This document shows positions 1 to 64,000 of a stretch of DNA of 64,000 nucleotides, in pieces (within the stretch, counting starts at the first letter, position 1; every line of letters starts with the position of its first letter). Source of the stretch: Pantoea piersonii. Lineage in GTDB: Bacteria; Pseudomonadota; Gammaproteobacteria; Enterobacterales; Enterobacteriaceae. The stretch is taken from assembly GCF_003612015.1 (NCBI RefSeq), contig NZ_RARB01000002.1, positions 435,590 to 499,589 on the forward strand. Direction: 5' to 3'. Position numbers and translations under genes: made by a program. The notes beneath the pieces are model-generated. The model saw nothing but the letters and a program-made list of their open reading frames with translations. It searched no databases and had not been told where the DNA came from.

Positions 1-68
1 AACTGTAAAAGTGGATATGAAATCGGTATGAATCTGTATTTGATACAAATTTATTTTTGTGAGGGCGT

Positions 69-95
69 AAAAAAACCGCCTTTCGGCGGCTTTTG
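69..95 (-). terminator. Terminator of the repressor gene
   Basis: A stem of CCGCC and GGCGG with loop TTTC is followed on the minus strand by a run of seven T. It sits about ten bases past the stop of the repressor gene. Confidence 0.8.
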
Positions 96-105
96 AAGAA
101 GGGGA

Positions 106-738
106 TTATCGTTTCCTGCGGTAAATTCTGTGCTCGACCATGGTGCCAATGATCTGAATATGTCGTTCTGCGCTGTTCATTATCGGATAGTCATTGTTCA
201 GCGGGATTAATTCAAAATGCTGCTGACCTTCATGTCCGACGAAAGTGGGCCGGTACTTTTTGAAGGTGGCCTCATGTTCGCCATTCTTAGCAACAACAAA
301 CTCACCGGGCATCGGTTCCACTTCGGGGTCGACAATAATCACATCTCCTTCACGAAAATCAGGCTCCATAGAGTCCCCAATAATCCGCAAAGCAAAGGTG
401 TACTGCGACCAGTCCATGTCTGTCATGACGTATTCGAAGCTGCCATCAAAGGCTTCTATAGGGCTTTTATGCGCTAAAGCGCCAGCCTGGACATAGCTTA
501 CCAATGGAATCCTCCTTGTATTGACCTCGCTGACCGGGAGGATAACACCGCCATTCATAAGCCACGCTGGGTCACATCTTAATGCCTCTGCAATACCAAC
601 GATATTACGAGGCTTGAGAGTCTTACCATCTTCAATACTAGCCCAGGACTGTTGTTTAATGCCCGCTTTTTCTGCCGACTCCGTTTGGGTCAGGCCAAGC
701 TCTAACCTTCGTTTTTTAACGCGTTCTGCAAGGCTCAT
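106..738 (-). CDS. cI: Phage repressor CI, S24 (LexA-like) family
   Basis: A 210-residue transcriptional repressor that would keep the prophage silent. Residues 1 to 62 form an HTH_XRE domain (LGLTQTESAEKAGIKQQSWASIE region). Residues 75 to 205 form the LexA/CI-type S24 self-cleavage domain: the cleavage pair Ala85-Gly86 in VQAGAL, the catalytic Ser123 in GDSMEPDF and Lys160 or Lys161 in ATFKKY are all present, so RecA-stimulated cleavage in the SOS response is expected. The gene is transcribed leftward, divergent from cro, across three operators. The SD is GAGAGG before ATG. Family assignment is firm; induction behaviour is inferred. Confidence 0.95.
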   Translation of the reverse strand: MSLAERVKKRRLELGLTQTESAEKAGIKQQSWASIEDGKTLKPRNIVGIAEALRCDPAWLMNGGVILPVSEVNTRRIPLVSYVQAGALAHKSPIEAFDGSFEYVMTDMDWSQYTFALRIIGDSMEPDFREGDVIIVDPEVEPMPGEFVVAKNGEHEATFKKYRPTFVGHEGQQHFELIPLNNDYPIMNSAERHIQIIGTMVEHRIYRRKR

Positions 739-767
739 AAATTCCTCTCCATTTGCCCTTAATCCTC

Positions 768-826
768 ACAGGCAAACCTGTATTTGACAAACAGAAATAG
801 CTGTTAGAGAATACAGATAAAACTGT
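768..826. promoter_or_regulatory. CI/Cro operators, three ACAG-N6-CTGT sites
   Basis: Three 14-bp dyads lie in the cI-cro gap: ACAGGCAAACCTGT at 768-781, ACAGAAATAGCTGT at 791-804 and ACAGATAAAACTGT at 813-826. They are spaced 23 and 22 bp apart, about two helical turns, as expected for cooperative CI binding. The middle and right sites flank the -10 of the rightward promoter. Confidence 0.88.
784..812 (+). promoter_or_regulatory. Rightward early promoter PR
   Basis: A consensus -35 TTGACA (784-789) is followed after 17 bp by a weak -10 GAGAAT (807-812). It overlaps the operator set and points at cro, so repression by CI is expected. Confidence 0.7.
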
Positions 827-839
827 GGAGGTGAATAAA

Positions 840-1055
840 ATGACTACATTTTCTCAACGCCTCAAACAGAAGCGCCTGGAGTTGAATCTGACCCAGACGC
901 AATTGGCTGAAATGGTTGGCATGAAACAGCAATCCATCCAGTCGATTGAAGCTGGCACCACCAAGCGAACCCGCTATCTGTTTGAGCTGGCTAACGCGCT
1001 TCAGTGCGAACCTACCTGGTTAATGTACGGACGCAACGTAATCAAAGCTGCTTAA
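840..1055 (+). CDS. cro: Cro-like repressor
   Basis: A 71-residue protein consisting of a single HTH domain ([20 protein letters not shown]), the expected size for Cro. ATG at 840 is chosen over an upstream GTG at 825 because GGAGGTG lies at ideal distance from the ATG, and the GTG falls inside the third operator. Cro would bind the same operators as CI and drive the lytic choice. It resembles the N-terminal domain of the neighbouring CI, as is usual for such pairs. Confidence 0.88.
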
Positions 1056-1179
1056 GAAACACCGCTCTTTATCAATCTGAACCCTCACCCTATGCCGCGA
1101 AGGTGTCTGGTGAAAAACCCTAGTGACTTGCTCACCGCAATGTCACGCAACCAACTAACCAACAAAGGAATTATCCAAG

Positions 1180-1470
1180 ATGGAACATGCAACTCAAAGC
1201 AAGAACGCACGCCGGATTGAGTCGGTGTTGTTGAACAAGCTGGCGTCTATCAGTCAGAAGACATTCGCCGAAAAGCTGGGGATTGCGGAGTACCAGGTAA
1301 GCCGCATGAAGAAGAATTTTTTCCGCCAAATGTCTATGGCTATCGACATCCTGGAATACGGGATTGTTGACGACGACGCGGTCCAGCTCGCTAAAGCCGT
1401 GGCGAAGGAAGTGGCCCTGATTCTGGACAAAGAAAAGGCCCCGAGCTGCGCTAACAGCTTTGAGGCCTGA
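1180..1470 (+). CDS. cII: CII-like transcriptional activator
   Basis: 96 residues. The pattern RRIESVLLNKLASISQKTFA, then a helix-turn-helix (AEYQVSRMKKNF) and EYGIVDDDAVQLAK match lambda CII (RIESALLNK, QISRWKRD, EWGVVDDDMARLAR). CII activates repressor establishment and integrase promoters in lysogeny. It lies after cro and before the replication genes as in lambda. An untranslated gap of about 125 bases precedes it. Confidence 0.9.
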   Translation: MEHATQSKNARRIESVLLNKLASISQKTFAEKLGIAEYQVSRMKKNFFRQMSMAIDILEYGIVDDDAVQLAKAVAKEVALILDKEKAPSCANSFEA

Positions 1471-1504
1471 TGCGAAAAGACTGGATCAATTCACAGGAGT
1501 AATT

Positions 1505-2113
1505 ATGACACTTATTGAATCGCTTTTGAATATGGAAGCAGGTGAAAGCCTGCCTTTCCCGGCAGATTTTAATCCGAAGGGCTGGGTTTATGTACTCTCC
1601 AACCCCTCAATGCCAGGCATGTACAAAATTGGCCTGACAAGAATTCATCCTAATCAGCGCGCAGGCCAGCTATCGAAGTCTTCTGGCTCGCCAACTGATT
1701 TTGTCGTAGAGGCCAAATTCATTTCTGCAGACCCTGAACGGGACGAAAAAATTATCCACGAGTCATTGTCTCGCTTTCGGGTTTCACAAACTCGGGAGTT
1801 TTTTGCATGCTCCCTGGAGAAAATACTCACCGAGTGCCGCCGGTGCTTGCCGTTTGGCGAGGCGAAGTCCGTAGAGGAGCTTGTCGATAAATTCAATTTC
1901 GTCACCTTTGACGATTACTTCCTCCCGCACGATACGGAATTCATGCTGGAAGAAATGGGAATTAGTGCCTTCGGCAGCAAAGGAAACGCTTACTGGGCAC
2001 TGGCTTACATTGGAGCCTCTCTGGTGAGGCATCTTACGCAGGAAGGTGGAACCTTCGTATACACAGGGGAGAGCTTCGCTTTAGTGAAGCCATCTAAGGA
2101 TGGTGAGCAATGA
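1505..2113 (+). CDS. GIY-YIG (T5orf172/MUG113-type) nuclease-like protein
   Basis: 202 residues. The N-terminal half has the GIY-YIG pattern: WVYVLSNPSMPGMYKIGLT, with the two tyrosine positions, then AGQLSKSSGSPTDFVVEAKF, and a conserved E near HESLSRFR and REFF, which is the T5orf172 arrangement. The C-terminal part (about residues 115 to 202) is not recognised. ATG at 1505 follows CAGGAG. The gene ends in an ATGA overlap with O. Proteins of this family occur in many phages, often without a known role; nuclease activity is inferred from fold only. It is an accessory insertion between cII and O. Confidence 0.72.
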   Translation: MTLIESLLNMEAGESLPFPADFNPKGWVYVLSNPSMPGMYKIGLTRIHPNQRAGQLSKSSGSPTDFVVEAKFISADPERDEKIIHESLSRFRVSQTREFFACSLEKILTECRRCLPFGEAKSVEELVDKFNFVTFDDYFLPHDTEFMLEEMGISAFGSKGNAYWALAYIGASLVRHLTQEGGTFVYTGESFALVKPSKDGEQ

Positions 2114-3117
2114 GTACAGCAAGGATTCTTTCTTTCCCTGATCAACATACAGCTCAATTCAGGAGCAACAGGATGGAAAACCAGAAGCATGGTTACATCC
2201 CGTTGTACCGGAGCGTCAAAAAGCAACCTTGGGCAAAGGATGTCTTTCTCAGAACACTGTGGGAGAACCTTCTCATTGACGCAGCCAGGCAGCCATATAC
2301 GGCAAACTTTAAGGGTCATAGATGGCCACTGGAAATCGGGCAACTGGTAACCACATCAGCGGATTTGGGCTTGTCTCTTTGCGACCGAAATGGAGAGCCA
2401 ACGAGTCGCCATGCAGTAGAGAGGATGCTGGCATTTTTCGAGAAGGAAGAGATGCTTTCGGTGCGGGCTGAGCGACGCAAAGGCACGCTGATCACCATTC
2501 TGAATTATGCCGAATATGCTGAAAAAATAGACTCAACCCCCGCGCATAACACCGCGCATATGTCCGCGCATAAAGAAGCCAGTCGTAGCAAGGCTTCAGC
2601 GGTAGACCCCGCGCATATAGGCGAGCATAAAAGCGCGCATCATGAACAAGAATATAAAAACAAGAATATTAAAAACACTACGTCCGAGAATTCTCACGAA
2701 TCCTCTGACGAACGTCCGAAGAATCTTCCTGTAGTCCGTCCTGATGCAGCGGTTCATTCACCGAAGGGCGACAAGTGGGGAACCGCTGACGACCTTCTGG
2801 CTGCTCAGTGGATTTTCAGCCGGGTTCAGGTGATCACCCCGACAGCGCAGCAACCCAACTGGCCCGCCTGGGCAAACGACATCCGCCTGATGCGCGACTC
2901 CCTGACTGTCAGCCACCGGGAAATCTGCGAGGTCTTCACCTGGGCAAACAGCAATCAGTTCTGGCAGACAAACATCCTCAGCCCGTCAAAGCTGCGCAAG
3001 CAGTGGGCGACCCTTAAAGCGCAAATGAGCCAGCCGGTTCGCAACGCGCCATCCAGTTCACAGCAGCAGGTTCCGCACTGGAACGACCGCAGAGAGTGGG
3101 AGGAAAATTTCATATGA
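2110..3117 (+). CDS. Replication initiation protein, lambda O-like
   Basis: 335 residues. The N-terminal part (about 25 to 140) is a winged-helix domain with the pattern seen in phage replication proteins: GYIPLYRSVKKQPWAKD, then LVTTSADLGLSL and EEMLSVRAERRKGTLITILNY. A low-complexity histidine-rich linker (about 145 to 180, repeated AH dipeptides) is encoded by DNA iterons. The C-terminal domain (about 225 to 310) should contact the P loader. It overlaps the gene before it (ATGA) and P (ATGA). This layout, origin repeats inside the gene, is that of lambda O. Confidence 0.85.
   Translation: MSTARILSFPDQHTAQFRSNRMENQKHGYIPLYRSVKKQPWAKDVFLRTLWENLLIDAARQPYTANFKGHRWPLEIGQLVTTSADLGLSLCDRNGEPTSRHAVERMLAFFEKEEMLSVRAERRKGTLITILNYAEYAEKIDSTPAHNTAHMSAHKEASRSKASAVDPAHIGEHKSAHHEQEYKNKNIKNTTSENSHESSDERPKNLPVVRPDAAVHSPKGDKWGTADDLLAAQWIFSRVQVITPTAQQPNWPAWANDIRLMRDSLTVSHREICEVFTWANSNQFWQTNILSPSKLRKQWATLKAQMSQPVRNAPSSSQQQVPHWNDRREWEENFI
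2540..2682. other. Probable phage replication origin inside O
   Basis: Six copies of a 10-bp unit close to CCGCGCATAA lie in two groups of three: 2540, 2552, 2564 and 2609, 2621, 2633, each group with exact 12-bp spacing. An AT-rich stretch of about 40 bases follows (2643-2682). Iterons beside an AT-rich unwinding region within the initiator gene is the lambda ori design. Confidence 0.75.
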
Positions 3118-3812
3118 GAAATCTCGTAGCCGCAATAAACAATCGTGACAGCAGCGCGCTGGCCCGCATGGCAGGTGACGCCCCGCAGCCGGTAGACCGT
3201 GGCGTTAACGAAACCGTTGAGCGCCTGGTCGACATGTTGTTCATGAGCCTCAAGCAGGTTTTCCCTGCATCGGTCAGCACTGCACTTAAAGACCCGCGCG
3301 ACGAAGCCTCGGCTAAGCGCCAGTGGGTTATCGCTTTCGCAGAGAACGGGATCAGCACAAAGCAGCAGCTTTCAGCAGGAATGAAGCACGCTCGCGCCAG
3401 TGGCTCGCCGTTCTGGCCGTCGCCAGGGCAGTTCATCCAATGGTGCAAACAGGGCGAACTCCGCTCCGCTGGTCTGCCGGACGAAGACGGCCTGTATGAC
3501 ATGGTGATGAAATACTCCGCCCGCCGCGGTCTGATCGACAGCCCCGAAGCTTACCCGTGGGAAAGCAATGCCGCCTACTGGATGGTCACAGGCCTGTACA
3601 GCACCATGCGCGCCAACAACCTCTCCGAGTCTGAGCTACGCGCCAAATGCCGCGCCGAGCTTCGAAAGATGGCATCGCGCATCGAGTCGGGCGAAGAAAT
3701 TCCGCCACCGCGCGCGCAGCTGGAAAAGCTCTACATGCCAACAGCCAGCGAAAAGGCGCTGGACAACATTGCCCGGCTGAAGGCACTCGTCAGGAAAGGG
3801 AGACCATCATGA
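3114..3812 (+). CDS. Replication protein P-like helicase loader
   Basis: 232 residues. Sequence features typical of the lambda P family are DGLYDMVMKY, AAYWMVTGLYSTMRANNLSESELR and the C-terminal MASRIESGEEIPPPRAQLE. P recruits the host DnaB helicase to the O-bound origin. ATG at 3114 overlaps the O stop (ATGA) and is preferred over an upstream in-frame codon. The central region VFPASVSTALKDPRDEASAKRQWV also fits P. Function is from family knowledge. Confidence 0.88.
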   Translation: MRNLVAAINNRDSSALARMAGDAPQPVDRGVNETVERLVDMLFMSLKQVFPASVSTALKDPRDEASAKRQWVIAFAENGISTKQQLSAGMKHARASGSPFWPSPGQFIQWCKQGELRSAGLPDEDGLYDMVMKYSARRGLIDSPEAYPWESNAAYWMVTGLYSTMRANNLSESELRAKCRAELRKMASRIESGEEIPPPRAQLEKLYMPTASEKALDNIARLKALVRKGRPS

Positions 3813-3964
3813 GCGACAGCATCCGCAGCAGCTTCGAACGTTTTTATCAAAGCGTGCACGGTGATAAGCACAGCATGACCCGTTCGCATCTCGGCTATCA
3901 GGATGAGGTTGTCGATCGCGCGTTTTTCTTCTGGCTGGCAGGACGGGAAGGAGCGAGAGCATGA
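3809..3964 (+). CDS. Small phage protein, unknown
   Basis: 51 residues from ATG at 3809, overlapping the P stop (ATGA) after AAGGGAGA as SD. Charged N-terminus and a C-terminal FFFWLAGREGA segment; no family recognised. Tight coupling to P and to the next gene (ATGA) supports translation. Confidence 0.6.
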   Translation: MSDSIRSSFERFYQSVHGDKHSMTRSHLGYQDEVVDRAFFFWLAGREGARA

Positions 3965-4197
3965 CGCAGGTTATCCAGCTCGTCATCGAGCCACCAAAAC
4001 TTCGCCAGGCGCGCAACCTGACGCTGGCGATCATGAATCTCGCCCAAAAGGGCACGCTGACACCGGAGCAGTATCAGGCGCGGCTTGAAGCCGTTGGCAT
4101 CCTTGCGCAAGAGGCGCATGACGCCATCATGGATGCAGGCGTTGGTAAAATCGGAGGGGAAAATGATCCACTATCATGGCGGACCAATAACACCTGA
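3961..4197 (+). CDS. Small phage protein, unknown
   Basis: 78 residues. ATG overlaps the preceding stop. Residues 12 to 60 look helical (RQARNLTLAIMNLAQKGTL, then EQYQARLEAVGILAQEAHDA). The C-terminus runs into the start of the following gene by 35 bases, so the last residues may be unconstrained. Nothing identifies its function; it sits in the early nin-like operon. Confidence 0.6.
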   Translation: MTQVIQLVIEPPKLRQARNLTLAIMNLAQKGTLTPEQYQARLEAVGILAQEAHDAIMDAGVGKIGGENDPLSWRTNNT

Positions 4198-4918
4198 CAC
4201 TTGCGCTCTCAAAGCCTGGACATCCCGACACGCATTCATCTCTTTTGCCCATCCCAGCCAGATTAACCTCGCATCTGAATACTGCCAGTCATTCGCTCTC
4301 GATAACGGCGCTTTTACTGCATGGAAAGCAGCTGGCCGAAACAAAATCGACTGGAGCGACTACTACGAATTTGTAGCGCGCTGGAAAAACCATCCGGGTT
4401 TCGATTTTGCGATCATTCCTGACGTTATCGACGGCGGTGAAGCAGAGAACGAAGCACTACTGGATGAATGGCCACACGGCGATTTCTACGGCGTACCGGT
4501 ATGGCACATGAACGAGAGCGACGAACGTTTTATCCGGCTTTGCAACGAGTATCCGCGGGTGGCGATAGGCAGTTGCGGAGAATATGACGTTAAGCGGCCA
4601 AATCTCGCTGTGGCGCGGATGAAAGACCTGATCCGGCACGTTACCGACGATTACGGACAGCCGATCGCTAAGCTCCACGGTCTACGCATGCTCAACCCGC
4701 AGATATTCACGAAGCTACCCCTGGCTAGCGCTGACAGTACCAACGTTGCGAGAAACATCGGCATCGACAAAGCCTGGAAAGGAGCTTACGCCCCGGCATC
4801 AAAGGAGACTCGTGCTGCGCTGATGGTAGAGCGAATCGAATCGCATAACAGCCCCGGATCGCTCAACTATTGCGACGAACGGGATAAGTTCAACATGCAG
4901 CTGCAACTTGCAGTTTAG
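4163..4918 (+). CDS. tRNA-guanine transglycosylase/DpdA-like protein
   Basis: 251 residues from ATG at 4163, preceded by GGAGGGG; upstream in-frame codons lack an SD. Motifs follow the order of the TGT superfamily TIM barrel: LDNGAFTAWK (like the DSGGFQ region), DFAIIPDVIDGG (like the second-strand PDV motif), VPVWHMNES, RVAIGSCGEY (like the iGGl motif), LHGLRML and LASADSTN (like the SvDS motif). Phage DpdA enzymes of this superfamily exchange guanine in DNA for 7-deazaguanines. No queuosine-type synthesis genes are visible nearby, so a host-made base would be needed. The homology is read by eye; substrate (DNA or RNA) is inference. Confidence 0.55.
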   Translation: MIHYHGGPITPDTCALKAWTSRHAFISFAHPSQINLASEYCQSFALDNGAFTAWKAAGRNKIDWSDYYEFVARWKNHPGFDFAIIPDVIDGGEAENEALLDEWPHGDFYGVPVWHMNESDERFIRLCNEYPRVAIGSCGEYDVKRPNLAVARMKDLIRHVTDDYGQPIAKLHGLRMLNPQIFTKLPLASADSTNVARNIGIDKAWKGAYAPASKETRAALMVERIESHNSPGSLNYCDERDKFNMQLQLAV

Positions 4919-4933
4919 CGAGCAGGAGGATAA

Positions 4934-5158
4934 TTGAGCGGAAAACAAGTCACCATTTCAAAACGGCAATTTCGCCAGATCTGCAACGCCTATATCAACG
5001 CCGTAAACGCCCAGCAGCAACTCCTCATGGTCCATCGCGGTGACAACCCGCTTTCTGACCGCGCTGTCGGTCGCCTTGAGGATGATATGCGGCTAATCAT
5101 TCAGCAACTGAAGGAGGTTGTTGATGGAGATACCGAAGGACGGCATACGCCTTCATAA
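4934..5158 (+). CDS. Small phage protein, TTG start
   Basis: 74 residues. The start is TTG at 4934 with AGGAGGA (4924-4930) just upstream; no ATG competes. Helical, rich in Q and R (KRQFRQICNAYINAVNAQQQ, RLEDDMRLIIQQLKEVVDGD). It overlaps the ninB start by 35 bases. Not recognised. Confidence 0.6.
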   Translation: MSGKQVTISKRQFRQICNAYINAVNAQQQLLMVHRGDNPLSDRAVGRLEDDMRLIIQQLKEVVDGDTEGRHTPS

Positions 5159-5579
5159 ATCGAACTTCAGCGCCATCGGGCAACAAATCCTCCCCATGCT
5201 CGACTCTGGCGAAACCTACCGGCTGATCATCAAGCCGTGGCGCGAGAAGCGCAGCCTCAACCAGAACGCCTTATCCCACATGTGGTACAGCGAAATCAGC
5301 GACTGGCTCATCCGGCGCGGGAAAGACTTTGCCTCTCCTGAGTGGGTAAAAGACGCGATGAAGCACACCTACCTCGGCTACGTGGAGCGGGAAATGGTCG
5401 ATGTGGTGACAGGGGAAACAACAGTCATCCGATCGCTTAAGCACACTTCAGACCTCGACACCGGCGACATGCATTTCTACCTCACGCAGGTGGAAGGCTG
5501 GGCGCTGAACTTAGGGTGCAGGCTGACGGTCCCGGCTGACAGCGAATACATGAAACTGAAGGACAAACAAAATGGGTAG
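5124..5579 (+). CDS. ninB: NinB/YbcN-like recombination protein
   Basis: 151 residues from ATG at 5124 after AAGGAGG. RSLNQNALSHMWYSEISDWL is the NinB hallmark (RSLDQNRKLWACLGDVS in lambda), followed by SPEWVKDAMKHTYLGY. NinB (Orf) binds single-stranded DNA and aids phage recombination in the absence of RecFOR. The C-terminus TVPADSEYMKLKD resembles the YbcN-type subgroup rather than lambda NinB. The stop overlaps the next gene by eight bases. Confidence 0.82.
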   Translation: MEIPKDGIRLHKSNFSAIGQQILPMLDSGETYRLIIKPWREKRSLNQNALSHMWYSEISDWLIRRGKDFASPEWVKDAMKHTYLGYVEREMVDVVTGETTVIRSLKHTSDLDTGDMHFYLTQVEGWALNLGCRLTVPADSEYMKLKDKQNG

Positions 5580-5808
5580 AAAAAGCACCTGGACACAGCA
5601 GGAACTTGAATACGTTGAGCGCGTGGCCGGAAAGGTTCCGCCGGAGGTTATTGCCAGTGCGATCAACAAACCGCTCAGCACGCTGAGAACCAAAGCCAAC
5701 GTTATGGGGCTCGGCTTACGCGTGCCGAAACGCATACTCGAAAAACACTGGCCTGAATATCTGAAAAAGAACGGGGGAAGCCATGCGGCAAACGTGGTTC
5801 ACTCATGA
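5572..5808 (+). CDS. Small DNA-binding-like protein of nin region
   Basis: 78 residues. Residues 5 to 48 (TWTQQELEYVERVAGKVPPE, then IASAINKPLSTLRTKANVMG) resemble a Myb/SANT-like or homeodomain-like helix-turn-helix, with LG.. and K-rich tail (LRVPKRILEKHWPEYLKKN). Probably a phage regulator, but I cannot name the family. It overlaps ninB and the next gene. Confidence 0.6.
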   Translation: MGRKSTWTQQELEYVERVAGKVPPEVIASAINKPLSTLRTKANVMGLGLRVPKRILEKHWPEYLKKNGGSHAANVVHS

Positions 5809-5983
5809 TCCAGTAGATACCGAAACTGCAAAAGAACTCCTTTCCCGCTACGCCGCCCGCAACATCCAGACCAAAAAGACACTCGCCCTCGATCCTCGCC
5901 TCTGGCTGGTCAGCGCGCTGCTGCCTGAAGGAAACCGAGAACCACGGAGAGACTCGACATATGAGCACAAATGCTGGCATTAA
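5783..5983 (+). CDS. Small phage protein, unknown
   Basis: 66 residues from ATG at 5783 after GGGGGAAG. It overlaps the preceding gene by 26 bases and the following one by 23. Composition is ordinary and soluble (WFTHDPVDTETAKELLSRYA); no family recognised. The chain of overlaps is the main support. Confidence 0.5.
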   Translation: MRQTWFTHDPVDTETAKELLSRYAARNIQTKKTLALDPRLWLVSALLPEGNREPRRDSTYEHKCWH

Positions 5984-6242
5984 GCGCTGCTGCAGCTGCA
6001 TCACCGTGCTGACCAGTGAGGACAAATACCGATTCGGGGTTAACTGTGAAATCTGTGAAGAAGACGCCTGGTATTACGAGCACTTCGACTACCTCCCGTT
6101 CCACGCGATCGGGCGATATGTCCGTTATCAGCTGCGCTGGTTGTGGTGCGCCTTTACTGCCGGGATGGGTATATGCCTGCGCCCGTTGCTGCGCTGGCTG
6201 GATGCAAGACGCAAACTTTCGAATGCACGGAGAGAGCGATGA
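5961..6242 (+). CDS. Cysteine-rich small phage protein
   Basis: 93 residues. The N-terminus has four cysteines in CCSCITV and CEICEED that could hold a zinc, followed by YYEHFDYLPF and a hydrophobic stretch (about 57 to 75, LRWLWCAFTAGMGICLRPLL) that may insert in the membrane. The stop overlaps the ninG start (ATGA). Not recognised. Confidence 0.5.
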   Translation: MSTNAGIKRCCSCITVLTSEDKYRFGVNCEICEEDAWYYEHFDYLPFHAIGRYVRYQLRWLWCAFTAGMGICLRPLLRWLDARRKLSNARRER

Positions 6243-6844
6243 GGAAGATCAGACGACGCTGTAAAAACCCTGACTGCCGCGAATGGTTCAATCCTGGCTT
6301 CCAGAATCAAACGTGGTGCAGCGCAGATTGCGGAACCATAATCGCACTGGCTAAGCGGGAGAAAGACCGGCAAAAAGCGAAACAGGAAGCAGAGCGACGA
6401 CGGAGAGAAGAGACACAGCAGGAAAAGCGCCACACCAAAATCCGCAAGTTAGCAGTACAGCCCCTCAGTTACTTCCATAAGCAAGCCCAGACAGCCTTCA
6501 ACGCTTACATCCGCACCCGCGACGCCGGGCAGCCGTGTATCAGTTGTGGCCGCGACACCGGCGCGAAAATGAATGCGGGCCATTACCGAACGGTGGGCGC
6601 CAGCAAGGAAACCCGCTACGACGAAACCAACTGTCATCTCCAGTGTGAGCACTGCAACTCGTACCTGTCCGGGAACATTGGCGAGTACAAGCCGCGGCTC
6701 GTTGCCAAAATCGGCCAGGCTGCGTTCGATCGCCTAATGGGGCCGCACGAGCTGAAGAAGTGGACGCGGGAAGAGTTGCAGGAGCTGGCGGCGCACTACC
6801 GGCAGAAAACCAAAGAGCTGATTAAGAAGAGAGAGGCAGCATGA
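6239..6844 (+). CDS. ninG: NinG (Rap) recombination endonuclease
   Basis: 201 residues from ATG at 6239 after GAGAG. N-terminal zinc-like motif CKNPDCREWFNP and WCSADC; long basic helix (KREKDRQKAKQEAERRRREE); then FNAYIRTRDAGQPCISCGR, MNAGHYRTVGA, CHLQCEHCNSYLSGN, the conserved core of NinG. Rap/NinG is a Holliday-junction-cleaving enzyme for phage recombination. Length matches lambda NinG. It overlaps the next gene by ATGA. Confidence 0.93.
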   Translation: MRKIRRRCKNPDCREWFNPGFQNQTWCSADCGTIIALAKREKDRQKAKQEAERRRREETQQEKRHTKIRKLAVQPLSYFHKQAQTAFNAYIRTRDAGQPCISCGRDTGAKMNAGHYRTVGASKETRYDETNCHLQCEHCNSYLSGNIGEYKPRLVAKIGQAAFDRLMGPHELKKWTREELQELAAHYRQKTKELIKKREAA

Positions 6845-7263
6845 AATTGACACCTAAACAACGCGGAGCATTGCGCATGAAGTTTGGCGGACGATGTGCA
6901 TACTGCGGATGCGAACTGCCTGAAAAGGGCTGGCACGCCGATCACGTTGAGGCAGTTCTTCGCGTTACAGAGCAATGCATGAAGGCGGCAGCAAAAGGCA
7001 TTTTTAAGCTGAAGGCCACAGGTGAAGTTTTCAACCAAGGGGCGGATTGTCTGGATAATTTGTTCCCGGCATGCGCGCCATGCAACCTTCTTAAAACCTC
7101 CTACTCGCTTGAGATGTTCAGGAAGCAGGTGTCATTGCAGGCCGATCGCGGGCGCAGAAGCAGCGTTAACTTTCGCACTGCTGAACGATTTGGACTTATT
7201 GAAGTAGTCGAAAAGCCGGTGATTTTTTGGTTCGAAAAGTATCAGAAGGAGCAAGCAGCATGA
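6841..7263 (+). CDS. HNH endonuclease-like protein
   Basis: 140 residues. CAYCGCELPEKGWHADHVEA has a CxxC pair and the DH of an HNH site; DNLFPACAPCNLLK gives the asparagine and second CxxC; the last helix holds LEMFRKQV. This is a zinc-stabilised HNH nuclease, common in nin blocks beside ninG. It is coupled to ninG and Q by ATGA overlaps. Target unknown. Confidence 0.85.
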   Translation: MKLTPKQRGALRMKFGGRCAYCGCELPEKGWHADHVEAVLRVTEQCMKAAAKGIFKLKATGEVFNQGADCLDNLFPACAPCNLLKTSYSLEMFRKQVSLQADRGRRSSVNFRTAERFGLIEVVEKPVIFWFEKYQKEQAA

Positions 7264-8042
7264 GCCTTGAAGCAACAGTGAAGTACCATTTTCCTAAGGG
7301 CCAGAACTTCAGCGGCACAGCGCCTCAGACATCGCCCGACACGATGACCGGCACGGATTACATTGCTGCAATGGGTATGGCTATGGCGCGCGCACCGCTG
7401 GGTTACGCTGCTTTCATGGGGAAAGTGGGAGTAAGTGAGAACGACGCCGCACGCGCCGTATCCCTGTTAACTGAATTTGCACTGCAGACCTGCGACCGGG
7501 TTGCCGCCCTTCGCAAGCTCGATACAGATATTAAACCAGCCGTGATGCAAATGCTCGCAACTTACGCGTACATGGATTATTGCCGCAGCGCCGCCAGTGT
7601 GAAGCCGTGCGAATGTTGCCAGGCGATGGGTTTTATCGAGGCGAACGTGTTTTCGATGAAATCACCGCTTTCCGGCGGGCATACCAGAAACGTTAAAGAG
7701 ACCGTGCGCGTACTGTGCAAGCAGTGCGGCGGGAAGGGTGTCGTTTCGTCGGCGTGCCGGGACTGCAACGGGCGAGGGCGCGCGGTAATGCGCAAAGAGA
7801 CGGAGCTGCAGGGCGTGCCTGTCATGGGCGACTGTAAGCGCTGCTGTGGGCGTGGTTACGAGCGCATTCCATCCACTGAGGCTCACGGAGAGGTTTGCGG
7901 CATTACTGATGCCATCAGCCTGGACACATGGAAGAAGAGCGTAAAGCCGTTTTATGAAACCCTGATTGGCAAACTTGAAATTGAGGAGTCTGGGGCAAAC
8001 GCAGCCCTGAATAAGGTCACTGCATCGCACGGCATGAAATAG
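7260..8042 (+). CDS. Q: Late antiterminator Q
   Basis: 260 residues from ATG at 7260. Middle part has four CxxC pairs arranged as DnaJ-like fingers: CECCQAMGF, CKQCGGKG, CRDCNGRG and CKRCCGRG (about residues 117 to 200). This is the P21/82-like Q class rather than lambda Q. Q loads on RNA polymerase at the late promoter and lets it read through the terminator into the lysis and head genes. Location directly before the lysis cassette agrees. Confidence 0.85.
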   Translation: MSLEATVKYHFPKGQNFSGTAPQTSPDTMTGTDYIAAMGMAMARAPLGYAAFMGKVGVSENDAARAVSLLTEFALQTCDRVAALRKLDTDIKPAVMQMLATYAYMDYCRSAASVKPCECCQAMGFIEANVFSMKSPLSGGHTRNVKETVRVLCKQCGGKGVVSSACRDCNGRGRAVMRKETELQGVPVMGDCKRCCGRGYERIPSTEAHGEVCGITDAISLDTWKKSVKPFYETLIGKLEIEESGANAALNKVTASHGMK

Positions 8043-8252
8043 CCCATTAATTTTTAGCGGGCTATTTACTTTTCCCGAAACTGGGGATACGATTCCTAAC
8101 AGTGAAAGCTACGTCTTGTTGTTGAGCGGCAACAAAACAAAGCAGCCCACAGCTTAAAGTGGGTACTAAAGCCCTGCGGATTTATGCCGTGGGGCTTTTT
8201 TATTTTATTATTTTATTGCGGTGCGAGTTAGCTCACTTCGGGGGAGATGTCA
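8043..8252 (+). promoter_or_regulatory. Late leader region with hairpins
   Basis: About 210 noncoding bases after Q, where lambdoid phages place the late promoter and Q-binding site. A short inverted repeat around the Q stop (GCCCATTA ... GCGGGC), CCCAC/GTGGG at 8146-8163 and a terminator at 8168-8203 are visible. I see no clear -35/-10 pair. Confidence 0.45.
8168..8203 (+). terminator. tR'-like terminator after Q
   Basis: Stem AAGCCC with GGGGCTT followed by TTTTTT. By position it would be the late terminator that Q must overcome. Confidence 0.65.
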
Positions 8253-8498
8253 TTAAGGATGCTCTGAGCAACAACCCTCGTCATCAAGTGCTCCGACAGG
8301 ATAAACAGGAAGCATTTCAATTTCATTGAACTTTTCGTCCAACGTTTCAATAGCATAAGAATTGCAGCATGGGCAGAGTTCGGTTTCTGAACCTGACGCA
8401 TGGGTTTCACACAAAAACACTTTTGGTTCGATTACATTGTGCATGTAATCAACTAAAACGCGCGTAGCTTCATTACGGCATTCTTGACATTGTGGCAT
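8253..8498 (-). CDS. Small zinc-ribbon-like protein, unknown
   Basis: 81 residues on the opposite strand. Cysteines come in pairs (CQEC, CETH, CPCCNSY, GCCSEH), suggesting one or two zinc sites. The ATG follows AAAGGA at good distance. It is read against the late genes, so likely a lysogeny-expressed accessory gene. No family recognised. Confidence 0.55.
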   Translation of the reverse strand: MPQCQECRNEATRVLVDYMHNVIEPKVFLCETHASGSETELCPCCNSYAIETLDEKFNEIEMLPVYPVGALDDEGCCSEHP

Positions 8499-8627
8499 TT
8501 GAACGATCCTTTGCTGTGTATAAAAAGTGATCCATTTATATGATATCCGCTTAATGATTTAAATGTGCCTTAGCCTATCAATCAAAAGTTGAAACAGCTT
8601 TTAACTTTAATTAAGTAAAAAATTCAT

Positions 8628-8654
8628 AAAGGCTCGCTTCGGCGGGCCTTTTCT
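8628..8654 (+). terminator. Terminator-like repeat, copy 1
   Basis: AAAGGCTCGC TTCG GCGGGCCTTTT type hairpin followed by T-rich sequence. The same 27 bases recur exactly at 9111-9137. Confidence 0.65.
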
Positions 8655-8938
8655 GTTTCCGCCCCTGCCAATCACTGCACAATTCGGTTTAGCGACCTGT
8701 GGCAGAGGGCGATTTTTATCCCTAAAAATCCGCGCTCAGGCGGCTTCTTCGCATTGGTACTGCGATGTGAATCAGGGCTTCAAAGAAAGAACCATTCTTA
8801 CTTCAGGTTTTTTAACCTTTTTTAGCTAGAGCTATGCCTGATTAAGGATGTATAAAATAAATTCGTCCCATTAGTTAATATAACGTGTGGGATTATAACA
8901 TTGATAACGAATTGGTTTTTTTACGTTAAGGTTTAGCT
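8655..8938. other. Noncoding stretch, AT-rich
   Basis: About 285 bases without a convincing gene. It starts GC-rich and turns AT-rich, with runs of T near 8810 and 8915. I see no confident promoter. Confidence 0.4.
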
Positions 8939-9094
8939 ATGTTTTTGGAATTACAGGCAGGGAGAAAGGACAGCATGGATGGATATGAAGAAAAAGGAGA
9001 GAGGCAGGATAATAAAACAGATCGTCTGGGTGGATGGATTTTAAGCCCACATCAGCGCTGTTTTTTGGAATCACTTTTTGATGAACAAGACTGA
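8939..9094 (+). CDS. Possible 51-residue protein
   Basis: ATG at 8939 with weak AAGG upstream gives 51 residues; a second ATG at 8975 behind GAGAAAGGA gives 39. The C-terminus GGWILSPHQRCFLESLFDEQ looks like a real helical segment. The ORF lies between two identical terminators, as an independent cassette would. Unknown function; translation unproven. Confidence 0.35.
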   Translation: MFLELQAGRKDSMDGYEEKGERQDNKTDRLGGWILSPHQRCFLESLFDEQD

Positions 9095-9110
9095 CTCCCT
9101 TTAAGTTAAA

Positions 9111-9137
9111 AAAGGCTCGCTTCGGCGGGCCTTTTCT
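9111..9137 (+). terminator. Terminator-like repeat, copy 2
   Basis: Exact second copy of the 27-bp hairpin at 8628-8654, ending in CTTTTCTTTTT. It lies about 100 bases before the holin gene. Confidence 0.65.
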
Positions 9138-9241
9138 TTTTCTGCGCCCAGCCATTCAATCCAAATTAACCTTTGCCAGATATGGGTGAGGCGCATTTTC
9201 ATCGACTACTGACAGCACCGACCGTAATCACGGAGGTGAGC

Positions 9242-9490
9242 ATGAGTATTGATATGAGCAAACTTGCATCTGGCGTTGCCTACGGCGCGTCTGCCGGTAC
9301 GGTAGCCAACGGGTTGCTTACACGGCTCAGTCCTGACGAATGGAGTGCTGTTGGTGTCATAGCCGGTATTGTCGTCGCACTGCTGACGTTCGCCATTAAC
9401 GTTTATTTCAAACGTAAAGTATCTCTGGCACAGATAAAAGCGCTGGAAGAACGTGGCTACATTTCTTCCGGCAAACTGGGCGAGGAATAA
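9242..9490 (+). CDS. S: Class II holin (phage 21 S-like pinholin)
   Basis: 82 residues from ATG at 9242 behind GGAGGTG. It aligns by eye with the S protein of phage 21: SGVAYGASAG (SGIAYGTSAG in S21), then EWSAVGVIAGIVVALLTFAI and NVYFKRK (NLYFKIK). Two membrane segments are seen (about 10 to 28 and 37 to 57). Pinholins depolarise the inner membrane and thereby release a SAR endolysin, which is exactly what the next gene encodes. Confidence 0.9.
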   Translation: MSIDMSKLASGVAYGASAGTVANGLLTRLSPDEWSAVGVIAGIVVALLTFAINVYFKRKVSLAQIKALEERGYISSGKLGEE

Positions 9491-9492
9491 TC

Positions 9493-9996
9493 ATGGCTAT
9501 CTCAACGAGCCTGCGGAACAAGCTGATCGCTGCTGCAGGTGGCGGAGCCATGCTTATCGCTACGGTGTTCCTCGGCGGCAAGGATGGGGTGGAAGGGCGC
9601 GTGTACGTGCCTTACAAAGATGTGGCTGGCGTCTGGACGGTCTGTGATGGGCATACCGGTAACGACATCATCAAAGGTAAGAAATACACCGACCGCGAGT
9701 GTGATCGCTTGCTGTGGAATGACCTGCAGCCGGTAAAGAAAACCGTCGATAGTCTGGTAAAAGTGCCGCTTAATGAATATCAGCGTGCTGCGCTCTACAG
9801 CTTCACATACAACGTCGGATCTGGCGCATTCTCTAAATCAACGCTGCTTAAGAAGCTGAACGCAGGCGATCAGGATGGTGCATGTGAAGAGCTACGCCGC
9901 TGGGTCTATGCCGGTGGTATGAAGTTTCGTGGCCTGATGAATCGCCGCGACATGGAGCGTTCAATGTGCCTTGCGGATGGTCCAAATGACATTTAG
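9493..9996 (+). CDS. R: SAR endolysin, GH24 lysozyme
   Basis: 167 residues. A weakly hydrophobic N-terminal signal-arrest-release segment (about 8 to 28, Gly/Ala rich) precedes the catalytic motif E34-x8-D43-x5-T49 (EGRVYVPYKD, GVWTVCDG). It resembles phage 21 R and RrrD. The enzyme cleaves the murein glycan after membrane collapse. It follows the holin by two bases and overlaps Rz. Confidence 0.95.
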   Translation: MAISTSLRNKLIAAAGGGAMLIATVFLGGKDGVEGRVYVPYKDVAGVWTVCDGHTGNDIIKGKKYTDRECDRLLWNDLQPVKKTVDSLVKVPLNEYQRAALYSFTYNVGSGAFSKSTLLKKLNAGDQDGACEELRRWVYAGGMKFRGLMNRRDMERSMCLADGPNDI

Positions 9997-10429
9997 CTGG
10001 CGAGCATTAATTATTGGCCTGCTGCTGGTGGCGCTCATTGCGGTCTGCCGGTTAGCAATTCTTTTCCACGGCAAATACGTTACCGCTGACAGCCTGGCTA
10101 CCGAGCGCCAGCAGACGATTGACGATATGCAGGTCCGCCAGCGTGATGTTGCCGCGCTCGACGCCAAATACATAAAGGAATTAGCTGATGCTCAGGCAAC
10201 TATCGACCAGCTTGAGCGTGACGTTGCTTCTGGCAAGCGCCGGTTGCAGCTCAACGCCATCTGCACGAAGCAATCCACCTCCGGCGCCGCCAGCGTGGAT
10301 GATGCAGCCAGCCCCGGACTTACTGACTCCGCTGAACGGGATTATTTCACCCTCAGAAGTCGAATCGAGGTCGCAGGGAAGCAAATAGCCGGATTGCAGC
10401 AGTACATCAGAGAGCAATGTTTGAGGTAA
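9986..10429 (+). CDS. Rz: Rz inner-membrane spanin
   Basis: 147 residues with one N-terminal membrane anchor (about 6 to 24, ALIIGLLLVALIAVCRLAIL) and a long periplasmic helical part (TERQQTIDDMQVRQRDVAAL). ATG 9986 is chosen; ATG 9977 is also in frame. Rz joins outer-membrane Rz1 to fuse the two membranes at lysis. It overlaps the endolysin by 11 bases and contains Rz1. Confidence 0.88.
   Translation: MTFSWRALIIGLLLVALIAVCRLAILFHGKYVTADSLATERQQTIDDMQVRQRDVAALDAKYIKELADAQATIDQLERDVASGKRRLQLNAICTKQSTSGAASVDDAASPGLTDSAERDYFTLRSRIEVAGKQIAGLQQYIREQCLR
10188..10388 (+). CDS. Rz1: Rz1 outer-membrane spanin lipoprotein, nested in Rz
   Basis: 66 residues in the +1 frame wholly inside Rz, the lambda arrangement. 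Short signal with LLLASAGC (Cys20 to be lipidated), then proline-rich NPPPAPPAWMMQPAPD, the Rz1 signature. The region between stop codons is free of other frames' genes except Rz. Confidence 0.88.
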   Translation: MLRQLSTSLSVTLLLASAGCSSTPSARSNPPPAPPAWMMQPAPDLLTPLNGIISPSEVESRSQGSK

Positions 10430-10488
10430 GTATGGCATTGCTAACCATCACAAGCACAAGGCGCATTATGAGTGCGCCTGATAATTAA

Positions 10489-10899
10489 TTAAACATAAGG
10501 CATGAAGAAGGCAGCAATAGTCGCTATTTCCGCTGTTTTAGTAAGATATTTTTCAATATTTGAGCTTCTAATGGCTTCTGTGACTTGTTCGATGGGTTCA
10601 TCCTTCAGCTTCTTAACTGTTGCCATAACATCAGTCAGAACTTCGGTAGGAGTCTCAGGAAGAAAACCCACTTTAAACAATTCGCTAGCTGGTGGAACAA
10701 CTAAGACACCGAGTTTTTCGTTTTGGGCTATTAAAACATTCTCGACAACCACACCATCTCCGGTCCCCTCGATATGTAAGCCGTTACCACCATTATTCAT
10801 TATTGAGCCGCCGGAAATATTGGCTTGTATGCCATTTCCTATGAAAATCCCACCCCCGGCATTTTCAGAAACGTTGCAGTTAGTAAGTGTAACAGGCAT
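10489..10899 (-). CDS. Beta-helix-like accessory protein (moron)
   Basis: 136 residues read against the late genes. Residues 5 to 70 carry a right-handed beta-helix pattern: LTNCNVSENAGGGIFIGNG, then SGGSIMNNGGNGLHIEGTG and VENVLIAQNEKLGVLV. The C-terminal half is helical with a hydrophobic end (IATIAAFFMPYV). The region is AT-richer than its neighbours. ATG follows GCGAGG. Placed between lysis and terminase where other lambdoid phages carry cargo. Function unknown. Confidence 0.6.
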   Translation of the reverse strand: MPVTLTNCNVSENAGGGIFIGNGIQANISGGSIMNNGGNGLHIEGTGDGVVVENVLIAQNEKLGVLVVPPASELFKVGFLPETPTEVLTDVMATVKKLKDEPIEQVTEAIRSSNIEKYLTKTAEIATIAAFFMPYV

Positions 10900-11038
10900 A
10901 GATACCTCGCTTTATGAGCTTTTATTAGGATTGTGGTTACAAACGGAAATTTTATATGTGATGAATATAAATTCATAGAAATCCTTACTATCTGGAGTAA
11001 ATATTTCATATCAAACCGAACAGCAGTGTAAGCGCTAG

Positions 11039-11233
11039 CGCGAGGAAGAAGAGCGCCGCCGTCGTCACCAAAGCAACACTGGCTCCAGCAGCGATCTGAT
11101 GGACCCGCTTAACCCCATCAGCCCGATCTATGTGGGCAATGACTACAGCAACTCAAGCAGCTTCGATTCATGCAGTAGCAGCTATGAATCAGGCGGTTCT
11201 TTAGTTAGGGGCAGCAGTTGTGGCTCAGACTGA
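11039..11233 (+). pseudogene. Remnant of serine-rich small protein
   Basis: Open frame after a TAG at 11036, without a start, reads REEEERRRRHQ, then DLMDPLNPISPIYVGND and a tail of serines and cysteines ending SSCGSD. This looks like the C-terminal part of a small phage membrane protein whose N-terminus is lost. An internal ATG at 11099 would give only 44 residues and has no SD. Confidence 0.4.
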
Positions 11234-11344
11234 TTGTCATTACAAAGTCGACCTGCTGGTGGGTTTGATAATGTCTAGTTTTTGCTTCACTAAGAATTAT
11301 CTTAGCGATAAGGTATGACCTCCACTTATGAAAAGGAGGTTTCA

Positions 11345-11563
11345 GTGTTTAAAGATTATTTCTTTCGTGATAATGCAACAGTAGAAGAAGAAACTGAGCG
11401 CCATAAGCGCATAATAGCGATGGAGGCCGCATATGAAATTGCTAAAGCCTCAGTGGGATCTGTTGGTGCAGGGACCCAGTCAAAAGTTGCTGCCGATCTG
11501 AAAGCTGTTGCGTCATCAATTGATGAACTGGCTGATGCCATACAGGCTGCGCTGGAAAAGTAA
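11345..11563 (+). CDS. Small helical phage protein, GTG start
   Basis: 72 residues. GTG at 11345 is preferred over ATG at 11315 because AAAGGAGGT ends five bases before the GTG. Acidic N-terminus (FFRDNATVEEETERHKR) and a C-terminal helix (VAADLKAVASSIDELADAIQ). A terminator follows at once, so it is a single-gene unit. Not recognised. Confidence 0.65.
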   Translation: MFKDYFFRDNATVEEETERHKRIIAMEAAYEIAKASVGSVGAGTQSKVAADLKAVASSIDELADAIQAALEK

Positions 11564-11580
11564 TCCTACTAATTAATACA

Positions 11581-11602
11581 GCCGCCTACGGGCGGTTTTT
11601 TT
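11581..11602 (+). terminator. Terminator after small gene
   Basis: GCCGCC TAC GGGCGGT hairpin then TTTTTTT. Confidence 0.85.
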
Positions 11603-11842
11603 ATGCCATCAGAAAGCGCTTTCAGAGTGCCTCCAATGATGAAAAAAGCGGCCCATCCGTGGACCAAGGACGTGATAGGAGTTCATTTTTTCTTATGCGT
11701 TTTTTAGGTTAGACAACCTCGCGACGCCTTCAAGCGTAAGCGGTGAATTTTATAATCGTCCGACAAGGGATATCGATTAGCCACGCTGTGAAGAGTTGCG
11801 AAACTGGTATAATCGCACCTCCAAATAAAATTGAGGTGAAAA
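11603..11842 (+). promoter_or_regulatory. Intergenic region with extended -10 promoter
   Basis: No gene seen in 240 bases. An extended -10, TGGTATAAT (TATAAT at 11808-11813), lies 29 bases before the next ATG, with no good -35. GAGGTG at 11833 is the SD. Confidence 0.6.
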
Positions 11843-12076
11843 ATGTCAAATCCCAAGCCGCTTTATATGGTGCTTGCTTATGATTCAAGTGCTATGCCTA
11901 GCAATCGTAAAGATATTACGGGATATGCCCGTAACACCGAAGAAATCGAAAGGCTTATCCATTCAGCTAAAAACCATGCACTGTACGCGTATGACCACAT
12001 TGAAACTGTCGATGCTAATTTGGACAAAGTCTTGATAACCATTCGTCGGAGCAAAGGCCAAGAATGGCATTCTTGA
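11843..12076 (+). CDS. Small phage protein, unknown
   Basis: 77 residues with GAGGTG as SD and its own promoter and terminator. Alternating beta/alpha pattern: LYMVLAYDSS, EEIERLIHSAKNHALYAY, KVLITIRRSKGQEW. An autonomous accessory gene ahead of the terminase; no family recognised. Confidence 0.6.
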   Translation: MSNPKPLYMVLAYDSSAMPSNRKDITGYARNTEEIERLIHSAKNHALYAYDHIETVDANLDKVLITIRRSKGQEWHS

Positions 12077-12100
12077 AGCTTACAAAGTGAATGTTAAGTT

Positions 12101-12123
12101 AAACCGCCTCCTGGCGGTTTTTA
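12101..12123 (+). terminator. Terminator
   Basis: AAACCGCC TCCT GGCGGTTTTTATT hairpin, 24 bases past the preceding stop. Confidence 0.85.
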
Positions 12124-12168
12124 TTGCAAACATTACAGAAGCCACTCACCGAGGGGCTTCGATAATGA

Positions 12169-12330
12169 TTACAGTTCTTTCTCAGCCATCTTTGAAATGA
12201 CCAGTGTATAAATCTCTTCAAAATGTCGGTCAAAAACGGTAGCAGGTGTAGAGTCTGAAGACTTAGTCATTAGTGGGACCATCAATTTGATGGTTTGCTC
12301 AAATGCGAATTTCTTATTCTCATCATTCAT
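12169..12330 (-). CDS. 53-residue phage protein upstream of terS
   Basis: ATG at 12330 on the minus strand with AAGGATG as SD opens 53 residues: MNDENKKFAFEQTIKLMVPL, then TPATVFDRHFEEIYTLVISK and a charged end. Helical, soluble. Its complete frame, SD and position in a gap support it. Family not known to me. Confidence 0.6.
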   Translation of the reverse strand: MNDENKKFAFEQTIKLMVPLMTKSSDSTPATVFDRHFEEIYTLVISKMAEKEL

Positions 12331-12363
12331 AGGTACACATCCTTAATTTAAACAAAGGAAATT

Positions 12364-12933
12364 ATGGCACTCACCGACAAACAAGAAATGTTCTGTCGCG
12401 AGTACCTCATCGATTTGAACGCCACTCAAGCGGCTATTCGGGCGGGGTACAGCGATAACACTGCCCGCAAGATTGGCAGCGAAAACCTCACAAAACCAGA
12501 CATTGCGCAACGCATCATTGACCTTAAATCAGAGCGCAACGAAAGGGTAGAGGTAAACGCAGATTATGTACTGCGCCGCCTGGTTGAGATTGACGAAATG
12601 GATGTGCTCGACATCCTGAAAGATGACGGCGGCCTAAAGATGGTTCGCGAATGGCCAAAGGTCTGGCGCACCACATTAAGCGGACTGGATATTCTCACCA
12701 CCGTCACCAACTTCGACGAAACGACCATGGAGAACATCCTCAAGAAAATTAAGTGGCCGGATAAGGTAAAAAACCTTGAGCTGCTTGGTAAGCACATCAG
12801 CGTAATGGCTTTTAAAGAGCAGGCGGCACACGAGCACACCGGTAAGAACGGCGCACCGATTGAAGTGGCAACGCTGACGAAAGACGAATACAAGGCTGCA
12901 CGGCGGGAGATGCTGGAGGATGACGACTGCTGA
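12364..12933 (+). CDS. terS: Terminase small subunit
   Basis: 189 residues. N-terminal TDKQEMFCREYLIDLNATQA and AIRAGYSDNTARKIGSENLT are the Terminase_2 family DNA-binding region; a helical middle (LVEIDEMDVLDIL) follows. TerS recognises the packaging site. SD is AAAGGAAA. It overlaps the large subunit by 14 bases. Confidence 0.93.
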   Translation: MALTDKQEMFCREYLIDLNATQAAIRAGYSDNTARKIGSENLTKPDIAQRIIDLKSERNERVEVNADYVLRRLVEIDEMDVLDILKDDGGLKMVREWPKVWRTTLSGLDILTTVTNFDETTMENILKKIKWPDKVKNLELLGKHISVMAFKEQAAHEHTGKNGAPIEVATLTKDEYKAARREMLEDDDC

Positions 12934-14392
12934 CTTTAAGACCGCTGCACGCCGTATAGAGTGCGAGGAGGACGGTCTTTACTTCTCGCGCTACTTCTTC
13001 AAACAGCGTACCGGCGGCAAGATGATCGTCGCGCCTCATCACCGGGTGATACAGCAGACGCTGGACCGCGTGATTGACGGCGAAATAAAACGGCTGATCA
13101 TTAACGTTCCACCTGGCTACACAAAAACCGAACTCGCAACCATCAACATGATGGGCCGGGGGCTGGCACTGAATAATCGCGCCCGCTTCATGCACCTGTC
13201 CTACTCGCACAACCTCGCGCTGCTGAACTCCTCAACCGCCCGTACCATGATTAAGTCGAAGGCTTATCAGGCGATGTGGCCCATGGAGTTGCGCGACGAT
13301 GCCGACAGCAAGGCGATGTGGTGGAACGAGCACGGCGGCGGCGTTTACGCTTCGTCAGCTGCTGGTCAGGTAACCGGCTTTCGTGCCGGGCATATGGAGC
13401 CAGGCTGGCAGGGCGCGCTGCTGATTGATGACCCGGTTAAACCTGACGATGCCTACAGCGAAACAGTTCGCGGCGGCGTAAACAACCGGTTTAACGAGAC
13501 CATCAAATCACGCCTGGCGGTTGAAACAACGCCGATGATCGTGATTATGCAGCGCATCCACTATCACGACCTGAGCGGTTATCTGCTGCGCGGTGGCAGC
13601 GGGGAGATGTGGCATCACCTCAATCTGCCGGTCATCATCGACAACAGCCAGTCTTACTCTGAGCTGTACCCGGACAACACCCACGCAATACCGATTGAAC
13701 ATGGCCTGCCTGATGGCTGGCTGTGGCCGTTCAAGCACAACGAGTCGCACCGCGTCTCGCTGTTTTCTCACCGGCGCACCGCTGAAGCCCAGTACATGCA
13801 GAATCCCAAACGCTTCAATGCCGAGGGCGCGCTGTGGGACGAGGAGATGATCAGCGCTGCGCATGAGATGCGTATCACCAAAGAGCTGACGCGCACCGTT
13901 GTTGCGGTCGACCCGCAAGCTACGAACAGCGAAGAGAGCGATGAATCAGGCATTGTGGTTGCCAGCGTATACGGGAGCGGCGATGAGAGGCAGTACAGTA
14001 CTGATGCAGATTACAGCGGCAAGTATTCCCCCAATGGTTGGGCAACACGGGCAATTCAGGCCTATCACGACCATAAGGCTGACGCGATCGTGATTGAAAC
14101 CAACCAGGGCGGCGATATGGCTGAAGATACTCTGGTGAATGCCGGGTTTACCGGCCGAATCATCCGTGTGCACGCCAGCAAGGGTAAATACGCCCGAGCT
14201 GAGCCCATATCAGCACTCTATGCGCAGGGCCGCGTAGCACATCGCGGCAGCCTCTACACGCTGGAAAATCAGCTGATGGAATATGTGCCGACCACCGCAA
14301 AGAAATCACCCGACAGGCTGGACGCAATGGTCTATGCCCTGACCGAATTAAGAGAGCCGCAGATCACCGGCATGTTGGTGCGTAAGCGCTGA
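12920..14392 (+). CDS. terL: Terminase large subunit
   Basis: 490 residues. The ATPase has Walker A PPGYTKTE (64-71), Walker B ALLIDDP (about 166-172) and a coupling region near MIVIMQRIHYHDLSGYL. The RuvC-like nuclease begins at VVAVDPQATNSEESDESGIV and carries later acids (ETNQGGD, SPDRLDAMVYAL). It powers DNA packaging and cuts the concatemer. Overlap with terS is typical. Confidence 0.95.
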   Translation: MTTADFKTAARRIECEEDGLYFSRYFFKQRTGGKMIVAPHHRVIQQTLDRVIDGEIKRLIINVPPGYTKTELATINMMGRGLALNNRARFMHLSYSHNLALLNSSTARTMIKSKAYQAMWPMELRDDADSKAMWWNEHGGGVYASSAAGQVTGFRAGHMEPGWQGALLIDDPVKPDDAYSETVRGGVNNRFNETIKSRLAVETTPMIVIMQRIHYHDLSGYLLRGGSGEMWHHLNLPVIIDNSQSYSELYPDNTHAIPIEHGLPDGWLWPFKHNESHRVSLFSHRRTAEAQYMQNPKRFNAEGALWDEEMISAAHEMRITKELTRTVVAVDPQATNSEESDESGIVVASVYGSGDERQYSTDADYSGKYSPNGWATRAIQAYHDHKADAIVIETNQGGDMAEDTLVNAGFTGRIIRVHASKGKYARAEPISALYAQGRVAHRGSLYTLENQLMEYVPTTAKKSPDRLDAMVYALTELREPQITGMLVRKR

Positions 14393-14403
14393 CGGAGGAC
14401 AAC

Positions 14404-15861
14404 GTGACACCAGATAAATTGAATGCGCTGTCTGTGGCAATTAACAGCCTGGCGGAGGGGCGCGCTCGTGCTTTGTACGGGCAGTATGTTGGCAAATCGG
14501 GTAATACCAAGCGCCAGCGCATCTATCAGGAGTTTGGCTACCCGAACCATCTGACCTTTGACGACTTCTACAACGCTTATGAGCGCAACGCTATCGCAGG
14601 TGCCGCAATTAAGCGCATGGCCGATGGCTGCTGGGAAGATTACCCGGAAGTTTTCGAGGGGGAAAAAGCGAAGGATGCTGAGGCTGATTCTGAATGGGAT
14701 AAAAAGCTGAAGCGCCTGCTCAAGCGCTGCTGGAAGCAAATTAAAGACGCCGATCGCCGCAACATGGTTGGCCGGTATTCAGCGCTGCTTATTCAACTGC
14801 GTGATAGCGGGCGCTGGAGCGACCCGGCTAATAAAGCTGTCATTGGCAGAACGGCAGAAAAAGCGCTCGTTAAGCTGATCCCGGTATGGGAATCGCAGCT
14901 TGATGTCAGCGAATGGGATAACGACCCAGAAAGTGAAAGCTTCGGTCAGCCGAAGATGTACAGCTTCACAGAGCTACCAGTTGAAGGCCAGCAGGGCGGC
15001 GCGCCAGCTCGGCAGATCAGTATTCACCCCGACCGCGTGATTATTCTCGCTGAAGGTGCTGATGATGGTCTGTTGACTTCCGGCGTTCCGCTACTGCGGC
15101 CGGGATTTAACAAATTGCTGGATATTGAAAAAGTGTCCGGTGGTAGCGCGGAGGGCTTTCTTAAGAACGCCAGCCGTCAGCTTAACTTCGCTTTCAGCGA
15201 GAAAACTGATTTCCGCGCGCTGGCTGCAGCCCTTGGCGTCGCAGATGGGGATTTGGCTGATGCGCTGAATGAGCAGGTGGTTCGTCTGAATCAGAGCACA
15301 GACGCAGCAACGTTTATGCAGGCAGGCACGGCAGAGGTGCTTTCTGTCGCCGCTGCCGACCCAGAGCCTACATGGCGTACGGCACTCAGCGAATTCTGCG
15401 CTACGGTGCCCATGCCGGTGAAGATTCTTATCGGCCAGGTAACAGGTGAGCGAGCCTCTTCTGAAGATATGAAGGACTGGGCGCGGACACGTATGTCACG
15501 CCGGAATGGCTTCCTGTCTGACGTGATTGAAACGCTGGTGCGGCGTTTCTGGACTATTGGGCTTATTGCGCCAGCGGCAAACGAAGAGATAACCGTCTCA
15601 TGGTCCGATCTGCTGGCACCGTCGCAGGCTGACCGAATCGACAATATGGCGAAGATGGCCGATGTTGCCCAGAAAACTCAGCAGGCATTTGGCCGGGCCG
15701 CAGTGAAAGAAAACGAGATTCGCGCAGTGGGTGAGCTACAGACGCTTCCCGAGTATGAACTGGAGCAACCGCCCGACCCGAATAAACCGCCACCCGGTAA
15801 GGACCCGCTGACAGATGACAAAACTACAGCTAATCCGAACGCCGGTAATCCCCCGCAATAA
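14404..15861 (+). CDS. Portal protein (DUF1073 type)
   Basis: 485 residues from GTG at 14404 behind GGAGG. The pattern FDDFYNAYERNAIAGAAIKR, then ALLIQLRDSGRW and the C-terminal IGQVTGERASSEDMKDWART matches DUF1073 portal proteins. The portal is the dodecameric vertex for DNA passage and head-tail joining. A low-complexity proline-rich tail ends the protein and overlaps the next gene by 47 bases. Confidence 0.87.
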   Translation: MTPDKLNALSVAINSLAEGRARALYGQYVGKSGNTKRQRIYQEFGYPNHLTFDDFYNAYERNAIAGAAIKRMADGCWEDYPEVFEGEKAKDAEADSEWDKKLKRLLKRCWKQIKDADRRNMVGRYSALLIQLRDSGRWSDPANKAVIGRTAEKALVKLIPVWESQLDVSEWDNDPESESFGQPKMYSFTELPVEGQQGGAPARQISIHPDRVIILAEGADDGLLTSGVPLLRPGFNKLLDIEKVSGGSAEGFLKNASRQLNFAFSEKTDFRALAAALGVADGDLADALNEQVVRLNQSTDAATFMQAGTAEVLSVAAADPEPTWRTALSEFCATVPMPVKILIGQVTGERASSEDMKDWARTRMSRRNGFLSDVIETLVRRFWTIGLIAPAANEEITVSWSDLLAPSQADRIDNMAKMADVAQKTQQAFGRAAVKENEIRAVGELQTLPEYELEQPPDPNKPPPGKDPLTDDKTTANPNAGNPPQ

Positions 15862-16774
15862 AGCCGACCCGACCCAGTCGGCAAGGCCTGTTAATCGGAT
15901 GTTCCGTGACATCGAAGGCCGTTATTTACGCATAAAAGTGGCGCTTAAACAGTTATTCGATGAACGAATGACCGGGCGCGAACGTGCGTCCAACCAGAAA
16001 TCTCACGCTGTGCATGGCAATGTCATATATCAGGTGAATGCCGGTGCGTATATCTACGACATGACGGCTGCGCAACTGGCAGACCTGCTGCAGCGCGTGC
16101 AAATCATCCTGGACGATGCATTGCTTGAGGGCGGAAGCAACAACCTGTGGGCACTGAGCTACGTCGCTGACGAGTATGAACGCGGCACGCATCAGGCCTT
16201 CACAAACCTGTCTGTTCAATCGCCGATATATGAGCAGCAGACCACGTTGCAGCAGCTTCTCAGTTCTCCGGCTTATCAGAATCAGGTCGCAGCAGCTTAC
16301 GTCTCAACCTACAGCGACTGGCGACTGGAGTCGGACAGAGCACGCGGCGATCTGGCAAATGTGATTTCCGACGCGGTAGGGCGAGGGATTAACCCGCGCG
16401 AGACAGCACGGATTATCAGTCAGCGGCTCGATGTTTCGATGGCCCGCGCCAAGAGCATGGCGCAGACAGAGCAGGTGGGCGCGCTACGGCAGGCCCAATG
16501 GCAGGAAACGGACTGGTCACGAGAAAGGCTGGGTTTAAATACGGCTCTACTGTGGCTGTCAGCACTCAAACCAACAACGCGAAGCTGGCATGCTGCACGG
16601 CATGGTCGAACGTACATCACGGAAGAGGTTCAGGCTTTCTATGCCATCAATGGTAACCGCTACAACTGCTATTGCAGCCAGATACCGGTCATCCTTGATG
16701 ATAAGGGAGAGGTGGTTAACACGGGCATGTTAAATAAGCTAGCTGATGAGAGGAATAATTGGAAATTTGCATAA
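15815..16774 (+). CDS. Minor head protein (Mu gpF-like morphogenesis)
   Basis: 319 residues. The C-terminal domain has RGINPRETARIISQRL, MAQTEQVGALRQAQ, then TRSWHAARHGRTYI and YNCYCSQIPV, the Phage_Mu_F / SPP1 gp7 signature. Minor head proteins sit with the portal inside the procapsid. ATG at 15815 lies within the portal end, so expression is coupled. Confidence 0.88.
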   Translation: MTKLQLIRTPVIPRNKADPTQSARPVNRMFRDIEGRYLRIKVALKQLFDERMTGRERASNQKSHAVHGNVIYQVNAGAYIYDMTAAQLADLLQRVQIILDDALLEGGSNNLWALSYVADEYERGTHQAFTNLSVQSPIYEQQTTLQQLLSSPAYQNQVAAAYVSTYSDWRLESDRARGDLANVISDAVGRGINPRETARIISQRLDVSMARAKSMAQTEQVGALRQAQWQETDWSRERLGLNTALLWLSALKPTTRSWHAARHGRTYITEEVQAFYAINGNRYNCYCSQIPVILDDKGEVVNTGMLNKLADERNNWKFA

Positions 16775-16788
16775 AAGCATGAAACATT

Positions 16789-16811
16789 AACCTCCTAATT
16801 ATTAGGAGGTT
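16789..16811 (+). promoter_or_regulatory. Perfect hairpin sequestering a Shine-Dalgarno
   Basis: Inverted repeat AACCTCCTAA, TTA, TTAGGAGGTT: 10-bp stem, 3-base loop. The 3' arm contains AGGAGG, whose last base lies four before the ATG at 16814, and the 5' arm contains its complement. Translation of the next gene should be blocked unless the stem opens. There is no T-run, so it is not a terminator. Confidence 0.8.
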
Positions 16812-16813
16812 TC

Positions 16814-17014
16814 ATGGCAGATTTATGGTTTTATTCTTGGGCTTCATATGCATCATGCGAAGCTGGTGGTCAGACTATATACAAAGCAGGCTCTAATATT
16901 GGAGAGTTTGCAGTAGGCACATCCCCGCTTGATGTTCTGATAGAGCTTCAAGAAGCGCTATGCAAAATGCATGGTGTGGCTGAAGTACATATCACAGCAC
17001 TAAATCGAGTTTAA
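16814..17014 (+). CDS. Small accessory protein behind RBS hairpin
   Basis: 66 residues: WFYSWASYASCEAGGQTIYK, GSNIGEFAVGTSPLDVLIEL, then HGVAEVHITALNRV. It looks like a small alpha/beta domain. AT content is higher than in neighbouring head genes and a terminator closes it, so it is an insert (moron) within the head operon. Function unknown. Confidence 0.6.
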   Translation: MADLWFYSWASYASCEAGGQTIYKAGSNIGEFAVGTSPLDVLIELQEALCKMHGVAEVHITALNRV

Positions 17015-17021
17015 ACATAAG

Positions 17022-17045
17022 AAGGCCGCATTAGCGGTCTTTTTT
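17022..17045 (+). terminator. Terminator after small accessory gene
   Basis: AAGGCCGC ATTA GCGGTCTT hairpin then TTTTTT. It lies inside the head operon, so late transcription must read through (Q-modified polymerase would). Confidence 0.8.
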
Positions 17046-17075
17046 ATGCCTGCAATTCACTCATGAGGACACGGC

Positions 17076-18272
17076 ATGAAACGCAATCGCGTTAACGTGC
17101 TGTCCGTCGTCAACTCCGCGTCAAACATCACAACCGAAATCATCAACGGCAGGCCACACATTGTGGTCCGTGGCGTCACGCCTATCGTTGACGACATCGT
17201 GATGAACGGCAAGTTGTATACGGCAGCAGAAATCGCAAAGGGCTACAAAACCCTTGAGCGCACACCAATGCCATTAGGGCATCCAAAAGTTGATGGCAAG
17301 CACGTCTCAGCCCGCGATGTTCAGGCGGTCAATGAATACCATGTAGGTGCATGGCTGCAGGATGTTGAGCACAAGGATGGCAAGGTCTCTGGCGACATGT
17401 ACGTTGATCGCCGTTATGCCGAATCAACCGAGAAAGGCCAGCGCCTGGTCAACCGACTTGATGATATGGCCGCACGTAAAAACGTAGAGCCCATCCACAT
17501 CTCCACGGGGCTTCTTTACTCCGGTATTGCCGCTAATGGCGAGTCAAAGGGCAAAAAGTACCGCGAAATCGTCACCAACATGATGTTTGACCACGTAGCC
17601 AACCTGCTCGACGAACCGGGCGCTGGCACACCAGAGGAAGGCGTGGGCATCTTCGTCAACTCCGATGGCTCCGAGCAGGAACTGGAAGTGGTGAACCTGG
17701 CAGAAGCCGATACGCCCGATCCGGATTTACCGCAGGACCCCGCACTCAAATCACTTTTCAACCAGCTAAAGGCGTTTTTCAGCGCCAACAGCAATTCCGC
17801 CAAAGAGGAAGCAAACCCGATGAAAGAACTCATCACCAATGCGCTGAAAGCGAAAGGCATCGACGTTGAAGGTAAGTCCGATGCTGAGCTGATGGACGCT
17901 TATAACCAGATGGCAGCTGATGACGCTAAGGCAAAAGCCGAAGCCGAAGAAAAAGCCAGAAAAGAGAAAGAAGAGGCTGACAAAAAGGCCAAAGAGACGG
18001 CAACGAACAGCGAGCAGGCCCCGGCGTGGTTCAAGCCGTTTGCCGACAAACTGACCACCATTGAAAGCGGCCTTGCGGTTAATGCCGACAAAGAAAAGGG
18101 CGAAAAGCGCAATGCCGTGAAAGCCAAGTTTGGCCTTGACGATCTGGCCGTCAACGCCCTCGACGGTGCAGCACTGGATGGTCTGTATGCCCAGTGCCAG
18201 ACCACTACCGGCCTCAACGGTTCTTTCCGTCAGGTCAACTCTAACCAGTCCCTCAGCGAAATGCCGGAGTAA
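17076..18272 (+). CDS. DUF2213 capsid maturation protease-scaffold
   Basis: 398 residues. The N-terminal 200 residues match DUF2213 (GRPHIVVRGVTPIVDDIVMN, then LERTPMPLGHPKVDGKH, EPIHISTGLL). Residues about 245 to 320 are a Lys/Glu/Ala coiled coil typical of scaffolds, followed by a small C-terminal domain. Protease and scaffold are thus joined. An in-frame ATG at 17820 behind AGAGGA could give a scaffold-only product, as lambda C/Nu3 does. Confidence 0.8.
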   Translation: MKRNRVNVLSVVNSASNITTEIINGRPHIVVRGVTPIVDDIVMNGKLYTAAEIAKGYKTLERTPMPLGHPKVDGKHVSARDVQAVNEYHVGAWLQDVEHKDGKVSGDMYVDRRYAESTEKGQRLVNRLDDMAARKNVEPIHISTGLLYSGIAANGESKGKKYREIVTNMMFDHVANLLDEPGAGTPEEGVGIFVNSDGSEQELEVVNLAEADTPDPDLPQDPALKSLFNQLKAFFSANSNSAKEEANPMKELITNALKAKGIDVEGKSDAELMDAYNQMAADDAKAKAEAEEKARKEKEEADKKAKETATNSEQAPAWFKPFADKLTTIESGLAVNADKEKGEKRNAVKAKFGLDDLAVNALDGAALDGLYAQCQTTTGLNGSFRQVNSNQSLSEMPE

Positions 18273-18275
18273 AAA

Positions 18276-18707
18276 ATGGCGAAAGATGGAAAGCATGTAA
18301 TTCACGCTGGCGGCGTGTTCCCTAATCCGCTGCTTAACCGTGAAGGCGCAGCAGCTGCTGCAACAAAACCCGGCACCATCGGCTTCTTCGATGCTGGCAA
18401 ATTTACAGCGTCAGCAGACGGCAACGAAGAAGCAATTCTGTATGTCGCTAACTATGACTATCTCCGCTGCCTGACTGTCGATGACAGCATTCCGGCAGGT
18501 GAGCTGGTTGTGGGCATCCAGCCAATGCCGGGCATGTTCCTGAACGTGCGCGCCGCTGCCGGCACCTACAAAAAGGGTCAGCCTCTCTCTGTTGCAAACG
18601 GCCAGGTCAAGACGCAGGCCGATGGCGAATCTGTTCGCTGCTTTGTAGAAGAAGACAAGGCCTATACCACTGCTGCAGGTGACCTGCTGCGTGTTGTGAT
18701 CAAGTAA
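18276..18707 (+). CDS. Capsid cement/decoration protein
   Basis: 143 residues, beta-rich: PGTIGFFDAGKFTASADGNE, LRCLTVDDSIPAGELVVGIQ, GTYKKGQPLSVANGQVKTQ, DLLRVVIK. This is the pattern of small structural cement proteins encoded just before the major capsid gene. It starts three bases after the protease stop. Confidence 0.75.
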   Translation: MAKDGKHVIHAGGVFPNPLLNREGAAAAATKPGTIGFFDAGKFTASADGNEEAILYVANYDYLRCLTVDDSIPAGELVVGIQPMPGMFLNVRAAAGTYKKGQPLSVANGQVKTQADGESVRCFVEEDKAYTTAAGDLLRVVIK

Positions 18708-18718
18708 GGAGCACCTGA

Positions 18719-19786
18719 ATGTTTGTATTTTCCCGTTCCATTGGCGAGCGCACTGGCAACCTTGAGGTTAACCAGGCGCAGTTCGCCGAATTGCAGATGG
18801 CGCGCAATGAAGGCGCTCAGGCTGCCGCCGACTTCCTCGGTCGTGTACGCGGTATCCGTGAAGATGCCGGTCGTCTGGATGCCGTAAACGCAGTTGATGA
18901 CATCCGCCGCCTTTACCGCGCGTTTGATACCACAGTGCTGGCGCAGTTCGAACCAAACACCCAGTTCACCCTGCTGAACGACCTGATGCCGCTGTCGCGC
19001 TCTGTGCGCATCGAACAGTCCCGCTACGACTACGCGCGTACCGGCGGCCGTGGCTGGGCGCACACATCCATGAGCGGCCAGATTGGCGCGGCTCTCGATG
19101 CGAAGTCTTACACCTTCGACGGCACCATGGTCCCGATCCACGATTCTGGCTTTAAGTTCACCTGGCGTGACCCGATCTTCAACAGCCCGTCAGCACTTCA
19201 GTCTCAGGCCGATGCACAGCGCGGTTCTGTTGAGGACGTGCAGCGCCAGTACGTTGACTACATGTTCAACGGCTTCCGCGACTCTGAAGGAAACTTCGTG
19301 CAGTTCGACGGTCTGACGTGGAAAGGCCTTAAAAATGACGAGCGCGTTGCGCAGGTCACGCTGACCTTCAACTTCGCAACCAGCACCGATCCGGTGGCCT
19401 TGCGCACCAACGCCATCGCGCTGCGTGACGTGGTTCGCGTAACCAATAGCCAGTATGCGCCGCAGACCTGGTATGTCTCTGCCGAGATCATGTCCAACCT
19501 CGAGCGTTATTTCGACGTAAACGCCACCCGCACCGTGCTGGAAGAGCTGCTTAAGCTGTCCGGTATTGCTGCTATCAAAGAAGATGCGCAGCTGTCTGGC
19601 AACGAAATCCTGATCGTCCCGCTGACCGCAGGCGTTATCGCGCCGGTTGTTGGTCAGGCGATTGGCACCGTTGCCGACCCTCGCCAGTTCTACAACAGCG
19701 ATTACGTGTGGCGCACCTGGGGTGCGATGGGCCTGATGGTCAAGCAGGACATCAACAACAAATTCTCCGTCATTCACGCCTCTTAA
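18719..19786 (+). CDS. Major capsid protein (HK97 fold)
   Basis: 355 residues. Pattern: LNDLMPLSRSVRIEQSRYDY, then FTWRDPIFNSPSALQSQADA and QTWYVSAEIMSNLERYFDVN; the C-terminus TWGAMGLMVKQDINNKFSVI is as in DUF6260-like major capsid proteins. High codon bias and position after protease and cement genes support it. No obvious delta domain; the scaffold is separate. Confidence 0.88.
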   Translation: MFVFSRSIGERTGNLEVNQAQFAELQMARNEGAQAAADFLGRVRGIREDAGRLDAVNAVDDIRRLYRAFDTTVLAQFEPNTQFTLLNDLMPLSRSVRIEQSRYDYARTGGRGWAHTSMSGQIGAALDAKSYTFDGTMVPIHDSGFKFTWRDPIFNSPSALQSQADAQRGSVEDVQRQYVDYMFNGFRDSEGNFVQFDGLTWKGLKNDERVAQVTLTFNFATSTDPVALRTNAIALRDVVRVTNSQYAPQTWYVSAEIMSNLERYFDVNATRTVLEELLKLSGIAAIKEDAQLSGNEILIVPLTAGVIAPVVGQAIGTVADPRQFYNSDYVWRTWGAMGLMVKQDINNKFSVIHAS

Positions 19787-19796
19787 GGAGCAACCA

Positions 19797-20195
19797 ATGG
19801 CCCTCGTGAAAATCCTGAGCTCTAACCTTTTCGCCGGTGCCGTTTTCCAGAAGCTGGAGGCCGGTAAAGTTTATGACGTTGATAAAGCGATCGCTGAAAA
19901 GTGGGTTGCGGACGGTAAAGCTGAAGCATCCAAAGAGAAGGGGGAGGCGCTGCAGTTCGAAGTGGCAACTCCTTCTGCGCCTGTTTCCGCTGATACCTCA
20001 GCGCTGCAGACGCAGCTCAATGACGCGCTGGAGCAGCTGAAGCAGGCTCAGTCCGACGCCGATGTCAAAGACAAAGAGCACGTCGACGCGCTGGAGCAGC
20101 TGAAGCAGGCTCACGCTGAAGAGCTGCAAACGGCAACGAAGCGCGCAGATGATGCTGAAGCCGCTCTGGCAGAAGCAACCAAGAAGGCGAAATAA
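19797..20195 (+). CDS. Head-associated coiled-coil protein
   Basis: 132 residues. N-terminal domain (1 to 45, VKILSSNLFAGAVFQKLEAG, DKAIAEKWVADGKAE) then a C-terminal coiled coil containing a duplicated segment DALEQLKQA (DNA repeat of 25 bases near 20028 and 20088). Likely a head fibre or minor head protein. Function inferred from place. Confidence 0.65.
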   Translation: MALVKILSSNLFAGAVFQKLEAGKVYDVDKAIAEKWVADGKAEASKEKGEALQFEVATPSAPVSADTSALQTQLNDALEQLKQAQSDADVKDKEHVDALEQLKQAHAEELQTATKRADDAEAALAEATKKAK

Positions 20196-20197
20196 CC

Positions 20198-20575
20198 ATG
20201 GCAGCCCAAATCACGCTTGATGACGTAAAGCCGCTGATAGCTGAGCTGGGCTTCACGGTTCCTGATGCAGTGCTTCAGTTGCTGATCGAGCAGGTCAGTG
20301 CAGCGTCTGCGTGTATGGACGGGGCGGGCTACTCCGAAAGCCTGCAAAAGCTGTTGCTCATCTATGCAGCCGCGCGACTGGCAGCCCTGTCCGGCGCCCG
20401 AAAAATTTCCTCCCAGTCTGCACCATCAGGCGCGTCACGGTCGTTTACCTATGATTCGGCAGGAACAGATTACCTGTACACGCAGATCCTCGACTGGGAT
20501 AAAAACGGATGCCTGTCCGGGCTTCCTCTTTCAGGAGCAAAGGTCGGGCTGTTCATGGTGGTGGGGGGCTGCTGA
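20198..20575 (+). CDS. Head-tail connector-like protein
   Basis: 125 residues. Helical start (TLDDVKPLIAELGFTVPDAV, LQLLIEQVSAASACMDGAGY) and LLLIYAAARLAALSG resemble gp6-like DNA-packaging adaptors. Position after the capsid genes agrees. ATGA-type overlap with the next gene (TGATG). Confidence 0.7.
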   Translation: MAAQITLDDVKPLIAELGFTVPDAVLQLLIEQVSAASACMDGAGYSESLQKLLLIYAAARLAALSGARKISSQSAPSGASRSFTYDSAGTDYLYTQILDWDKNGCLSGLPLSGAKVGLFMVVGGC

Positions 20576-20745
20576 TGTCATGGATTCCTGCTGCGCAGAG
20601 GCTGCCTAAGCCGTTTAACCGCGTCTGGCTGAAAACCTCATGCGGCCGGCAGACAACAGGCTATGTCAACAGTGGTGGCGAATGGGTAATTAACTGCCCA
20701 CGCATTGCCGCCGAAAAGCCCACTGTAATGAGCTGGAGAGAGTAG
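20575..20745 (+). CDS. DUF551-like small protein
   Basis: 56 residues from ATG at 20575. WIPAAQRLPKPFNRVWLKT, TGYVNSGGEWVIN and a final W are the DUF551 pattern, common in lambdoid prophages and of unknown role. Unusual in lying among connector genes rather than early genes. Confidence 0.65.
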   Translation: MSWIPAAQRLPKPFNRVWLKTSCGRQTTGYVNSGGEWVINCPRIAAEKPTVMSWRE

Positions 20746-20747
20746 CG

Positions 20748-21098
20748 ATGTCCGAGGTAGCGCGCTGGTCTTATACCGGCAAAGCGACGTTCTGGAAGCG
20801 GCTGGTGGGCCAGAATGAGATGGGCGACCCGTTAGGCTTCGCCGCGCCAGTGGTAATTGATTGCGGTTATCAGGGCGGTCTGAGTAAACGTCTTGGCGCA
20901 TTAGGCTCAGAGCGCGTCGTAAAAAACACGGTCTGGACCGAGTTCGCTGGCGCAGATACCGGCGATTACATCCTGATTGGCGTCTCCGCCGAGCCTGACC
21001 CGTTAAAGGCGGGTGCTAATGAAGTAATGCAGGCTGTGCGCTTCGAAGATACTTTCGACCGCCTGGCGGATGACTTCGCGATCATTACGGGGGCATAG
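20748..21098 (+). CDS. Head closure-like protein
   Basis: 116 residues: ATFWKRLVGQNEMGDPLGFA, CGYQGGLSKRLGALGSERVV, TVWTEFAGADTGDYILIGVS. Size, beta content and place between the adaptor and gp10-like gene suggest a head closure (stopper) protein. Confidence 0.65.
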   Translation: MSEVARWSYTGKATFWKRLVGQNEMGDPLGFAAPVVIDCGYQGGLSKRLGALGSERVVKNTVWTEFAGADTGDYILIGVSAEPDPLKAGANEVMQAVRFEDTFDRLADDFAIITGA

Positions 21099-21099
21099 A

Positions 21100-21468
21100 A
21101 TGGGCGTGAAGGTTAAAGGCATTGAGCAGGCGAAGCGTAACCTTGACGTGCTGATTGGCGATATTCAGGGGCGTAAGGCTGTCCGGGCATTGCAGAGCGC
21201 ACTTATCATCGGCTCATCTCAGGCGGCGCTTTACACGCCTATCGACACAAACACGCTCATCAACAGCCAGTACCGTGAACTGAGCGTAAACGGGAACAGG
21301 CTAACCGGGCGCGTGGGCTACTCAGCCAATTACGCGGTTTACGTGCATGACCCGAACATCCCGCAGAACTTCCGGCGTGCCACGGCGCAGAAAGAGTTCC
21401 TGACCAAGGGCTTCGAAGACTCCCGCGACCTCATCGACAGGACGATCAAGAAGGAGATGGCCCTGTGA
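21100..21468 (+). CDS. HK97 gp10-like neck/tail protein
   Basis: 122 residues from ATG at 21100. KVKGIEQAKRNLDVLIGDIQ, SSQAALYTPIDTNTLINSQY and ANYAVYVHDPN are the HK97 gp10 family pattern. Such proteins help complete the tail. Stop overlaps the next start (GTGA). Confidence 0.88.
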   Translation: MGVKVKGIEQAKRNLDVLIGDIQGRKAVRALQSALIIGSSQAALYTPIDTNTLINSQYRELSVNGNRLTGRVGYSANYAVYVHDPNIPQNFRRATAQKEFLTKGFEDSRDLIDRTIKKEMAL

Positions 21469-21848
21469 CACCTCCAATGCATACGCGGGTGCGCAACCTC
21501 TTCGCCAATGCCGGGTTAGCTGAAGGCTTCATAATTCAGCAGCTGGTCTGGTCCGACAGCGGAAACCTTTCCGATGCGTTCATCGTGTTTCGGCCCAACG
21601 GTGGCTCAGCGGTACGCAATGGCCTCGGCGCTGAGTATTACGTGATGGTTGACGTGATCGGCGCGAAGGGTGCGAATGGCGCAGCTGATACCGCGGTACA
21701 GAACATCATTGACTACGTGCAACAGCACCCCATGGCTGATGAGTGCGTCGGCTACCTCGAAAACCTCGGCGGCATCCCCGCTCCCGTTCTAACTACCGAA
21801 GGCCGACTGGTCTATCGGCTCCAGTTTGTCGCCACATTCGGCGCTTAA
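21465..21848 (+). CDS. Tail terminator-like protein
   Basis: 127 residues from GTG at 21465 with AAGGAGA upstream; ATG at 21477 is an alternative. MHTRVRNLFANAGLAEGFII, GAEYYVMVDVIGAKGANGAA, VQNIIDYVQQHPMADECVGY and a final RLVYRLQFVATFGA match tail terminators (lambda U position). Confidence 0.75.
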   Translation: MTPPMHTRVRNLFANAGLAEGFIIQQLVWSDSGNLSDAFIVFRPNGGSAVRNGLGAEYYVMVDVIGAKGANGAADTAVQNIIDYVQQHPMADECVGYLENLGGIPAPVLTTEGRLVYRLQFVATFGA

Positions 21849-21872
21849 CTAAACGTCCAAGAGGATAGAAAT

Positions 21873-22616
21873 ATGGCAGATTGCCAGAACAGCAACGAAC
21901 GTTTGTTCGGTGGCGCCGTTGTGCTTGAAGTAGCTGACGGCTGCAGCGATGCGCTCCCGCAAGAGTCTGAGTGGAAAGCGCTCGCCGCCGGCACAAGCAA
22001 AGGTTTCGACTTTAGCCCTAACAGCGTGACGAGTGATGCCGATGACGGCAAGGGCTACGTTGAAACCATCGTAACGAACTCGGATTTCACCATCAGCTTT
22101 GAGGGTGAAGTGCGTAAGAAAGACAAGCTGGACCAGTACGGTATTGGCCGCTTCATCAAGTATTACCACACTGAAATCAGCAACCGTCGCCAGCCTGGCA
22201 TCTGGGTGCGTCTCGAATATGGTCCGGTAACTTTCATCGGCTATATGAACATCACCGCGCTCAGCTCAGACGGCGGTACTAACGACATCGTGTCGCTGAC
22301 TACTGAGTTCAAAGTGGGCGATGCCAGCACCATTCAGGTTATCGACACCGATGAGACAGTAGCGGCTACAGGTGTGACCGTGACCCCGGCGACAGCAAGC
22401 CTGGCCGTTGGCGCTACCCGTCAGCTGACCGGCGCAGTACAGCCGACTGACGCTACCGATCGCACCGGCACCTGGACGACGTCTGATGCTTCGAAGGCGA
22501 CCGTCAGCAGCACCGGTCTCGTCACCGCAGTAGAGGCAGGCTCGGCGACGATCACGTTCAAATCCAATGACGGCAACTTTACCGGCACCTGTGCGGTTAC
22601 TATCACCGCTTCGTAA
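21873..22616 (+). CDS. Major tail tube protein with Ig-like domain
   Basis: 247 residues. Residues 1 to 155 are the tube domain (FGGAVVLEVADGC, FTISFEGEVRKKDKLDQYGI, VSLTTEFKVGD). Residues 165 to 247 form a BIG2 (bacterial Ig-like) domain: VTVTPATASLAVGATRQLTG and TGLVTAVEAGSATITF. Such decorations on tail tubes occur in lambda V and relatives and may bind cell-surface sugars. Confidence 0.9.
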   Translation: MADCQNSNERLFGGAVVLEVADGCSDALPQESEWKALAAGTSKGFDFSPNSVTSDADDGKGYVETIVTNSDFTISFEGEVRKKDKLDQYGIGRFIKYYHTEISNRRQPGIWVRLEYGPVTFIGYMNITALSSDGGTNDIVSLTTEFKVGDASTIQVIDTDETVAATGVTVTPATASLAVGATRQLTGAVQPTDATDRTGTWTTSDASKATVSSTGLVTAVEAGSATITFKSNDGNFTGTCAVTITAS

Positions 22617-22665
22617 CCATTCCAAGGGGCGGCGCGCTGCCCCTGATAATGCTTATGGAGGAAAC

Positions 22666-23349
22666 ATGACGCCCCTGAAAGAGATCGGCGAGTGCCTGAT
22701 AAGCGCTGGTGACAGCGAATACTTCTTCCGGCCATCGCTGATTAACATGACTCGAATTGGTGATCCTGCTGACATCGTGCAGGCGCTTTACGATTTGCAT
22801 AATGATGAAGCCAGCGAAATGGTCAGGCAGGCCATATCAGCTTACGGTGAGGTCCCTGCGTGGCTGGCAGCGCACCTTTCCGCGCCCCAGTACGGACGCA
22901 AAGCGATCATCGCAGCAATGACCGTTCTGCAGTCATGTTGTGCTAGAGATGCATCCCCACTTACCGGCGAGATTATCCCCGGCAGGTCAGGTAAATGGGC
23001 GTTCGTGTACCGCAAAGGGAAGATGACGACCGCGGAGATGATCATCATCGCGCGCTCCCTCATCGTTCACGGCGTCATCGGTAAAGCGAAAGTAAGGCGA
23101 CTGCAAAAACACGAAGGGACCAGCGCATCATCTGAGTTCAATGCTTTCGAGTACATCAGCGCAGCCCGCACACACCTCGGCATGAGCCGCGAAGAGGCGG
23201 AGCAGCTGACAATGACGGAGTTCCAGATGCTGTTGGCTGCGAAGTTCCCGGAGCAGAATGGGTTTACGAAAGAAGAGTATGACGCTGTTGCTGATGACTA
23301 TCTGGCGCGGAAGGCAAAGAGGTTATCAAAAGTCAAAAATGTCGCTTAA
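22666..23349 (+). CDS. Tail assembly chaperone-like (DUF6246) protein
   Basis: 227 residues from ATG at 22666 behind GGAGG. LKEIGECLISAGDSEYFFRP, PADIVQALYDLHNDEASEMV, then SFEYISAARTHLGM-like text and LTMTEFQMLLAAKFPEQNGF near the end. Between tail tube and tape measure, the place of lambda G/GT. I see no second overlapping frame, so no clear programmed frameshift. EMVRQAISAYGEVPAWLAAH is the middle. Confidence 0.7.
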   Translation: MTPLKEIGECLISAGDSEYFFRPSLINMTRIGDPADIVQALYDLHNDEASEMVRQAISAYGEVPAWLAAHLSAPQYGRKAIIAAMTVLQSCCARDASPLTGEIIPGRSGKWAFVYRKGKMTTAEMIIIARSLIVHGVIGKAKVRRLQKHEGTSASSEFNAFEYISAARTHLGMSREEAEQLTMTEFQMLLAAKFPEQNGFTKEEYDAVADDYLARKAKRLSKVKNVA

Positions 23350-23662
23350 GGCGAAGCGACCTAAAGAGTAGATTTCCCAAAAACAAAAAATGCTTTTCGC
23401 TTCTGGCTGGCTCGCTGCGGTTACCTTGCTGTGTTGTTTAAACGTGTTGGTAACGTGCAACTTGTGATGCATCAACTTCGCCGAAATTGCTGCTAACGTG
23501 AAAACACGCATCCATTATCTTCGGCGAACTTGCTTCTATCTTGCATCATAGCTCATTGCTAAATCATACTTCTAGGTATTACACTCTGTCCTGACAGCTA
23601 AAGCTGTATTAAGCCGGGGACACTGTACTTCGGCATTTTTGTCAGGTGTGTGAGGAAAGGTC
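23350..23662. promoter_or_regulatory. Intergenic region with CI-type operator
   Basis: 313 bases without a gene, AT-richer than the tail genes. A dyad ACAGCTAAAGCTGT at 23594-23607 fits the ACAG-N6-CTGT operators of the cI-cro region. A possible -35 TTGCTA (23556) and -10 TTACAC (23579) lie just before it. An inverted repeat CGCCGAA/TTCGGCG brackets about 23480-23526. SD GAGGAAAGG precedes the next ATG. Confidence 0.6.
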
Positions 23663-24235
23663 ATGTCCATCGGTGCCGCTTTAGGGTTTGCAGCAATAGC
23701 CCAGCAGATGAGCCAAGTTCAAGAAGCCGTTAACGGTGCATTTAAGCCGTTAATCTCTAATGCTTGCGAAATGCCGCAGCGGCTTGATCCAACTGATGCC
23801 TTTACCCGCTGTACAACTATCAATGCCCACGCTCAGAAGCTTCAAAATGTAGCGAAAGAAGGTATGGATCACCTTGTTTCTTTAAGAGAGGGCGGGCTAT
23901 CAAGTCAAGATGACTTCAGTAACGTGATTGGTCAGCTTGAAGCATTAGAGTTCACTGCAAGAAATTCGCGCGCGCATGCTTTGGATATGTTTCAGGAAGC
24001 ACAGCGTTCGCCTTTGTGGTCTGGCCACGAGAGCATGATAAGGCCCTTGCAAAAGAAATACATTCGCGCACTGACTGCTATTGAAAATACTGCTTTTCAA
24101 ATATCACAAGAAATTAAGCAGTCACAAACGGTACCATTTGATTTGCATGATATAAGCATTTCACGCAAAGAAGCATTGGACGTCATAACTGCATCTCATT
24201 CTATGCTTACTAACAATAAGTCCAATTGGATATAA
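23663..24235 (+). CDS. Unknown accessory protein, first of a coupled pair
   Basis: 190 residues. Largely helical; N-terminus AALGFAAIAQQMSQVQEAVN is amphipathic and mildly hydrophobic; the middle has QLEALEFTARNSRAHALDMF; no cysteine pairs, no nuclease or Walker motif seen. Different base composition from the tail genes and own upstream region mark it as cargo. Its partner starts one base after its stop. Function unknown; phage exclusion or a toxin-antitoxin-like role are only possibilities. Confidence 0.6.
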   Translation: MSIGAALGFAAIAQQMSQVQEAVNGAFKPLISNACEMPQRLDPTDAFTRCTTINAHAQKLQNVAKEGMDHLVSLREGGLSSQDDFSNVIGQLEALEFTARNSRAHALDMFQEAQRSPLWSGHESMIRPLQKKYIRALTAIENTAFQISQEIKQSQTVPFDLHDISISRKEALDVITASHSMLTNNKSNWI

Positions 24236-24236
24236 G

Positions 24237-24650
24237 ATGGTTAAAGTCAGCATTGCTCAGGGATTGAGTAAGTCTGGGGTTGCTCACAGATACGCACAGA
24301 ACCTTGCTGAACATATATCATTGGGGCGTCAATTTTGGTGTTTTGGTTCCCATGGTGGTTTTGAAAGAAACTATGAGGCGATGTCTGCGAATATTAGGAA
24401 GATTCATCTTCTTATCGATGGAGACAAACCCTGGCATCCTGACGCGCCATTGAGCGAAAGAACAAGCAACAATTATCTGGTTTACGCCAAACATTTCTAT
24501 CGCGAAGAACACCTGCAGCTACTTGCAATAATATCTCCAAACGCGCATCAAGTAATTGATGATCTGCTTCCGGGTCTGGTGGATTTAGCCGAACAATTCA
24601 TCGAACTTAGCGACGAAGAGTTGGCATTACTAAAAACATATCAAGCTTAA
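24237..24650 (+). CDS. Unknown accessory protein, second of a coupled pair
   Basis: 137 residues, one base after its partner, so translationally coupled. QFWCFGSHGGFERNYEAMSA, NIRKIHLLIDGDKPWHPDAP and NNYLVYAKHFYREEHLQLLA are distinctive, but I do not recognise them. The C-terminus is acidic and helical (DLAEQFIELSDEELALLKTY). Likely forms a complex with the first protein. Confidence 0.6.
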   Translation: MVKVSIAQGLSKSGVAHRYAQNLAEHISLGRQFWCFGSHGGFERNYEAMSANIRKIHLLIDGDKPWHPDAPLSERTSNNYLVYAKHFYREEHLQLLAIISPNAHQVIDDLLPGLVDLAEQFIELSDEELALLKTYQA

Positions 24651-24724
24651 CTATCCCTTTCTTGCTTCCCATTGCACCGCATCCCCGCTAGGATTTATCC
24701 CACGTTACTTATGGGGATAGGGAT

Positions 24725-25021
24725 ATGAAGAAAGTTATTTTGGGTGTAGTAGCTGCGTTGTTGCTTTCAGGTTGTGTCTACACCGGCACCAATTTTGATG
24801 AATCAAAACTGGCAAATGTGCATAAAGGCGAGACTACAAAGCAGGAGGTTATTTCCTACTTTGGTAATCCATCGACAACAACCGTGGATTCAGATGGCAA
24901 CGAATTGCTAATGTGGACTTACAGCATTGGCAGCGCATTTGGTGCAGATGCCAAAGTGCTAACAGTCAAAACCCATAACGGTAAGGTCGAGTCATACTCG
25001 GTCAGTAAGTCGAAAATATAA
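24725..25021 (+). CDS. Phage lipoprotein, SmpA/OmlA (BamE-like) domain
   Basis: 98 residues. Signal peptide ends LLLSGC (Cys17), then YTGTNFDESKLANVHKGETT, KQEVISYFGNPSTTTVDSDG, LLMWTYSIGSAFGADAKV: the BamE-like fold (hydrophobic strand, GxxT, GxP). Encoded inside the tail cluster with its own terminator, so probably expressed from the lysogen. Could alter the outer membrane of the host; superinfection exclusion is speculation. Confidence 0.75.
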   Translation: MKKVILGVVAALLLSGCVYTGTNFDESKLANVHKGETTKQEVISYFGNPSTTTVDSDGNELLMWTYSIGSAFGADAKVLTVKTHNGKVESYSVSKSKI

Positions 25022-25039
25022 ACGCATCACCGATAACAT

Positions 25040-25064
25040 AACCTCGCTCCGGCGGGGTTTTTTT
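25040..25064 (+). terminator. Terminator after lipoprotein gene
   Basis: ACCTCGC TCC GGCGGGGTTTTTTT-type hairpin and T-run, just before the tape measure gene. Confidence 0.8.
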
Positions 25065-25080
25065 ATGCCTGGAGAAATAG

Positions 25081-27687
25081 ATGGCCGAGAAAGTAGGTGA
25101 GATTTATTACGATGTCGACCTAGACACTGCTCAGATGATTGCAGCAAACCAAAAGGCGCGTCAGGAGTTAGATAACCTCGGCAATCAAGCCAAGGGAGCT
25201 GCTGCGGGCGTTAAAAATCTCGAAACTCAAATGAAGTCATCTGCCGCAGCAGTTAATCAGGCAACAAAAGCTGGGGGTAGCTTCCGTAGCCAGTTCCAGC
25301 AGGCAGGCTATCAGATCCAGGACTTCATCGTTCAGGTGCAGGGCGGACAGTCTGCATTAGTCGCCTTCAGCCAGCAAGGCTCACAATTAGCTGGGGCTTT
25401 TGGACCAACAGGCGCAATTGTGGGTGCGGTTATCGCGTTAGGAACAGTGATAGCAGGAACGCTAATTACTGCCCTCAATGGCGGTAAAAATGCTATGGAC
25501 GCCCTTAAGGATGCTGCTGATGAAATGGATAAGGTGATCACCATCTCTCAGAATGGTGTCGCAGCTCTCTCTGACAAATATGCAAACCTGGCGCGCGTGA
25601 ATGGTCAAGTAGCAACACTGATGCGAAATCAGGCATTGCTTGAATACAATCAGGCCATTGCAAAAATACCGGGTGCGATAAGTGATGCAACTGGCGCATT
25701 TGTATCATTAGGCGATAAAGTTTCTGGCGCTTTTACTGGTGGCATTCCATCAGTTAACAACTTTACCCGTGCCATGTCAGATCTGAATATCACTACGGAT
25801 ACATTTAGTGACGTTATCAAGCAGGTCCCGACCCGCCTGGGTGGCGTTGATCCTGCGCTTTCAGCTATTAACAATACCGTTACGGCGCTTTCATCAAAGC
25901 TTGGAATCTCCGATCAGGCTGCCTTTGAATTGTCGAAGCAACTTTCAGACCTCAGCAAAAATCCATCGCCTCAAGCCTTGCAAGATCTCGCTAACAAGTT
26001 GCAGGGCATGACCTCATCTAGCAAAGACGGACAGGCGGCAATTACTGCATTGCTAGGGCCAATCGTGGCGCTTTCACGGGAGGCAGCAAACGCGGCGTTC
26101 AACGTTAGTCTGCTCAAAAATAATACTGACAACCTGACAGAGGGTCAGAAGAACCTTATTAAGCAATCAGAGCGAAATTTAGCTCTATCAAAATTGCAAG
26201 GCGAGGCGAGAGCAAGGCTGGCTGCGCAATATGCTGCCGAGGATGCCGGTTTTGCCAAAGATGATCCACATACTAAACAGATGCAAGCCGATGCCGCTGC
26301 TACATATAGTAATTTGGAAGCAAGTCAGAAGTTAAAAGCTGAGCAAAAAAAATCAGCTTCTCAAATGGATTCTATCGCGCAGAAACTCGCTAATCTCAAG
26401 CAGCAAGCCGAACTGTCAGCCGATTCAACTAATACACTGAGCCGAGAGCAAGCGATACTTAATGCTCAGATTTCACTTGGTAAGGGCGCAACTCAGCAAC
26501 AGATTCAATTAGCTGGTGAATATGCAGCGGAAAAATGGGACACAGCGAATGCCATTAAAGCTCAGGCAGCAGCGGAGAAACTACTGCCGGAAACGCGAGA
26601 AAATGCGAGTTACAAACAAGATGTAGAAGATCTTAAAACGGCTTTAGCAGCTAAAAAAATCTCTCAACAACAGGCCGACGCTACTGCTGAACAACTGGAA
26701 AAGCAGCATCAGGTGAATATTGCCAAAATACGCGCAGAGCAGGTTGTTTCTCCAGCTCAGGATGCAATTGGCACTGTAGACCCTGTCCAGCAATTGGCTA
26801 ACCAAAATGCTCAAAAGCTGGCACTCATCCAGCAATTTGAACAGCAACGGCTAATTACAGAGCAACAGAGTCTTTCCCTTCGCAATGCAGCTAATACCGA
26901 ATATGAGCAGCAGCGTATCGCAGCGCAGTGGCAAATTTATAAGGCTCAGGACCAGTCTAACGAATTACTGGGGACGGCGATTGAATCACTAGGCGGCGGC
27001 GCTACAAATGCGATAACTGGCCTGCTGAATGGTACTCAAAGTCTGTCAGAGGCTTTTGCAAACCTAGGCACGTCTGTGCTTAACGGCCTGGTGAGTAGCT
27101 TAGTTGAAATGGGGGTTCGCTGGGTTGAATCGGCAGTAATGGGTCAAGCGGCGCAACAAACAGCCATTGCAGCTAACCAGGCAACCTCAGCAGCAGCTTT
27201 AGCAACCTCAACCGCGATGGGCGCAGCATCAGCAGCAACGCTTCTTGCCGCCTTTTCTCCCGCGGCTATGGCGGCTTCAATCGCAACATCCGGCGGTGCT
27301 GCTGCTGCTGGACTGGCAGGTTACACGACAGCCATGACTGCAGCGCAAACAATGTCCCTTGCCGGTATGCGCGAGCACGGCGGCCCTGTTAATGCCAGCA
27401 GCATGTACCGAGTAGGTGAGGGCGGTAAGCCTGAAATTTTCAAAGCCAGCAACGGCAGTCAGTACATGATCCCCGGCGATAGCGGCAAGGTGATCAGCAA
27501 TAGCGATCTTGGTGGCGCAGGCAGTGACGGCGGCGGCACGGTTTTTAATGTGGCGTTCAACATCCAGACCACTAACGGTATTGATGACGCCACCATGCAG
27601 AAAATGGCAGGCATGATGAAGCAGGTCGCGCTCTATCAGATGAAAGATCAAACAAGACCGGGCGGATTGCTCGGGCCTCGCAAATAA
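25081..27687 (+). CDS. Tape measure protein
   Basis: 868 residues. N-terminal GEIYYDVDLDTAQMIAANQK is the lambda-like tape measure start; membrane-like segment about 100 to 130 (GAIVGAVIALGTVIAGTLIT); long Ala/Gln/Lys helices from about 330 to 620; Ala-rich hydrophobic part near 690 to 760; C-terminus HGGPVNASSMYRVGEGGKPE, FKASNGSQYMIPG, the conserved end. It sets tail length and is ejected during infection. Confidence 0.95.
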   Translation: MAEKVGEIYYDVDLDTAQMIAANQKARQELDNLGNQAKGAAAGVKNLETQMKSSAAAVNQATKAGGSFRSQFQQAGYQIQDFIVQVQGGQSALVAFSQQGSQLAGAFGPTGAIVGAVIALGTVIAGTLITALNGGKNAMDALKDAADEMDKVITISQNGVAALSDKYANLARVNGQVATLMRNQALLEYNQAIAKIPGAISDATGAFVSLGDKVSGAFTGGIPSVNNFTRAMSDLNITTDTFSDVIKQVPTRLGGVDPALSAINNTVTALSSKLGISDQAAFELSKQLSDLSKNPSPQALQDLANKLQGMTSSSKDGQAAITALLGPIVALSREAANAAFNVSLLKNNTDNLTEGQKNLIKQSERNLALSKLQGEARARLAAQYAAEDAGFAKDDPHTKQMQADAAATYSNLEASQKLKAEQKKSASQMDSIAQKLANLKQQAELSADSTNTLSREQAILNAQISLGKGATQQQIQLAGEYAAEKWDTANAIKAQAAAEKLLPETRENASYKQDVEDLKTALAAKKISQQQADATAEQLEKQHQVNIAKIRAEQVVSPAQDAIGTVDPVQQLANQNAQKLALIQQFEQQRLITEQQSLSLRNAANTEYEQQRIAAQWQIYKAQDQSNELLGTAIESLGGGATNAITGLLNGTQSLSEAFANLGTSVLNGLVSSLVEMGVRWVESAVMGQAAQQTAIAANQATSAAALATSTAMGAASAATLLAAFSPAAMAASIATSGGAAAAGLAGYTTAMTAAQTMSLAGMREHGGPVNASSMYRVGEGGKPEIFKASNGSQYMIPGDSGKVISNSDLGGAGSDGGGTVFNVAFNIQTTNGIDDATMQKMAGMMKQVALYQMKDQTRPGGLLGPRK

Positions 27688-27698
27688 CAGGAAATACC

Positions 27699-28052
27699 AT
27701 GCCAGAAACTTTCACATGGAGCCCGCAGGCGGGCTTCACGGGCGAGCGTACGCCTGATGTAGCCGTAGTGAAGTTAGGTGATGGCTACGAACAGCGTCAG
27801 GTGAAGGGTATCAACCCGCTTATGGGGAAATATCCGCTCACCTTCATTGGCTACGACGATTCCAAATGCGGCAGGATAAACGTGGCGAAAGCCGTGGATG
27901 CGTTTCTGACTGCGCGCATGGCCGTTGAGTCGTTCTACTGGACGCCAAATGATACCGGCGTTCAGGCACTGTATGTGTGCCGTTCGTGGTCGATGCAGAA
28001 GACCAAGGGCGTGTACACGTTAACCGGAACATTCGAGCAAGTACCCCGTTAA
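27699..28052 (+). CDS. Minor tail protein M-like
   Basis: 117 residues. FTWSPQAGFTGERTPDVAVV, KLGDGYEQRQVKGINPL and a final YTLTGTFEQVPR match lambda gpM, a baseplate/tail-tip component. Follows the tape measure gene as in lambda. Confidence 0.88.
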   Translation: MPETFTWSPQAGFTGERTPDVAVVKLGDGYEQRQVKGINPLMGKYPLTFIGYDDSKCGRINVAKAVDAFLTARMAVESFYWTPNDTGVQALYVCRSWSMQKTKGVYTLTGTFEQVPR

Positions 28053-28067
28053 CTCAGGAGTGAAATC

Positions 28068-28295
28068 ATGACCTTAGAACAGCGAATCGAAGCTTTAGAG
28101 AAGAAAGTGGCTAATCTGACAATGCCCAACGACAAAGCGGAAGAGTTGGCGAAGATGATGCGGGATGTTGCGGCTGAGACGATTAAAAATGCGCGCCGTC
28201 CCGGTGGGTTGATGGACAAGCCAGATCAAGAAGCGGCCACGCTTATGGCCGCTAAGTTGGCAACTCGTAAATTACTTGCTGAGCAGGCGGAGTGA
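28068..28295 (+). CDS. Small coiled-coil phage protein
   Basis: 75 residues behind CAGGAG. TLEQRIEALEKKVANLTMPN is a short coiled coil; the C-terminus (AATLMAAKLATRKLLAEQAE) is helical. Not recognised. The last 24 bases overlap the convergent gene on the other strand. Confidence 0.6.
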   Translation: MTLEQRIEALEKKVANLTMPNDKAEELAKMMRDVAAETIKNARRPGGLMDKPDQEAATLMAAKLATRKLLAEQAE

Positions 28296-28490
28296 CTCTT
28301 CCAAAACCTTAGCGACGGCGCTATTAGCCCCGTAATTGGCAATTGTCTGGTTAATCTCACTTTCTACCGACTTGATCTCATTCTCATGCATTCTTTGCAC
28401 TAAAGTGCGAATTAAATATTCAGCACCACCCATGCGGTACTGAAGTATCAGAATGTCTTCCTTAATTTTATCGATCTCTGCTTGAGACAT
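28272..28490 (-). CDS. Small helical protein, convergent within tail cluster
   Basis: 72 residues from ATG at 28490 (SD AGGAAA); an upstream ATG at 28520 has a poor SD distance. SQAEIDKIKEDILILQYRMG, GAEYLIRTLVQRMHENEIKS. Opposite to the tail genes, so expressed independently, probably in the lysogen. Function unknown. Confidence 0.6.
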   Translation of the reverse strand: MSQAEIDKIKEDILILQYRMGGAEYLIRTLVQRMHENEIKSVESEINQTIANYGANSAVAKVLEESLRLLSK

Positions 28491-28665
28491 AATTTTTCCT
28501 GTCCAGAGGTAATCAGCCATCCCTCATTGCTGTGTGCGCCCATGCCCCAAACATGGACGGGCTGAATACTCAACATATCCTTATCTGTAAATGAGCAACA
28601 TCCTGATATTCGATCAGTAATCATCCAATGGCTGCCACCTAGCGGCCTTTTTTTATGGGCGTAAT

Positions 28666-29370
28666 ATGCGAGACATACCAGCAGAACTAATCATCGAGAG
28701 CGTTGATGCCGGTGTCGGCGCGATGCTCGACCTGTTTGAAGTCGACCTGCAGTCGTTCGGCGGTGATATCGTCCGCTTCCACGCTGGCACCAATGGCTAT
28801 TACAACGATGTCATCTGGCAGGGGCGCGCTTATTCGGCCTACCCGATCGCCGTGGAAGGATTCGAAGTGAAATCTGAGGGGACGTATTCGCGCCCGACAA
28901 TGAAGGTGGCGAACATCACCGGACTGATAACCGGCATCAACCACGATTTCGATGATGCTTTGGGCGCCGTGGTGACGCGCCGACAGGTGCTGGTTAAGCA
29001 TCTGGACGCGGTGAACTTCCCGAAAGGTAATGCAGATGCGGATCCGACCATGGAGGCCGTGTCGCGCTACGTAATCGAGGAAATGGCAGAAGAGACTTTC
29101 GAGACTGTCACCTACAACCTGGCGACGCCGGTGGACTGTGATAACGCCATTATCCCGGCGCGCACTATCCTGGCTGATGTGTGCCAGTGGGTGTATCGCG
29201 GTGATGGCTGTGGCTATTCAGGCCCGGCCGTTGCCGACGAGAAAGACAATCCGACCTCAGATATGTCGAAGGACAAATGCTCAAAACACCTGAGCGGCTG
29301 CGAGTTCCGTTATCCGAAGCCGAATGCGAAGCCTTACGGCGGCTATCCCGGATCAGCGAAGGTATCATGA
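28666..29370 (+). CDS. Minor tail protein L-like
   Basis: 234 residues. FEVDLQSFGGDIVRFHAGTN, TYSRPTMKVANITGLITGIN and the cysteine-rich CQWVYRGDGCGYSG with CSKHLSGCEFRY are typical of lambda gpL, which binds an iron-sulphur cluster at the tail tip. Overlaps K by four bases. Confidence 0.92.
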   Translation: MRDIPAELIIESVDAGVGAMLDLFEVDLQSFGGDIVRFHAGTNGYYNDVIWQGRAYSAYPIAVEGFEVKSEGTYSRPTMKVANITGLITGINHDFDDALGAVVTRRQVLVKHLDAVNFPKGNADADPTMEAVSRYVIEEMAEETFETVTYNLATPVDCDNAIIPARTILADVCQWVYRGDGCGYSGPAVADEKDNPTSDMSKDKCSKHLSGCEFRYPKPNAKPYGGYPGSAKVS

Positions 29371-30095
29371 TGATTGAAAATGAGTGCCTGGACTACGCCG
29401 CCTCATCTGCAGAAGAGGTTTGCGGACTGATAATCGACAATCAGCGGTTATGGCTTTGTCGCAATGCGCATCCCGATCCGCAGCAAAATTTCCGAATTGA
29501 CGAAGCAGACTGGCTTAAAGCAGAGGCGGCGGGAGAAATTACCGCCGTTTTTCATTCTCACCCTGAGCCGAAACCGGTTCTGTCTGCTGCCGATCGCAGC
29601 GCGCAGCTGGCTACCGGCATCGACTGGTGGTTAGCCAGTGATGGCTGCCTTCGAAAATTCCGTCCGGTGCCGCATTTGCTGGGCAGGCGGTTTGAGCATG
29701 GCGTGACGGACTGCTACACGCTGTTTCGCGATGCCTACCACCTTTGCGGCATTGATTTGCCTGACTTCGAGCGAGGTAATGGATGGTGGGTGCGAGGGGA
29801 AAACCTTTACCTGAAGAACATGGCAGCCAATGGCTTCAGTGAAGTCGCCTTCGATGCCATCCAGCCCGGCGACGTAATCATCAGGCGCGCGTTTCCTGAA
29901 TGCGACCCCTGCCACGCAATGATCTGGCTGGGTGACAACACTATCCTCCATCACGAAGTGCATGGCCGGTTAAGCCGCCGCGAGACACTTCGTCAGCTTC
30001 ACGTTCCTCTTATTCACTCCATCTGGAGACACGAACGATGCTCACTTTTGGATTTGCGGGGAATTTACGACGACATTTCCGCCAGATCGATTTGA
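29367..30095 (+). CDS. Tail tip protein K-like, JAMM + NlpC/P60
   Basis: 242 residues. The N-terminal half has a JAMM metallo-site: EEVCGLII, HSHPEP, SAADRS. The C-terminal half (about 110 to 242) has NlpC/P60 features: catalytic Cys in TDCYTLFRD, His in CHAMIWLG. Both are found in lambda gpK. It likely trims tail proteins and murein at entry. ATG at 29367 overlaps the L stop. Confidence 0.9.
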   Translation: MMIENECLDYAASSAEEVCGLIIDNQRLWLCRNAHPDPQQNFRIDEADWLKAEAAGEITAVFHSHPEPKPVLSAADRSAQLATGIDWWLASDGCLRKFRPVPHLLGRRFEHGVTDCYTLFRDAYHLCGIDLPDFERGNGWWVRGENLYLKNMAANGFSEVAFDAIQPGDVIIRRAFPECDPCHAMIWLGDNTILHHEVHGRLSRRETLRQLHVPLIHSIWRHERCSLLDLRGIYDDISARSI

Positions 30096-30562
30096 ACGTA
30101 GACACTCCGGCTCAGGGGCTTCGGCTGCTACTGGCTCAGTGCCCGGATTTTAAGCGTGACTTTTACCAGACCCGTCTGCGTATGCGCATCGACGGCAGCG
30201 ATATCTCCGGCGACAACCTGGAGTTTCACATGAACCGTCATTTAAAAGACGGTGCCAGGGTGCTATTCGTCCCGGTTGTTGAAGGCTCAATTTCGGCCGT
30301 GGCTGCAGCGTGGATCATGGTTGCAGTAACCGTCGCATCAGTGGCTTATTCGCTTTATATGACTTCGCATATGAAGACGAAGACATCGGCCGATCAGGAT
30401 ACCAATTCCATTACCAACAACTCATTTACCAGCGCAGAGAACCGGGTGGGACAGGGGCGGCCCGTGCCTATCCTGCTGGGCGAAATGGTGGTCGGAAGCA
30501 ACGTTATCAGCCTCGGTATCGACACCACAAACAATCAGGACTGGGACATTTCAATAAGCTAA
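30038..30562 (+). CDS. Tail assembly protein I-like
   Basis: 174 residues starting inside K (58-base overlap, other frame) as in lambda. The N-terminus LTFGFAGNLRRHFRQIDLNV, RLLLAQCPDFKRD is ubiquitin-like; a hydrophobic stretch (AVAAAWIMVAVTVASVAYSL) and GQGRPVPILLGEMVVGSNVI follow. Needed for tail-tip assembly. Confidence 0.9.
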   Translation: MLTFGFAGNLRRHFRQIDLNVDTPAQGLRLLLAQCPDFKRDFYQTRLRMRIDGSDISGDNLEFHMNRHLKDGARVLFVPVVEGSISAVAAAWIMVAVTVASVAYSLYMTSHMKTKTSADQDTNSITNNSFTSAENRVGQGRPVPILLGEMVVGSNVISLGIDTTNNQDWDISIS

Positions 30563-30571
30563 GGTGACAGC

Positions 30572-33500
30572 ATGAGTTCAGGCGGCGGTGGCGGCAGCAC
30601 TCCTAAATTAATCGACGACAATCTCAAATCTAAGCAATTCCTCCGCGTTCTGGACCTCATTTCCGAAGGTCCGATTTATGGTCCGGTAGACCAGAGTCAC
30701 CTTTCTTCCTTCATGCTGAATGACACGCCTGTAACCGATTCTGCGGGCGGAGTCACTATCAATGGCGTGAGTGTCGCCTGGCGACCGGGTACGGCTTCTC
30801 AGTTACCTATCACTGGCTTCAACACGGTAGAGGCAACGACGGTTGTTAATACAGCCGTTAAGCAGGCGACGCCACTGGTGCGCACCGTAACGGATACTGA
30901 TGTTGATCGCATTCGCATGAATATCGGCGTTTCTGGGCTAGTGGAGCAGGACACAAAGGGAAATCAGCACGAAACGTCAGTGACCATGGTGATTGAAACC
31001 CGTAACGGCGCCGGGTCATGGCAGATTCAGAAGACTGTCACCATCAGCGGCAAGCAGTCAGGTGAATACCTTGAGGCGCACCTGTTTGACGCACCGCAAA
31101 CCAAACCGTTCGACATCCGGCTTCGCCGCGTAACGCCTGACAGTTCCAGTGATCTGCTCACCAACGGCACTATCTGGAACAGCTATACAGAAATCACTGA
31201 CGATAATCTCTCATATCCCTACGCAGCCATAGCTGGCTGCGTTGTTGATCGGGACCAGTACGCTGACACCCCAGCGCGGACTTACCACCTTCGCGGTCTG
31301 ATTGTCGATGTGCCTGATAATTACGACCCGATCGCGCGCACCTACACAGGCATCTGGACGGGTAGCTTTAAGTCGGCCTGGACGAATAACCCGGCATGGA
31401 TATTTCGCGCGCTGGTGAAAAATGCCCGTTATGGCCTGGCTCGTCGCGCTGGTTATATCGACGTCGACGACGGCAGCCTCTATGTGCTGTCGCAGTTCTG
31501 CGATCAGCTGGTCGATGATGGCTATGGCGGAAAAGAGCCTCGCTTTACGCTGAATGCTTACATTACTGAGCAGAAAAGCGCGCGCGAACTGCTGGACGAT
31601 ATCGCCGGGATGTTCCGCGGCATTGCCCTGTGGGACGGCATGCGCTTTTCCGTGATGCTGGACAACCCACAGGACCCGGTTGCCTCGATCACCAATGCAA
31701 ACGTCGTAGATGGCCTGTTCACCTACAGCTCAATGAAACGCTCAGAGCGCTACAACGCTGTCATCGTCTCCTGGACTGACCCGAACAATGGCTGGTCACA
31801 GGTGAAAGAGTACGTTTCCGATGATGGCCTGATTGATCGCTACGGCTACAACGAAACCACCATAGAGGCATTCGGCTGCACGTCACGCGGCCAGGCATTC
31901 CGTACGGGAAAATGGCTGATTGAAACAGCTAAACGAGAAACCAAGAAAACCACGTTCAAAATGGCGCGCGAAGCCATCCGCTTTATTCCCGGCGATGTGG
32001 TTGAAGTTCTCGATAACAGGCATGCGGCAACCCGCCTTGGCGGCCGGATAATATCTCATGCGGGCGCGTCTATTACGGTCGACGCGGATGTTTCTGAACT
32101 GGCCGGTAGCGGCGACACAATGTCGCTGATGGGGGCAGACGGGAAGTTCACAAAGTACGTCATTGCCAGCGTGGCGGGGCGTGTCATTACCCTGAAGTCC
32201 GCACCAGCCTGGGTGAGAGACGGTACCGTATTCGTCATCTCAACCGGTGAAGTTGCACCGCGACTGTTCCGCATCATGGGTATTTCCGAGGATGACAACA
32301 ACTCGGTTTACAGCGTCACGGCTACTCTGCATGACCCAAACAAGCAGGCAGTGGTCGATGATGGTGCTGTGTTCGAAATGCCCAACGATACCCTGAACGG
32401 ATATCGCGTTCCGAACATCGAAAATCTGCGGATCATCAATACGAACAGCGAAACCGTCCAGGTAACAGCAACGTGGGAGACGGCAACGCTCACGAAGAAA
32501 ATCATGTTCGAGCTCTACGTCTACACCACTGACGGAAAGGTGGTAGCGCAGTACGAAACAGATCAGTTCCGATATGATTTTTACGGTCTGGATGCGGGGA
32601 ATTACACGCTGGGCGTGCGCGGACGCAATGAGAACGGCATGAAGGGAGCGGAAACGCAGGTCAGCCTGGTTATCGGCGCGCCAGCGGCACCGACCTTTGT
32701 ACAGTGGAACCCCGGCATCTTTTCTGCAGACATCGTTCCAGTGATGAGCGTCAGCGCAACGACTGATACGACTTTTGAGTTCTGGTACACCGGCGAGGTT
32801 CCGGCAAGCAGCATCGGCAATGTCGAAAACGAGGCTCAGTTTCTGGGGCGCGCTTCGCAGTGGACGCTGCACGGGCTCAAGGCTGACAAAACCTATTATA
32901 TGTACGTGCGTACCAAAAATGCGTTTGGTGTGTCAGCTTTCGTGCAGGTATCCGGTCAGGCGTCAGCTGATATCCCCGGCATGCTGGACTATATCGACGA
33001 GGCGGTGAGGAAGTCCGAGGCATTTGAGCGGCTCTCTTCGAATATCGACACGAATATAGAAGGGATATTGCAGAACGCGCTTAACCTGGACGCTTCCGTA
33101 GACCATCAGTTCGAAGCTTACGGGCGCAACCGCGCTGACATCATCAGTGTCAGGCAAACCATCGCGACGAATGATTCGGCCTACGCCCAGCGCATGGATC
33201 AGATTCAGGCGCAGTCTGACAAGAACACCTCATCAGTACAGCAGGTATCCAGCGCTTATGCTGATCTGAGCGGGAAATTGTCTGCTCAGTGGGGCGTTAA
33301 AGTGCAGGTAGACAGTAACGGCAATAAATATGTTGCTGGCATGCAACTGGGAGTTGAAGGGAATAATGGTTCTGTCCAGTCTTATGCACTTTTCAGTGCT
33401 GATAATTTCGGTATTTACAACACTACCAACGGCACTTATCAACTGGCGTTCGCGGCTATCAATGGTCAGGTGTTTATCAGGGATGCGTTTATTAATTATG

Positions 33501-33703
33501 CATCATTTACCCTCGCCAAAGTGGGTTCATGGTACTCAGCTAATTACGTTGCTGGAAAATCGGGAACGATTATGCGAAACGACGGCACTTTTGAATTATA
33601 TGGAGGTTCAGGCACATCAGGCGGTAGCGTCTTCAATGAAACCGGCATGGCTGTTTATGATGCTAACGGCGTCGAGCGCTTCAAGGCGGGGAAACTAAAC
33701 TGA
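30572..33703 (+). CDS. Host specificity protein J-like
   Basis: 1043 residues. Start SSGGGGGSTPKLIDDNLKSK and RVLDLISEGPIYGPV are the gpJ hallmark; fibronectin-like parts near 620 to 800; a coiled coil (residues about 810 to 900) and a C-terminal domain that would bind the receptor (residues about 905 to 1043). It forms the tail-tip fibre. The last codons abut the next gene. The C-terminal part is AT-richer, as expected for a variable receptor-binding tip. Confidence 0.95.
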   Translation: MSSGGGGGSTPKLIDDNLKSKQFLRVLDLISEGPIYGPVDQSHLSSFMLNDTPVTDSAGGVTINGVSVAWRPGTASQLPITGFNTVEATTVVNTAVKQATPLVRTVTDTDVDRIRMNIGVSGLVEQDTKGNQHETSVTMVIETRNGAGSWQIQKTVTISGKQSGEYLEAHLFDAPQTKPFDIRLRRVTPDSSSDLLTNGTIWNSYTEITDDNLSYPYAAIAGCVVDRDQYADTPARTYHLRGLIVDVPDNYDPIARTYTGIWTGSFKSAWTNNPAWIFRALVKNARYGLARRAGYIDVDDGSLYVLSQFCDQLVDDGYGGKEPRFTLNAYITEQKSARELLDDIAGMFRGIALWDGMRFSVMLDNPQDPVASITNANVVDGLFTYSSMKRSERYNAVIVSWTDPNNGWSQVKEYVSDDGLIDRYGYNETTIEAFGCTSRGQAFRTGKWLIETAKRETKKTTFKMAREAIRFIPGDVVEVLDNRHAATRLGGRIISHAGASITVDADVSELAGSGDTMSLMGADGKFTKYVIASVAGRVITLKSAPAWVRDGTVFVISTGEVAPRLFRIMGISEDDNNSVYSVTATLHDPNKQAVVDDGAVFEMPNDTLNGYRVPNIENLRIINTNSETVQVTATWETATLTKKIMFELYVYTTDGKVVAQYETDQFRYDFYGLDAGNYTLGVRGRNENGMKGAETQVSLVIGAPAAPTFVQWNPGIFSADIVPVMSVSATTDTTFEFWYTGEVPASSIGNVENEAQFLGRASQWTLHGLKADKTYYMYVRTKNAFGVSAFVQVSGQASADIPGMLDYIDEAVRKSEAFERLSSNIDTNIEGILQNALNLDASVDHQFEAYGRNRADIISVRQTIATNDSAYAQRMDQIQAQSDKNTSSVQQVSSAYADLSGKLSAQWGVKVQVDSNGNKYVAGMQLGVEGNNGSVQSYALFSADNFGIYNTTNGTYQLAFAAINGQVFIRDAFINYASFTLAKVGSWYSANYVAGKSGTIMRNDGTFELYGGSGTSGGSVFNETGMAVYDANGVERFKAGKLN

Positions 33704-34788
33704 TGGCAGATATTTACGGAGTGAGAATCACGCCGGATGATGGCGGAAAGCAAATAATACTCGACGCCTCAATGCGGTACGCATCTTATCTCGGCAGCGC
33801 ATCAATGATGGCAAACGCGGGCTCTGCTGGCGGCTTTAAGCAGCAGCCCGCTGGCAGCCGGGCCCTGATTGTACCGCGCAGCCTGGTGAGAGTTTATGAC
33901 GGAACTAACCCGGCCGGGCCGCCGATGACCTATATCAGAAGTCTGTCATTTGACGGAAGCTCATTAATCTATAACGCGAAATATATTAGTCCCAATGGAA
34001 ATACACCCTCTGCAGTTGAAGCGGGTTATGCAGACGTATTTTCTGTGTCTTATGCAGCTAACCCAGCCGTTCAGTATGGAGTTCGAATCACCAATGGCTC
34101 CAACTTTATGGAAATAGGGGATATTTCATATCTGGGATTTGTGACATACAGGGCAACAATAAATATCAGCGGCGAATGGGCAATTCCGTCTGACGTGCTG
34201 AACCTCGGTAATTACATCGTTTTTGCCAGATGGTCAAATACCGATACGCCGCTTTACCTTGACAGGGCAACAAATGCCATAAGGACTTATACATCATTTG
34301 GCAGTATTGACGGCTCGGTGCAAGGTGGGTCGGTAAGTAACGTTCAGATTGTCATTGTATCCTGTGGTTTCTCGCCATCGCTCCCTGTTTCGGGCTACGG
34401 CATGGTTATCAGGAATGCCGCTAACCAGGTAACCTACTCCAGTAAATACCCGCCGGTCATGTGGACCGATGCCTATTACGACATGGGCGCTTATGAAAAT
34501 TTTGATGGCTCGACTGGCGAGGTCCTCGCATGGGTAAATCCAACCGGTTCCGTTTCGCAGCCGATGGTGCCTTTATGCAGCCTCGGCGTGCAGAGGGGCG
34601 ATTACTCAAGGAACAACAGCACTTACAGCTTCAGGAAATGCCTTGAGTCCGGCATGAAAATGAACGGCAACGCAATTTCCACAGCCAGGGCAAAATCTAC
34701 CGGAAAAGAAATTGCTGTTTACCAGTACCCGAAAGCTGTTCAGGCGTCCTGCCAGCTCCCATGCATAGAAGCCAGCTATTACTTCTGA
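33703..34788 (+). CDS. DUF6453-like tail protein
   Basis: 361 residues whose ATG overlaps the J stop by one base. YGVRITPDDGGKQIILDASM, GSRALIVPRSLVRVYDG, MVPLCSLGVQRGDYS. Beta-rich, with two YGVRIT sections (near 5 and 125). This family follows J in many enterobacterial prophages; it is probably a tail-fibre-associated protein. AT-rich. Confidence 0.75.
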   Translation: MADIYGVRITPDDGGKQIILDASMRYASYLGSASMMANAGSAGGFKQQPAGSRALIVPRSLVRVYDGTNPAGPPMTYIRSLSFDGSSLIYNAKYISPNGNTPSAVEAGYADVFSVSYAANPAVQYGVRITNGSNFMEIGDISYLGFVTYRATINISGEWAIPSDVLNLGNYIVFARWSNTDTPLYLDRATNAIRTYTSFGSIDGSVQGGSVSNVQIVIVSCGFSPSLPVSGYGMVIRNAANQVTYSSKYPPVMWTDAYYDMGAYENFDGSTGEVLAWVNPTGSVSQPMVPLCSLGVQRGDYSRNNSTYSFRKCLESGMKMNGNAISTARAKSTGKEIAVYQYPKAVQASCQLPCIEASYYF

Positions 34789-34810
34789 TTAAACCCTTAA
34801 AACGAATATA

Positions 34811-34835
34811 ACCCGGCAAAATTGTCGGGTTTTTT
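34811..34835 (+). terminator. Terminator before fibre gene
   Basis: ACCCGGCAA AAT TGTCGGGT hairpin then TTTTTTATT. Confidence 0.85.
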
Positions 34836-34852
34836 ATTGCCCGGAGAAAAAT

Positions 34853-35998
34853 ATGTCAGCTGGTTCCATTTCACTTACGAACAACTCAACGGCAATTACA
34901 GGGCTGGGAACGAACTTTACTTCAGACCTGAAAGCCAATGATTTTATCGTCGCCGTCATTGGCGGCATCACCTACACTCTCGGCGTTCAGTCCGTTAATT
35001 CGGCAACCGGGGTTACACTCATCACGGCCTATGGAGGCCCAACCGCCTCAGGAATTGCATGGACAGCGGTTCCTAATGGAACGCTGGTAGGGATTACCGC
35101 TCAGGTAGCTGCTGATGTCGCTAAAGCTATTCGCGGCCTGAATCTCGATAAGGCTAACTGGCAGCAGATTTTCAGCGGCACCGGAAACGTTACAGTTACG
35201 CTTCCTGATGGAAGCCAGTACACAGGTCCAGCGTGGAATACCGTATTAAACAAAAATAAAAACCTTTCTGACCTGGCTGATATAACAGCGTCCAGAACAA
35301 ATTTAGGGCTAGGTACTAGCGCCTATCCCCTGTTTAGTGGAATAGAACTTTCATCCTCTCAGCCTTATATCGATTTCCACCACGGCAAAAGTACTGACGA
35401 CTTCACGCACAGGATCATAACTGGAGACGCTGGCGCGCTAGAGTTCAGCCATGGGACTGCAAACGCAGCGAGATTTCGTGTGGCGGGCGGTTACCAGTGT
35501 AGAGCCGGAGCTACGGGAGCATATAGCGGGCATTGTTTCAACTACAACTGGAACGGTAGCTCACAGGTTGAAGTATGGATAAACGCAGACCGAGTAGGCG
35601 CTATCACTTTAGCCGCGGTGTCTGATCGCGCTTTGAAAAAAGATATCACGTACCGCGATGATAAAGACAAGGCTCTGGAAGAAGTAATGCAATGGAAGCC
35701 AGCTACTTTCAAGATGAAAGCAAGAGGCATTATTCCAGAGACAGCAGATATGCTGGGGTACATTGCAAACGACCTGGCTGCGGTATCGCCAGAATGTGTA
35801 ACAGGCGAAGGACTCCCTGACGGGTATGATCTGGAAAAGGACCCGAACCCTTACGGTGCATATGGGCTTGACCAGGTAGCAATCATGGCAAAAATGACGC
35901 TCGCTATTCAGGCGCTCGAAAAGCAAATTTCAGCACGCGACGAAGCAATCGAAGAGTTGCACGCACGCATTAAAGCTTTAGACGGCCTCGACGCTTAA
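34853..35998 (+). CDS. Tail fibre with S74 intramolecular chaperone
   Basis: 381 residues. N-terminal beta-rich head (SAGSISLTNNSTAITGLGTN, FTSDLKANDFIVAVIGGITY), a shaft, then the S74 chaperone domain from about 255: SDRALKKDITYRDDKDKALE, the Ser/Lys cleavage dyad region, and MLGYIANDLAAVSPE. The coiled-coil end (LEKQISARDEAIEELHARI) trimerises and is cut off after folding. The terminator hairpin and SD GGAGAAA precede it. Confidence 0.88.
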   Translation: MSAGSISLTNNSTAITGLGTNFTSDLKANDFIVAVIGGITYTLGVQSVNSATGVTLITAYGGPTASGIAWTAVPNGTLVGITAQVAADVAKAIRGLNLDKANWQQIFSGTGNVTVTLPDGSQYTGPAWNTVLNKNKNLSDLADITASRTNLGLGTSAYPLFSGIELSSSQPYIDFHHGKSTDDFTHRIITGDAGALEFSHGTANAARFRVAGGYQCRAGATGAYSGHCFNYNWNGSSQVEVWINADRVGAITLAAVSDRALKKDITYRDDKDKALEEVMQWKPATFKMKARGIIPETADMLGYIANDLAAVSPECVTGEGLPDGYDLEKDPNPYGAYGLDQVAIMAKMTLAIQALEKQISARDEAIEELHARIKALDGLDA

Positions 35999-36060
35999 AA
36001 AAGCCCGGCGACGGGGCAGAGGTAGACCGCGCCGATTTGAGCAGGCTGCGGAGATAAGGG
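35998..36060 (+). repeat. Diverged repeat, copy A
   Basis: Starts AAAAAGCCCGGCGACGGGGC and continues CAGAGGTAGACCGCGCCGAT. Related text is found at 37133 and 40561 in the same orientation. Copies A and B flank the first acyltransferase gene. Confidence 0.5.
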
Positions 36061-36147
36061 GTATAAACGCGGCAATATCACCGCGTACACTGAATTGGAA
36101 AAATTATTCTTTCTTCCTGGTAGGCGATTGTTTGGAGATAGCTATTG

Positions 36148-37065
36148 TTAAGTAAATATCTTTCTGTAAAGCAATGATTTTCTCATCACTAGGCTAAATA
36201 ATACTGACAACACAGAAACGGAGAAGAATAAGTATACGTCATTAGCAATATGGTTTTTTAATATCAGATAAAAGAAGAAGTGAATAAAGTAAATGCTTGT
36301 AGCCATGGTTTTAGTGTCGAATTGAATGTTTATAGAAGCGTTAGCTGCAAGCAAAATCAGAATGGAGGCTACGATTGGGGCTGTAATTAGCATGTCATTA
36401 CTATATATCCCTTCCTTGAATTTCATTGCGCTTTCTGCTATTAGCATAGAGATTGATATGACAAGGGTGACTAACAAGTTACTGGTTGAAATCTTGCTAA
36501 AGAAACTATTCCTTAACAAGGACCCTAAAGCCACAAGCGGGAAGCCAAATAGCAAAAAATTTCTATAATACAGTATGGAGTACTGGCTTGGTGTAATAGT
36601 ATTTTGAATTAGTACGCCGATTATATAAAGAGCTAATGCCACTGTATAAAGATACTTTTTCCCTCTCAGTAAGTAGTACGTATAAATACCAAGTATCATA
36701 GCTGGCATAAACCATAAGTGGCACCACCCCTTAACTATCAAAAGCATTAAATTAAAAGAAAAACCTTCTAAGCTGAAATTGTTGCTGTATAACTCCCTAG
36801 AAATAAAAGGAAGGTAAAACAACCACCAGCAAACATAAAGATAGAACAATCTCTTTAAAACTTTAATTAGATCATCAGAACTGTCTTTCCCCGAAAAGAA
36901 ATACCCAGCTGACAGGAAAAAAAACGGCACTGCAATTCTCGCAATGCCTTGCGTCAGTAAATACTTCAATTCAGAACCGGGAATGATGGTATGTATAGAT
37001 ACTACCAGAAAAGCCATGATAACTTTGACAGCGTCTAATAGGTTGCTTCTTCCTTGTTTCGCCAT
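36148..37065 (-). CDS. Acyltransferase 3 family membrane protein (moron 1)
   Basis: 305 residues from ATG at 37065; ATG at 37104 is an alternative adding 13 residues. NLLDAVKVIMAFLVVSIHT holds the family histidine, RIAVPFFFLSAGYFF the next motif; about ten membrane helices by eye. Members O-acetylate surface sugars; phage versions change the O antigen and block related phages. Very AT-rich and opposite to the tail genes, so a late-acquired lysogenic conversion gene. Substrate is inferred. Confidence 0.82.
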   Translation of the reverse strand: MAKQGRSNLLDAVKVIMAFLVVSIHTIIPGSELKYLLTQGIARIAVPFFFLSAGYFFSGKDSSDDLIKVLKRLFYLYVCWWLFYLPFISRELYSNNFSLEGFSFNLMLLIVKGWCHLWFMPAMILGIYTYYLLRGKKYLYTVALALYIIGVLIQNTITPSQYSILYYRNFLLFGFPLVALGSLLRNSFFSKISTSNLLVTLVISISMLIAESAMKFKEGIYSNDMLITAPIVASILILLAANASINIQFDTKTMATSIYFIHFFFYLILKNHIANDVYLFFSVSVLSVLFSLVMRKSLLYRKIFT

Positions 37066-37132
37066 AGTGAAACCTAAATTAATGCCAGTAAACAATACAG
37101 CCATTATGCCTGATTGATTAACGTGAGAGAAT

Positions 37133-37200
37133 TAAAAAGCCTTGTCGATGGGGTAGATACGGTGCTCAACTATCTGAGCAGACTATGGAGTGTCTGGTTA
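37133..37200 (+). repeat. Diverged repeat, copy B
   Basis: AAAAGCCTTGTCGATGGGGT, then AGATACGGTGCTCAACTATC. It resembles copies A and C with many changes (shared pattern GAtGGGG..AGAt/g..g and GAGCAG). Confidence 0.45.
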
Positions 37201-37304
37201 AAGTTTATCCAATTAATCCGCTCTGTTCTGTAAAAATCCCTTTCGCATCATGCTCCTTACAAAAGCCCCAAACGCAGCGGCTTGCCAAAAAGCCCCTCTG
37301 ATAT

Positions 37305-37324
37305 TACTGTGTTTATATACAGTA
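37305..37324. promoter_or_regulatory. LexA (SOS) box
   Basis: TACTGTGTTTATATACAGTA matches the LexA consensus at 18 of 20 positions and is a near-perfect dyad. It lies 20 bases before the next start codon, over the expected promoter. The gene should be induced by DNA damage. Confidence 0.88.
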
Positions 37325-37343
37325 ATTTTAAAAGGGGAAATTT

Positions 37344-37580
37344 ATGGCGCGCGGGTACGAAGTCGGCTGGGCATTTCGGGACGCAATCAAACTGGACAGT
37401 CGTAGCAGACGGATAGTAACAACGAATGAGTTCCGTCTGATGTTGGCAAAGTACAACCACCACTGGACGCTGGAGCAGTGCAACGAGTATATCCTGCGCT
37501 ATCAGAGCAACTTCTTTGAGATCGACGCTGTGAAGGAAAACAAGACGTGGGCGCTGCGCAACATGGGGTACGTGATGTGA
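37344..37580 (+). CDS. SOS-regulated phage protein 1
   Basis: 78 residues behind AAAAGGGGAAA. ARGYEVGWAFRDAIKLDSRS, TTNEFRLMLAKYNHHWTLEQ, CNEYILRYQSNFFEI. Looks like a small winged-helix-type domain; similar proteins are found in other enterobacterial prophages beside LexA boxes, as far as I recall. Role could be antirepression or SOS response control; this is inference. Overlaps the second gene by GTGA. Confidence 0.7.
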   Translation: MARGYEVGWAFRDAIKLDSRSRRIVTTNEFRLMLAKYNHHWTLEQCNEYILRYQSNFFEIDAVKENKTWALRNMGYVM

Positions 37581-37888
37581 CTGCCTCGGCTGAGCCTTAC
37601 GACCTAAAGCAGGCGGAACCGGATTATGCGCATTTCACTTCTAGCAGTTTCCGCATCGAAACGCAGGATGGCTTTGTCATCGTTGACAGCGCGGACCGAG
37701 TGAAGCCTGGTGACGAAGTGGCGTTTCAGTACGATGGCTATCCGATGATCGGGATTCTGTTCTCATCGGGACTGATTACACCAGACGGCGAAACTCTTGA
37801 AGGCGAGGTGATGGAGAGGATTATCGTGCTGGGGAAAGTGACGGCTACGATTCTCGACGATGAGGACCCGTACCGGCCGACGATATGA
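37577..37888 (+). CDS. SOS-regulated phage protein 2, UmuD/S24-like remnant fold
   Basis: 103 residues from GTG at 37577 overlapping the preceding stop. SSSFRIETQDGFVIVDSADR, VKPGDEVAFQYDGYPMIGIL, EVMERIIVLGKVTATILDD resembles the beta-rich S24 peptidase fold (GDEVAF.. and ..LGKV) but without the catalytic GDSM. Possibly a partner of the first protein. Function unknown. Confidence 0.6.
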   Translation: MTASAEPYDLKQAEPDYAHFTSSSFRIETQDGFVIVDSADRVKPGDEVAFQYDGYPMIGILFSSGLITPDGETLEGEVMERIIVLGKVTATILDDEDPYRPTI

Positions 37889-37921
37889 AAGGAGGCCTCA
37901 TTTTCTGTGGGGCAGCAATGG

Positions 37922-37943
37922 GACAAAAAATTGCCGCAATCTT
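37922..37943. repeat. 22-bp att-like repeat, copy 1
   Basis: GACAAAAAATTGCCGCAATC plus TT. The same 22 bases occur at 40724-40745, each time close to integrase 3' sequence. Likely an attachment-site core or its flank. Confidence 0.55.
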
Positions 37944-38095
37944 TACCATCTCTTCGCTACAAGGTTGGCAAGTGATTGCGGCAATGCTCTGTTGGCGCGG
38001 GCTTTCGATGTGATCTTTGCTCGCTCTATTTTTCCTACCATTGCATTATGAATATGCAGGTATAAGCGCATAAGTGTGTGAAACTACAAGGAATT

Positions 38096-38766
38096 TTATA
38101 AGGCCACTTTAGCGAAGCACGTATGTAGCACAAGATCGTTCATTTTCGTGTTGATGAGGGAAAGCTGATCCGTATTGTTCTCTGACATCCAGGCGCCATA
38201 AACCCGATACACCATCTGCGCATCCGAGTGACTCATTTGCGCGGCGACGTAGTTCGGGTTTGCGCCTGCCGACAATGCCCAGCATGCGAAAGTGTGCCTG
38301 GACTGATATGCCTTACGGTGGCGAAGACCTGCACGCCTTAGCGCACCGTTCCATATTTGCCCAAGCGAATCCGTCGAATAGTAAGCGCCTGACCTGCCGT
38401 TTACTGCATCAAGGCTGGCGTTGAATACGAATGTTTTCTGATCATCTATCCTTTCGCCATGCTCCCTGGTATGAAATGTGAAGAGAGTCTGAGGATACAT
38501 TCTTGTCAGCTCGCGCTGATTGCGGAGAACTTCAGCTGCTGCATCAATCAGACAAATGACCCTGTTGCCTGCCTCGGTCTTCGGTGGGGTGAACAGGCCT
38601 TGCGGCGTCAGATTGCGCGAGACGGTAATGGTCTTCGCTTCAAGGTCTATATCCTCCCAGGCCAGCGCGCAGAAGATCTGAATTAACCAGAACTTTGCGA
38701 AGCTTTGAACAACATCCTGAAAGAGGCCGCCGACGAAAACCTTGTTAATGGCTACCCTGTTACTTC
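38096..38766 (-). pseudogene. int: Tyrosine integrase, N-terminally truncated
   Basis: Only the catalytic half remains. From high to low coordinate it reads ALAWEDIDLEAKTITVSR, TPPKTEAGNRVICLI, then SYQSRHTF-like SRHTFACWALSAGANPNYVA and MVYRVYGAW with the nucleophile Tyr. The usual TGLR box and everything before it is missing or deleted: upstream text KFWLIQIFCALAW lacks the arginine of that motif, and a stop lies at about 38767. The intact reading frame after it could still give 134 residues from an internal ATG at 38500, but this cannot recombine. Confidence 0.75.
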
Positions 38767-39375
38767 AGGGTAACTTCAGCCAGTATGCTATCTGCGCATG
38801 GAGAGGCGATTCGTGCAGCATTATTGAAAATATAAAAATGAATGGATTTATTATCACGACAGCCATTCAGGATCGGACTTTCAATACAAATACCTCTGTC
38901 ATAATAAAAAATGTTACCGTTCCTGCCATAAGCATTTACTGGCATTAGTAGCAACTCTTCTTGTCCCAAAAAATACAGACTTTGCCTGTATAACCGGTAC
39001 AACCTCCATTACAGTAATTAAGACGCAGACACAGAATGATTTTACAGGGGAAGTAGATGACATGCTTGTCACTGTCGTTGGGCAAGGATACACCTTAAGT
39101 GACACAGTAAATATTGGAATGGGATCTGATGGTGCGATAGTTTCTGTGAATATCACTAACCCAGGTAGTGCTATACAACCTGCACCGTAAGCATGCCATC
39201 ATCAACAGGATCAGAATTCGCAGGAACAGTGGTTCTGGCGCTGTTAACTGTAAAGAGTGCGTTCTGTCCTTCTCATTTGAGGCGGTTCTTAATATTCGTA
39301 TCACAGGGTTGAAGAGCTCTTTTACAGCGAAGGCGGGAAGCACTTTAACGCTAAAGCGCATGCAGAATAGGCCTT
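38748..39375 (+). pseudogene. Decayed tailspike/tail fibre remnant
   Basis: Pieces in changing frames read as beta-structured tail protein: NFSQYAICAWRGDSCSIIEN, then after a frame change FACITGTTSITVIKTQTQND, VVGQGYTLSDTVNIGMGSDG, AIVSVNITNPGSAIQP (GxGYT..D repeats common in phage spikes), then a last piece with ITGLKSSFTAKAGSTLTLKR. At least two frameshifts or stops separate them. Only the C-terminal part of the ancestor is left. Confidence 0.45.
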
Positions 39376-39405
39376 GAGCGGGGATAGCTTGAACATTATA
39401 AATTA

Positions 39406-39421
39406 GGCGGCTAAAGCCGCC
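39406..39421. terminator. Terminator between spike remnant and acyltransferase
   Basis: GGCGGCT AA AGCCGCC perfect 7-bp stem. The plus side is followed by CTTATTTTAATT; the gene on the minus strand stops seven bases away. Bidirectional. Confidence 0.7.
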
Positions 39422-39427
39422 CTTATT

Positions 39428-40447
39428 TTAATTCTTGGCAGAGGCGATGCCTTTCATAATTATTGCATTGCCTTTGTAGCACACCCAACCAAAAAATAGG
39501 GTTAATGCTATACTCAAACACAGTAATGCATAGTTATTATGTATGTGATTATTAATCTTATTGTCGCTGGTAAGGATAGAAATAACCACGTGGTGAACCA
39601 AGAACGCAGCGAAGCTAACTTCAGCAATATATGTTATTGCATTTGATTTGATCAAGTTCATTTTGCCTACCTCAAAAAATGAAGCGGTGGCAGAGAAGCA
39701 AAAAACTGCTACAGCTATCTTTGTGGGCACTGGGCTAGCATTAAAGAAAAATATTAAATAAAAAAGCGAAACTATCACAGGAGCCAGCATAATTACCGGC
39801 GTGAACTTTTCAGAAGCAAATCTGTACGATGAGCCAAGCGTGAAAAGAGTACCCATGGTAATAAGGTTGTTCCATTCACTGATGTTAAATAATCTTCCGT
39901 AGAATTGATGGTTTACATAAAATATAAGCAGTGAGGCTATAGCTGTAGCCAAGGGGTATCTTGAGGTTGCCTTAACGATGGCCGGGAATGCGATATAAAG
40001 AGAAATTATCGCCCCTAAAAACCATTCGCCCGTAACGTAAAAAGTATTCAATTTGTAGTGGAGGTAACCATCAAAGCCAATTAGAGTCAGTAGGAAATTA
40101 ACGGGCTTAGCTGAGAACGCAACGCCACCATTGCATATTATTAACGCAACAAGACATGCAACATAACAAACGTAGAACTGAGGAAATATCCTCAGAAGTC
40201 TCTTTTTATAAAATGAAAACACTCCACAGGAGTTTGATTTTGTTGATAGTGAGTAGCCGGATATTATCATGAAAAGCCCAACGCCAATCTGGCCTAAATC
40301 TATATAATTATTTCCATGCCAGCCTATCATATCACCCCATCCGCGCTTCATAATCATTTCCACATTGAAGTGGAACAGAATAATCATGAATAGCGATAAG
40401 ACACGCAAAAGATCGATTGAAAAAATCCTTAATTTTTTGTTGCTCAT
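39428..40447 (-). CDS. Acyltransferase 3 family membrane protein (moron 2)
   Basis: 339 residues. RIFSIDLLRVLSLFMIILFH with family Arg and His, IGVGLFMIISGYSLSTKSNS, FYKKRLLRIFPQFYVCYVAC, then further membrane helices (about ten in all). Different from the first acyltransferase in sequence. Predicted to acylate O-antigen or another surface sugar (serotype conversion). AT-rich, minus strand, next to a diverged repeat: likely horizontally acquired. Substrate unknown. Confidence 0.82.
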   Translation of the reverse strand: MSNKKLRIFSIDLLRVLSLFMIILFHFNVEMIMKRGWGDMIGWHGNNYIDLGQIGVGLFMIISGYSLSTKSNSCGVFSFYKKRLLRIFPQFYVCYVACLVALIICNGGVAFSAKPVNFLLTLIGFDGYLHYKLNTFYVTGEWFLGAIISLYIAFPAIVKATSRYPLATAIASLLIFYVNHQFYGRLFNISEWNNLITMGTLFTLGSSYRFASEKFTPVIMLAPVIVSLFYLIFFFNASPVPTKIAVAVFCFSATASFFEVGKMNLIKSNAITYIAEVSFAAFLVHHVVISILTSDNKINNHIHNNYALLCLSIALTLFFGWVCYKGNAIIMKGIASAKN

Positions 40448-40560
40448 TTTTTGTCCATCTTATGGGGGTTGTCTGCAGGGAATAGTAAGCGATAGTTAAG
40501 GAAGGTTAAAATATTTATTAAGATAAATCTTGAAAACGTGACAAGAAATTTCTCGCCTCA

Positions 40561-40630
40561 TAGAAAAGTCCCCGCGATAGGGCAGAGATGTGCCGCAACT
40601 GCTCCAGTAAGGTGCAGGTGGGTAAAGTAA
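40561..40630 (+). repeat. Diverged repeat, copy C
   Basis: AGAAAAGTCCCCGCGATAGG, GCAGAGATGTGCCGCAACTG, CTCCAGTAAGGTGCAGG. Resembles copy A (CCCGGCGACGGGGCAGAGGT). Lies behind the start of the second acyltransferase, as copy B does for the first. Confidence 0.45.
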
Positions 40631-40723
40631 ATTTAGCTAACAATGCATGACGACTTCAGCCGACACCAATGAGATAGATTTGCGGCACGCAAAGTCTTGT
40701 TACCTTCTGCAGGACACCTGTGA

Positions 40724-40745
40724 GACAAAAAATTGCCGCAATCTT
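40724..40745. repeat. 22-bp att-like repeat, copy 2
   Basis: Identical to 37922-37943. Followed within 30 bases by integrase-like sequence. Could mark the prophage right end or a deleted second element. Confidence 0.55.
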
Positions 40746-40776
40746 ACCTTTGGCTTTGCTTCAGGATTGGCAAAGG

Positions 40777-40855
40777 CACCATAAAACCGATACATCATCT
40801 ACACCTTTGCATACTCATCTGACTGGCGATGAAGTTGGGGTTTGCTCGGGCAGGG
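40777..40855 (-). pseudogene. Second integrase 3' fragment
   Basis: The DNA matches 38190-38268 inside the integrase at most positions; on the minus strand it reads ANPNFIASQMS, then a shift, then the YRFYG region. It is a scrap of a related integrase gene, broken by small indels. Confidence 0.6.
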
Positions 40856-41169
40856 CGTGACCGGTGGTTGTAGGTTTTTCTGGAATCATAGAGTTAGCGA
40901 TAAAAAATCCCGGCATATTTAATTTCGGAACCCCATGTTGGTCGTACTTCGCAAGTTTAAAGAATACATTAGCCGGCCATACCTTACCGGCTGGAAATTA
41001 TGCCAGGCTCGATTTACCCTCTAAAATCCCCCTTGTTCGCCAGATTGATGAAACAGACCTCGCAGTATGCTTCTGCTAAACCCGGACTTAACGTGCATCA
41101 GCCTGATCCAGCAATACTGCTCAGGCAGGTTTACGTCCCTCACTCCAGACACGGCGAAGCAGAACCACA
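40856..41169. other. Phage-host junction region, no clear gene
   Basis: About 310 bases. An open frame of 71 codons (40864-41079) has no SD and no recognised family. The next host gene has no clear promoter in this stretch. The prophage/host boundary is probably here. Confidence 0.4.
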
Positions 41170-41487
41170 ATGAAAAAATTAGTTTTAATCACAGCCGTGC
41201 TGCTGCTTTCCGCATGCGCGACAAAACAGTACCCCCAGGCACCAGCGGTTACGGATGAGGAAGCGGTGGCGCTGGATTGTCAGGCGCTTGAGCGCGAGAT
41301 CGCCAAAACGCACGGTATCCAGCAGGAGATCAAACAGACCAGCAACTTTGACTATCGTACGGTAATGGGCTTTCTGGGCGACTTCGGGATCGGCAACGGG
41401 ATTGCGCGCCATAATGCCAGTGAAAAAGCGAAATCGCGGCTGTCACAGCTGCAGGCGCTGCGCGACGTAAAATGTAGCGCCCGCTAA
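41170..41487 (+). CDS. Small lipoprotein, unknown
   Basis: 105 residues. Signal LVLITAVLLLSAC with lipobox LSAC (Cys16), then charged helical text (DCQALEREIAKTHGIQQEIK) and GFLGDFGIGNGIARHNASEK, which could span or lie on the membrane. Enterobacterial lipoprotein of unknown role. First host gene after the prophage. Confidence 0.75.
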   Translation: MKKLVLITAVLLLSACATKQYPQAPAVTDEEAVALDCQALEREIAKTHGIQQEIKQTSNFDYRTVMGFLGDFGIGNGIARHNASEKAKSRLSQLQALRDVKCSAR

Positions 41488-41546
41488 GGGCAAGGCAAGT
41501 TTGCTATCCAGCCTGCATACGCTTTAGCGTGTAAAGCTTGTTTTAT

Positions 41547-41569
41547 GAAATGTTATATCATAACATTTT
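41547..41569. promoter_or_regulatory. Zur box before zinT
   Basis: GAAATGTTAT, ATC, ATAACATTTT: a 23-bp dyad that fits the enterobacterial Zur consensus (GAAATGTTATA, then TATAACATTTC) at nearly every position. Zinc-loaded Zur would repress the next gene. Confidence 0.88.
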
Positions 41570-41595
41570 ACACTCTTTCACTTATGGAGGGTAAA

Positions 41596-42246
41596 ATGGT
41601 GGCGAAAAAACAGGCTTTAACCGTATTGGTTATGCTGACGATCAGTGGGCAGGTTATGGCGCACGGGCATCACTCACACGGTCCGGCGCTGTCGCAAATG
41701 GAGCAGAAAGCGGCTGAAGGCATTTTCGACAATAAAGATGTCAGGGATCGCACGCTGGCGGACTGGGAAGGGGTATGGGACTCAGTTTATCCGTTGTTGC
41801 AGCAAGGCAAACTTGATCCGGTCTTTGTGAAGAAAGCGCAAAAAGACGGGCACAAGAGTCCAGAGCAATATAAAGCCTATTATCGCAAAGGCTATGCTAC
41901 CGATATTGATCGAATGGGCATCGAAAATGGCGTTATTGAGTTTCACCGCGGCGGCAGCGTGTCAGCCTGTCACTACAGCTATGCGGGGCACAAAATCCTG
42001 ACTTATGCCTCTGGCAATAAAGGGGTTCGCTACCTGTTCGAGTGTAATGACGCGAACAGTACCGCACCTAAATATGTCCAGTTTAGCGATCATATTATCG
42101 CACCGCGCAAATCGAGCCATTTCCATATATTTACCGGCAATGTTTCTCAACAGGCACTGCTGGACGAAATGGATAACTGGCCAACCTATTATCCGTATCA
42201 GTTAACGCAACAGCAGGTCGTTGACGAAATGCTGCATCATTCATAG
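41596..42246 (+). CDS. zinT: Periplasmic zinc-binding protein ZinT
   Basis: 216 residues from ATG at 41596 behind GGAGGG; the frame is open upstream but the SD decides. Signal peptide to about [10 protein letters not shown], a His-rich loop (HGHHSHG), then [40 protein letters not shown] and the metal-site HFHIFTG. ZinT binds zinc (and cadmium) in the periplasm and hands it to ZnuA when zinc is scarce. The Zur box fits. Confidence 0.96.
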
Positions 42247-42768
42247 TTTAAATACAGATTAAAATAGTCACGCAGAACAAGCTTTAAAAATTAATGCAAA
42301 CTGCTCAGAGAGATATGTCAAGCTACAAGCTCGTCGCAGGCCAGGCTATGTCAGGTTCTGCGATGAAGCCAGGCTCCAGAGCATTGGTGCCGACTGCGGG
42401 GGAAATTTATAAAAATATTACCCTTACGTAACCATTCTTTTAATCGATTAAATATATCCCGGCGACGATAGCGCTGACAGAGATGATGTGCAGTAATTCA
42501 GTCATGTTATTTACCTCCTTTGTTGACCTCTGTTTCATTCAAGAAGCTATAAAGCAATCCGTCAAATAATGAGTATGAATTTATCAAATAAAAGTGGAAC
42601 GAGATAAGGCGATACAACAAGCGGAACAGGGTTTATACAAAAAGCCAAACGGCAGAGCCGTAATGTTTTACCTTTTACGCTTCGTTCACGTTTCGGTGAT
42701 TTTAGACGCATGATAAATAGTCACAGCGCTAAACTAGATATACCCAATAAGGGTAAATGGAGGTGCGT
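42247..42768. other. Intergenic region with one small minus-strand gene
   Basis: Apart from the peptide gene at 42440-42505 I see no gene. The stretch near 42250-42430 has no strong hairpin or promoter. Confidence 0.4.
42440..42505 (-). CDS. 21-residue single-span membrane peptide
   Basis: ATG at 42505 on the minus strand preceded by AAAGGAGGTAAATAAC, a near-perfect SD. The peptide is MTELLHIISVSAIVAGIYLI plus D: one hydrophobic helix with a charged end, like the regulatory small membrane proteins of E. coli (MgtS, KdpF types). I do not recognise the exact family. Its SD makes translation likely. Confidence 0.6.
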   Translation of the reverse strand: MTELLHIISVSAIVAGIYLID

Positions 42769-42933
42769 ATGTCAGAACGTCCCGATGATCTCGATCCCAT
42801 CCCCGGCGATGGCCAAGTGCCAGGCAGCATAGAAGATATACCCGGCGGAGATGAGGACGAGATGCCAGAAGATGACGAGTACCAGGAAGATGACGTCGAG
42901 GATGAAGACGAGGATGAAAATCTTAATCCCTGA
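42769..42933 (+). CDS. Acidic 54-residue protein
   Basis: ATG at 42769 behind GGAGGTG. Starts SERPDDLDPIPGDGQVPGSI and ends in a nearly pure Asp/Glu stretch (EDDVEDEDEDEN). Disordered, strongly acidic. Followed by a terminator, so a single-gene unit. Similar short acidic proteins occur in enterobacteria; role unknown. Confidence 0.65.
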   Translation: MSERPDDLDPIPGDGQVPGSIEDIPGGDEDEMPEDDEYQEDDVEDEDEDENLNP

Positions 42934-42938
42934 ATGCT

Positions 42939-42961
42939 AAAGCCGTCTGCGGGCGGCTTTG
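42939..42961 (+). terminator. Terminator after acidic protein gene
   Basis: AAAGCCGTC TGC GGGCGGCTTTG hairpin, six bases past the stop. Confidence 0.7.
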
Positions 42962-43134
42962 TTCATAGCGGCGCACGCAAAAAATTGCCCGCATAATGCG
43001 GGCAAGCCCAGTAGAGCAGAACTCTCGTTTACATTACGTAAAAGCAATGCGCATAGCGCATAGTCATCTTCTCACCGGGTCGAAAATAAGGAAATGGTCA
43101 GGCGGGTTATCTGTCACAGGAAATTCTTATTACG

Positions 43135-43160
43135 CAAAAAAAGACCCGCTCGAGGCGGGT
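43135..43160 (-). terminator. Terminator of repressor gene
   Basis: ACCCGC CTCGA GCGGGT hairpin on the minus strand followed by CTTTTTTT; it lies about 100 bases past the repressor stop. Confidence 0.75.
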
Positions 43161-43266
43161 GAAAATCGTTACATGGAGTAATCCACATAATAGGTCAGAC
43201 GCTAACCTGTAACGAAAGTTCGAGCGAAGCGGTAAATTCTCTCTCACGCTCTTTTCCTCTGCGCTG

Positions 43267-43893
43267 TTATTGCTGCGTGTCGCGATAGCGTCGCCATTCA
43301 ACCAGGGTTCCCAGCACAGACAGCGCCTGTTCAGACGAGCGCAACAGCGGGTAATCCTCATTGAGCGGTGCCAGTTCAAAGCTGTCCTGACTGCGCGCGC
43401 GATATTTGCGTACCACATAATCGCTGTCGCCATTTAGCGCGAGCACCAGCTCTCCGGGCTGGGGCGGTAACTCTGGATCGATAATCAGCAGATCGCCGCG
43501 CAGGCATTGCGGCGACAGCGCGTTGTCCCACAGCAGCACGGCAAAGCTGGCGGTAGAGTAGTCGCGATCTGTTTGCACACGCCTCGCAATTTCAACCTGA
43601 TTAGCCTCTGATAGCCATAGCGAAATTTGCTCCCTTTCAAGTACGGGCACGCCGGTTTGCGTCTGATTTTGTACAGTAAAAACCGGTCCATCGCCGTCAA
43701 CCAGCCATGCAGGCGCGCAGCCCAACGCCTCTGCGAGCCGCAGCAGATTTTCGCCGCGCGGCAGCGTCTCCTCTTTTTCCCACTGTGATATCGCCACATG
43801 GGAAACCGAAATTTTTTCCGCTACTGCTTTTTGCGTCAAATTCAAAGCCTTACGGCGGAAGCGGATACGTTCACCTGTTGTTTCTTTTTCCAT
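43267..43893 (-). CDS. CI-like repressor with degenerate S24 domain
   Basis: 208 residues. HTH_XRE domain about 8 to 65 (LNLTQKAVAEKISVSHVAIS). The C-terminal half has the S24 fold (DLLIIDPELPPQPGELVLAL, YVVRKYR with Lys163, ELAPLNEDYPLL), but the catalytic GDSM is WDNAL (Asn124 for Ser) and no Ala-Gly cleavage site is seen near 85. It would dimerise but not self-cleave. Not part of the prophage: it heads a chromosomal module, divergent from three genes, across two matching operators. Confidence 0.88.
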   Translation of the reverse strand: MEKETTGERIRFRRKALNLTQKAVAEKISVSHVAISQWEKEETLPRGENLLRLAEALGCAPAWLVDGDGPVFTVQNQTQTGVPVLEREQISLWLSEANQVEIARRVQTDRDYSTASFAVLLWDNALSPQCLRGDLLIIDPELPPQPGELVLALNGDSDYVVRKYRARSQDSFELAPLNEDYPLLRSSEQALSVLGTLVEWRRYRDTQQ

Positions 43894-43897
43894 CGTC

Positions 43898-43926
43898 TTG
43901 ACATCTCCTGAGAGCCAGACTTAAGT
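43898..43926 (+). promoter_or_regulatory. Promoter of the three-gene module
   Basis: TTGACA at 43898-43903, 17 bp, then TTAAGT as a weak -10 inside the first operator. Binding of the repressor should block it. Confidence 0.5.
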
Positions 43927-43958
43927 ATACTTAAGCTGTGAATTTAAGCAATCTTAAG
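43920..43958. promoter_or_regulatory. Two 16-bp repressor operators
   Basis: CTTAAGTATACTTAAG at 43920-43935 (perfect dyad) and TTTAAGCAATCTTAAG at 43943-43958, 23 bp apart start to start. Same half-site CTTAAG. They sit between the divergent repressor and module genes, so likely the repressor's operators. Confidence 0.82.
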
Positions 43959-44032
43959 TTACAGCGAGGGAGGCGCTTTGCGTTGTACGCCTGACGTCAG
44001 CAGCCGTTACCCGTCGAGCACAGAGGTGAGGC

Positions 44033-44422
44033 ATGGAAAGTAGTCTGATTACCAGTGTTGGCGCATTAGTTCTTGGGGGCGGAGCGGCCGCGCTTTTCTG
44101 GAAGCCGCTCATTGCAGGCATTGCCTCTATTGTCACCAGCAATCGTGCCGGTGGAGAAATCATTACCAGTTACAAAGAGCAGGTGCTGTTGCTAAAGGAG
44201 AGTAACGCGTTGCTCCGTCAGGAGAATGATGATTTGCGAGTACGGCACGACACGAATTTGCGGCGGATTTCCACCCTTGAGACCGATCTGCGTCTGATCA
44301 AAAACGCACTCGGCATCCTGGTGGCAATGACCGATGCCGATCAAAACAGCAAGTTCCGCAATGAAATCGACAGGCTAATTTCCACTCTGGAGGATCGTAA
44401 CGATGGCAGAGATACACAGTGA
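44033..44422 (+). CDS. Membrane-anchored coiled-coil protein, module gene 1
   Basis: 129 residues behind GAGGTGAG. A hydrophobic N-terminus (VGALVLGGGAAALFWKPLIA) is followed by a coiled coil (about 42 to 85: LLKESNALLRQENDDLRVRH, ISTLETDLRLIKNALGILV). Length and shape recall phage lysis accessory or small chemotaxis-like membrane proteins, but I find no clear family. Overlaps gene 2 by 20 bases. Confidence 0.65.
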   Translation: MESSLITSVGALVLGGGAAALFWKPLIAGIASIVTSNRAGGEIITSYKEQVLLLKESNALLRQENDDLRVRHDTNLRRISTLETDLRLIKNALGILVAMTDADQNSKFRNEIDRLISTLEDRNDGRDTQ

Positions 44423-44729
44423 AATAAGACCGGCGACTCACAAACGTAAGCTCATGCTGGGCGTGCTGATGCTGGGCATGTCGATGGTATGCATTGTGAT
44501 GACCATTCTTTTTTTATACGTCAGCAGTACTGCCAATCGGCGCGTAGAAGAGATTCGGCAGGAGTCCCGCGAATCTGCCGCCAGACGCGAAGCCAAAGTT
44601 GATCAGCTGTCGAAGCAGGTGTCCGCACTCCAGCGAAAGCTGGACGCGCTGCCCGATCGGACCGCCGCACAGACGGCCGACAAGGTTAAGCAGGTTGTTA
44701 TACAGGATGAGTCCTCTGTAAAGCCGTAA
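44403..44729 (+). CDS. Single-span membrane protein with coiled coil, module gene 2
   Basis: 108 residues. Charged start (SEIRPATHKRK), one membrane helix (about 17 to 40: LMLGVLMLGMSMVCIVMTIL), then a coiled coil (RVEEIRQESRESAARREAKV, LSKQVSALQRKLDALPDR). It shares the anchor-plus-coil plan with gene 1 and is coupled to it. Unknown function. Confidence 0.65.
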   Translation: MAEIHSEIRPATHKRKLMLGVLMLGMSMVCIVMTILFLYVSSTANRRVEEIRQESRESAARREAKVDQLSKQVSALQRKLDALPDRTAAQTADKVKQVVIQDESSVKP

Positions 44730-44741
44730 CAGGAGAGCCCT

Positions 44742-45683
44742 ATGCGAATTTTTAACCTGATTGGGGAAGGTGTTCACGCCCTCCGATCGTTTATCATCAC
44801 GAAGGAGTCTGCTATGACTGATACCAGCATCATTAACTCAACCGCTCAAAACAGTGACGCCACGCTGCCGCAGTTTGCCGTACCGGACAGCAATGTACCC
44901 ACCGATCCGCAACTGCAGCGCTTAACCTCTCCCTCAACGGTTGCGCCAGCAACTTCAGAGGAGACGCCGGGAGAAACGCATGTGGCACCTGACGCGACGG
45001 CGCAGCACACCCCTGCTCAGTCTGCGGATCAGAGCCCAACCCCGGACGCTGCCACTTCCGCGTCTTCTACGGATCAGAGCGCAACCCCGGACGCTGCCGC
45101 CTCTGCGTCTTCTACGGATCAGAGCGCAGCCCCGGACGCTGCCGCCTCGGCACAGCCTGCGGATCAGAGCGCAACCCCGGATGCTGCCGCCTCCGCGCAG
45201 CCTGCGGATCAGAGCGCAGCCCCGGCCGCTGCCGCCTCGTCGCAGCCTGCCGATCAGAGCGCAACCCCGGCCGCTGCCGCCTCGTCGCAGCCTGCCGATC
45301 AGAGCGCAACCCCGGATGCTGCCGCCTCGGCGCAGCCTGCCGATCAGAGCACGCCCTCGAACGCTGCCGCTCAGTCCGCCGATCAGCCAGCGACGGCAGA
45401 TACTTCCGCTAACGCGCAGTCCCAGGCGCAGACATCCGTGGCGGATGCCGCTGCCGGGCAGACCAGTCCGCAGGCTGACAACGCTGCTGTACAGGCGTCA
45501 GCCCCCGCAGCCGCATCCACCGCGCAGGCGTCTGCTCAGCCAGCGGCGAAAACGGAGCAAGATGACTTCAGCGCAGGCGTAAAAGATTTCAACGCCGCGT
45601 TTGATTTCGTCCAGCAGGGAATTGAGCGCCTTGGAGCGGCGGCCAGGAAAGAGCTGTTTGAACTGGCGCGTAAATATCTGTGA
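44742..45683 (+). CDS. Ala/Ser/Pro repeat protein, module gene 3
   Basis: 313 residues from ATG at 44742 (SD AGGAG). A second in-frame ATG at 44814 with AAGGAG would remove 24 N-terminal residues; both signals are good. Residues 96 to 200 are 15-residue repeats like DQSATPDAAASAQPA. The C-terminal 45 residues form a folded helical end (DDFSAGVKDFNAAFDFVQQG, IERLGAAARKELFELARKYL). No signal peptide is evident. Unknown; a long flexible linker with a C-terminal anchor or binding domain. Confidence 0.65.
   Translation: MRIFNLIGEGVHALRSFIITKESAMTDTSIINSTAQNSDATLPQFAVPDSNVPTDPQLQRLTSPSTVAPATSEETPGETHVAPDATAQHTPAQSADQSPTPDAATSASSTDQSATPDAAASASSTDQSAAPDAAASAQPADQSATPDAAASAQPADQSAAPAAAASSQPADQSATPAAAASSQPADQSATPDAAASAQPADQSTPSNAAAQSADQPATADTSANAQSQAQTSVADAAAGQTSPQADNAAVQASAPAAASTAQASAQPAAKTEQDDFSAGVKDFNAAFDFVQQGIERLGAAARKELFELARKYL
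45027..45341 (+). repeat. 45-bp tandem repeat, seven units
   Basis: Seven in-frame units start with GATCAGAGC and encode DQS.. 15-mers; two degenerate units follow to about 45430. Units 3 to 7 are nearly identical, so copy number may vary between strains. Confidence 0.85.
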
Positions 45684-45707
45684 TAACTGAGCGTGCGTAA
45701 TATCAAA

Positions 45708-45734
45708 AGGGGACAGCGGGTCCCCTGTTTTTTT
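45708..45734 (+). terminator. Terminator of the module
   Basis: AGGGGAC AGCGG GTCCCCT perfect 7-bp stem, then GTTTTTTTT. Confidence 0.9.
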
Positions 45735-46086
45735 GCAAAAAATAGCGGCGCTTTTGGTCGCCCCGACGGTCTTGCAAAAGTTAAAGCGCATGAAAAGATT
45801 CTGTTCCGTTGCTGGCTGGCGGCGGGGAGGGTGCAGGCGTGACAAATTACATAAGATGCCCGTTCTGATAGCGGGCTGCGCCTTTCCTTGGGGTTCCCCT
45901 TAACAACGGCCATGCATAGCCCTTAACAGGGGCAAAAAGGAGTGAGCGAGCGCACCGTGGTTCTCTGGCTGCGGGTATCCTCAGGGGCAACTTGCGAACA
46001 TTCTTAAAGCGGTTTCGTTATAATCCACTACCTTTAATCATTCACGCGAGATAATTATTGGTTAAAACGGCAGAAGGAAAAACAGC
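45735..46086. other. Intergenic region
   Basis: 350 bases without a gene. TATAAT at 46019 lies in a promoter-like stretch before the next gene; no clear -35. SD AGAAGGAAA precedes 46087. Confidence 0.4.
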
Positions 46087-46353
46087 ATGAGTGATTCAGT
46101 GGAAACGAAAAGCAAAACTGACTACCTGCGCGATGTAACCTCGCAGCTGAAAGAGATGCGCCACTATGCGCAAACCAATACCGAAACGCTCTCCAGCCAC
46201 TGGCTCGCATTTGATGCTGGCGAATATAAAGATAAAGAGTTTGCCGGACGCATTGATGCGCTGCTGAACAAACAGGGCACGCTGCTGGATGACTTAGACG
46301 CCGCAATCCAGGACATGGAGATTGCGGTTAACCACAGCGAGCAGGAGAAGTAA
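46087..46353 (+). CDS. Small helical protein, unknown
   Basis: 88 residues: TDYLRDVTSQLKEMRHYAQT, SHWLAFDAGEYKDKEFAGRI, LLDDLDAAIQDMEIAVNHSE. Soluble, helical. Single gene. Unknown. Confidence 0.6.
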   Translation: MSDSVETKSKTDYLRDVTSQLKEMRHYAQTNTETLSSHWLAFDAGEYKDKEFAGRIDALLNKQGTLLDDLDAAIQDMEIAVNHSEQEK

Positions 46354-46380
46354 CCCTGCTCCAGCCGGTGGTCGTCGCGC

Positions 46381-46620
46381 TTAGTCGGCCACCAGCCACA
46401 TTTCCGCTTCTTCAAACATCTCTTCGATGATGCGCGCCAGCGTCGCTTTATCATTTTTACTCATATCGGTTTCGATCGCGTTGCGCTCCATCGGCTTTAC
46501 GCGCACTTCAAGCTCCGGGAAAACGCGCTGTACGCGCTTTTCCAGCTCCCGCAAAATCATTTCGCGCGCGCCTGGCAGGCCGGCTACGTTACGCTTATCG
46601 TAAATCAATTCCACAAACAT
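46381..46620 (-). CDS. DinI/MsgA-family SOS protein
   Basis: 79 residues from ATG at 46620. FVELIYDKRNVAGLPGAREM, RELEKRVQRVFPELEVRVKP and a final MFEEAEMWLVAD match MsgA and other DinI-like proteins. DinI binds and stabilises RecA filaments. A LexA-type box overlaps the region just before the start. An upstream TTG start would add 18 residues but crosses the box. Confidence 0.9.
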   Translation of the reverse strand: MFVELIYDKRNVAGLPGAREMILRELEKRVQRVFPELEVRVKPMERNAIETDMSKNDKATLARIIEEMFEEAEMWLVAD

Positions 46621-46621
46621 A

Positions 46622-46637
46622 CTGGTATTCCATACAG
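46622..46637. promoter_or_regulatory. LexA box of the DinI-like gene
   Basis: CTGGTATTCCATACAG: CTG-N10-CAG with an AT-rich core. It lies one base upstream of the ATG, unusually close; the gene would be SOS-induced. Confidence 0.65.
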
Positions 46638-46793
46638 GGAAGAAATTCGCTGGCACATCATACTGTAAATCCAACCAGTGACAAGCGTCTCAGGCGCGTC
46701 AGAAGGTTTTTTTTTGGCGTCATACGCAAATTTGTGGCAGGCGGTGATCAAAACAGGGCGAGGAAGAAATTGCAGCAGGATAAAAAAATTAAA

Positions 46794-46909
46794 CCTCTGG
46801 AGGTGGAAATCCAGCAACACCTCCAGAGGCGGTGCAAGCGCACCATTCGTTCAAGGACAATCACGACCGAAGTCGTGAAGTAAACTTATACAAGTTTTGC
46901 GAGCTTGTA
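46794..46909. other. Four consecutive hairpins, possible RNA
   Basis: Stems: CCTCTGGAGGTG/CACCTCCAGAGG (12 bp, 46794-46829), GGTGC/GCACC (46831-46844), TCACGAC/GTCGTGA (46861-46878) and TACAAG/CTTGTA (46889-46909). No convincing ORF covers them and no T-run follows on either strand. Could be a structured RNA; no family recognised. Confidence 0.4.
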
Positions 46910-46962
46910 CAATTTAATCCTGAATTATTTTACTGGTTGGAGGTGTTGCCGCTCTCGGCAAG

Positions 46963-47286
46963 TCAGAGTTCGTTCTTAATGCAGAACTCTTCCCAGGTCA
47001 TACCCAGCGATTCCGCATGAGATTTAAGGTAGTTTTCAATCGCTTCAGCGGCCACGGCTTTATCCGGCTCAGCAAGCTGGATAGAAAATATCATGCCATC
47101 AAGGTTTTTTTGACGCAAAAAGGCAGCATAAATGCGTTCGGCATGCCATTCGCGCAGCTGGCGCAGCGACATATTGGCGTGGCGCGCATCGCTTTCTGTC
47201 AGCTCATCAAGCGCGGCCTGAAAATCGGCGTGGGCGGTAAAGAACATCTCGCGCGCCTGCGCGTAATAGGCTTCTGGCGTTTTCAT
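46963..47286 (-). CDS. DUF6388-like protein
   Basis: 107 residues from ATG at 47286 behind AGGAAAC. KTPEAYYAQAREMFFTAHAD, AALDELTESDARHANMSLRQ, MIFSIQLAEPDKAVAAEAIE, and a final WEEFCIKNEL. Helical. The family name is from memory and less certain. Function unknown. Confidence 0.65.
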   Translation of the reverse strand: MKTPEAYYAQAREMFFTAHADFQAALDELTESDARHANMSLRQLREWHAERIYAAFLRQKNLDGMIFSIQLAEPDKAVAAEAIENYLKSHAESLGMTWEEFCIKNEL

Positions 47287-47480
47287 AAAGTTTCCTGAAA
47301 AGTTATTGTGGTGCAGCGCGCCAGTGTAACTCACCGGCCTGGGCTTGTCAGGACGCCGTTCCGGAGAGAAGCGGAAGAAAAAAAGTCTTCGCGCGGCGCG
47401 AAGCAGAACGTAGATTGCTTGCGGAAAGCAGGCGAAAAATTATAACTTAGCCGCCATTGAAGCGATCTCAGGGATTAACG

Positions 47481-47957
47481 ATGAAAAAGTGGATGCTGAC
47501 GGCCGCGCTGGCGCTGGCCGGTTGTGCGCAAATTAACAGCTATGAGGATGCGGTGCAGACGCCCGCCCCCGCCAGCCTGCAGGGCAACTGGCAAACCGTC
47601 GGCCCGCAGAGCGGCTTACGCAGCGATCAGGCGCTGGGCAGCCTGATTGTGAATGCAGACGGCAGCACGCTGGACTGCCGTCAGTGGATGCGTGTTATCG
47701 CCAAACCGGGCAAACTTTCGCGCCTCAGCGGCGACTACGTTAACGTCAACCGCCAGTCGCGCGTCATGCCACTGGTGCTGGAAGGAAGCGAACTGCATTA
47801 TGACGGTTTGACGCTGCGCCGGGTTGAACGTCCGACGGTAGAGTGTCAGCAGGCGCTGGCTGAAGTGGCCCGACAGCCGAAAGCGGCGGTGATCCAGAAT
47901 ATCGAGCCGGACATCCTGAAGTCCGACATTACGCGGGCGAACGAAAAAAAACAGTAA
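47481..47957 (+). CDS. yedD: Lipoprotein YedD
   Basis: 158 residues from ATG at 47481. Signal ends LALAGC (Cys15), then SLQGNWQTVGPQSGLRSDQA, DGSTLDCRQWMRVIAKPGKL and LHYDGLTLRRVE. YedD is an enterobacterial outer-membrane lipoprotein found next to amyA, as here (convergent). Role not settled. Confidence 0.88.
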   Translation: MKKWMLTAALALAGCAQINSYEDAVQTPAPASLQGNWQTVGPQSGLRSDQALGSLIVNADGSTLDCRQWMRVIAKPGKLSRLSGDYVNVNRQSRVMPLVLEGSELHYDGLTLRRVERPTVECQQALAEVARQPKAAVIQNIEPDILKSDITRANEKKQ

Positions 47958-47965
47958 TGGCACCA

Positions 47966-47999
47966 CGCCTTATTCCGTCAGACGCGACGGAATAAGGCG
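47966..47999. terminator. Bidirectional terminator yedD/amyA
   Basis: Perfect 14-bp stem CGCCTTATTCCGTC and its complement with a 6-base loop, between two convergent genes. No long T-run on either side. Confidence 0.75.
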
Positions 48000-48006
48000 C
48001 TTAACG

Positions 48007-49488
48007 CTACTCTGCCACTACCCAGACGCTGACGCTGCCGCCGTTGCAGCGCACGACGAGGCTACCCTGTTCATCCGCGGTAATCGTCTCTTCGCGATGG
48101 CCTAAATAGTCGCGCCATGCTTTACCGGCAAAGCCTTCTCCCATCGCTACGTTTTTTTCGCCTTCGTCGCCGTTCGACATAATCACAATGCAGCCCGGCT
48201 GCTCAGCGGTGCCGCTGCGGCTGAACGCCACGCAGTTGGGATGATCGAAATAATCCGTTTGCGCCCCCCAGGCGTAAAGCTGACGCGCCCGAATCAACGC
48301 CTCCAGTTCTGCAATAGCAGGCATCTCGACGCGATGCGTCCCGCCGTCGCCGCCTTCATCTTCATAGCTGGCGCCAAACAGATCGGGATAAAACACCGTT
48401 GGCACTCCCTGTTCACGCAGCAGGATTAAGGCATAGGCAAGGGGCTTAAACCAGGCTTCTACCGGCGCTTCCAGCGACTGCAGCGCCTGAGTGTCGTGGT
48501 TGGCGACCAGCGTGACCGCATGCCAGGGATCGGCCTGTACCAGTGAATTAGCGAAAACCTGGCTGAGATCGTAGTCGCTGCCCTGCGTTGACGCCTGATG
48601 GAAATTCAGATGCAGCGGCGCGTCGAACAGCAGGGTTTTGCCGTCTACCTGCTGGATATATTCCAGCAGCTTGTCAGTCTCGAACGACCAGTATTCGGCG
48701 ACGATAAACATCGGCTCGTCGGCGACCTCCTGAATATGTTCGATCCACTCTTTATAGAACCAGGCGGGAATATGTTTCACCGCATCAAGACGAAACCCGG
48801 TGCAGGGCACCTGTTGCATAACCCAGCGCGCCCAGTACTTCAGCTCTTCGCGTACGGCGTTGTTGCGAAAATCGATATTCGCGCCCATCAGATAGTCGAA
48901 ATTACCCAGCTCGCTGTCTACCTGATCGTTCCAGCCGTCGGCGGTGTAGTCATTAACTATCTTGAAAACGCCGTTCTCATCCGGGTTTTCGATATGGTCG
49001 ACGCCGCTAAAGCACTTATAGTCCCAGATGAATTTTGAATATTTACCCGCACGCGCCGCAAAGCTGAAGCGCGTCCAGGCTTCGCACTCGATCACCTCTT
49101 CGCTGATCTCGTCGCGGTTATCGGGATTGACGCGGTTGACGCGCACGCGCTCTTTCTCATCCGCGCCCATTTTATGGTTGACCACCACATCCAGCAGTAC
49201 GCCGAGGTTGTGTGTGCGAAGGGCGTCCGCCGCAGCCAGCAGTTGCTGCTTGTCGCCATATTTGGTGGCGACGCTGCCTTTCTGTTCGAATTCGCCCAGG
49301 TCGAAAAGATCGTAGCTGTCGTAACCCACGGAATAGCCGCCCGATTCGCCTTTATACGCAGGCGGCAGCCAGGCCATGGTGATGCCGATCTCGCTCAGCC
49401 AGGCGGCTTTTTCGGCGACTTCAGGCCAAAGCTGGCCGCCGTCCGGGTAATACCAGTGGAAAAATTGCAATAACGTCGGATTGTGCAT
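48007..49488 (-). CDS. amyA: Cytoplasmic alpha-amylase AmyA
   Basis: 493 residues, the E. coli length. GH13 regions: [10 protein letters not shown] (region I), [11 protein letters not shown] with catalytic Asp (II), FIVAEYW with catalytic Glu (III), TLVANHDTQ (IV). No signal peptide: a cytosolic enzyme that cuts alpha-1,4-glucan to maltodextrins. Downstream of fliT on the same strand as in E. coli. Confidence 0.97.
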
Positions 49489-49532
49489 CTGCTGCGCTCC
49501 AGCGGGAAAAAAAGCAAGTATGGAGCACGACG

Positions 49533-49583
49533 CAAAAAAAGACGCACCGGCAGAACAACTCTTTTGTTCTTCGCGGTGCGTTT
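49533..49583 (-). terminator. Terminator after fliT
   Basis: On the minus strand ACGCACCG and CGGTGCGT pair around an inner GAACAA/TTGTTC stem, followed by TTTTTTT. Ends fliDST before amyA. Confidence 0.8.
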
Positions 49584-49588
49584 CAGAA

Positions 49589-49957
49589 TCAGGAGAGGGG
49601 CTGGTTTTCCATCGGCACCATCACGCTGCCCTGTTTGCCATAGGCGTTGAGCACTGATTTCTGGCGGGTATTCTGGTTAACCAGCGTTGAAAGCTCGTTC
49701 ATGCGCTCCTGCAGCAGGCGCTTCACTTCGCTTTCATTATCAAGGATATGGCGCAGTACCGGACGCAGCTGCTCCTGCGCCTGCGCAGAAGGCGAAGCAG
49801 CCTCGGTCGATCGCGCCAGCCGTTGCACCGCGCTGACGTAATCAACTTCCTTTTTGATCAAATCATCCCATTCGCCCTCGGCCGCAAGACGCAGCATTTG
49901 CTGGCTGAGATCGAGTAACTGCTGGTAAATGGTAATCAGTTGCGGTGCTAGTATCAT
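49589..49957 (-). CDS. fliT: Flagellar chaperone FliT
   Basis: 122 residues. [40 protein letters not shown], and a C-terminal autoinhibitory helix region. FliT guards FliD before export and inhibits FlhDC. Start overlaps the fliS stop. Confidence 0.95.
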
Positions 49958-50367
49958 TAAACGGCGTCCTGAATCAGAGGTTGAGGCTGGGCAACTTCCT
50001 TCCAGGCATCAGCGATATTACGCAGCAGCGCTTCGACCTCAACAATGGCCTCCACGTCATTACGTAAATTCGCCTGAAGGAGGCGCCGCACCATATAGGC
50101 GTAAAGCGAAAGCAGGTTGGTGGTGAGCTCATCGCCGCTCTCTTCTGCGAGACCTTGCCTGAGCCCGTTTTCAATAATGTTAATGGCTTTAGAGAGGGAA
50201 AGACCTTTGCCCTCAATGTTGCCGTCCTGCAGGAACAGACGAGCGCGTACCAGCGCGCTGAGCGCGCCTTCGAACAACATATTCACCAGCTGCTGCTGGC
50301 TGGCGCTCATCACGGCGCTTTCGACGCCGATTTTTGCATAGGCCTGTGTGCCGTTTGCGGTGTACAT
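49957..50367 (-). CDS. fliS: Flagellin chaperone FliS
   Basis: 136 residues from ATG at 50367 behind AAGGAG. YTANGTQAYAKIGVESAVMS, QQQLVNMLFEGALSALVRAR, SLYAYMVRRLLQANL. FliS binds the FliC C-terminus and prevents early polymerisation. Confidence 0.96.
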   Translation of the reverse strand: MYTANGTQAYAKIGVESAVMSASQQQLVNMLFEGALSALVRARLFLQDGNIEGKGLSLSKAINIIENGLRQGLAEESGDELTTNLLSLYAYMVRRLLQANLRNDVEAIVEVEALLRNIADAWKEVAQPQPLIQDAV

Positions 50368-50385
50368 GATCACTCCTTAGTAAAA

Positions 50386-51807
50386 TCAGCTCTTGGAGCT
50401 GGAGCTGCTTGACGTATCGAACTGCTGCGTCAGATAGCTGCTGGTCTGGTTTAGCGAGCTCATGACCACGTCGAGCTGGGTAAACTGGGTTTTTAAGCGC
50501 GCAATGGTGTCAGTAATGCGGTCGTTTACCTTGTTGTACTGCGCGGTCAGGTCGTTCAGCGTCTTGCTGACGCCATCAGTCGCCGACTGCACAATGCCGG
50601 TGCTGGAGAGCCAGCTGGTCAGGTTGCTGGCGACAGTGGTGGCGACGCCGGTGGTTTTGCCGTCACCGATAATCATCTCTTTCACGCCCGCCATATTCGA
50701 GGTCAGGCTGGTGTTCAGCTTGCTGGAGTCCAGATCCAGCTGACCAGTGGTGGGATCGGTAGTCACGCCGATCTGCGCCAGGGTTTTAAAGGTGGAAGAG
50801 CTGGAGGCGTTGGTCAGCAGGCTTTTCAGCTGGCTCTGGATAGTGCGCAGCGTACTGTCGCCCAGCAGCGCGCCGTTACTGCTGTCCTGCGAGCTGGCGC
50901 CCACATCGACGGCGGTATATTTGGTCAGGCTGGAGAAGCTGTCCTGCAGTGTGTTATAGGCCGACACCCAGCTGGTGATGGCGTTGCTGGCTTTAGAGGT
51001 GTCGGTGGCGACGGTCAGCGTCTGGTTGCCGCTGGTGGTGTCGCTCAGGTTCAGCGTAATGCCTTCCAGCGCGTCGCTGATGGTGTTACTGCTGTTTTCG
51101 ATAGCGATATTGTTAACGGTCAGCTTGGCGTTCTGCGCCGTCACACTTTCCGTCATCGCATTGCTGCTGGCGCTGGCGTCGTAGCCGACAATGCCCTGCA
51201 GCGTACTGTCGCCGGTAACTTTAATGCTGCTGACGGCATTATCCGAACCGGTTTTATCAGAGGTGACGGAGAGGCGGTAGCTGCCGTCCGCGACTTTGAT
51301 AATGCTGGCGGTAACGCCTGCATCGGCGCCGTTAATAGCGTCGCGCATACCGGTCAGCGAGGTCTGGTCGCTGGTCAGCGTAATATCTTTGCTGGAGCCG
51401 TCTGCCAGCGCAATGCTCAGCGTGCGGCTGCTGACCGAGCTGTCGCCCAGCGCCGTGGTGTTGCTGCTTTGTACCGCTGAGGTCAGGGTCTGCGCCTGCG
51501 CCAGCTGCGATACGCTGATGGTGTATTTACCCGCCACGGTGCTGCCAGAGGTAGTGGCGCTAAATGCGCTGGAGCTGCTGGTCGCCGTCGTGGCAGTGAA
51601 CAGGTCCGCATTATTCAGCGTGGTGTTCGCCGTCTGAAAGGTGGTCAGCGCGCTTTTCAGCGTCGCGTAGGCGCTCAACTTGGCGGTATAAGAAGACTGT
51701 TGGTTAGAGATCGGCGTCAGGGCGGCTTTTTCCGCCGTCTGCATGCTGTCAAGAATACTGCTTAAATCCAGGCCTGAACCGATACCCAGGGTAGAGATAC
51801 TTGCCAT
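50386..51807 (-). CDS. fliD: Flagellar cap protein FliD
   Basis: 473 residues from ATG at 51807 (ASISTLGIGSGLDLSSILDS, the FliD start). D0/D1 coiled coils at both ends (LNDLTAQYNKVNDRITDTIA, TQFTQLDVVMSSLNQTSSYL) and a Ser/Thr-rich middle. FliD caps the filament and assembles flagellin. A longer open frame upstream is ignored. Confidence 0.97.
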   Translation of the reverse strand: MASISTLGIGSGLDLSSILDSMQTAEKAALTPISNQQSSYTAKLSAYATLKSALTTFQTANTTLNNADLFTATTATSSSSAFSATTSGSTVAGKYTISVSQLAQAQTLTSAVQSSNTTALGDSSVSSRTLSIALADGSSKDITLTSDQTSLTGMRDAINGADAGVTASIIKVADGSYRLSVTSDKTGSDNAVSSIKVTGDSTLQGIVGYDASASSNAMTESVTAQNAKLTVNNIAIENSSNTISDALEGITLNLSDTTSGNQTLTVATDTSKASNAITSWVSAYNTLQDSFSSLTKYTAVDVGASSQDSSNGALLGDSTLRTIQSQLKSLLTNASSSSTFKTLAQIGVTTDPTTGQLDLDSSKLNTSLTSNMAGVKEMIIGDGKTTGVATTVASNLTSWLSSTGIVQSATDGVSKTLNDLTAQYNKVNDRITDTIARLKTQFTQLDVVMSSLNQTSSYLTQQFDTSSSSSSKS

Positions 51808-51850
51808 GCTTGTTTCCTTATCATGTCGACACGGAGAGTGAATACCGGGG

Positions 51851-51877
51851 TTATCGGCGGCGAATGGGGAAAGTTTA
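51851..51877 (-). promoter_or_regulatory. Sigma-28 promoter of fliDST
   Basis: On the minus strand TAAA, 15 bp, GCCGATAA: an exact match to the FliA consensus, 44 bases before the fliD start. Confidence 0.93.
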
Positions 51878-52041
51878 AAGTTATTCCTGCCGGCGCGATA
51901 AAGGGAATAGCGCATATAGAGAAGGGTATTTCTAAGGCTAGAAAAAGGGAGATTTTCTTCTAAAGAAGTCGCAGGCGAGGGCGATAAAGATAAGCGTGAC
52001 AGGTTGAAGGAAAAAAATTTCACCTGGTACTAAAAAAATTC

Positions 52042-52068
52042 TAAAGGTTGTTTAAGGGCAGACGATAA
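52042..52068 (+). promoter_or_regulatory. Sigma-28 promoter of fliC
   Basis: TAAA (52042), 15 bp, GACGATAA (52061-52068): the FliA consensus with one change (GC to GA), 78 bases before fliC. Confidence 0.93.
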
Positions 52069-52145
52069 CAACTTTGACGGCGCTGAAGCCGGCGGGTTGA
52101 AGCCCACACCTTAACCGAAAGACTTGATTAACAGGAATATTTATC

Positions 52146-53429
52146 ATGGCCCAAGTCATTAATACCAACAGCCTCTCGCTGATCACTCAGAACAACATCA
52201 ACAAGAACCAGTCCGCTCTGTCTACTTCTATCGAGCGTCTGTCTTCTGGTCTTCGTATCAACAGCGCTAAAGATGACGCTGCTGGTCAGGCAATTGCCAA
52301 CCGCTTTACTTCTAACATCAACGGCCTGACTCAGGCTTCACGTAACGCCAACGACGGTATCTCTGCTGCGCAGACTACTGAAGGCGCGCTGTCAGAAATC
52401 AACAACAACCTGCAGCGTGTACGTGAACTGACCGTACAGGCACAGAACGGCACCAACTCTGATTCCGACCTGTCTTCAATCCAGGACGAAATCAAATCAC
52501 GTCTGGACGAAATTGACCGCGTATCTGGTCAGACTCAGTTCAACGGCGTGAACGTACTGGCTAAAGACGGCAAAATGTCTATCCAGGTTGGCGCTAACGA
52601 TGGCCAGACCATCGACATCGACCTGAAGAAAATTGACTCATCTACTTTAGGCCTGAGCGGTTTCAGCGTCTCTAAAAACGCGCTGAAAACCAGCGATGCC
52701 ATTACTCAGGTAGGTGCTAGCGGTTCTCTGAAAAATGTTGACCTGTCAAGCGTTGCTACTGCACTGAAAGTGGACGCAAGCTCACTGTCACTGAAAAACG
52801 TGCAGACTGCAGCGGGTGCGGCGACCTCTACTTACGTCGTCTCTTCAGGCAGCGACAACTATGCAGTATCAGTAGACGATACCACTGGTAACGTTTCTCT
52901 GAACACCACCGACGTGTCATACACCGACACTGCAAACGGCGTGACCGCGGGTACCATGTCTGGTCAGTTCGTTAAAGTAGGTGCTGATTCAACTGGCGCT
53001 GCGCAGGGTTATGTCACCGTTCAGGGCAAAGATTACAACACGGCTGCAGGCGCAATCGTAGATGGCGGCGCAACGGGTACCACTGCCGTAGCCAGCAACA
53101 TCGGCGACATCGCTTCTGCTAGCAACGCCAACCTGCACACTGGTTCAGCGACTTCTAACCCGCTGGCACTGCTGGACAAGGCTATCTCTTCAGTGGATAC
53201 CTTCCGTTCAAGCCTGGGTGCGGTGCAGAACCGTCTGGACTCTGCTATCACTAACCTGAACAACACCACGACTAACCTGTCTGAAGCACAGTCTCGTATT
53301 CAGGATGCTGACTACGCGACCGAAGTTTCAAACATGTCTAAAGCACAGATCATCCAGCAGGCTGGTAACTCCGTGTTGGCGAAAGCTAACCAGGTTCCGC
53401 AGCAGGTTCTGTCTCTGCTGCAGGGCTAA
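52146..53429 (+). CDS. fliC: Flagellin FliC
   Basis: 427 residues. Conserved D0/D1 ends (AQVINTNSLSLITQNNINKN at the start; AQIIQQAGNSVLAKANQVPQ at the end) enclose a short variable middle (about 175 to 335). The filament subunit. The N-terminal helix motif LRINSAKDDAAGQAI includes the TLR5-contact region. Terminated at 53453. Confidence 0.99.
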   Translation: MAQVINTNSLSLITQNNINKNQSALSTSIERLSSGLRINSAKDDAAGQAIANRFTSNINGLTQASRNANDGISAAQTTEGALSEINNNLQRVRELTVQAQNGTNSDSDLSSIQDEIKSRLDEIDRVSGQTQFNGVNVLAKDGKMSIQVGANDGQTIDIDLKKIDSSTLGLSGFSVSKNALKTSDAITQVGASGSLKNVDLSSVATALKVDASSLSLKNVQTAAGAATSTYVVSSGSDNYAVSVDDTTGNVSLNTTDVSYTDTANGVTAGTMSGQFVKVGADSTGAAQGYVTVQGKDYNTAAGAIVDGGATGTTAVASNIGDIASASNANLHTGSATSNPLALLDKAISSVDTFRSSLGAVQNRLDSAITNLNNTTTNLSEAQSRIQDADYATEVSNMSKAQIIQQAGNSVLAKANQVPQQVLSLLQG

Positions 53430-53452
53430 TCGCCCTCTGGTGAACGACCTGA

Positions 53453-53477
53453 AACCCCGCTTCGGCGGGGTTTTTTT
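53453..53477 (+). terminator. Terminator of fliC
   Basis: AACCCCGC TTC GGCGGGGTT hairpin followed by TTTTTTT. Confidence 0.9.
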
Positions 53478-53512
53478 ATGGCTGAAAAGCAGCGAATCCG
53501 TCACCATCCTGT

Positions 53513-53539
53513 TACAGATCCTCGCCGCGCTGCCGATAA
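53513..53539 (+). promoter_or_regulatory. Sigma-28-like promoter before the HNH gene
   Basis: TACA (53513-53516), 15 bp, GCCGATAA (53532-53539): -10 exact, -35 one mismatch, the same -35 as before fliA. It is 56 bases before the HNH start. Confidence 0.65.
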
Positions 53540-53595
53540 CTTCCTACAGAACATCACAACTTTTTTAGCCCGATTTTTCTTTTTCTGGAGTGTCT

Positions 53596-54561
53596 ATGCG
53601 CTTCAATTATGACTTGTTACCCGGCGAGCAGCTGGCCTTCGACGAGATCGCGCTGCGTTACGCGCAGCAGCATCCCGACGAAAAGGCGCTTACCGTGCGC
53701 GGGTTGCTGAGCCCGTCCACCAGCCACCGTACTCTACGCATTCGCGCGATCTTCGCCGGTGAAGAGAGCAACAGTTCGCTGGAAGATCTCCTGTTTATCT
53801 CCGACGATAACGAACGCAAAAACTACCTGCGCCGTTTCGAGCACTACCTGAAGTCGCAGGAGCCGTTCGCCTATTTTCGCCGCAGCGAGGCGCAGCGCGA
53901 CAATCTCTGGCAGGTCATGGGCGAGAGCCGGGTCTACGCCATGATCGATCCCCACTCCGCCGCCGCGCAGAACCTGCTCGCCAGCCGCGGTTATCAGCTG
54001 GTATTGATGCGCGAGGATGAGAACGAGGCGTACTGGCAGCTTTTCGATCCCCAGATGCATCCCTGTTTTCCGCTTTCGCGCCGCATCCAGTTTATTGTGG
54101 TGCTGAGTACGCCGCAGCATAAGGTGCCAACGGCGGTGATGGCGGGCATGGAGGTCGGGCGGCGCGTCAAAGCCAGTGTATTGCAGCGCGCCAGCCAGGC
54201 GGAGTTTCTGGCGGCGGTTAAAGCGCGCTACGGCGGCTGCGTCATAACCGGCACGCGTCTTACCGAACGTCACAGCTGGCCCTGGGTAGAGGCGTGCCAT
54301 ATCGACAGGCGGCAAAATGAGGAGGGCGGCCTGGCGGACAACAGCGTCGATAATGGCCTGTTCCTGCGCAGCGATTTGCAGCGTCTGTTTATCAATAAAA
54401 TGATAAGCATCGATGGTGATTCAGGGCAGATACGTTTCCATCCTGACGCAGAAATCCAGCAAAGCATTAGCCCCTATTACCAGGCGCTGGAGGGGCAGGT
54501 CTGCGCCCTGTGGGAGGCGGTTCCGCTCGCCACGCGGCAGCGGCTGAGCGCGTTGGGTTAA
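53596..54561 (+). CDS. HNH endonuclease protein in the flagellar locus
   Basis: 321 residues from ATG at 53596 (a GTG at 53590 is in frame). N-terminal part unknown (residues 1 to 200; LRFEHYLK and a beta-rich middle). The C-terminal part carries an HNH_2-type site: CVITGTRLTERHSWPWVEAC, HIDRR, NGLFLRSDLQRLFINKM. It lies between fliC and fliA, where Salmonella has the flagellin methylase fliB; it is not fliB. Its sigma-28-like promoter suggests co-expression with flagella. Function unknown. Confidence 0.82.
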   Translation: MRFNYDLLPGEQLAFDEIALRYAQQHPDEKALTVRGLLSPSTSHRTLRIRAIFAGEESNSSLEDLLFISDDNERKNYLRRFEHYLKSQEPFAYFRRSEAQRDNLWQVMGESRVYAMIDPHSAAAQNLLASRGYQLVLMREDENEAYWQLFDPQMHPCFPLSRRIQFIVVLSTPQHKVPTAVMAGMEVGRRVKASVLQRASQAEFLAAVKARYGGCVITGTRLTERHSWPWVEACHIDRRQNEEGGLADNSVDNGLFLRSDLQRLFINKMISIDGDSGQIRFHPDAEIQQSISPYYQALEGQVCALWEAVPLATRQRLSALG

Positions 54562-54654
54562 GCGCCCTTATGGGAGCGGAACAATCCGCTCTCTGACATA
54601 ACAAAAATGAAATAACCTCGCTTTTGCCCGCCTATTCACCCAATCAATCCCCCC

Positions 54655-54681
54655 TACAGAATTGGATAATCCTGCCGATAA
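54655..54681 (+). promoter_or_regulatory. Sigma-28 promoter of fliA
   Basis: TACA (54655), 15 bp, GCCGATAA (54674-54681), 24 bases before the GTG start. Fits FliA autoregulation as in E. coli. Confidence 0.8.
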
Positions 54682-54705
54682 CTTCATTAACGCAGGGTAG
54701 TCAAC

Positions 54706-55428
54706 GTGAACGATTTCTATACCGCCGAAGGCGTGATGGATAAACATTCGCTCTGGCAGCGCTACGTCCCGCTGGTGCGCCATGAAGCATTGCGTCTGCA
54801 GGTTCGTCTGCCAGCCAGCGTTGAGCTAGACGATCTGCTGCAGGCCGGTGGCATTGGCTTGCTGAATGCTGTGGAGCGTTACGACGCTCTGCAGGGGACA
54901 GCATTCACCACCTACGCCGTGCAGCGCATCCGTGGCGCAATGCTGGATGAGCTTCGCAGCCGTGACTGGGCGCCGCGCAGCGTGCGACGTAACGCACGCG
55001 AAGTGGCGGGTGCGATGCATCAGGTCGAGCAGATGATGGGGCGTGCAGCCACCGAGCAGGAAGTAGCCGATCGGCTGAATGTTTCGATGGAAGAATACCG
55101 GCAAATTTTGCTGGATACCAATAACAGCCAGCTCTTCTCCTACGACGAGTATCGAGAAGAACACGGCGACAGCGCGGAGCTGGTCACGGAAGGGCATGAA
55201 GAGGCCAACCCGTTGCATCAGCTACTTGAAGGGAATCTGCGTGAACGCGTCATTGAAGCGATCGAAGCCTTACCCGATCGCGAAAAAATGGTGCTGACAC
55301 TGTACTACCAGGAAGAACTGAACCTGAAAGAGATTGGAGCGGTACTCGACGTGGGCGAATCACGCGTCAGTCAACTGCACAGTCAGGCGATAAAACGCCT
55401 GCGTGCCCGACTTACGGGAGCGCGCTGA
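54706..55428 (+). CDS. fliA: Flagellar sigma factor FliA (sigma-28)
   Basis: 240 residues from GTG at 54706, as in E. coli. DKHSLWQRYVPLVRHEALRL, DDLLQAGGIGLLNAVERYDA, ERYDALQGTAFTTYAVQRIR (region 2) and YYQEELNLKEIGAVLDVGES (region 4). Transcribes late flagellar genes after FlgM export. Confidence 0.99.
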   Translation: MNDFYTAEGVMDKHSLWQRYVPLVRHEALRLQVRLPASVELDDLLQAGGIGLLNAVERYDALQGTAFTTYAVQRIRGAMLDELRSRDWAPRSVRRNAREVAGAMHQVEQMMGRAATEQEVADRLNVSMEEYRQILLDTNNSQLFSYDEYREEHGDSAELVTEGHEEANPLHQLLEGNLRERVIEAIEALPDREKMVLTLYYQEELNLKEIGAVLDVGESRVSQLHSQAIKRLRARLTGAR

Positions 55429-55477
55429 CGGCTTCAGTTCCTGGCGATCTAAAAATAATAAAACCGGGGACTCAGCA

Positions 55478-55981
55478 ATGGGAGCCAAATCCAAAGCCAG
55501 ACCTTTAAGCCGTTATCTTAAAGACTACAAACATAGCCAGAGCCACTGTTCACACTGTGGCAAAGTGCTGGACCGCATGGCGTTGGTCTTTCGCGGTCAG
55601 ATCATCAATAAAGAGGCCATTGCGCGCATGGACCAGATGATTGATGAGCAGCTGTGGCTGAAATTACAGCCAGAACTGACCGCGCTGTGCCGTTTTTGTA
55701 GTGATATTTTTTGCAATACGCATCCTAATTACTTCGACATTATGGCATTCAAGCAGTACCTGTTTGAGCAGACGGAAATGAGCCACAGCACTATCCGCGA
55801 ATATGTGGTACGGCTGCGTCGTCTGGACGATATGCTTAAGGCCAAAAATTTCCCGGCTGACCGCTTAAGCGGCAACAGCTGGCATGAGTGCCTGGAGAAT
55901 GATCTGCCTGATGCGGGCAATAATAACTACCGCATCGCGCTGCGCAAATATGACCAGTTTTTGGGGTGGCAGCGCAGCTAG
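55478..55981 (+). CDS. fliZ: FliZ regulator
   Basis: 167 residues from ATG at 55478. SRYLKDYKHSQSHCSHCGKV, QYLFEQTEMSHSTIREYVVR and the NNYRIALRKY motif match FliZ. It represses sigma-S promoters and favours motility; core phage-integrase-like DNA-binding fold. Cotranscribed with fliA (50-base gap). Confidence 0.95.
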   Translation: MGAKSKARPLSRYLKDYKHSQSHCSHCGKVLDRMALVFRGQIINKEAIARMDQMIDEQLWLKLQPELTALCRFCSDIFCNTHPNYFDIMAFKQYLFEQTEMSHSTIREYVVRLRRLDDMLKAKNFPADRLSGNSWHECLENDLPDAGNNNYRIALRKYDQFLGWQRS

Positions 55982-56304
55982 CTGCCGAAGCGCTGGCACG
56001 CTGATCGTCTCCGCTCAGGTGGGGACGCGTCAGAGAGACCAGCGAAGCATTCAGTATGCCGCCGCGGCGCACTTAGCCAGGCGGTTATCTGCGAAGCAGG
56101 CAGCGCAACCTGTACCGACGGGAAGCCGTTCCTGTTACGAGGGAGCGGTTGTGCGATAGTCATAAGTATGTCCCCGTGCGGCAGACCGCCGCTTAAAAAT
56201 GCGTAAGCATCAGGTGACCTCTTCTTTTACGCGCGAAGGCAGATGATCCTTCGCGCAACTTCTGCAACACTGTAAAGATTACTGTGACAGCCCTGGAGGC
56301 CGCA
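55982..56304. other. Intergenic fliZ-dcyD
   Basis: About 320 bases without a convincing gene. ORFs here lack SD signals. Near 56190 there are AT-rich and GCG stretches but no clear promoter. The SD CTGGAGG of dcyD lies at its right end. Confidence 0.4.
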
Positions 56305-57291
56305 TTGTCTTTACATCATCTTCACCAGTATCCACGCCTTGAGCTGCTCGGCGCGCCGACCCCGCTGGAGCATCTGCCACGCCTTTCTGACTATGTCGGT
56401 CGCGATATTTTTATCAAACGTGACGATGTCACGCCGATCGCCCTTGGCGGAAATAAACTGCGCAAACTGGAGTTCCTGGCAGCGGATGCGCTGCGCGAAG
56501 GGGCTGACGTGTTGCTGACGGCGGGCGCTATCCAGTCTAACCACGTACGTCAGACCGCCGCCGTCGCGGCAAAGCTTGGCCTGAAGTGCGTCGCGCTACT
56601 GGAAAACCCAATTGGCACCGAGGCGGAAAACTACCTCAGCAACGGCAATCGACTGCTGCTGGATCTCTTCGACTGTGAAATCGTGCTGGTAGAGGCGCTG
56701 AGCAATCCGGCGGCGCAGCTGGCGGCGCAGGCGGAACGCCTTGAAGCGCAGGGTTTTCGTCCTTATGTCGTTCCGGTAGGCGGCTCGAACTGGCTGGGCG
56801 CGCTGGGGTATATCGAATGTGCGCAGGAAATTGCCCATCAGAGCGAAGGCGTAGTCGATTACGCCGCCGTAGTGGTGGCGTCCGGCAGCGCAGGCACCCA
56901 TGCCGGGCTGGCGGTCGGGCTGGAGCAGCTGCTGCCGCAAACGGAGGTGATCGGTGTTACCGTTTCGCGTAAAACGGAGCAGCAGCTGCCGGTGGTAGAC
57001 AGCCTGCGTCAGCAGTTGATCGGCAAGCTGGAACTGACCAGCACCGCGCCCGTTACGCTGTGGGACGACTACTTTGCACCACGCTACGGCGAACCAAACG
57101 AAGAGGGGATGGAAGCCGTCAAACTGCTGGCCCGCCTGGAAGGCATTTTGCTCGATCCGGTTTACACCGGCAAAGCGATGGCCGGCCTGCTGGACGGTAT
57201 CAGCCAGAACCGCTTCCGTCGCGAAGGTCCGCTGCTCTTTGTGCATACCGGCGGTGCGCCAGCGTTATTTGCTTATCATCCTTCGGTCTGA
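56305..57291 (+). CDS. dcyD: D-cysteine desulfhydrase DcyD
   Basis: 328 residues, the E. coli length, from a TTG start at 56305: GGAGG lies seven bases before it, and [20 protein letters not shown] aligns with the E. coli N-terminus; an upstream GTG at 56284 has no SD. PLP lysine in [33 protein letters not shown] at the end. Converts D-cysteine to pyruvate, H2S and ammonia. Leads the cystine uptake genes. Confidence 0.96.
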
Positions 57292-57398
57292 GCAGTCGGA
57301 AAAAAAACGTTTATACTGCGCGAGTTACTGAAGCAGTACCGGGCGGCGCGTAAGCGCTGCCTGACAACACACATCACATACTAATAAATGGGGTAGAT

Positions 57399-58199
57399 AT
57401 GATTTTTTCTCGTGTTGGTCGCCATCTGGCGATGGGCGTGATGGCGGCGGCGCTAATTGTCGGCGTTAACATCAAAACGCACGCAGCGGAAAACCTGCTG
57501 GCGCAGATCAAAGACAAAGGTGAGCTGCGCGTTGGTCTGGAAGGAACCTATCCGCCGTTCAGCTTTCAGGATGAAAACGGCAAACTGACCGGCTTCGAAG
57601 TAGAGTTCGCGCAGCAGCTGGCGCAGCATATGGGTGTAAAAGCCAAACTGCAGCCGACCAAATGGGACGGCATGCTGGCGGCGCTGGATTCTAAACGCAT
57701 CGACGTGGTGATCAATCAGGTGACCATCTCCGACGAGCGCCAGAAGAAGTATGACTTCTCCACGCCTTATACCATCTCCGGCGTGCAGGCGCTGACGATG
57801 AAAGCCAAAGCGGGCACCATTAACAAGCCGGAAGATCTGGCGGGTAAAAAAGTCGGCGTTGGCCTGGGCACCAACTATGAGCAGTGGCTGCGCAGCAACG
57901 TAAAAGGGGTCGATATTCGTACTTATGATGACGACCCGACTAAATATCAGGATCTGCGCTCTGGCCGTCTGGATGCGATCCTGGTCGATCGTCTGGCCGC
58001 GCTGGATCTGGTGAAGAAAACCGGCGATACCATGGCGGTAGCGGGCGCGCCATTCTCACGTCTCGCCTCCGGCGTGGCGCTGCGCAAAGGCAACGAGGAT
58101 CTGCTCAACGCAGTCAATCAGGCGATCGCTGCCATGCAGAAAGATGGCTCGCTGGCCAAACTGTCTGAAAAATGGTTCGGCGCGGATGTGACTAAGTAA
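57399..58199 (+). CDS. tcyJ: Cystine-binding protein TcyJ (FliY)
   Basis: 266 residues with a signal peptide ending near NIKTHAAE. Solute-binding protein family 3: LRVGLEGTYPPFSFQDENGK, LTGFEVEFAQQLAQHMGVKA, DVVINQVTISDERQKKYDFS. Binds L-cystine (and diaminopimelate analogues) in the periplasm. ATGA-like junction (TAATG) with tcyL. Confidence 0.96.
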   Translation: MIFSRVGRHLAMGVMAAALIVGVNIKTHAAENLLAQIKDKGELRVGLEGTYPPFSFQDENGKLTGFEVEFAQQLAQHMGVKAKLQPTKWDGMLAALDSKRIDVVINQVTISDERQKKYDFSTPYTISGVQALTMKAKAGTINKPEDLAGKKVGVGLGTNYEQWLRSNVKGVDIRTYDDDPTKYQDLRSGRLDAILVDRLAALDLVKKTGDTMAVAGAPFSRLASGVALRKGNEDLLNAVNQAIAAMQKDGSLAKLSEKWFGADVTK

Positions 58200-58867
58200 T
58201 GCAGGAAAGTCTCAAACTGGTGCTGGATTCAGCACCTTTTTTATTAAAAGGCGCGCTCTTTACGCTACAGCTCAGCATCGGCGGCATGTTTTTCGGCCTG
58301 GTGCTGGGCTTCGTGCTGGCGCTGATGCGGCTGTCGCGCTTCTGGCCGGTTAGCCTGCTCTCCCGTTTTTACGTCTCGGTCTTTCGCGGCACGCCGCTGA
58401 TCGCCCAGCTGTTTATGATCTACTACGGCCTGCCGCAGTTCGGCATCGAACTCGATCCCATTCCCTCTGCCATGATTGGCCTGTCGCTCAATACCGCCGC
58501 CTACGCCTCGGAGTCGCTGCGTGGCGCGATTGCGGCCATTGAGCGCGGCCAGTGGGAAGCGGCGGCAAGTATCGGCATGACCCGCTGGCAGACGCTGCGC
58601 CGGGTGATCCTGCCGCAGGCGGCGCGTACGGCGCTGCCGCCGCTCGGCAACAGCTTTATCAGCCTGGTGAAGGATACCTCGCTGGCGGCGACCATTCAGG
58701 TGCCGGAGCTGTTCCGTCAGGCGCAGCTGATCACCTCGCGCACGCTGGAGGTTTTCACCATGTACCTGGCGGCGTCACTGATCTACTGGGTAATGGCGAC
58801 GCTGCTGTCGGCGCTGCAAAACCGGCTGGAAAAACGGGTCAATCGTCAGGATGAGGAGGCGAAATGA
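58199..58867 (+). CDS. tcyL: Cystine ABC permease TcyL
   Basis: 222 residues with about five membrane helices. The EAA loop ESLRGAIAAIERGQWEAAAS, IGMTRWQTLRRVILPQAART contacts the ATPase. Overlaps tcyJ and tcyN by one and four bases. Confidence 0.96.
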   Translation: MQESLKLVLDSAPFLLKGALFTLQLSIGGMFFGLVLGFVLALMRLSRFWPVSLLSRFYVSVFRGTPLIAQLFMIYYGLPQFGIELDPIPSAMIGLSLNTAAYASESLRGAIAAIERGQWEAAASIGMTRWQTLRRVILPQAARTALPPLGNSFISLVKDTSLAATIQVPELFRQAQLITSRTLEVFTMYLAASLIYWVMATLLSALQNRLEKRVNRQDEEAK

Positions 58868-59616
58868 GCGCCATTGAGATCACCGGACTGGTGAAAACCT
58901 TCAACGGCCAGACAGTGCTGCACGGCATCGACCTGGAGGTCGCCTCGGGCGAAGTGGTGGCGATTATCGGTCCCAGCGGGTCAGGGAAAACGACGCTGCT
59001 GCGCTGTATCAACCTGCTGGAGACGCCAGACAGCGGCACCATCAAAGTCGGGGAGATCGCTATCGACGCCAGGCTGGCGCAGACGAAGCAGAAAGAGCAG
59101 GTGCGTCAGCTGCGCCAGCAGGTCGGCTTTGTTTTCCAGAACTTCAATCTGTTTCCTCACCGCTCGGTGCTGGAAAACATTATTGAAGGGCCGGTCATCG
59201 TTAAAGGCGAACCCAAAGGGGAAGCTGAGGCGCGCGCCCGCGCGCTGCTGGAGAAAGTCGGATTGCAGGGCAGGGAGAGCAGTTTCCCGCGTCGGCTTTC
59301 TGGCGGCCAGCAGCAGCGCGTCGCCATCGCCCGTGCGCTGGCGATGCGTCCGCAGGTGATCCTGTTTGACGAGCCGACCTCGGCGCTCGATCCCGAGCTG
59401 GTGGGTGAGGTGCTCAACACCATCCGCGCGCTGGCGCAGGAGAAACGCACCATGGTCATCGTCACCCATGAGATGAGCTTTGCCCGCGACGTGGCGGATC
59501 GGGCGATCTTTATGGATCAGGGCCGCATCGTTGAGCAAGGCCCGGCGAAAGCGTTGTTCAGCAACCCGCAGCAGGCGCGTACTCGCCAGTTCCTTGATAA
59601 ATTTCTTAATCAGTAA
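58864..59616 (+). CDS. tcyN: Cystine ABC ATPase TcyN
   Basis: 250 residues. Walker A GPSGSGKTT (36-44), Q-loop VFQNFNLFPH, signature LSGGQQQRVAIARAL, Walker B VILFDEPTSALD, H-loop VTHEMSF. Drives TcyJLN uptake. Last gene of the operon; a hairpin follows. Confidence 0.97.
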   Translation: MSAIEITGLVKTFNGQTVLHGIDLEVASGEVVAIIGPSGSGKTTLLRCINLLETPDSGTIKVGEIAIDARLAQTKQKEQVRQLRQQVGFVFQNFNLFPHRSVLENIIEGPVIVKGEPKGEAEARARALLEKVGLQGRESSFPRRLSGGQQQRVAIARALAMRPQVILFDEPTSALDPELVGEVLNTIRALAQEKRTMVIVTHEMSFARDVADRAIFMDQGRIVEQGPAKALFSNPQQARTRQFLDKFLNQ

Positions 59617-59619
59617 TGG

Positions 59620-59641
59620 ATACGCCTCTGCGGAGGCGTAT
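59620..59641 (+). terminator. Hairpin after tcyN
   Basis: ATACGCCTC TGCG GAGGCGTAT, perfect 9-bp stem, no T-run; begins four bases after the stop. Confidence 0.65.
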
Positions 59642-59652
59642 ATCTGCTGTGC

Positions 59653-59742
59653 CTGACCATCCTGACCATCCTGACCATCCTGACCATCCTGACCATCCTG
59701 ACCATCCTGACCATCCTGACCATCCTGACCATCCTGACCATC
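59653..59742. repeat. 9-bp tandem repeat, ten copies
   Basis: Ten exact copies of CTGACCATC without interruption, in an intergenic region 36 bases past tcyN. Copy number is likely to vary by slippage. Confidence 0.95.
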
Positions 59743-60195
59743 CTGGCTCAGCGGTCACGCGTGCCGCGTTGTAACAGGTGCGGAAGGCAAAGATAAGTGC
59801 CTGGCCGCTATTATTCCCGCGCGTTAACACAATTATTTATTCACGCTTAAACAATCTGGTGCAAAGTCTTTAATTATTGCAGCTTTGAATATATCAATAT
59901 CTGGCTTTTCTGCATTAGGGTTACTCCTATTTACCCCGGCAAATAACGAGCATTATAATTCCCACTCTGCCTGTTTAGTCATTAACAGCTAACTAAAAAA
60001 TAGCGTGCATCCTGAAAGTAAAGAAAAAGCGAAACGCGTAAAGGATTGTTAATTCAGGGCCAGCGCAATATTTTTAAGAGTTTCGCTAGAGTCAGTAGCA
60101 AGGGAATAGCGAATAATCGCCAGATAATCCTAAAAGTGTCATTCCCTTTTTTCTTTCCGCTTTAAATTTCTGACCTACACAGCAGGAGTCAAATC
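59743..60195. other. Intergenic region before acyltransferase
   Basis: About 450 bases, AT-rich in the middle, no convincing gene. Near 60000-60100 it has A-rich runs. SD GCAGGAGTC at 60182. No certain promoter seen. Confidence 0.4.
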
Positions 60196-61278
60196 ATGAG
60201 CAACATCAAGTCAGATGAAATATCATGGATCAATACCCTAAAGGGCGCCTGCATACTGCTGGTCGTGCTATATCACACTGTATTGCCCGGCTTTGAAGGC
60301 ACCCTGAAGTATCTCTCTGCCGGCTGGATACCGGCGGAAATGTGGGTGCAGTTTAATACTGTGCTGTCGCCGTTACGTATGCCCGCCTTTTTCTTCGTAT
60401 CGGGACTGCTGGCCACCAACGGCATTCTAAACCGCCCCTGGAAGCAGGTCTTTACCAGCCGTATCACCAATCTTTTCTATCTCTACATTCTGTGGGGCTT
60501 TATTCAGTGGTGGTCTATTACCGGCATCTCGACTGAAATTACCGGGCAGCGTATTTCTCAAAACCTGAACGCCGCCTATGCCGGTTCGCTGTTTGAATTT
60601 TTAAAGCTCACCTTTATGGCGATGAGCACCTCCTGGTATCTTTACGGGCTTGGCTTATATTTCCTCTGCGCCAAAATATTCCGCCAGCATAAAGTGGCCC
60701 TGTTAGCGATCGCCGTGATCCTTAATTATCTTGCTGTCGAAAAAATTATTCCCATGTGGGGGCCGCAGAGCGTCGCGCAATATTTTGTGTTCTTCCTGCT
60801 GGGCGTATTCTGGAGCCCGGTAATGCTGCGCCTGAGCGAGTGGCGTCGTGAAAACTGGACGCCCTGGGCGATACTGGCGGCGCTTGCTGGCATCCATGTT
60901 ATTTTCGGCCTCGATAAGAGCCTGTTTATGTGCATCATCGCGGTGCTGGTGAGCGTGGCGGTCTGCCGCTGGCTCAATCAACGCTTCAGCATGCGCTTTA
61001 TGAACTGGATAGGGCGTAATACGCTACAAATCTACGTCATTCACCGCATTTTCATTGAGTTCTTCGGCATGTCGGCGATTCTGTTCGCCCAGCGCCATCA
61101 TCTGTTTGAACAGGCCTGGTTCTCCTTTCTGTGGGCCTGCCTCTATCCGGTGGCGATAGTCGGCCTCTGTTCGCTCTGTTCGGTAGCGGTGTGGTCGGTG
61201 ACCAATCGCGGTCTGGGGCAGTCGCTGTTTATCTTCCCGACGCTGATCGGGCTGAAGCGCGCCCGCTCCACAGCCTGA
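60196..61278 (+). CDS. Acyltransferase 3 family membrane protein
   Basis: 360 residues behind CAGGAG. ISWINTLKGACILLVVLYHT with the family His, SPLRMPAFFFVSGLLATNGI, then about ten membrane helices; end GRNTLQIYVIHRIFIEF. Members acylate surface carbohydrates or osmolyte glucans. Chromosomal in composition, unlike the two prophage members. Substrate unknown. Confidence 0.85.
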   Translation: MSNIKSDEISWINTLKGACILLVVLYHTVLPGFEGTLKYLSAGWIPAEMWVQFNTVLSPLRMPAFFFVSGLLATNGILNRPWKQVFTSRITNLFYLYILWGFIQWWSITGISTEITGQRISQNLNAAYAGSLFEFLKLTFMAMSTSWYLYGLGLYFLCAKIFRQHKVALLAIAVILNYLAVEKIIPMWGPQSVAQYFVFFLLGVFWSPVMLRLSEWRRENWTPWAILAALAGIHVIFGLDKSLFMCIIAVLVSVAVCRWLNQRFSMRFMNWIGRNTLQIYVIHRIFIEFFGMSAILFAQRHHLFEQAWFSFLWACLYPVAIVGLCSLCSVAVWSVTNRGLGQSLFIFPTLIGLKRARSTA

Positions 61279-61303
61279 AAAAAAGCCCCGCGCAGGCGGG
61301 GCT
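61277..61303. terminator. Terminator, convergent acyltransferase and msrA
   Basis: AGCCCCGC GCAG GCGGGGCT stem; on the minus strand it is followed by TTTTTTT, so it can end msrA; also sits just past the plus-strand stop. Confidence 0.8.
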
Positions 61304-61345
61304 GATGTCGAACACAGCGCAGCGGGCCTCAGGCCCGCTGTTGGC

Positions 61346-61879
61346 TTAACTCTTTACGCGGTTAGCGAAGCTTTTGCGCAGCTTCTGCAGTTTCGGCGGG
61401 ATCACCGCCATGCAGTAGCCGTTGCGCTGGCCAGCGCCGTCCCAGTAGTCCTGATGGTACGCCTCGGCGGGATACCACTCTTTCAGCGGTTCAATAGTCG
61501 TGACCACCGGATCCTGATGGTCCTGCTGCGCGCGCGCAATGGCGGCGACCGCTTCCGCTTCCTGCTCCGGCGTAGCCGGGAAGATGGCAGAACGATATTG
61601 CGTGCCGATGTCGTTGCCCTGGCGGTTAAGCTGGGTAGGATCGTGAGTGGCGAAGCTGATATCCAGCAGATCGCCATAGCTCACTTTTTCGGGGTCGAAC
61701 CCTATGCGAATCGCTTCTGCATGACCGGTCGCGCCGCTGCATACCTGCTCATAGGTCGGGTTTGGGCGCGCACCGCCGGTATAGCCGCTTTCAACCGACT
61801 CCACGCCGATCACATCTTTAAAAACCGCTTCGGTACACCAGAAACAGCCGCCTGCGATCACTGCGTATTCGATTGCCAT
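61346..61879 (-). CDS. msrA: Peptide methionine sulfoxide reductase MsrA
   Basis: 177 residues. GGCFWCTEAVFKDVIGV with the catalytic Cys12, SGYTGGARPNPTYEQVCSGA, GHAEAIRIGFDPEKVSY, GTQYRSAIF. Reduces methionine-S-sulfoxide. Shorter than E. coli MsrA, so a second type; no MsrB domain. SD CAGGAG. Confidence 0.95.
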   Translation of the reverse strand: MAIEYAVIAGGCFWCTEAVFKDVIGVESVESGYTGGARPNPTYEQVCSGATGHAEAIRIGFDPEKVSYGDLLDISFATHDPTQLNRQGNDIGTQYRSAIFPATPEQEAEAVAAIARAQQDHQDPVVTTIEPLKEWYPAEAYHQDYWDGAGQRNGYCMAVIPPKLQKLRKSFANRVKS

Positions 61880-61971
61880 AATGCTTAACTCCTGTCGAGG
61901 TCGAGTAAGAGAGAGTAAGGACGGCGGCGATCCTTTTCAACCTGCGCATGGCGAGATTTGTTTGCGAGACG

Positions 61972-62538
61972 CTAAATCAGCATCTCCGGTTTAAACTGCC
62001 CGCTGCGATCGAGCACGCGGTCGCCCATGATGGTAAAGCGGCCCTCGCCGGTATAGTGCAGCGTAGGAGGAAACTCCGGCTCGTCAGAGACATGCGCCTT
62101 CACGATTTCGAAAATAAACAGGTTGTAGTTATCCACCATTGAATCGTCATAGAGCTGGCACTCAAAGCTGGCGAAACACTCGTTAATCAGCGGGGCGTTC
62201 ACTACGCTGGCAGGCCCGGGAGTGAGATCGAAGGCATCGAACTTATCCAGTTTGTCGCCGTGGCTGTTGCCGATAGCGACGACCTTATCAATCAGATCCG
62301 CCGAGGGTACGTTCAGCACGCACTGGCCGCTGTCGCGGATCAGCGCATGGCTGTGGTTCATGCTGGAGATCATGCAGCCGACCAGCGACGGCGAAAACTC
62401 CAGTACCGTATGCCAGCCGAGGGTCATGATGTCGCTGTGCGTGCCGAACTGCGAGCTGAGCAGCAGCACCGGGCCTGGCTCCAGATATTTGCGCGCCTTG
62501 CTGACCGGAAAGGCGGTTTTGTGCAGACGTGGACTCAT
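61972..62538 (-). CDS. Flavin reductase family protein (FMN-binding)
   Basis: 188 residues. PVLLLSSQFGTHSDIMTLGW, CMISSMNHSHALIRDSGQCV, NAPLINECFASFECQL: the DIM6/NTAB flavin-reductase-like fold. Often partners of monooxygenases. Minus strand, separate from the oxidoreductase downstream by about 40 bases. Substrate unknown. Confidence 0.85.
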   Translation of the reverse strand: MSPRLHKTAFPVSKARKYLEPGPVLLLSSQFGTHSDIMTLGWHTVLEFSPSLVGCMISSMNHSHALIRDSGQCVLNVPSADLIDKVVAIGNSHGDKLDKFDAFDLTPGPASVVNAPLINECFASFECQLYDDSMVDNYNLFIFEIVKAHVSDEPEFPPTLHYTGEGRFTIMGDRVLDRSGQFKPEMLI

Positions 62539-62579
62539 GGCATTTCCTTGTTTCGGGGCGATGCCATTAAGTGTAGAAG

Positions 62580-63545
62580 CTACAGGTCGATCACCAGCGC
62601 TTTACTGCGGCTGCGCGAACAGCAGAGCGCGATTTGTTGACGCGGCGCAGATTTTTCCTCCTCCGACTGGACGGTGTCGCGGTGGTCCGCCTCGCCTGAC
62701 AGCACCGGCGTCAGACAGGCACCGCACAGCCCCATTTCGCAGGAGAGCGGCACATCAACGCCATTCTCCAGCAGCACGCGGGCGATAGTCTTATCCGCAG
62801 GCACAGGCCAGCTGGCGCCGGTGGAGGCCAGCGTGACGGTAAAGCTCTCGCCGTTTTCCTGCGCGGACGGCGGGAGGGTAGCGCTAAAGGCCTCTGTATG
62901 CACCTGCTCTGCGCGCCAGCCAAGCGCCTGCGCCTGCTGTTGCAGATGCGTCATAAAGCCCTGCGGGCCACAGAGATAGAGATGCGCGCCGCTCACAGGC
63001 GCGCGCAGCGGCTCGGGCAGGTGCTGGCGCGGGCTCTTGCCCTCGGCGCTGCACAGGATTTCACCATAGCCGTGCCGGAAGGGATGAAGCAGATGGCGCG
63101 CCAGGGCGGCGTCCTGGCGTTGCTTCACGTAGTAGTGCAGCGAAAAAGGGACGCCGTCGGCGTCGAGCTGCGCCGCCATCGCCAGCAGCGGCGTCAGGCC
63201 GATGCCTGCGGCGATAAGCACCACCCGCTGCGCCGCCACCAGCGGAAAAAGATTGCGCGGCGCGGAAATCGTGAGCCGCTGGCCCAGGCGCAGCTGCTGA
63301 TGAATATAGCGCGAGCCGCCGCGCGAATCGGCCGCCAGCCCGACGCAGATCAGATAGCGATCCTGGCGCATGGGCGAGCCGGTCAGCGAATATTGCCGCA
63401 CCATGCCGTTGCCCAGCTGCAGGTCGATATGCGCGCCTGCTTCCCAGCGCGGCAGTGGTTCGCCGTCGTCGCGCACCAGGCTCAGCGCAACGGCATGACG
63501 TCCCTGGCGCGACAGACCATCGACAATCACCGTAAAGGTTGTCAT
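62580..63545 (-). CDS. PDR/VanB-type oxygenase reductase
   Basis: 321 residues. FAD part RQYSLTGSPMRQDRYLICVG; NAD part VVLIAAGIGLTPLLAMAAQL, LYLCGPQGFM; C-terminal plant-type 2Fe-2S: CEMGLCGACLTPVLSGEADH with Cys later in ALCCSRS. Passes electrons from NAD(P)H to a Rieske oxygenase, which the next gene encodes. Class IA phthalate-reductase order. Confidence 0.93.
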   Translation of the reverse strand: MTTFTVIVDGLSRQGRHAVALSLVRDDGEPLPRWEAGAHIDLQLGNGMVRQYSLTGSPMRQDRYLICVGLAADSRGGSRYIHQQLRLGQRLTISAPRNLFPLVAAQRVVLIAAGIGLTPLLAMAAQLDADGVPFSLHYYVKQRQDAALARHLLHPFRHGYGEILCSAEGKSPRQHLPEPLRAPVSGAHLYLCGPQGFMTHLQQQAQALGWRAEQVHTEAFSATLPPSAQENGESFTVTLASTGASWPVPADKTIARVLLENGVDVPLSCEMGLCGACLTPVLSGEADHRDTVQSEEEKSAPRQQIALCCSRSRSKALVIDL

Positions 63546-63558
63546 CTCATTTACCTCG

Positions 63559-64000
63559 CTAGACCAGGAAAAATTCGCCGTACCCCTGCTTCTTCAGGCC
63601 GCGACGGTAGGCGATAGAGCTGCGATCGGCCGGGATATGCGCCTCCAGCGTCAGATCGAGCGGCAAACGTTCTGGCATCTGCGTCTCCACCATCAGACGA
63701 TCTTCTTCGAACACGCGGTGGTTAAAGGCGTGTACATCCTCAACCGGTATGTGCAGGTCGAAGTTGCGCGCGATGGGCGCGAACATACGCGTTTTGCGCG
63801 CCGAGACTGGCGAGGCGGCATTCATAATGACCAGCCGCGCCGCGTCGGGAAAATGCACCGTCAGCGTGGCGGTAAAGGGCAAATACATCTCAAAATGACG
63901 CAGCCACTGAAAGCCTTCCGGCGCCTGCTGATCCGAACCTGCCGCAAAGTTGGATACGGAGCTCCAGTAGTCAACCGCAAAGCCATACTCCGTCTCGACA
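63559..64000 (-). CDS. Rieske oxygenase catalytic subunit, C-terminal part
   Basis: Open beyond the window; 146 residues visible. VDYWSSVSNFAAGSDQQAPE, FHIPVEDV-like DLHIPVEDVHAFNHRVFEED, then MVETQMPERLPLDLTLEAHI, PADRSSIAYRRGLKKQGYGE is the usual end of vanillate-demethylase-type Rieske oxygenases. The Rieske centre itself lies outside. Pairs with the reductase 13 bases downstream. Substrate unknown. Confidence 0.8.
   Translation of the reverse strand, partial: VETEYGFAVDYWSSVSNFAAGSDQQAPEGFQWLRHFEMYLPFTATLTVHFPDAARLVIMNAASPVSARKTRMFAPIARNFDLHIPVEDVHAFNHRVFEEDRLMVETQMPERLPLDLTLEAHIPADRSSIAYRRGLKKQGYGEFFLV

Follow-up and report, generated by a model that had tools for sequence, protein, structure and literature searches.

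Among the best-known repressor-locked phage relics are Qin and Rac of E. coli. In the dicA-dicC/dicBF region of Qin, the short, non-cleavable repressor DicA is opened by an antirepressor, and the dicBF operon holds the lysis protein YdfD together with host-affecting genes (PMC10448788). GfoR and GtgR of the Gifsy prophages are described as non-cleavable repressors opened by antirepressors, including in trans by those of other prophages (PMC3121763). Here we describe a module of Pantoea piersonii in which a CI-type repressor (R) faces three genes (A, B and C), and which is by analogy closest in logic to dicA-dicBF: in both, a C2/CI-like repressor that the RecA route would not cleave and lambdoid operators precede an operon in a phage relic (PMC10448788).

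The two systems also differ. DicA is described as 135 aa long, without an Ala-Gly site and with a Cro-like partner, DicC (PMC10448788), whereas R retains an S24 domain minus its active residues, no cro was seen at the host locus, and the A-B-C cargo comes from the late lysis region. R scored 82.9 bits against the DicA model (cut-off 101) and, with its S24 domain and 208 aa, is not a short repressor of the DicA/Gfo type; GfoR and GtgR are described as short and prophage-borne, although their antirepressor route offers a model for opening the R lock (PMC3121763). The first-pass annotation had known no named system with such a layout, and no named counterpart was found in the searches made; the module also appears undescribed in the open-licence literature, as judged by titles and the starts of abstracts. 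A repressor-locked relic is a known kind, represented by dicA-dicBF, and what is new to us is the composition of A-B-C and the apparently dead S24 repressor.

Layout, distribution and constraint of the host locus

The module lies within a 64-kb stretch of DNA, hereafter the window, which was analysed as a whole. All four genes proposed in the first-pass annotation, with the repressor opposite A-B-C across two operators, are present:

43267-43893, minus strand: R, P22-C2/CI-type repressor with HTH and S24 domain
44033-44422, plus strand: A, coiled-coil-like protein with a predicted N-terminal membrane anchor
44403-44729, plus strand: B, hydrophobic helix close to the N-terminus, remainder coiled-coil-like
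44742-45683, plus strand: C, short N-terminal segment, expanded Ala/Ser/Pro repeat and a conserved C-terminus of ~39 residues
43920-43935, no strand: operator 1, CTTAAGTATACTTAAG, a perfect palindrome
43943-43958, no strand: operator 2, TTTAAGCAATCTTAAG
44022-44032, plus strand: ribosome-binding region of A, AGAGGTGAGGC, with identical letters in the prophage leader L053
45708-45726, plus strand: terminator-like hairpin 3' of C (consensus scan)
43160-43144, minus strand: terminator-like hairpin 3' of R (consensus scan)

B starts within the last 20 bp of A, and 12 bp separate B from C. The expected closing terminator has a counterpart in the consensus-scan hairpin 3' of C, the scan having found 5 hairpins in the window against a shuffle mean of 3.6, a count not significant in itself. 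No phage structural genes adjoin, as had been proposed, since the window's prophage ends near 38.5 kb by a reading of open frames. C is repetitive and Ala/Ser/Pro-rich as described (7.8 copies of a 45-bp unit, with a possible second start at 44814), and its C-terminus, which had been called folded, is conserved. The unit looks tightly repressed, in keeping with the silenced design put forward earlier, and R-A-B appears as a conserved block outside the prophage. Rfam gave no match at E≤1 between 43850 and 45900 of the window.

Among 60 Pantoea genomes sampled, 48 carry A, and in all 48 R lies 132-251 bp from it (gap between matches). The module is dispensable, since the other 12 genomes are without A. 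A family sample of 246 genomes yielded A in only 4, or 3 of 154 genera, namely two Pantoea, one further host locus (L112) and one prophage copy (L111). When named genomes were scanned by pattern, though not exhaustively, 37 loci emerged, 33 of them host loci and 4 prophage loci; the host loci are mostly from Pantoea, with others in Mixta mediterraneensis, [Erwinia] mediterraneensis and the MAG UBA2655, and some in genomes deposited as Enterobacter or Erwinia. The four genes had been expected to co-occur elsewhere, which held for R, A and B but not throughout for C, matched in 19 of the 33 host loci and unmatched in 14. DinI is nearby in all 33 and a further gene, Y (46087-46353), in 31. We considered Y as a part of the module and rejected it because it persists in 9 of the 12 Pantoea genomes that lack A; the three without Y are small, with a genome or assembly size of 1.4-2.4 Mb, and one is 74% complete. 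The neighbours ZinT, DinI and DUF6388 are Pfam matches, and YedD and AmyA are gene names used in the locus comparison.

The median dN/dS (Nei-Gojobori, own script) across the 38 pairs usable for all five genes was 0.045 in A, 0.105 in B and 0.118 in R, compared with 0.026 in the neighbouring gene Y and 0.025 in DinI; L111, where R, Y and DinI are absent, falls outside these pairs, and the C terminus gave 0.199 over the 56 pairs with usable dS. A is under strong purifying selection, and within the module R is more weakly constrained than A. These values bear on the reading of the locus as functionless, slowly decaying prophage debris, which the absence of A from a fifth of the genus sample and the loss or repeat-driven bloating of C in many loci would fit. 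Because dN/dS is low, such decay is very improbable, and the constraint on A largely refutes it. It is further opposed by the 71-96% identity of host-locus A to the window's A across the genus sample, by an R open frame that spans over 80% of the match at every one of 88 loci (some being one genome taken from more than one collection), and by at least two operator-like sites, at ≤2 mismatches, in all 59 distinct leaders shorter than 800 bp. Since bacteria have kept it intact, the relic is probably useful to its host.

A repressor lacking self-cleavage residues, and its operators

R matches HTH_3 (PF01381) and Peptidase_S24 (PF00717), both above cut-off, and the best match of its HTH among solved structures is P22 C2. 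The self-cleavage residues, by contrast, are replaced: the window R has A125, R162 and I90-S91 at the places of the Ser, the Lys and the Ala-Gly in phage CIs. Across 64 distinct host R sequences from 88 loci (some loci being the same genome in two collections), the catalytic Ser position holds Ala in 55, as in the window, and Ser in 9, while the Lys position never holds Lys (Arg in 59, Ala in 3, Gly and Leu in 1 each). Ala-Gly is absent from the aligned cleavage site in all 64, although 22 have one elsewhere within residues 72-112. An ungapped HMMER alignment to UmuD puts Asn at the catalytic Ser position of the window R, which is not Ser either way, and Arg opposite the first Lys of TVKKL, presumably the catalytic Lys. 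All three features are kept, by sequence reading, in nine of nine phage-type CIs, comprising that of the window's prophage and eight phage CIs.

The DNA-binding side, in turn, is retained. The recognition-helix motif VSHVA[IV]SQWE occurs in all 12 R variants printed, which stand for 63 of the 64 distinct sequences, and the mean majority fraction is 0.84 in the HTH, 0.52 in the linker and 0.61 in the C-terminal domain; one TAG was seen inside two R matches of the genus sample. With recognition helix and HTH kept and cleavage features lost, R still looks like a repressor, yet not one that RecA opens. No CTGT-N8-ACAG site, at up to one mismatch, was found in the R-A gap. Firing by DNA damage through RecA-stimulated self-cleavage, one of the signals suggested in the first-pass annotation, is contradicted by these two observations, and direct SOS control of the module was rejected on the same grounds. 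Given the lost self-cleavage residues of host R, direct opening of the lock by DNA damage is very improbable. An indirect trigger, by way of an antirepressor, phage entry or some other stress, may act instead.

Between R and A, both operators follow the plan TTAAG-N4-CTTAA, and the 64-kb window contains no further exact copy of this 14-mer. In the 4.85 Mb genome it was found at 7 places, two of which are this locus, against 3 for a reversed control pattern, so that no clear regulon of further R-regulated genes emerged. We consider repression of the module by R very likely. The arrangement resembles the immunity regions of Pantoea phage PA-1 and Erwinia phage vB_EhrS_59 (EhrS_59), whose CIs are the best phage matches of R; PA-1 CI is 55.9% identical to R of [Erwinia] mediterraneensis and 42.3% to the window R. 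Both phages have three operators in the cI-cro gap, together with a promoter-like sequence that reads TTGACT-16-GATAAT in PA-1 and TTGACT-17-GATAAT in EhrS_59, but their CIs keep the self-cleavage residues and cro follows the promoter. Three operators, each within one base of those in the two phages, are also kept in the host leaders of L061, L062 and L112 (the Duffyella-type label of L061 and L112 rests on the source name for the same A protein), L086 (UBA2655) and L089 ([Erwinia] mediterraneensis), which carry TTGACT-17-AATAAT and have A in place of cro. The remaining leaders retain two operators, the first reading TTAAGTATACTTAA in 51 of the 59 distinct leaders overall, and operator 1 of the window occupies the position of the middle operator in the three-operator host loci, PA-1 and EhrS_59. 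We infer that the old phage early promoter now drives A-B. In the window itself, this promoter may be weak or altered, since a sigma-70 scan found none for A.

Together, these features make R and its operators recognisable as descendants of the immunity region of lambdoid phages like PA-1. In a rival reading, the module is kept for R, whose non-inducible repression would make the host permanently immune to phages that share its operators, with A-B-C as passengers. The recognition helix is indeed kept in the host set and differs by one residue from that of PA-1 CI within VSxVAISQWE, and PA-1 and EhrS_59 share the operator plan. Passengers would however be expected to decay first, and A is the most constrained gene of the module (dN/dS 0.045, with R at 0.118), which leaves this reading improbable.

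A separate observation concerns the leader of A in the clade of P. dispersa, P. rodasii, P. eucrina and relatives, which can form an H-type pseudoknot just 5' of the ribosome-binding site. There, 90.6% of 340 cells pair, and five pairs have changes on both sides. None of 500 shuffles reached the pairing or the covariation score, whereas 16 reached five both-side-changed pairs and 396 the count of pair types; when the partners were slid by -3, six both-side-changed pairs resulted, with only 49.6% of cells pairing. RNAalifold, which draws no pseudoknots, found the second helix but not the first. With single-base shuffles, six of six tested leaders of this clade were reached by 0 of 100, against 7 to 99 of 100 for 13 leaders of other clades, including the window. 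This suggests a second, translational layer of control in the P. dispersa clade. An RNA structure in the window's own leader was rejected, its best H-type pseudoknot being matched by 51 of 100 shuffles.

Lysis-region relatives of A, B and C

Viral contigs gave 38 matches, of which 23 represent the host locus (in proviruses that were cut wide or adjoin it) and 15 are prophage cassettes. Each of these 15 cassettes has an endolysin-like gene after B, either of the GH108 type or of a lysozyme-like type that PHROGs names endolysin and that fell below the Pfam lysozyme cut-off in the one tested; A is broken in one cassette (L069). The cassette L052 has the order Q-like antiterminator, A, B, endolysin, holin, spanin, C', with Q, endolysin, holin and spanin as named by PHROGs, and the prophage copy L111 reads A-B-GH108-holin-spanin. 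The window's own genome holds a second A-B, in an endolysin-type prophage cassette on another contig. C' is an 87-aa phage gene, 3' of the spanin gene in L052 and of the Rz-like gene in the isolated phage PA-1, and its last ~39 residues match the C-terminus of C, which is recognisable as a repeat-expanded relative of this small gene. PA-1 shares this placement of the C gene, and has an 82-aa ORF at the position of prophage A-B. A and B had no match at E≤0.01 among 50,697 records of isolated phages, so that the phage relatives described here were drawn from bacterial genomes and IMG/VR proviruses.

Since A-B precede endolysin in prophages and C' follows spanin, A, B and C are lysis-region genes of lambdoid prophages. 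The first-pass annotation had set its reading against plain homologues in a described prophage lysis module, and one half of this was found: there are plain homologues of all three in prophage lysis regions, but none found is described. In the R tree, a branch with 100/99 support separates host R from nine phage-type CIs (the best matches and the CI of the window's prophage), and in the A tree host A lies on one side of a 100/96 branch, with L111 counted as prophage. The simplest reading is a single capture event. As judged from sequence, both the origin of the module in a PA-1-like lambdoid prophage and its domestication are highly probable.

B has a single strong hydrophobic stretch (best 19-residue mean 2.49) with a positive N-terminal flank, and its charges suggest an N-in protein whose coiled coil is periplasmic. 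The N-terminal stretch of A is weaker and only moderately hydrophobic (1.80), and its N-terminus is negative, a charge pattern that fits, and suggests, an N-out protein with a cytoplasmic coiled coil. Of the two anchor-plus-coiled-coil proteins proposed earlier, B is supported by its strong segment; the anchor of A is less sure, because its N-terminus is only moderately hydrophobic. AlphaFold2 drew four helices for A from 49 sequences at low confidence (mean pLDDT 63.7), and Pfam, PHROGs and NCBIfam gave only weak or sub-cut-off matches. A resembles the Mu gp25 releasin (DUF2730), described as having an N-terminal membrane anchor, N-out/C-in, beside endolysin (PMC9239132), the topology of A being a charge reading. 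A nevertheless differs from gp25 in having no PF10805, the endolysins beside A-B have no SAR segment by reading, and L052 has a separate holin. Two source names call A DUF2730, which the PF10805 search did not bear out: the family is absent from those of 17 A relatives at E≤5 and had no match at E≤1 at A's place in G000. A releasin assignment is not supported. Because L052 has its own holin too, A-B may tune holin or endolysin in the phage.

Lysis-region genes behind a conserved repressor and operators could also form a regulated toxin or cell-death module, in which A and B, freed by loss of R, would depolarise cells or block them, either by way of abortive infection or to aid population lysis with the endolysins of resident prophages. 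A faint resemblance of A to SLATT membrane effectors points the same way, but at 17.8 bits against a cut-off of 41 it does not make A a SLATT or other effector. PADLOC, for its part, had no match for A or C, and its matches for B were limited to LmuB (17.1 bits) and PDC-S06 (11.6 bits) and covered a short coiled-coil-like stretch; R matched RmrA, capH and others over the HTH only, and a known anti-phage defence system finds no PADLOC support beyond these generic matches. The 33 named host loci, searched for up to 6 kb on either side, had no match to the L052 holin or to the two endolysin types, which also counts against a toxin module, and we regard it as unlikely. The same search, for these endolysins and this holin, gave no sign of a complete lysis cassette at the host locus. 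Lysis cassettes of the T10SS contain holin, endolysin and spanin genes. Those of Yersinia entomophaga, for example, resemble the module as phage lysis genes in host use (PMC10847048); the host loci differ in that the two endolysin types and the holin were not found.

A proposed mode of action and its meaning

Overall, the best explanation, and a reasonably likely one, is a lysis-region module that was domesticated, is locked by its repressor and lies outside direct SOS control. By sequence, a PA-1-like immunity repressor and its operators stand directly before the lysis-region genes A and B, joined in many loci by C, and most Pantoea sampled as well as some relatives have retained this block. 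R bound to the two operators would shut the promoter of A-B-C as well as its own, and the lock would open only when another factor removes or titrates R, candidates being a related phage, through its antirepressor or Cro, and stress that brings R levels down. Once made, A would put a cytoplasmic coiled coil, and B a periplasmic one, at the inner membrane, where they might repeat the action they have in the phage before endolysin release, minus the endolysin. The likely result would be interference with the membrane or with lysis timing, most plausibly when related phages infect the cell or are induced in it. The chances of such an output are about even, and a phage-linked trigger is a tentative suggestion. 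A still more specific version, itself unlikely, is a phage-sensing module: a phage with the same operators would bring Cro, an antirepressor or many operator copies that draw R off, and host A and B, at the membrane sooner than late phage genes could deliver them, would then spoil lysis timing or kill the cell before progeny form.

Most of the Pantoea sampled keep a phage relic in which little is left besides a repressor with its operators and two or three genes of the lysis region. The module gives a handle on A and B, two uncharacterised lysis-region proteins, and is a natural test of why bacteria retain pieces of phages. If the phage-sensing reading were true, it would be a module built from a phage's own switch and turned on incoming or induced phage.

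Possible second start in C

In both C and some phage relatives, a short N-terminal segment is followed by a second in-frame methionine, whose context is ES-x-M-[ST]-D or close to it. A Shine-Dalgarno-like GAAGGAG precedes this methionine in the window, and two forms of the protein may be made.

Window 44742-44830: C-type second methionine, also found in P0206, at L112:201-1127 (a host locus) and at L065:5711-6262

Leader of A

In one Pantoea clade, including P. dispersa, P. rodasii, and P. eucrina, a predicted H-type pseudoknot with some compensatory changes lies in the A leader, immediately 5' of the ribosome-binding site of A; no such pseudoknot was found in the window's own A leader. Upstream of A in prophage contig L068, positions 4550-4697 match SIB_RNA (Rfam RF00113, 116.1 bits).

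L025, L030, L031, L090-L097, L099-L106: A leaders with the predicted pseudoknot (example L101:5918-6003)

The Pantoea phage PA-1 record, and two features of the window

In the PA-1 record, the protein named "class II holin" looks, compared by eye, like the Q-like protein of prophage cassette L052, and CI is split into two genes flanking an in-frame stop.

L123:3112-3726 and L124:1501-2151: annotation oddities in the PA-1 record ("class II holin"; CI)

In the window, two CTGT-N8-ACAG sites with one mismatch each (46622-46637 and 46663-46678) lie near the start of a DinI-like gene, around 20 such one-mismatch sites being expected per window by chance. An open frame at 59606-59830 (-) consists of WSG repeats, a simple sequence.

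The window's prophage and IMG/VR proviruses

Positions 1-38500 of the window hold a prophage with its own CI (106-738, -), in which the cleavage residues are kept. Two further features were assigned from a reading of open frames alone:

9182-10429: holin-lysozyme-Rz-like genes
38096-38500: integrase-like fragment

Among the IMG/VR proviruses L032-L050, many have an end that lies a few kb away from the R-A-B locus. Prophages may thus often adjoin this locus, or else the IMG/VR provirus boundaries may have been cut wide.
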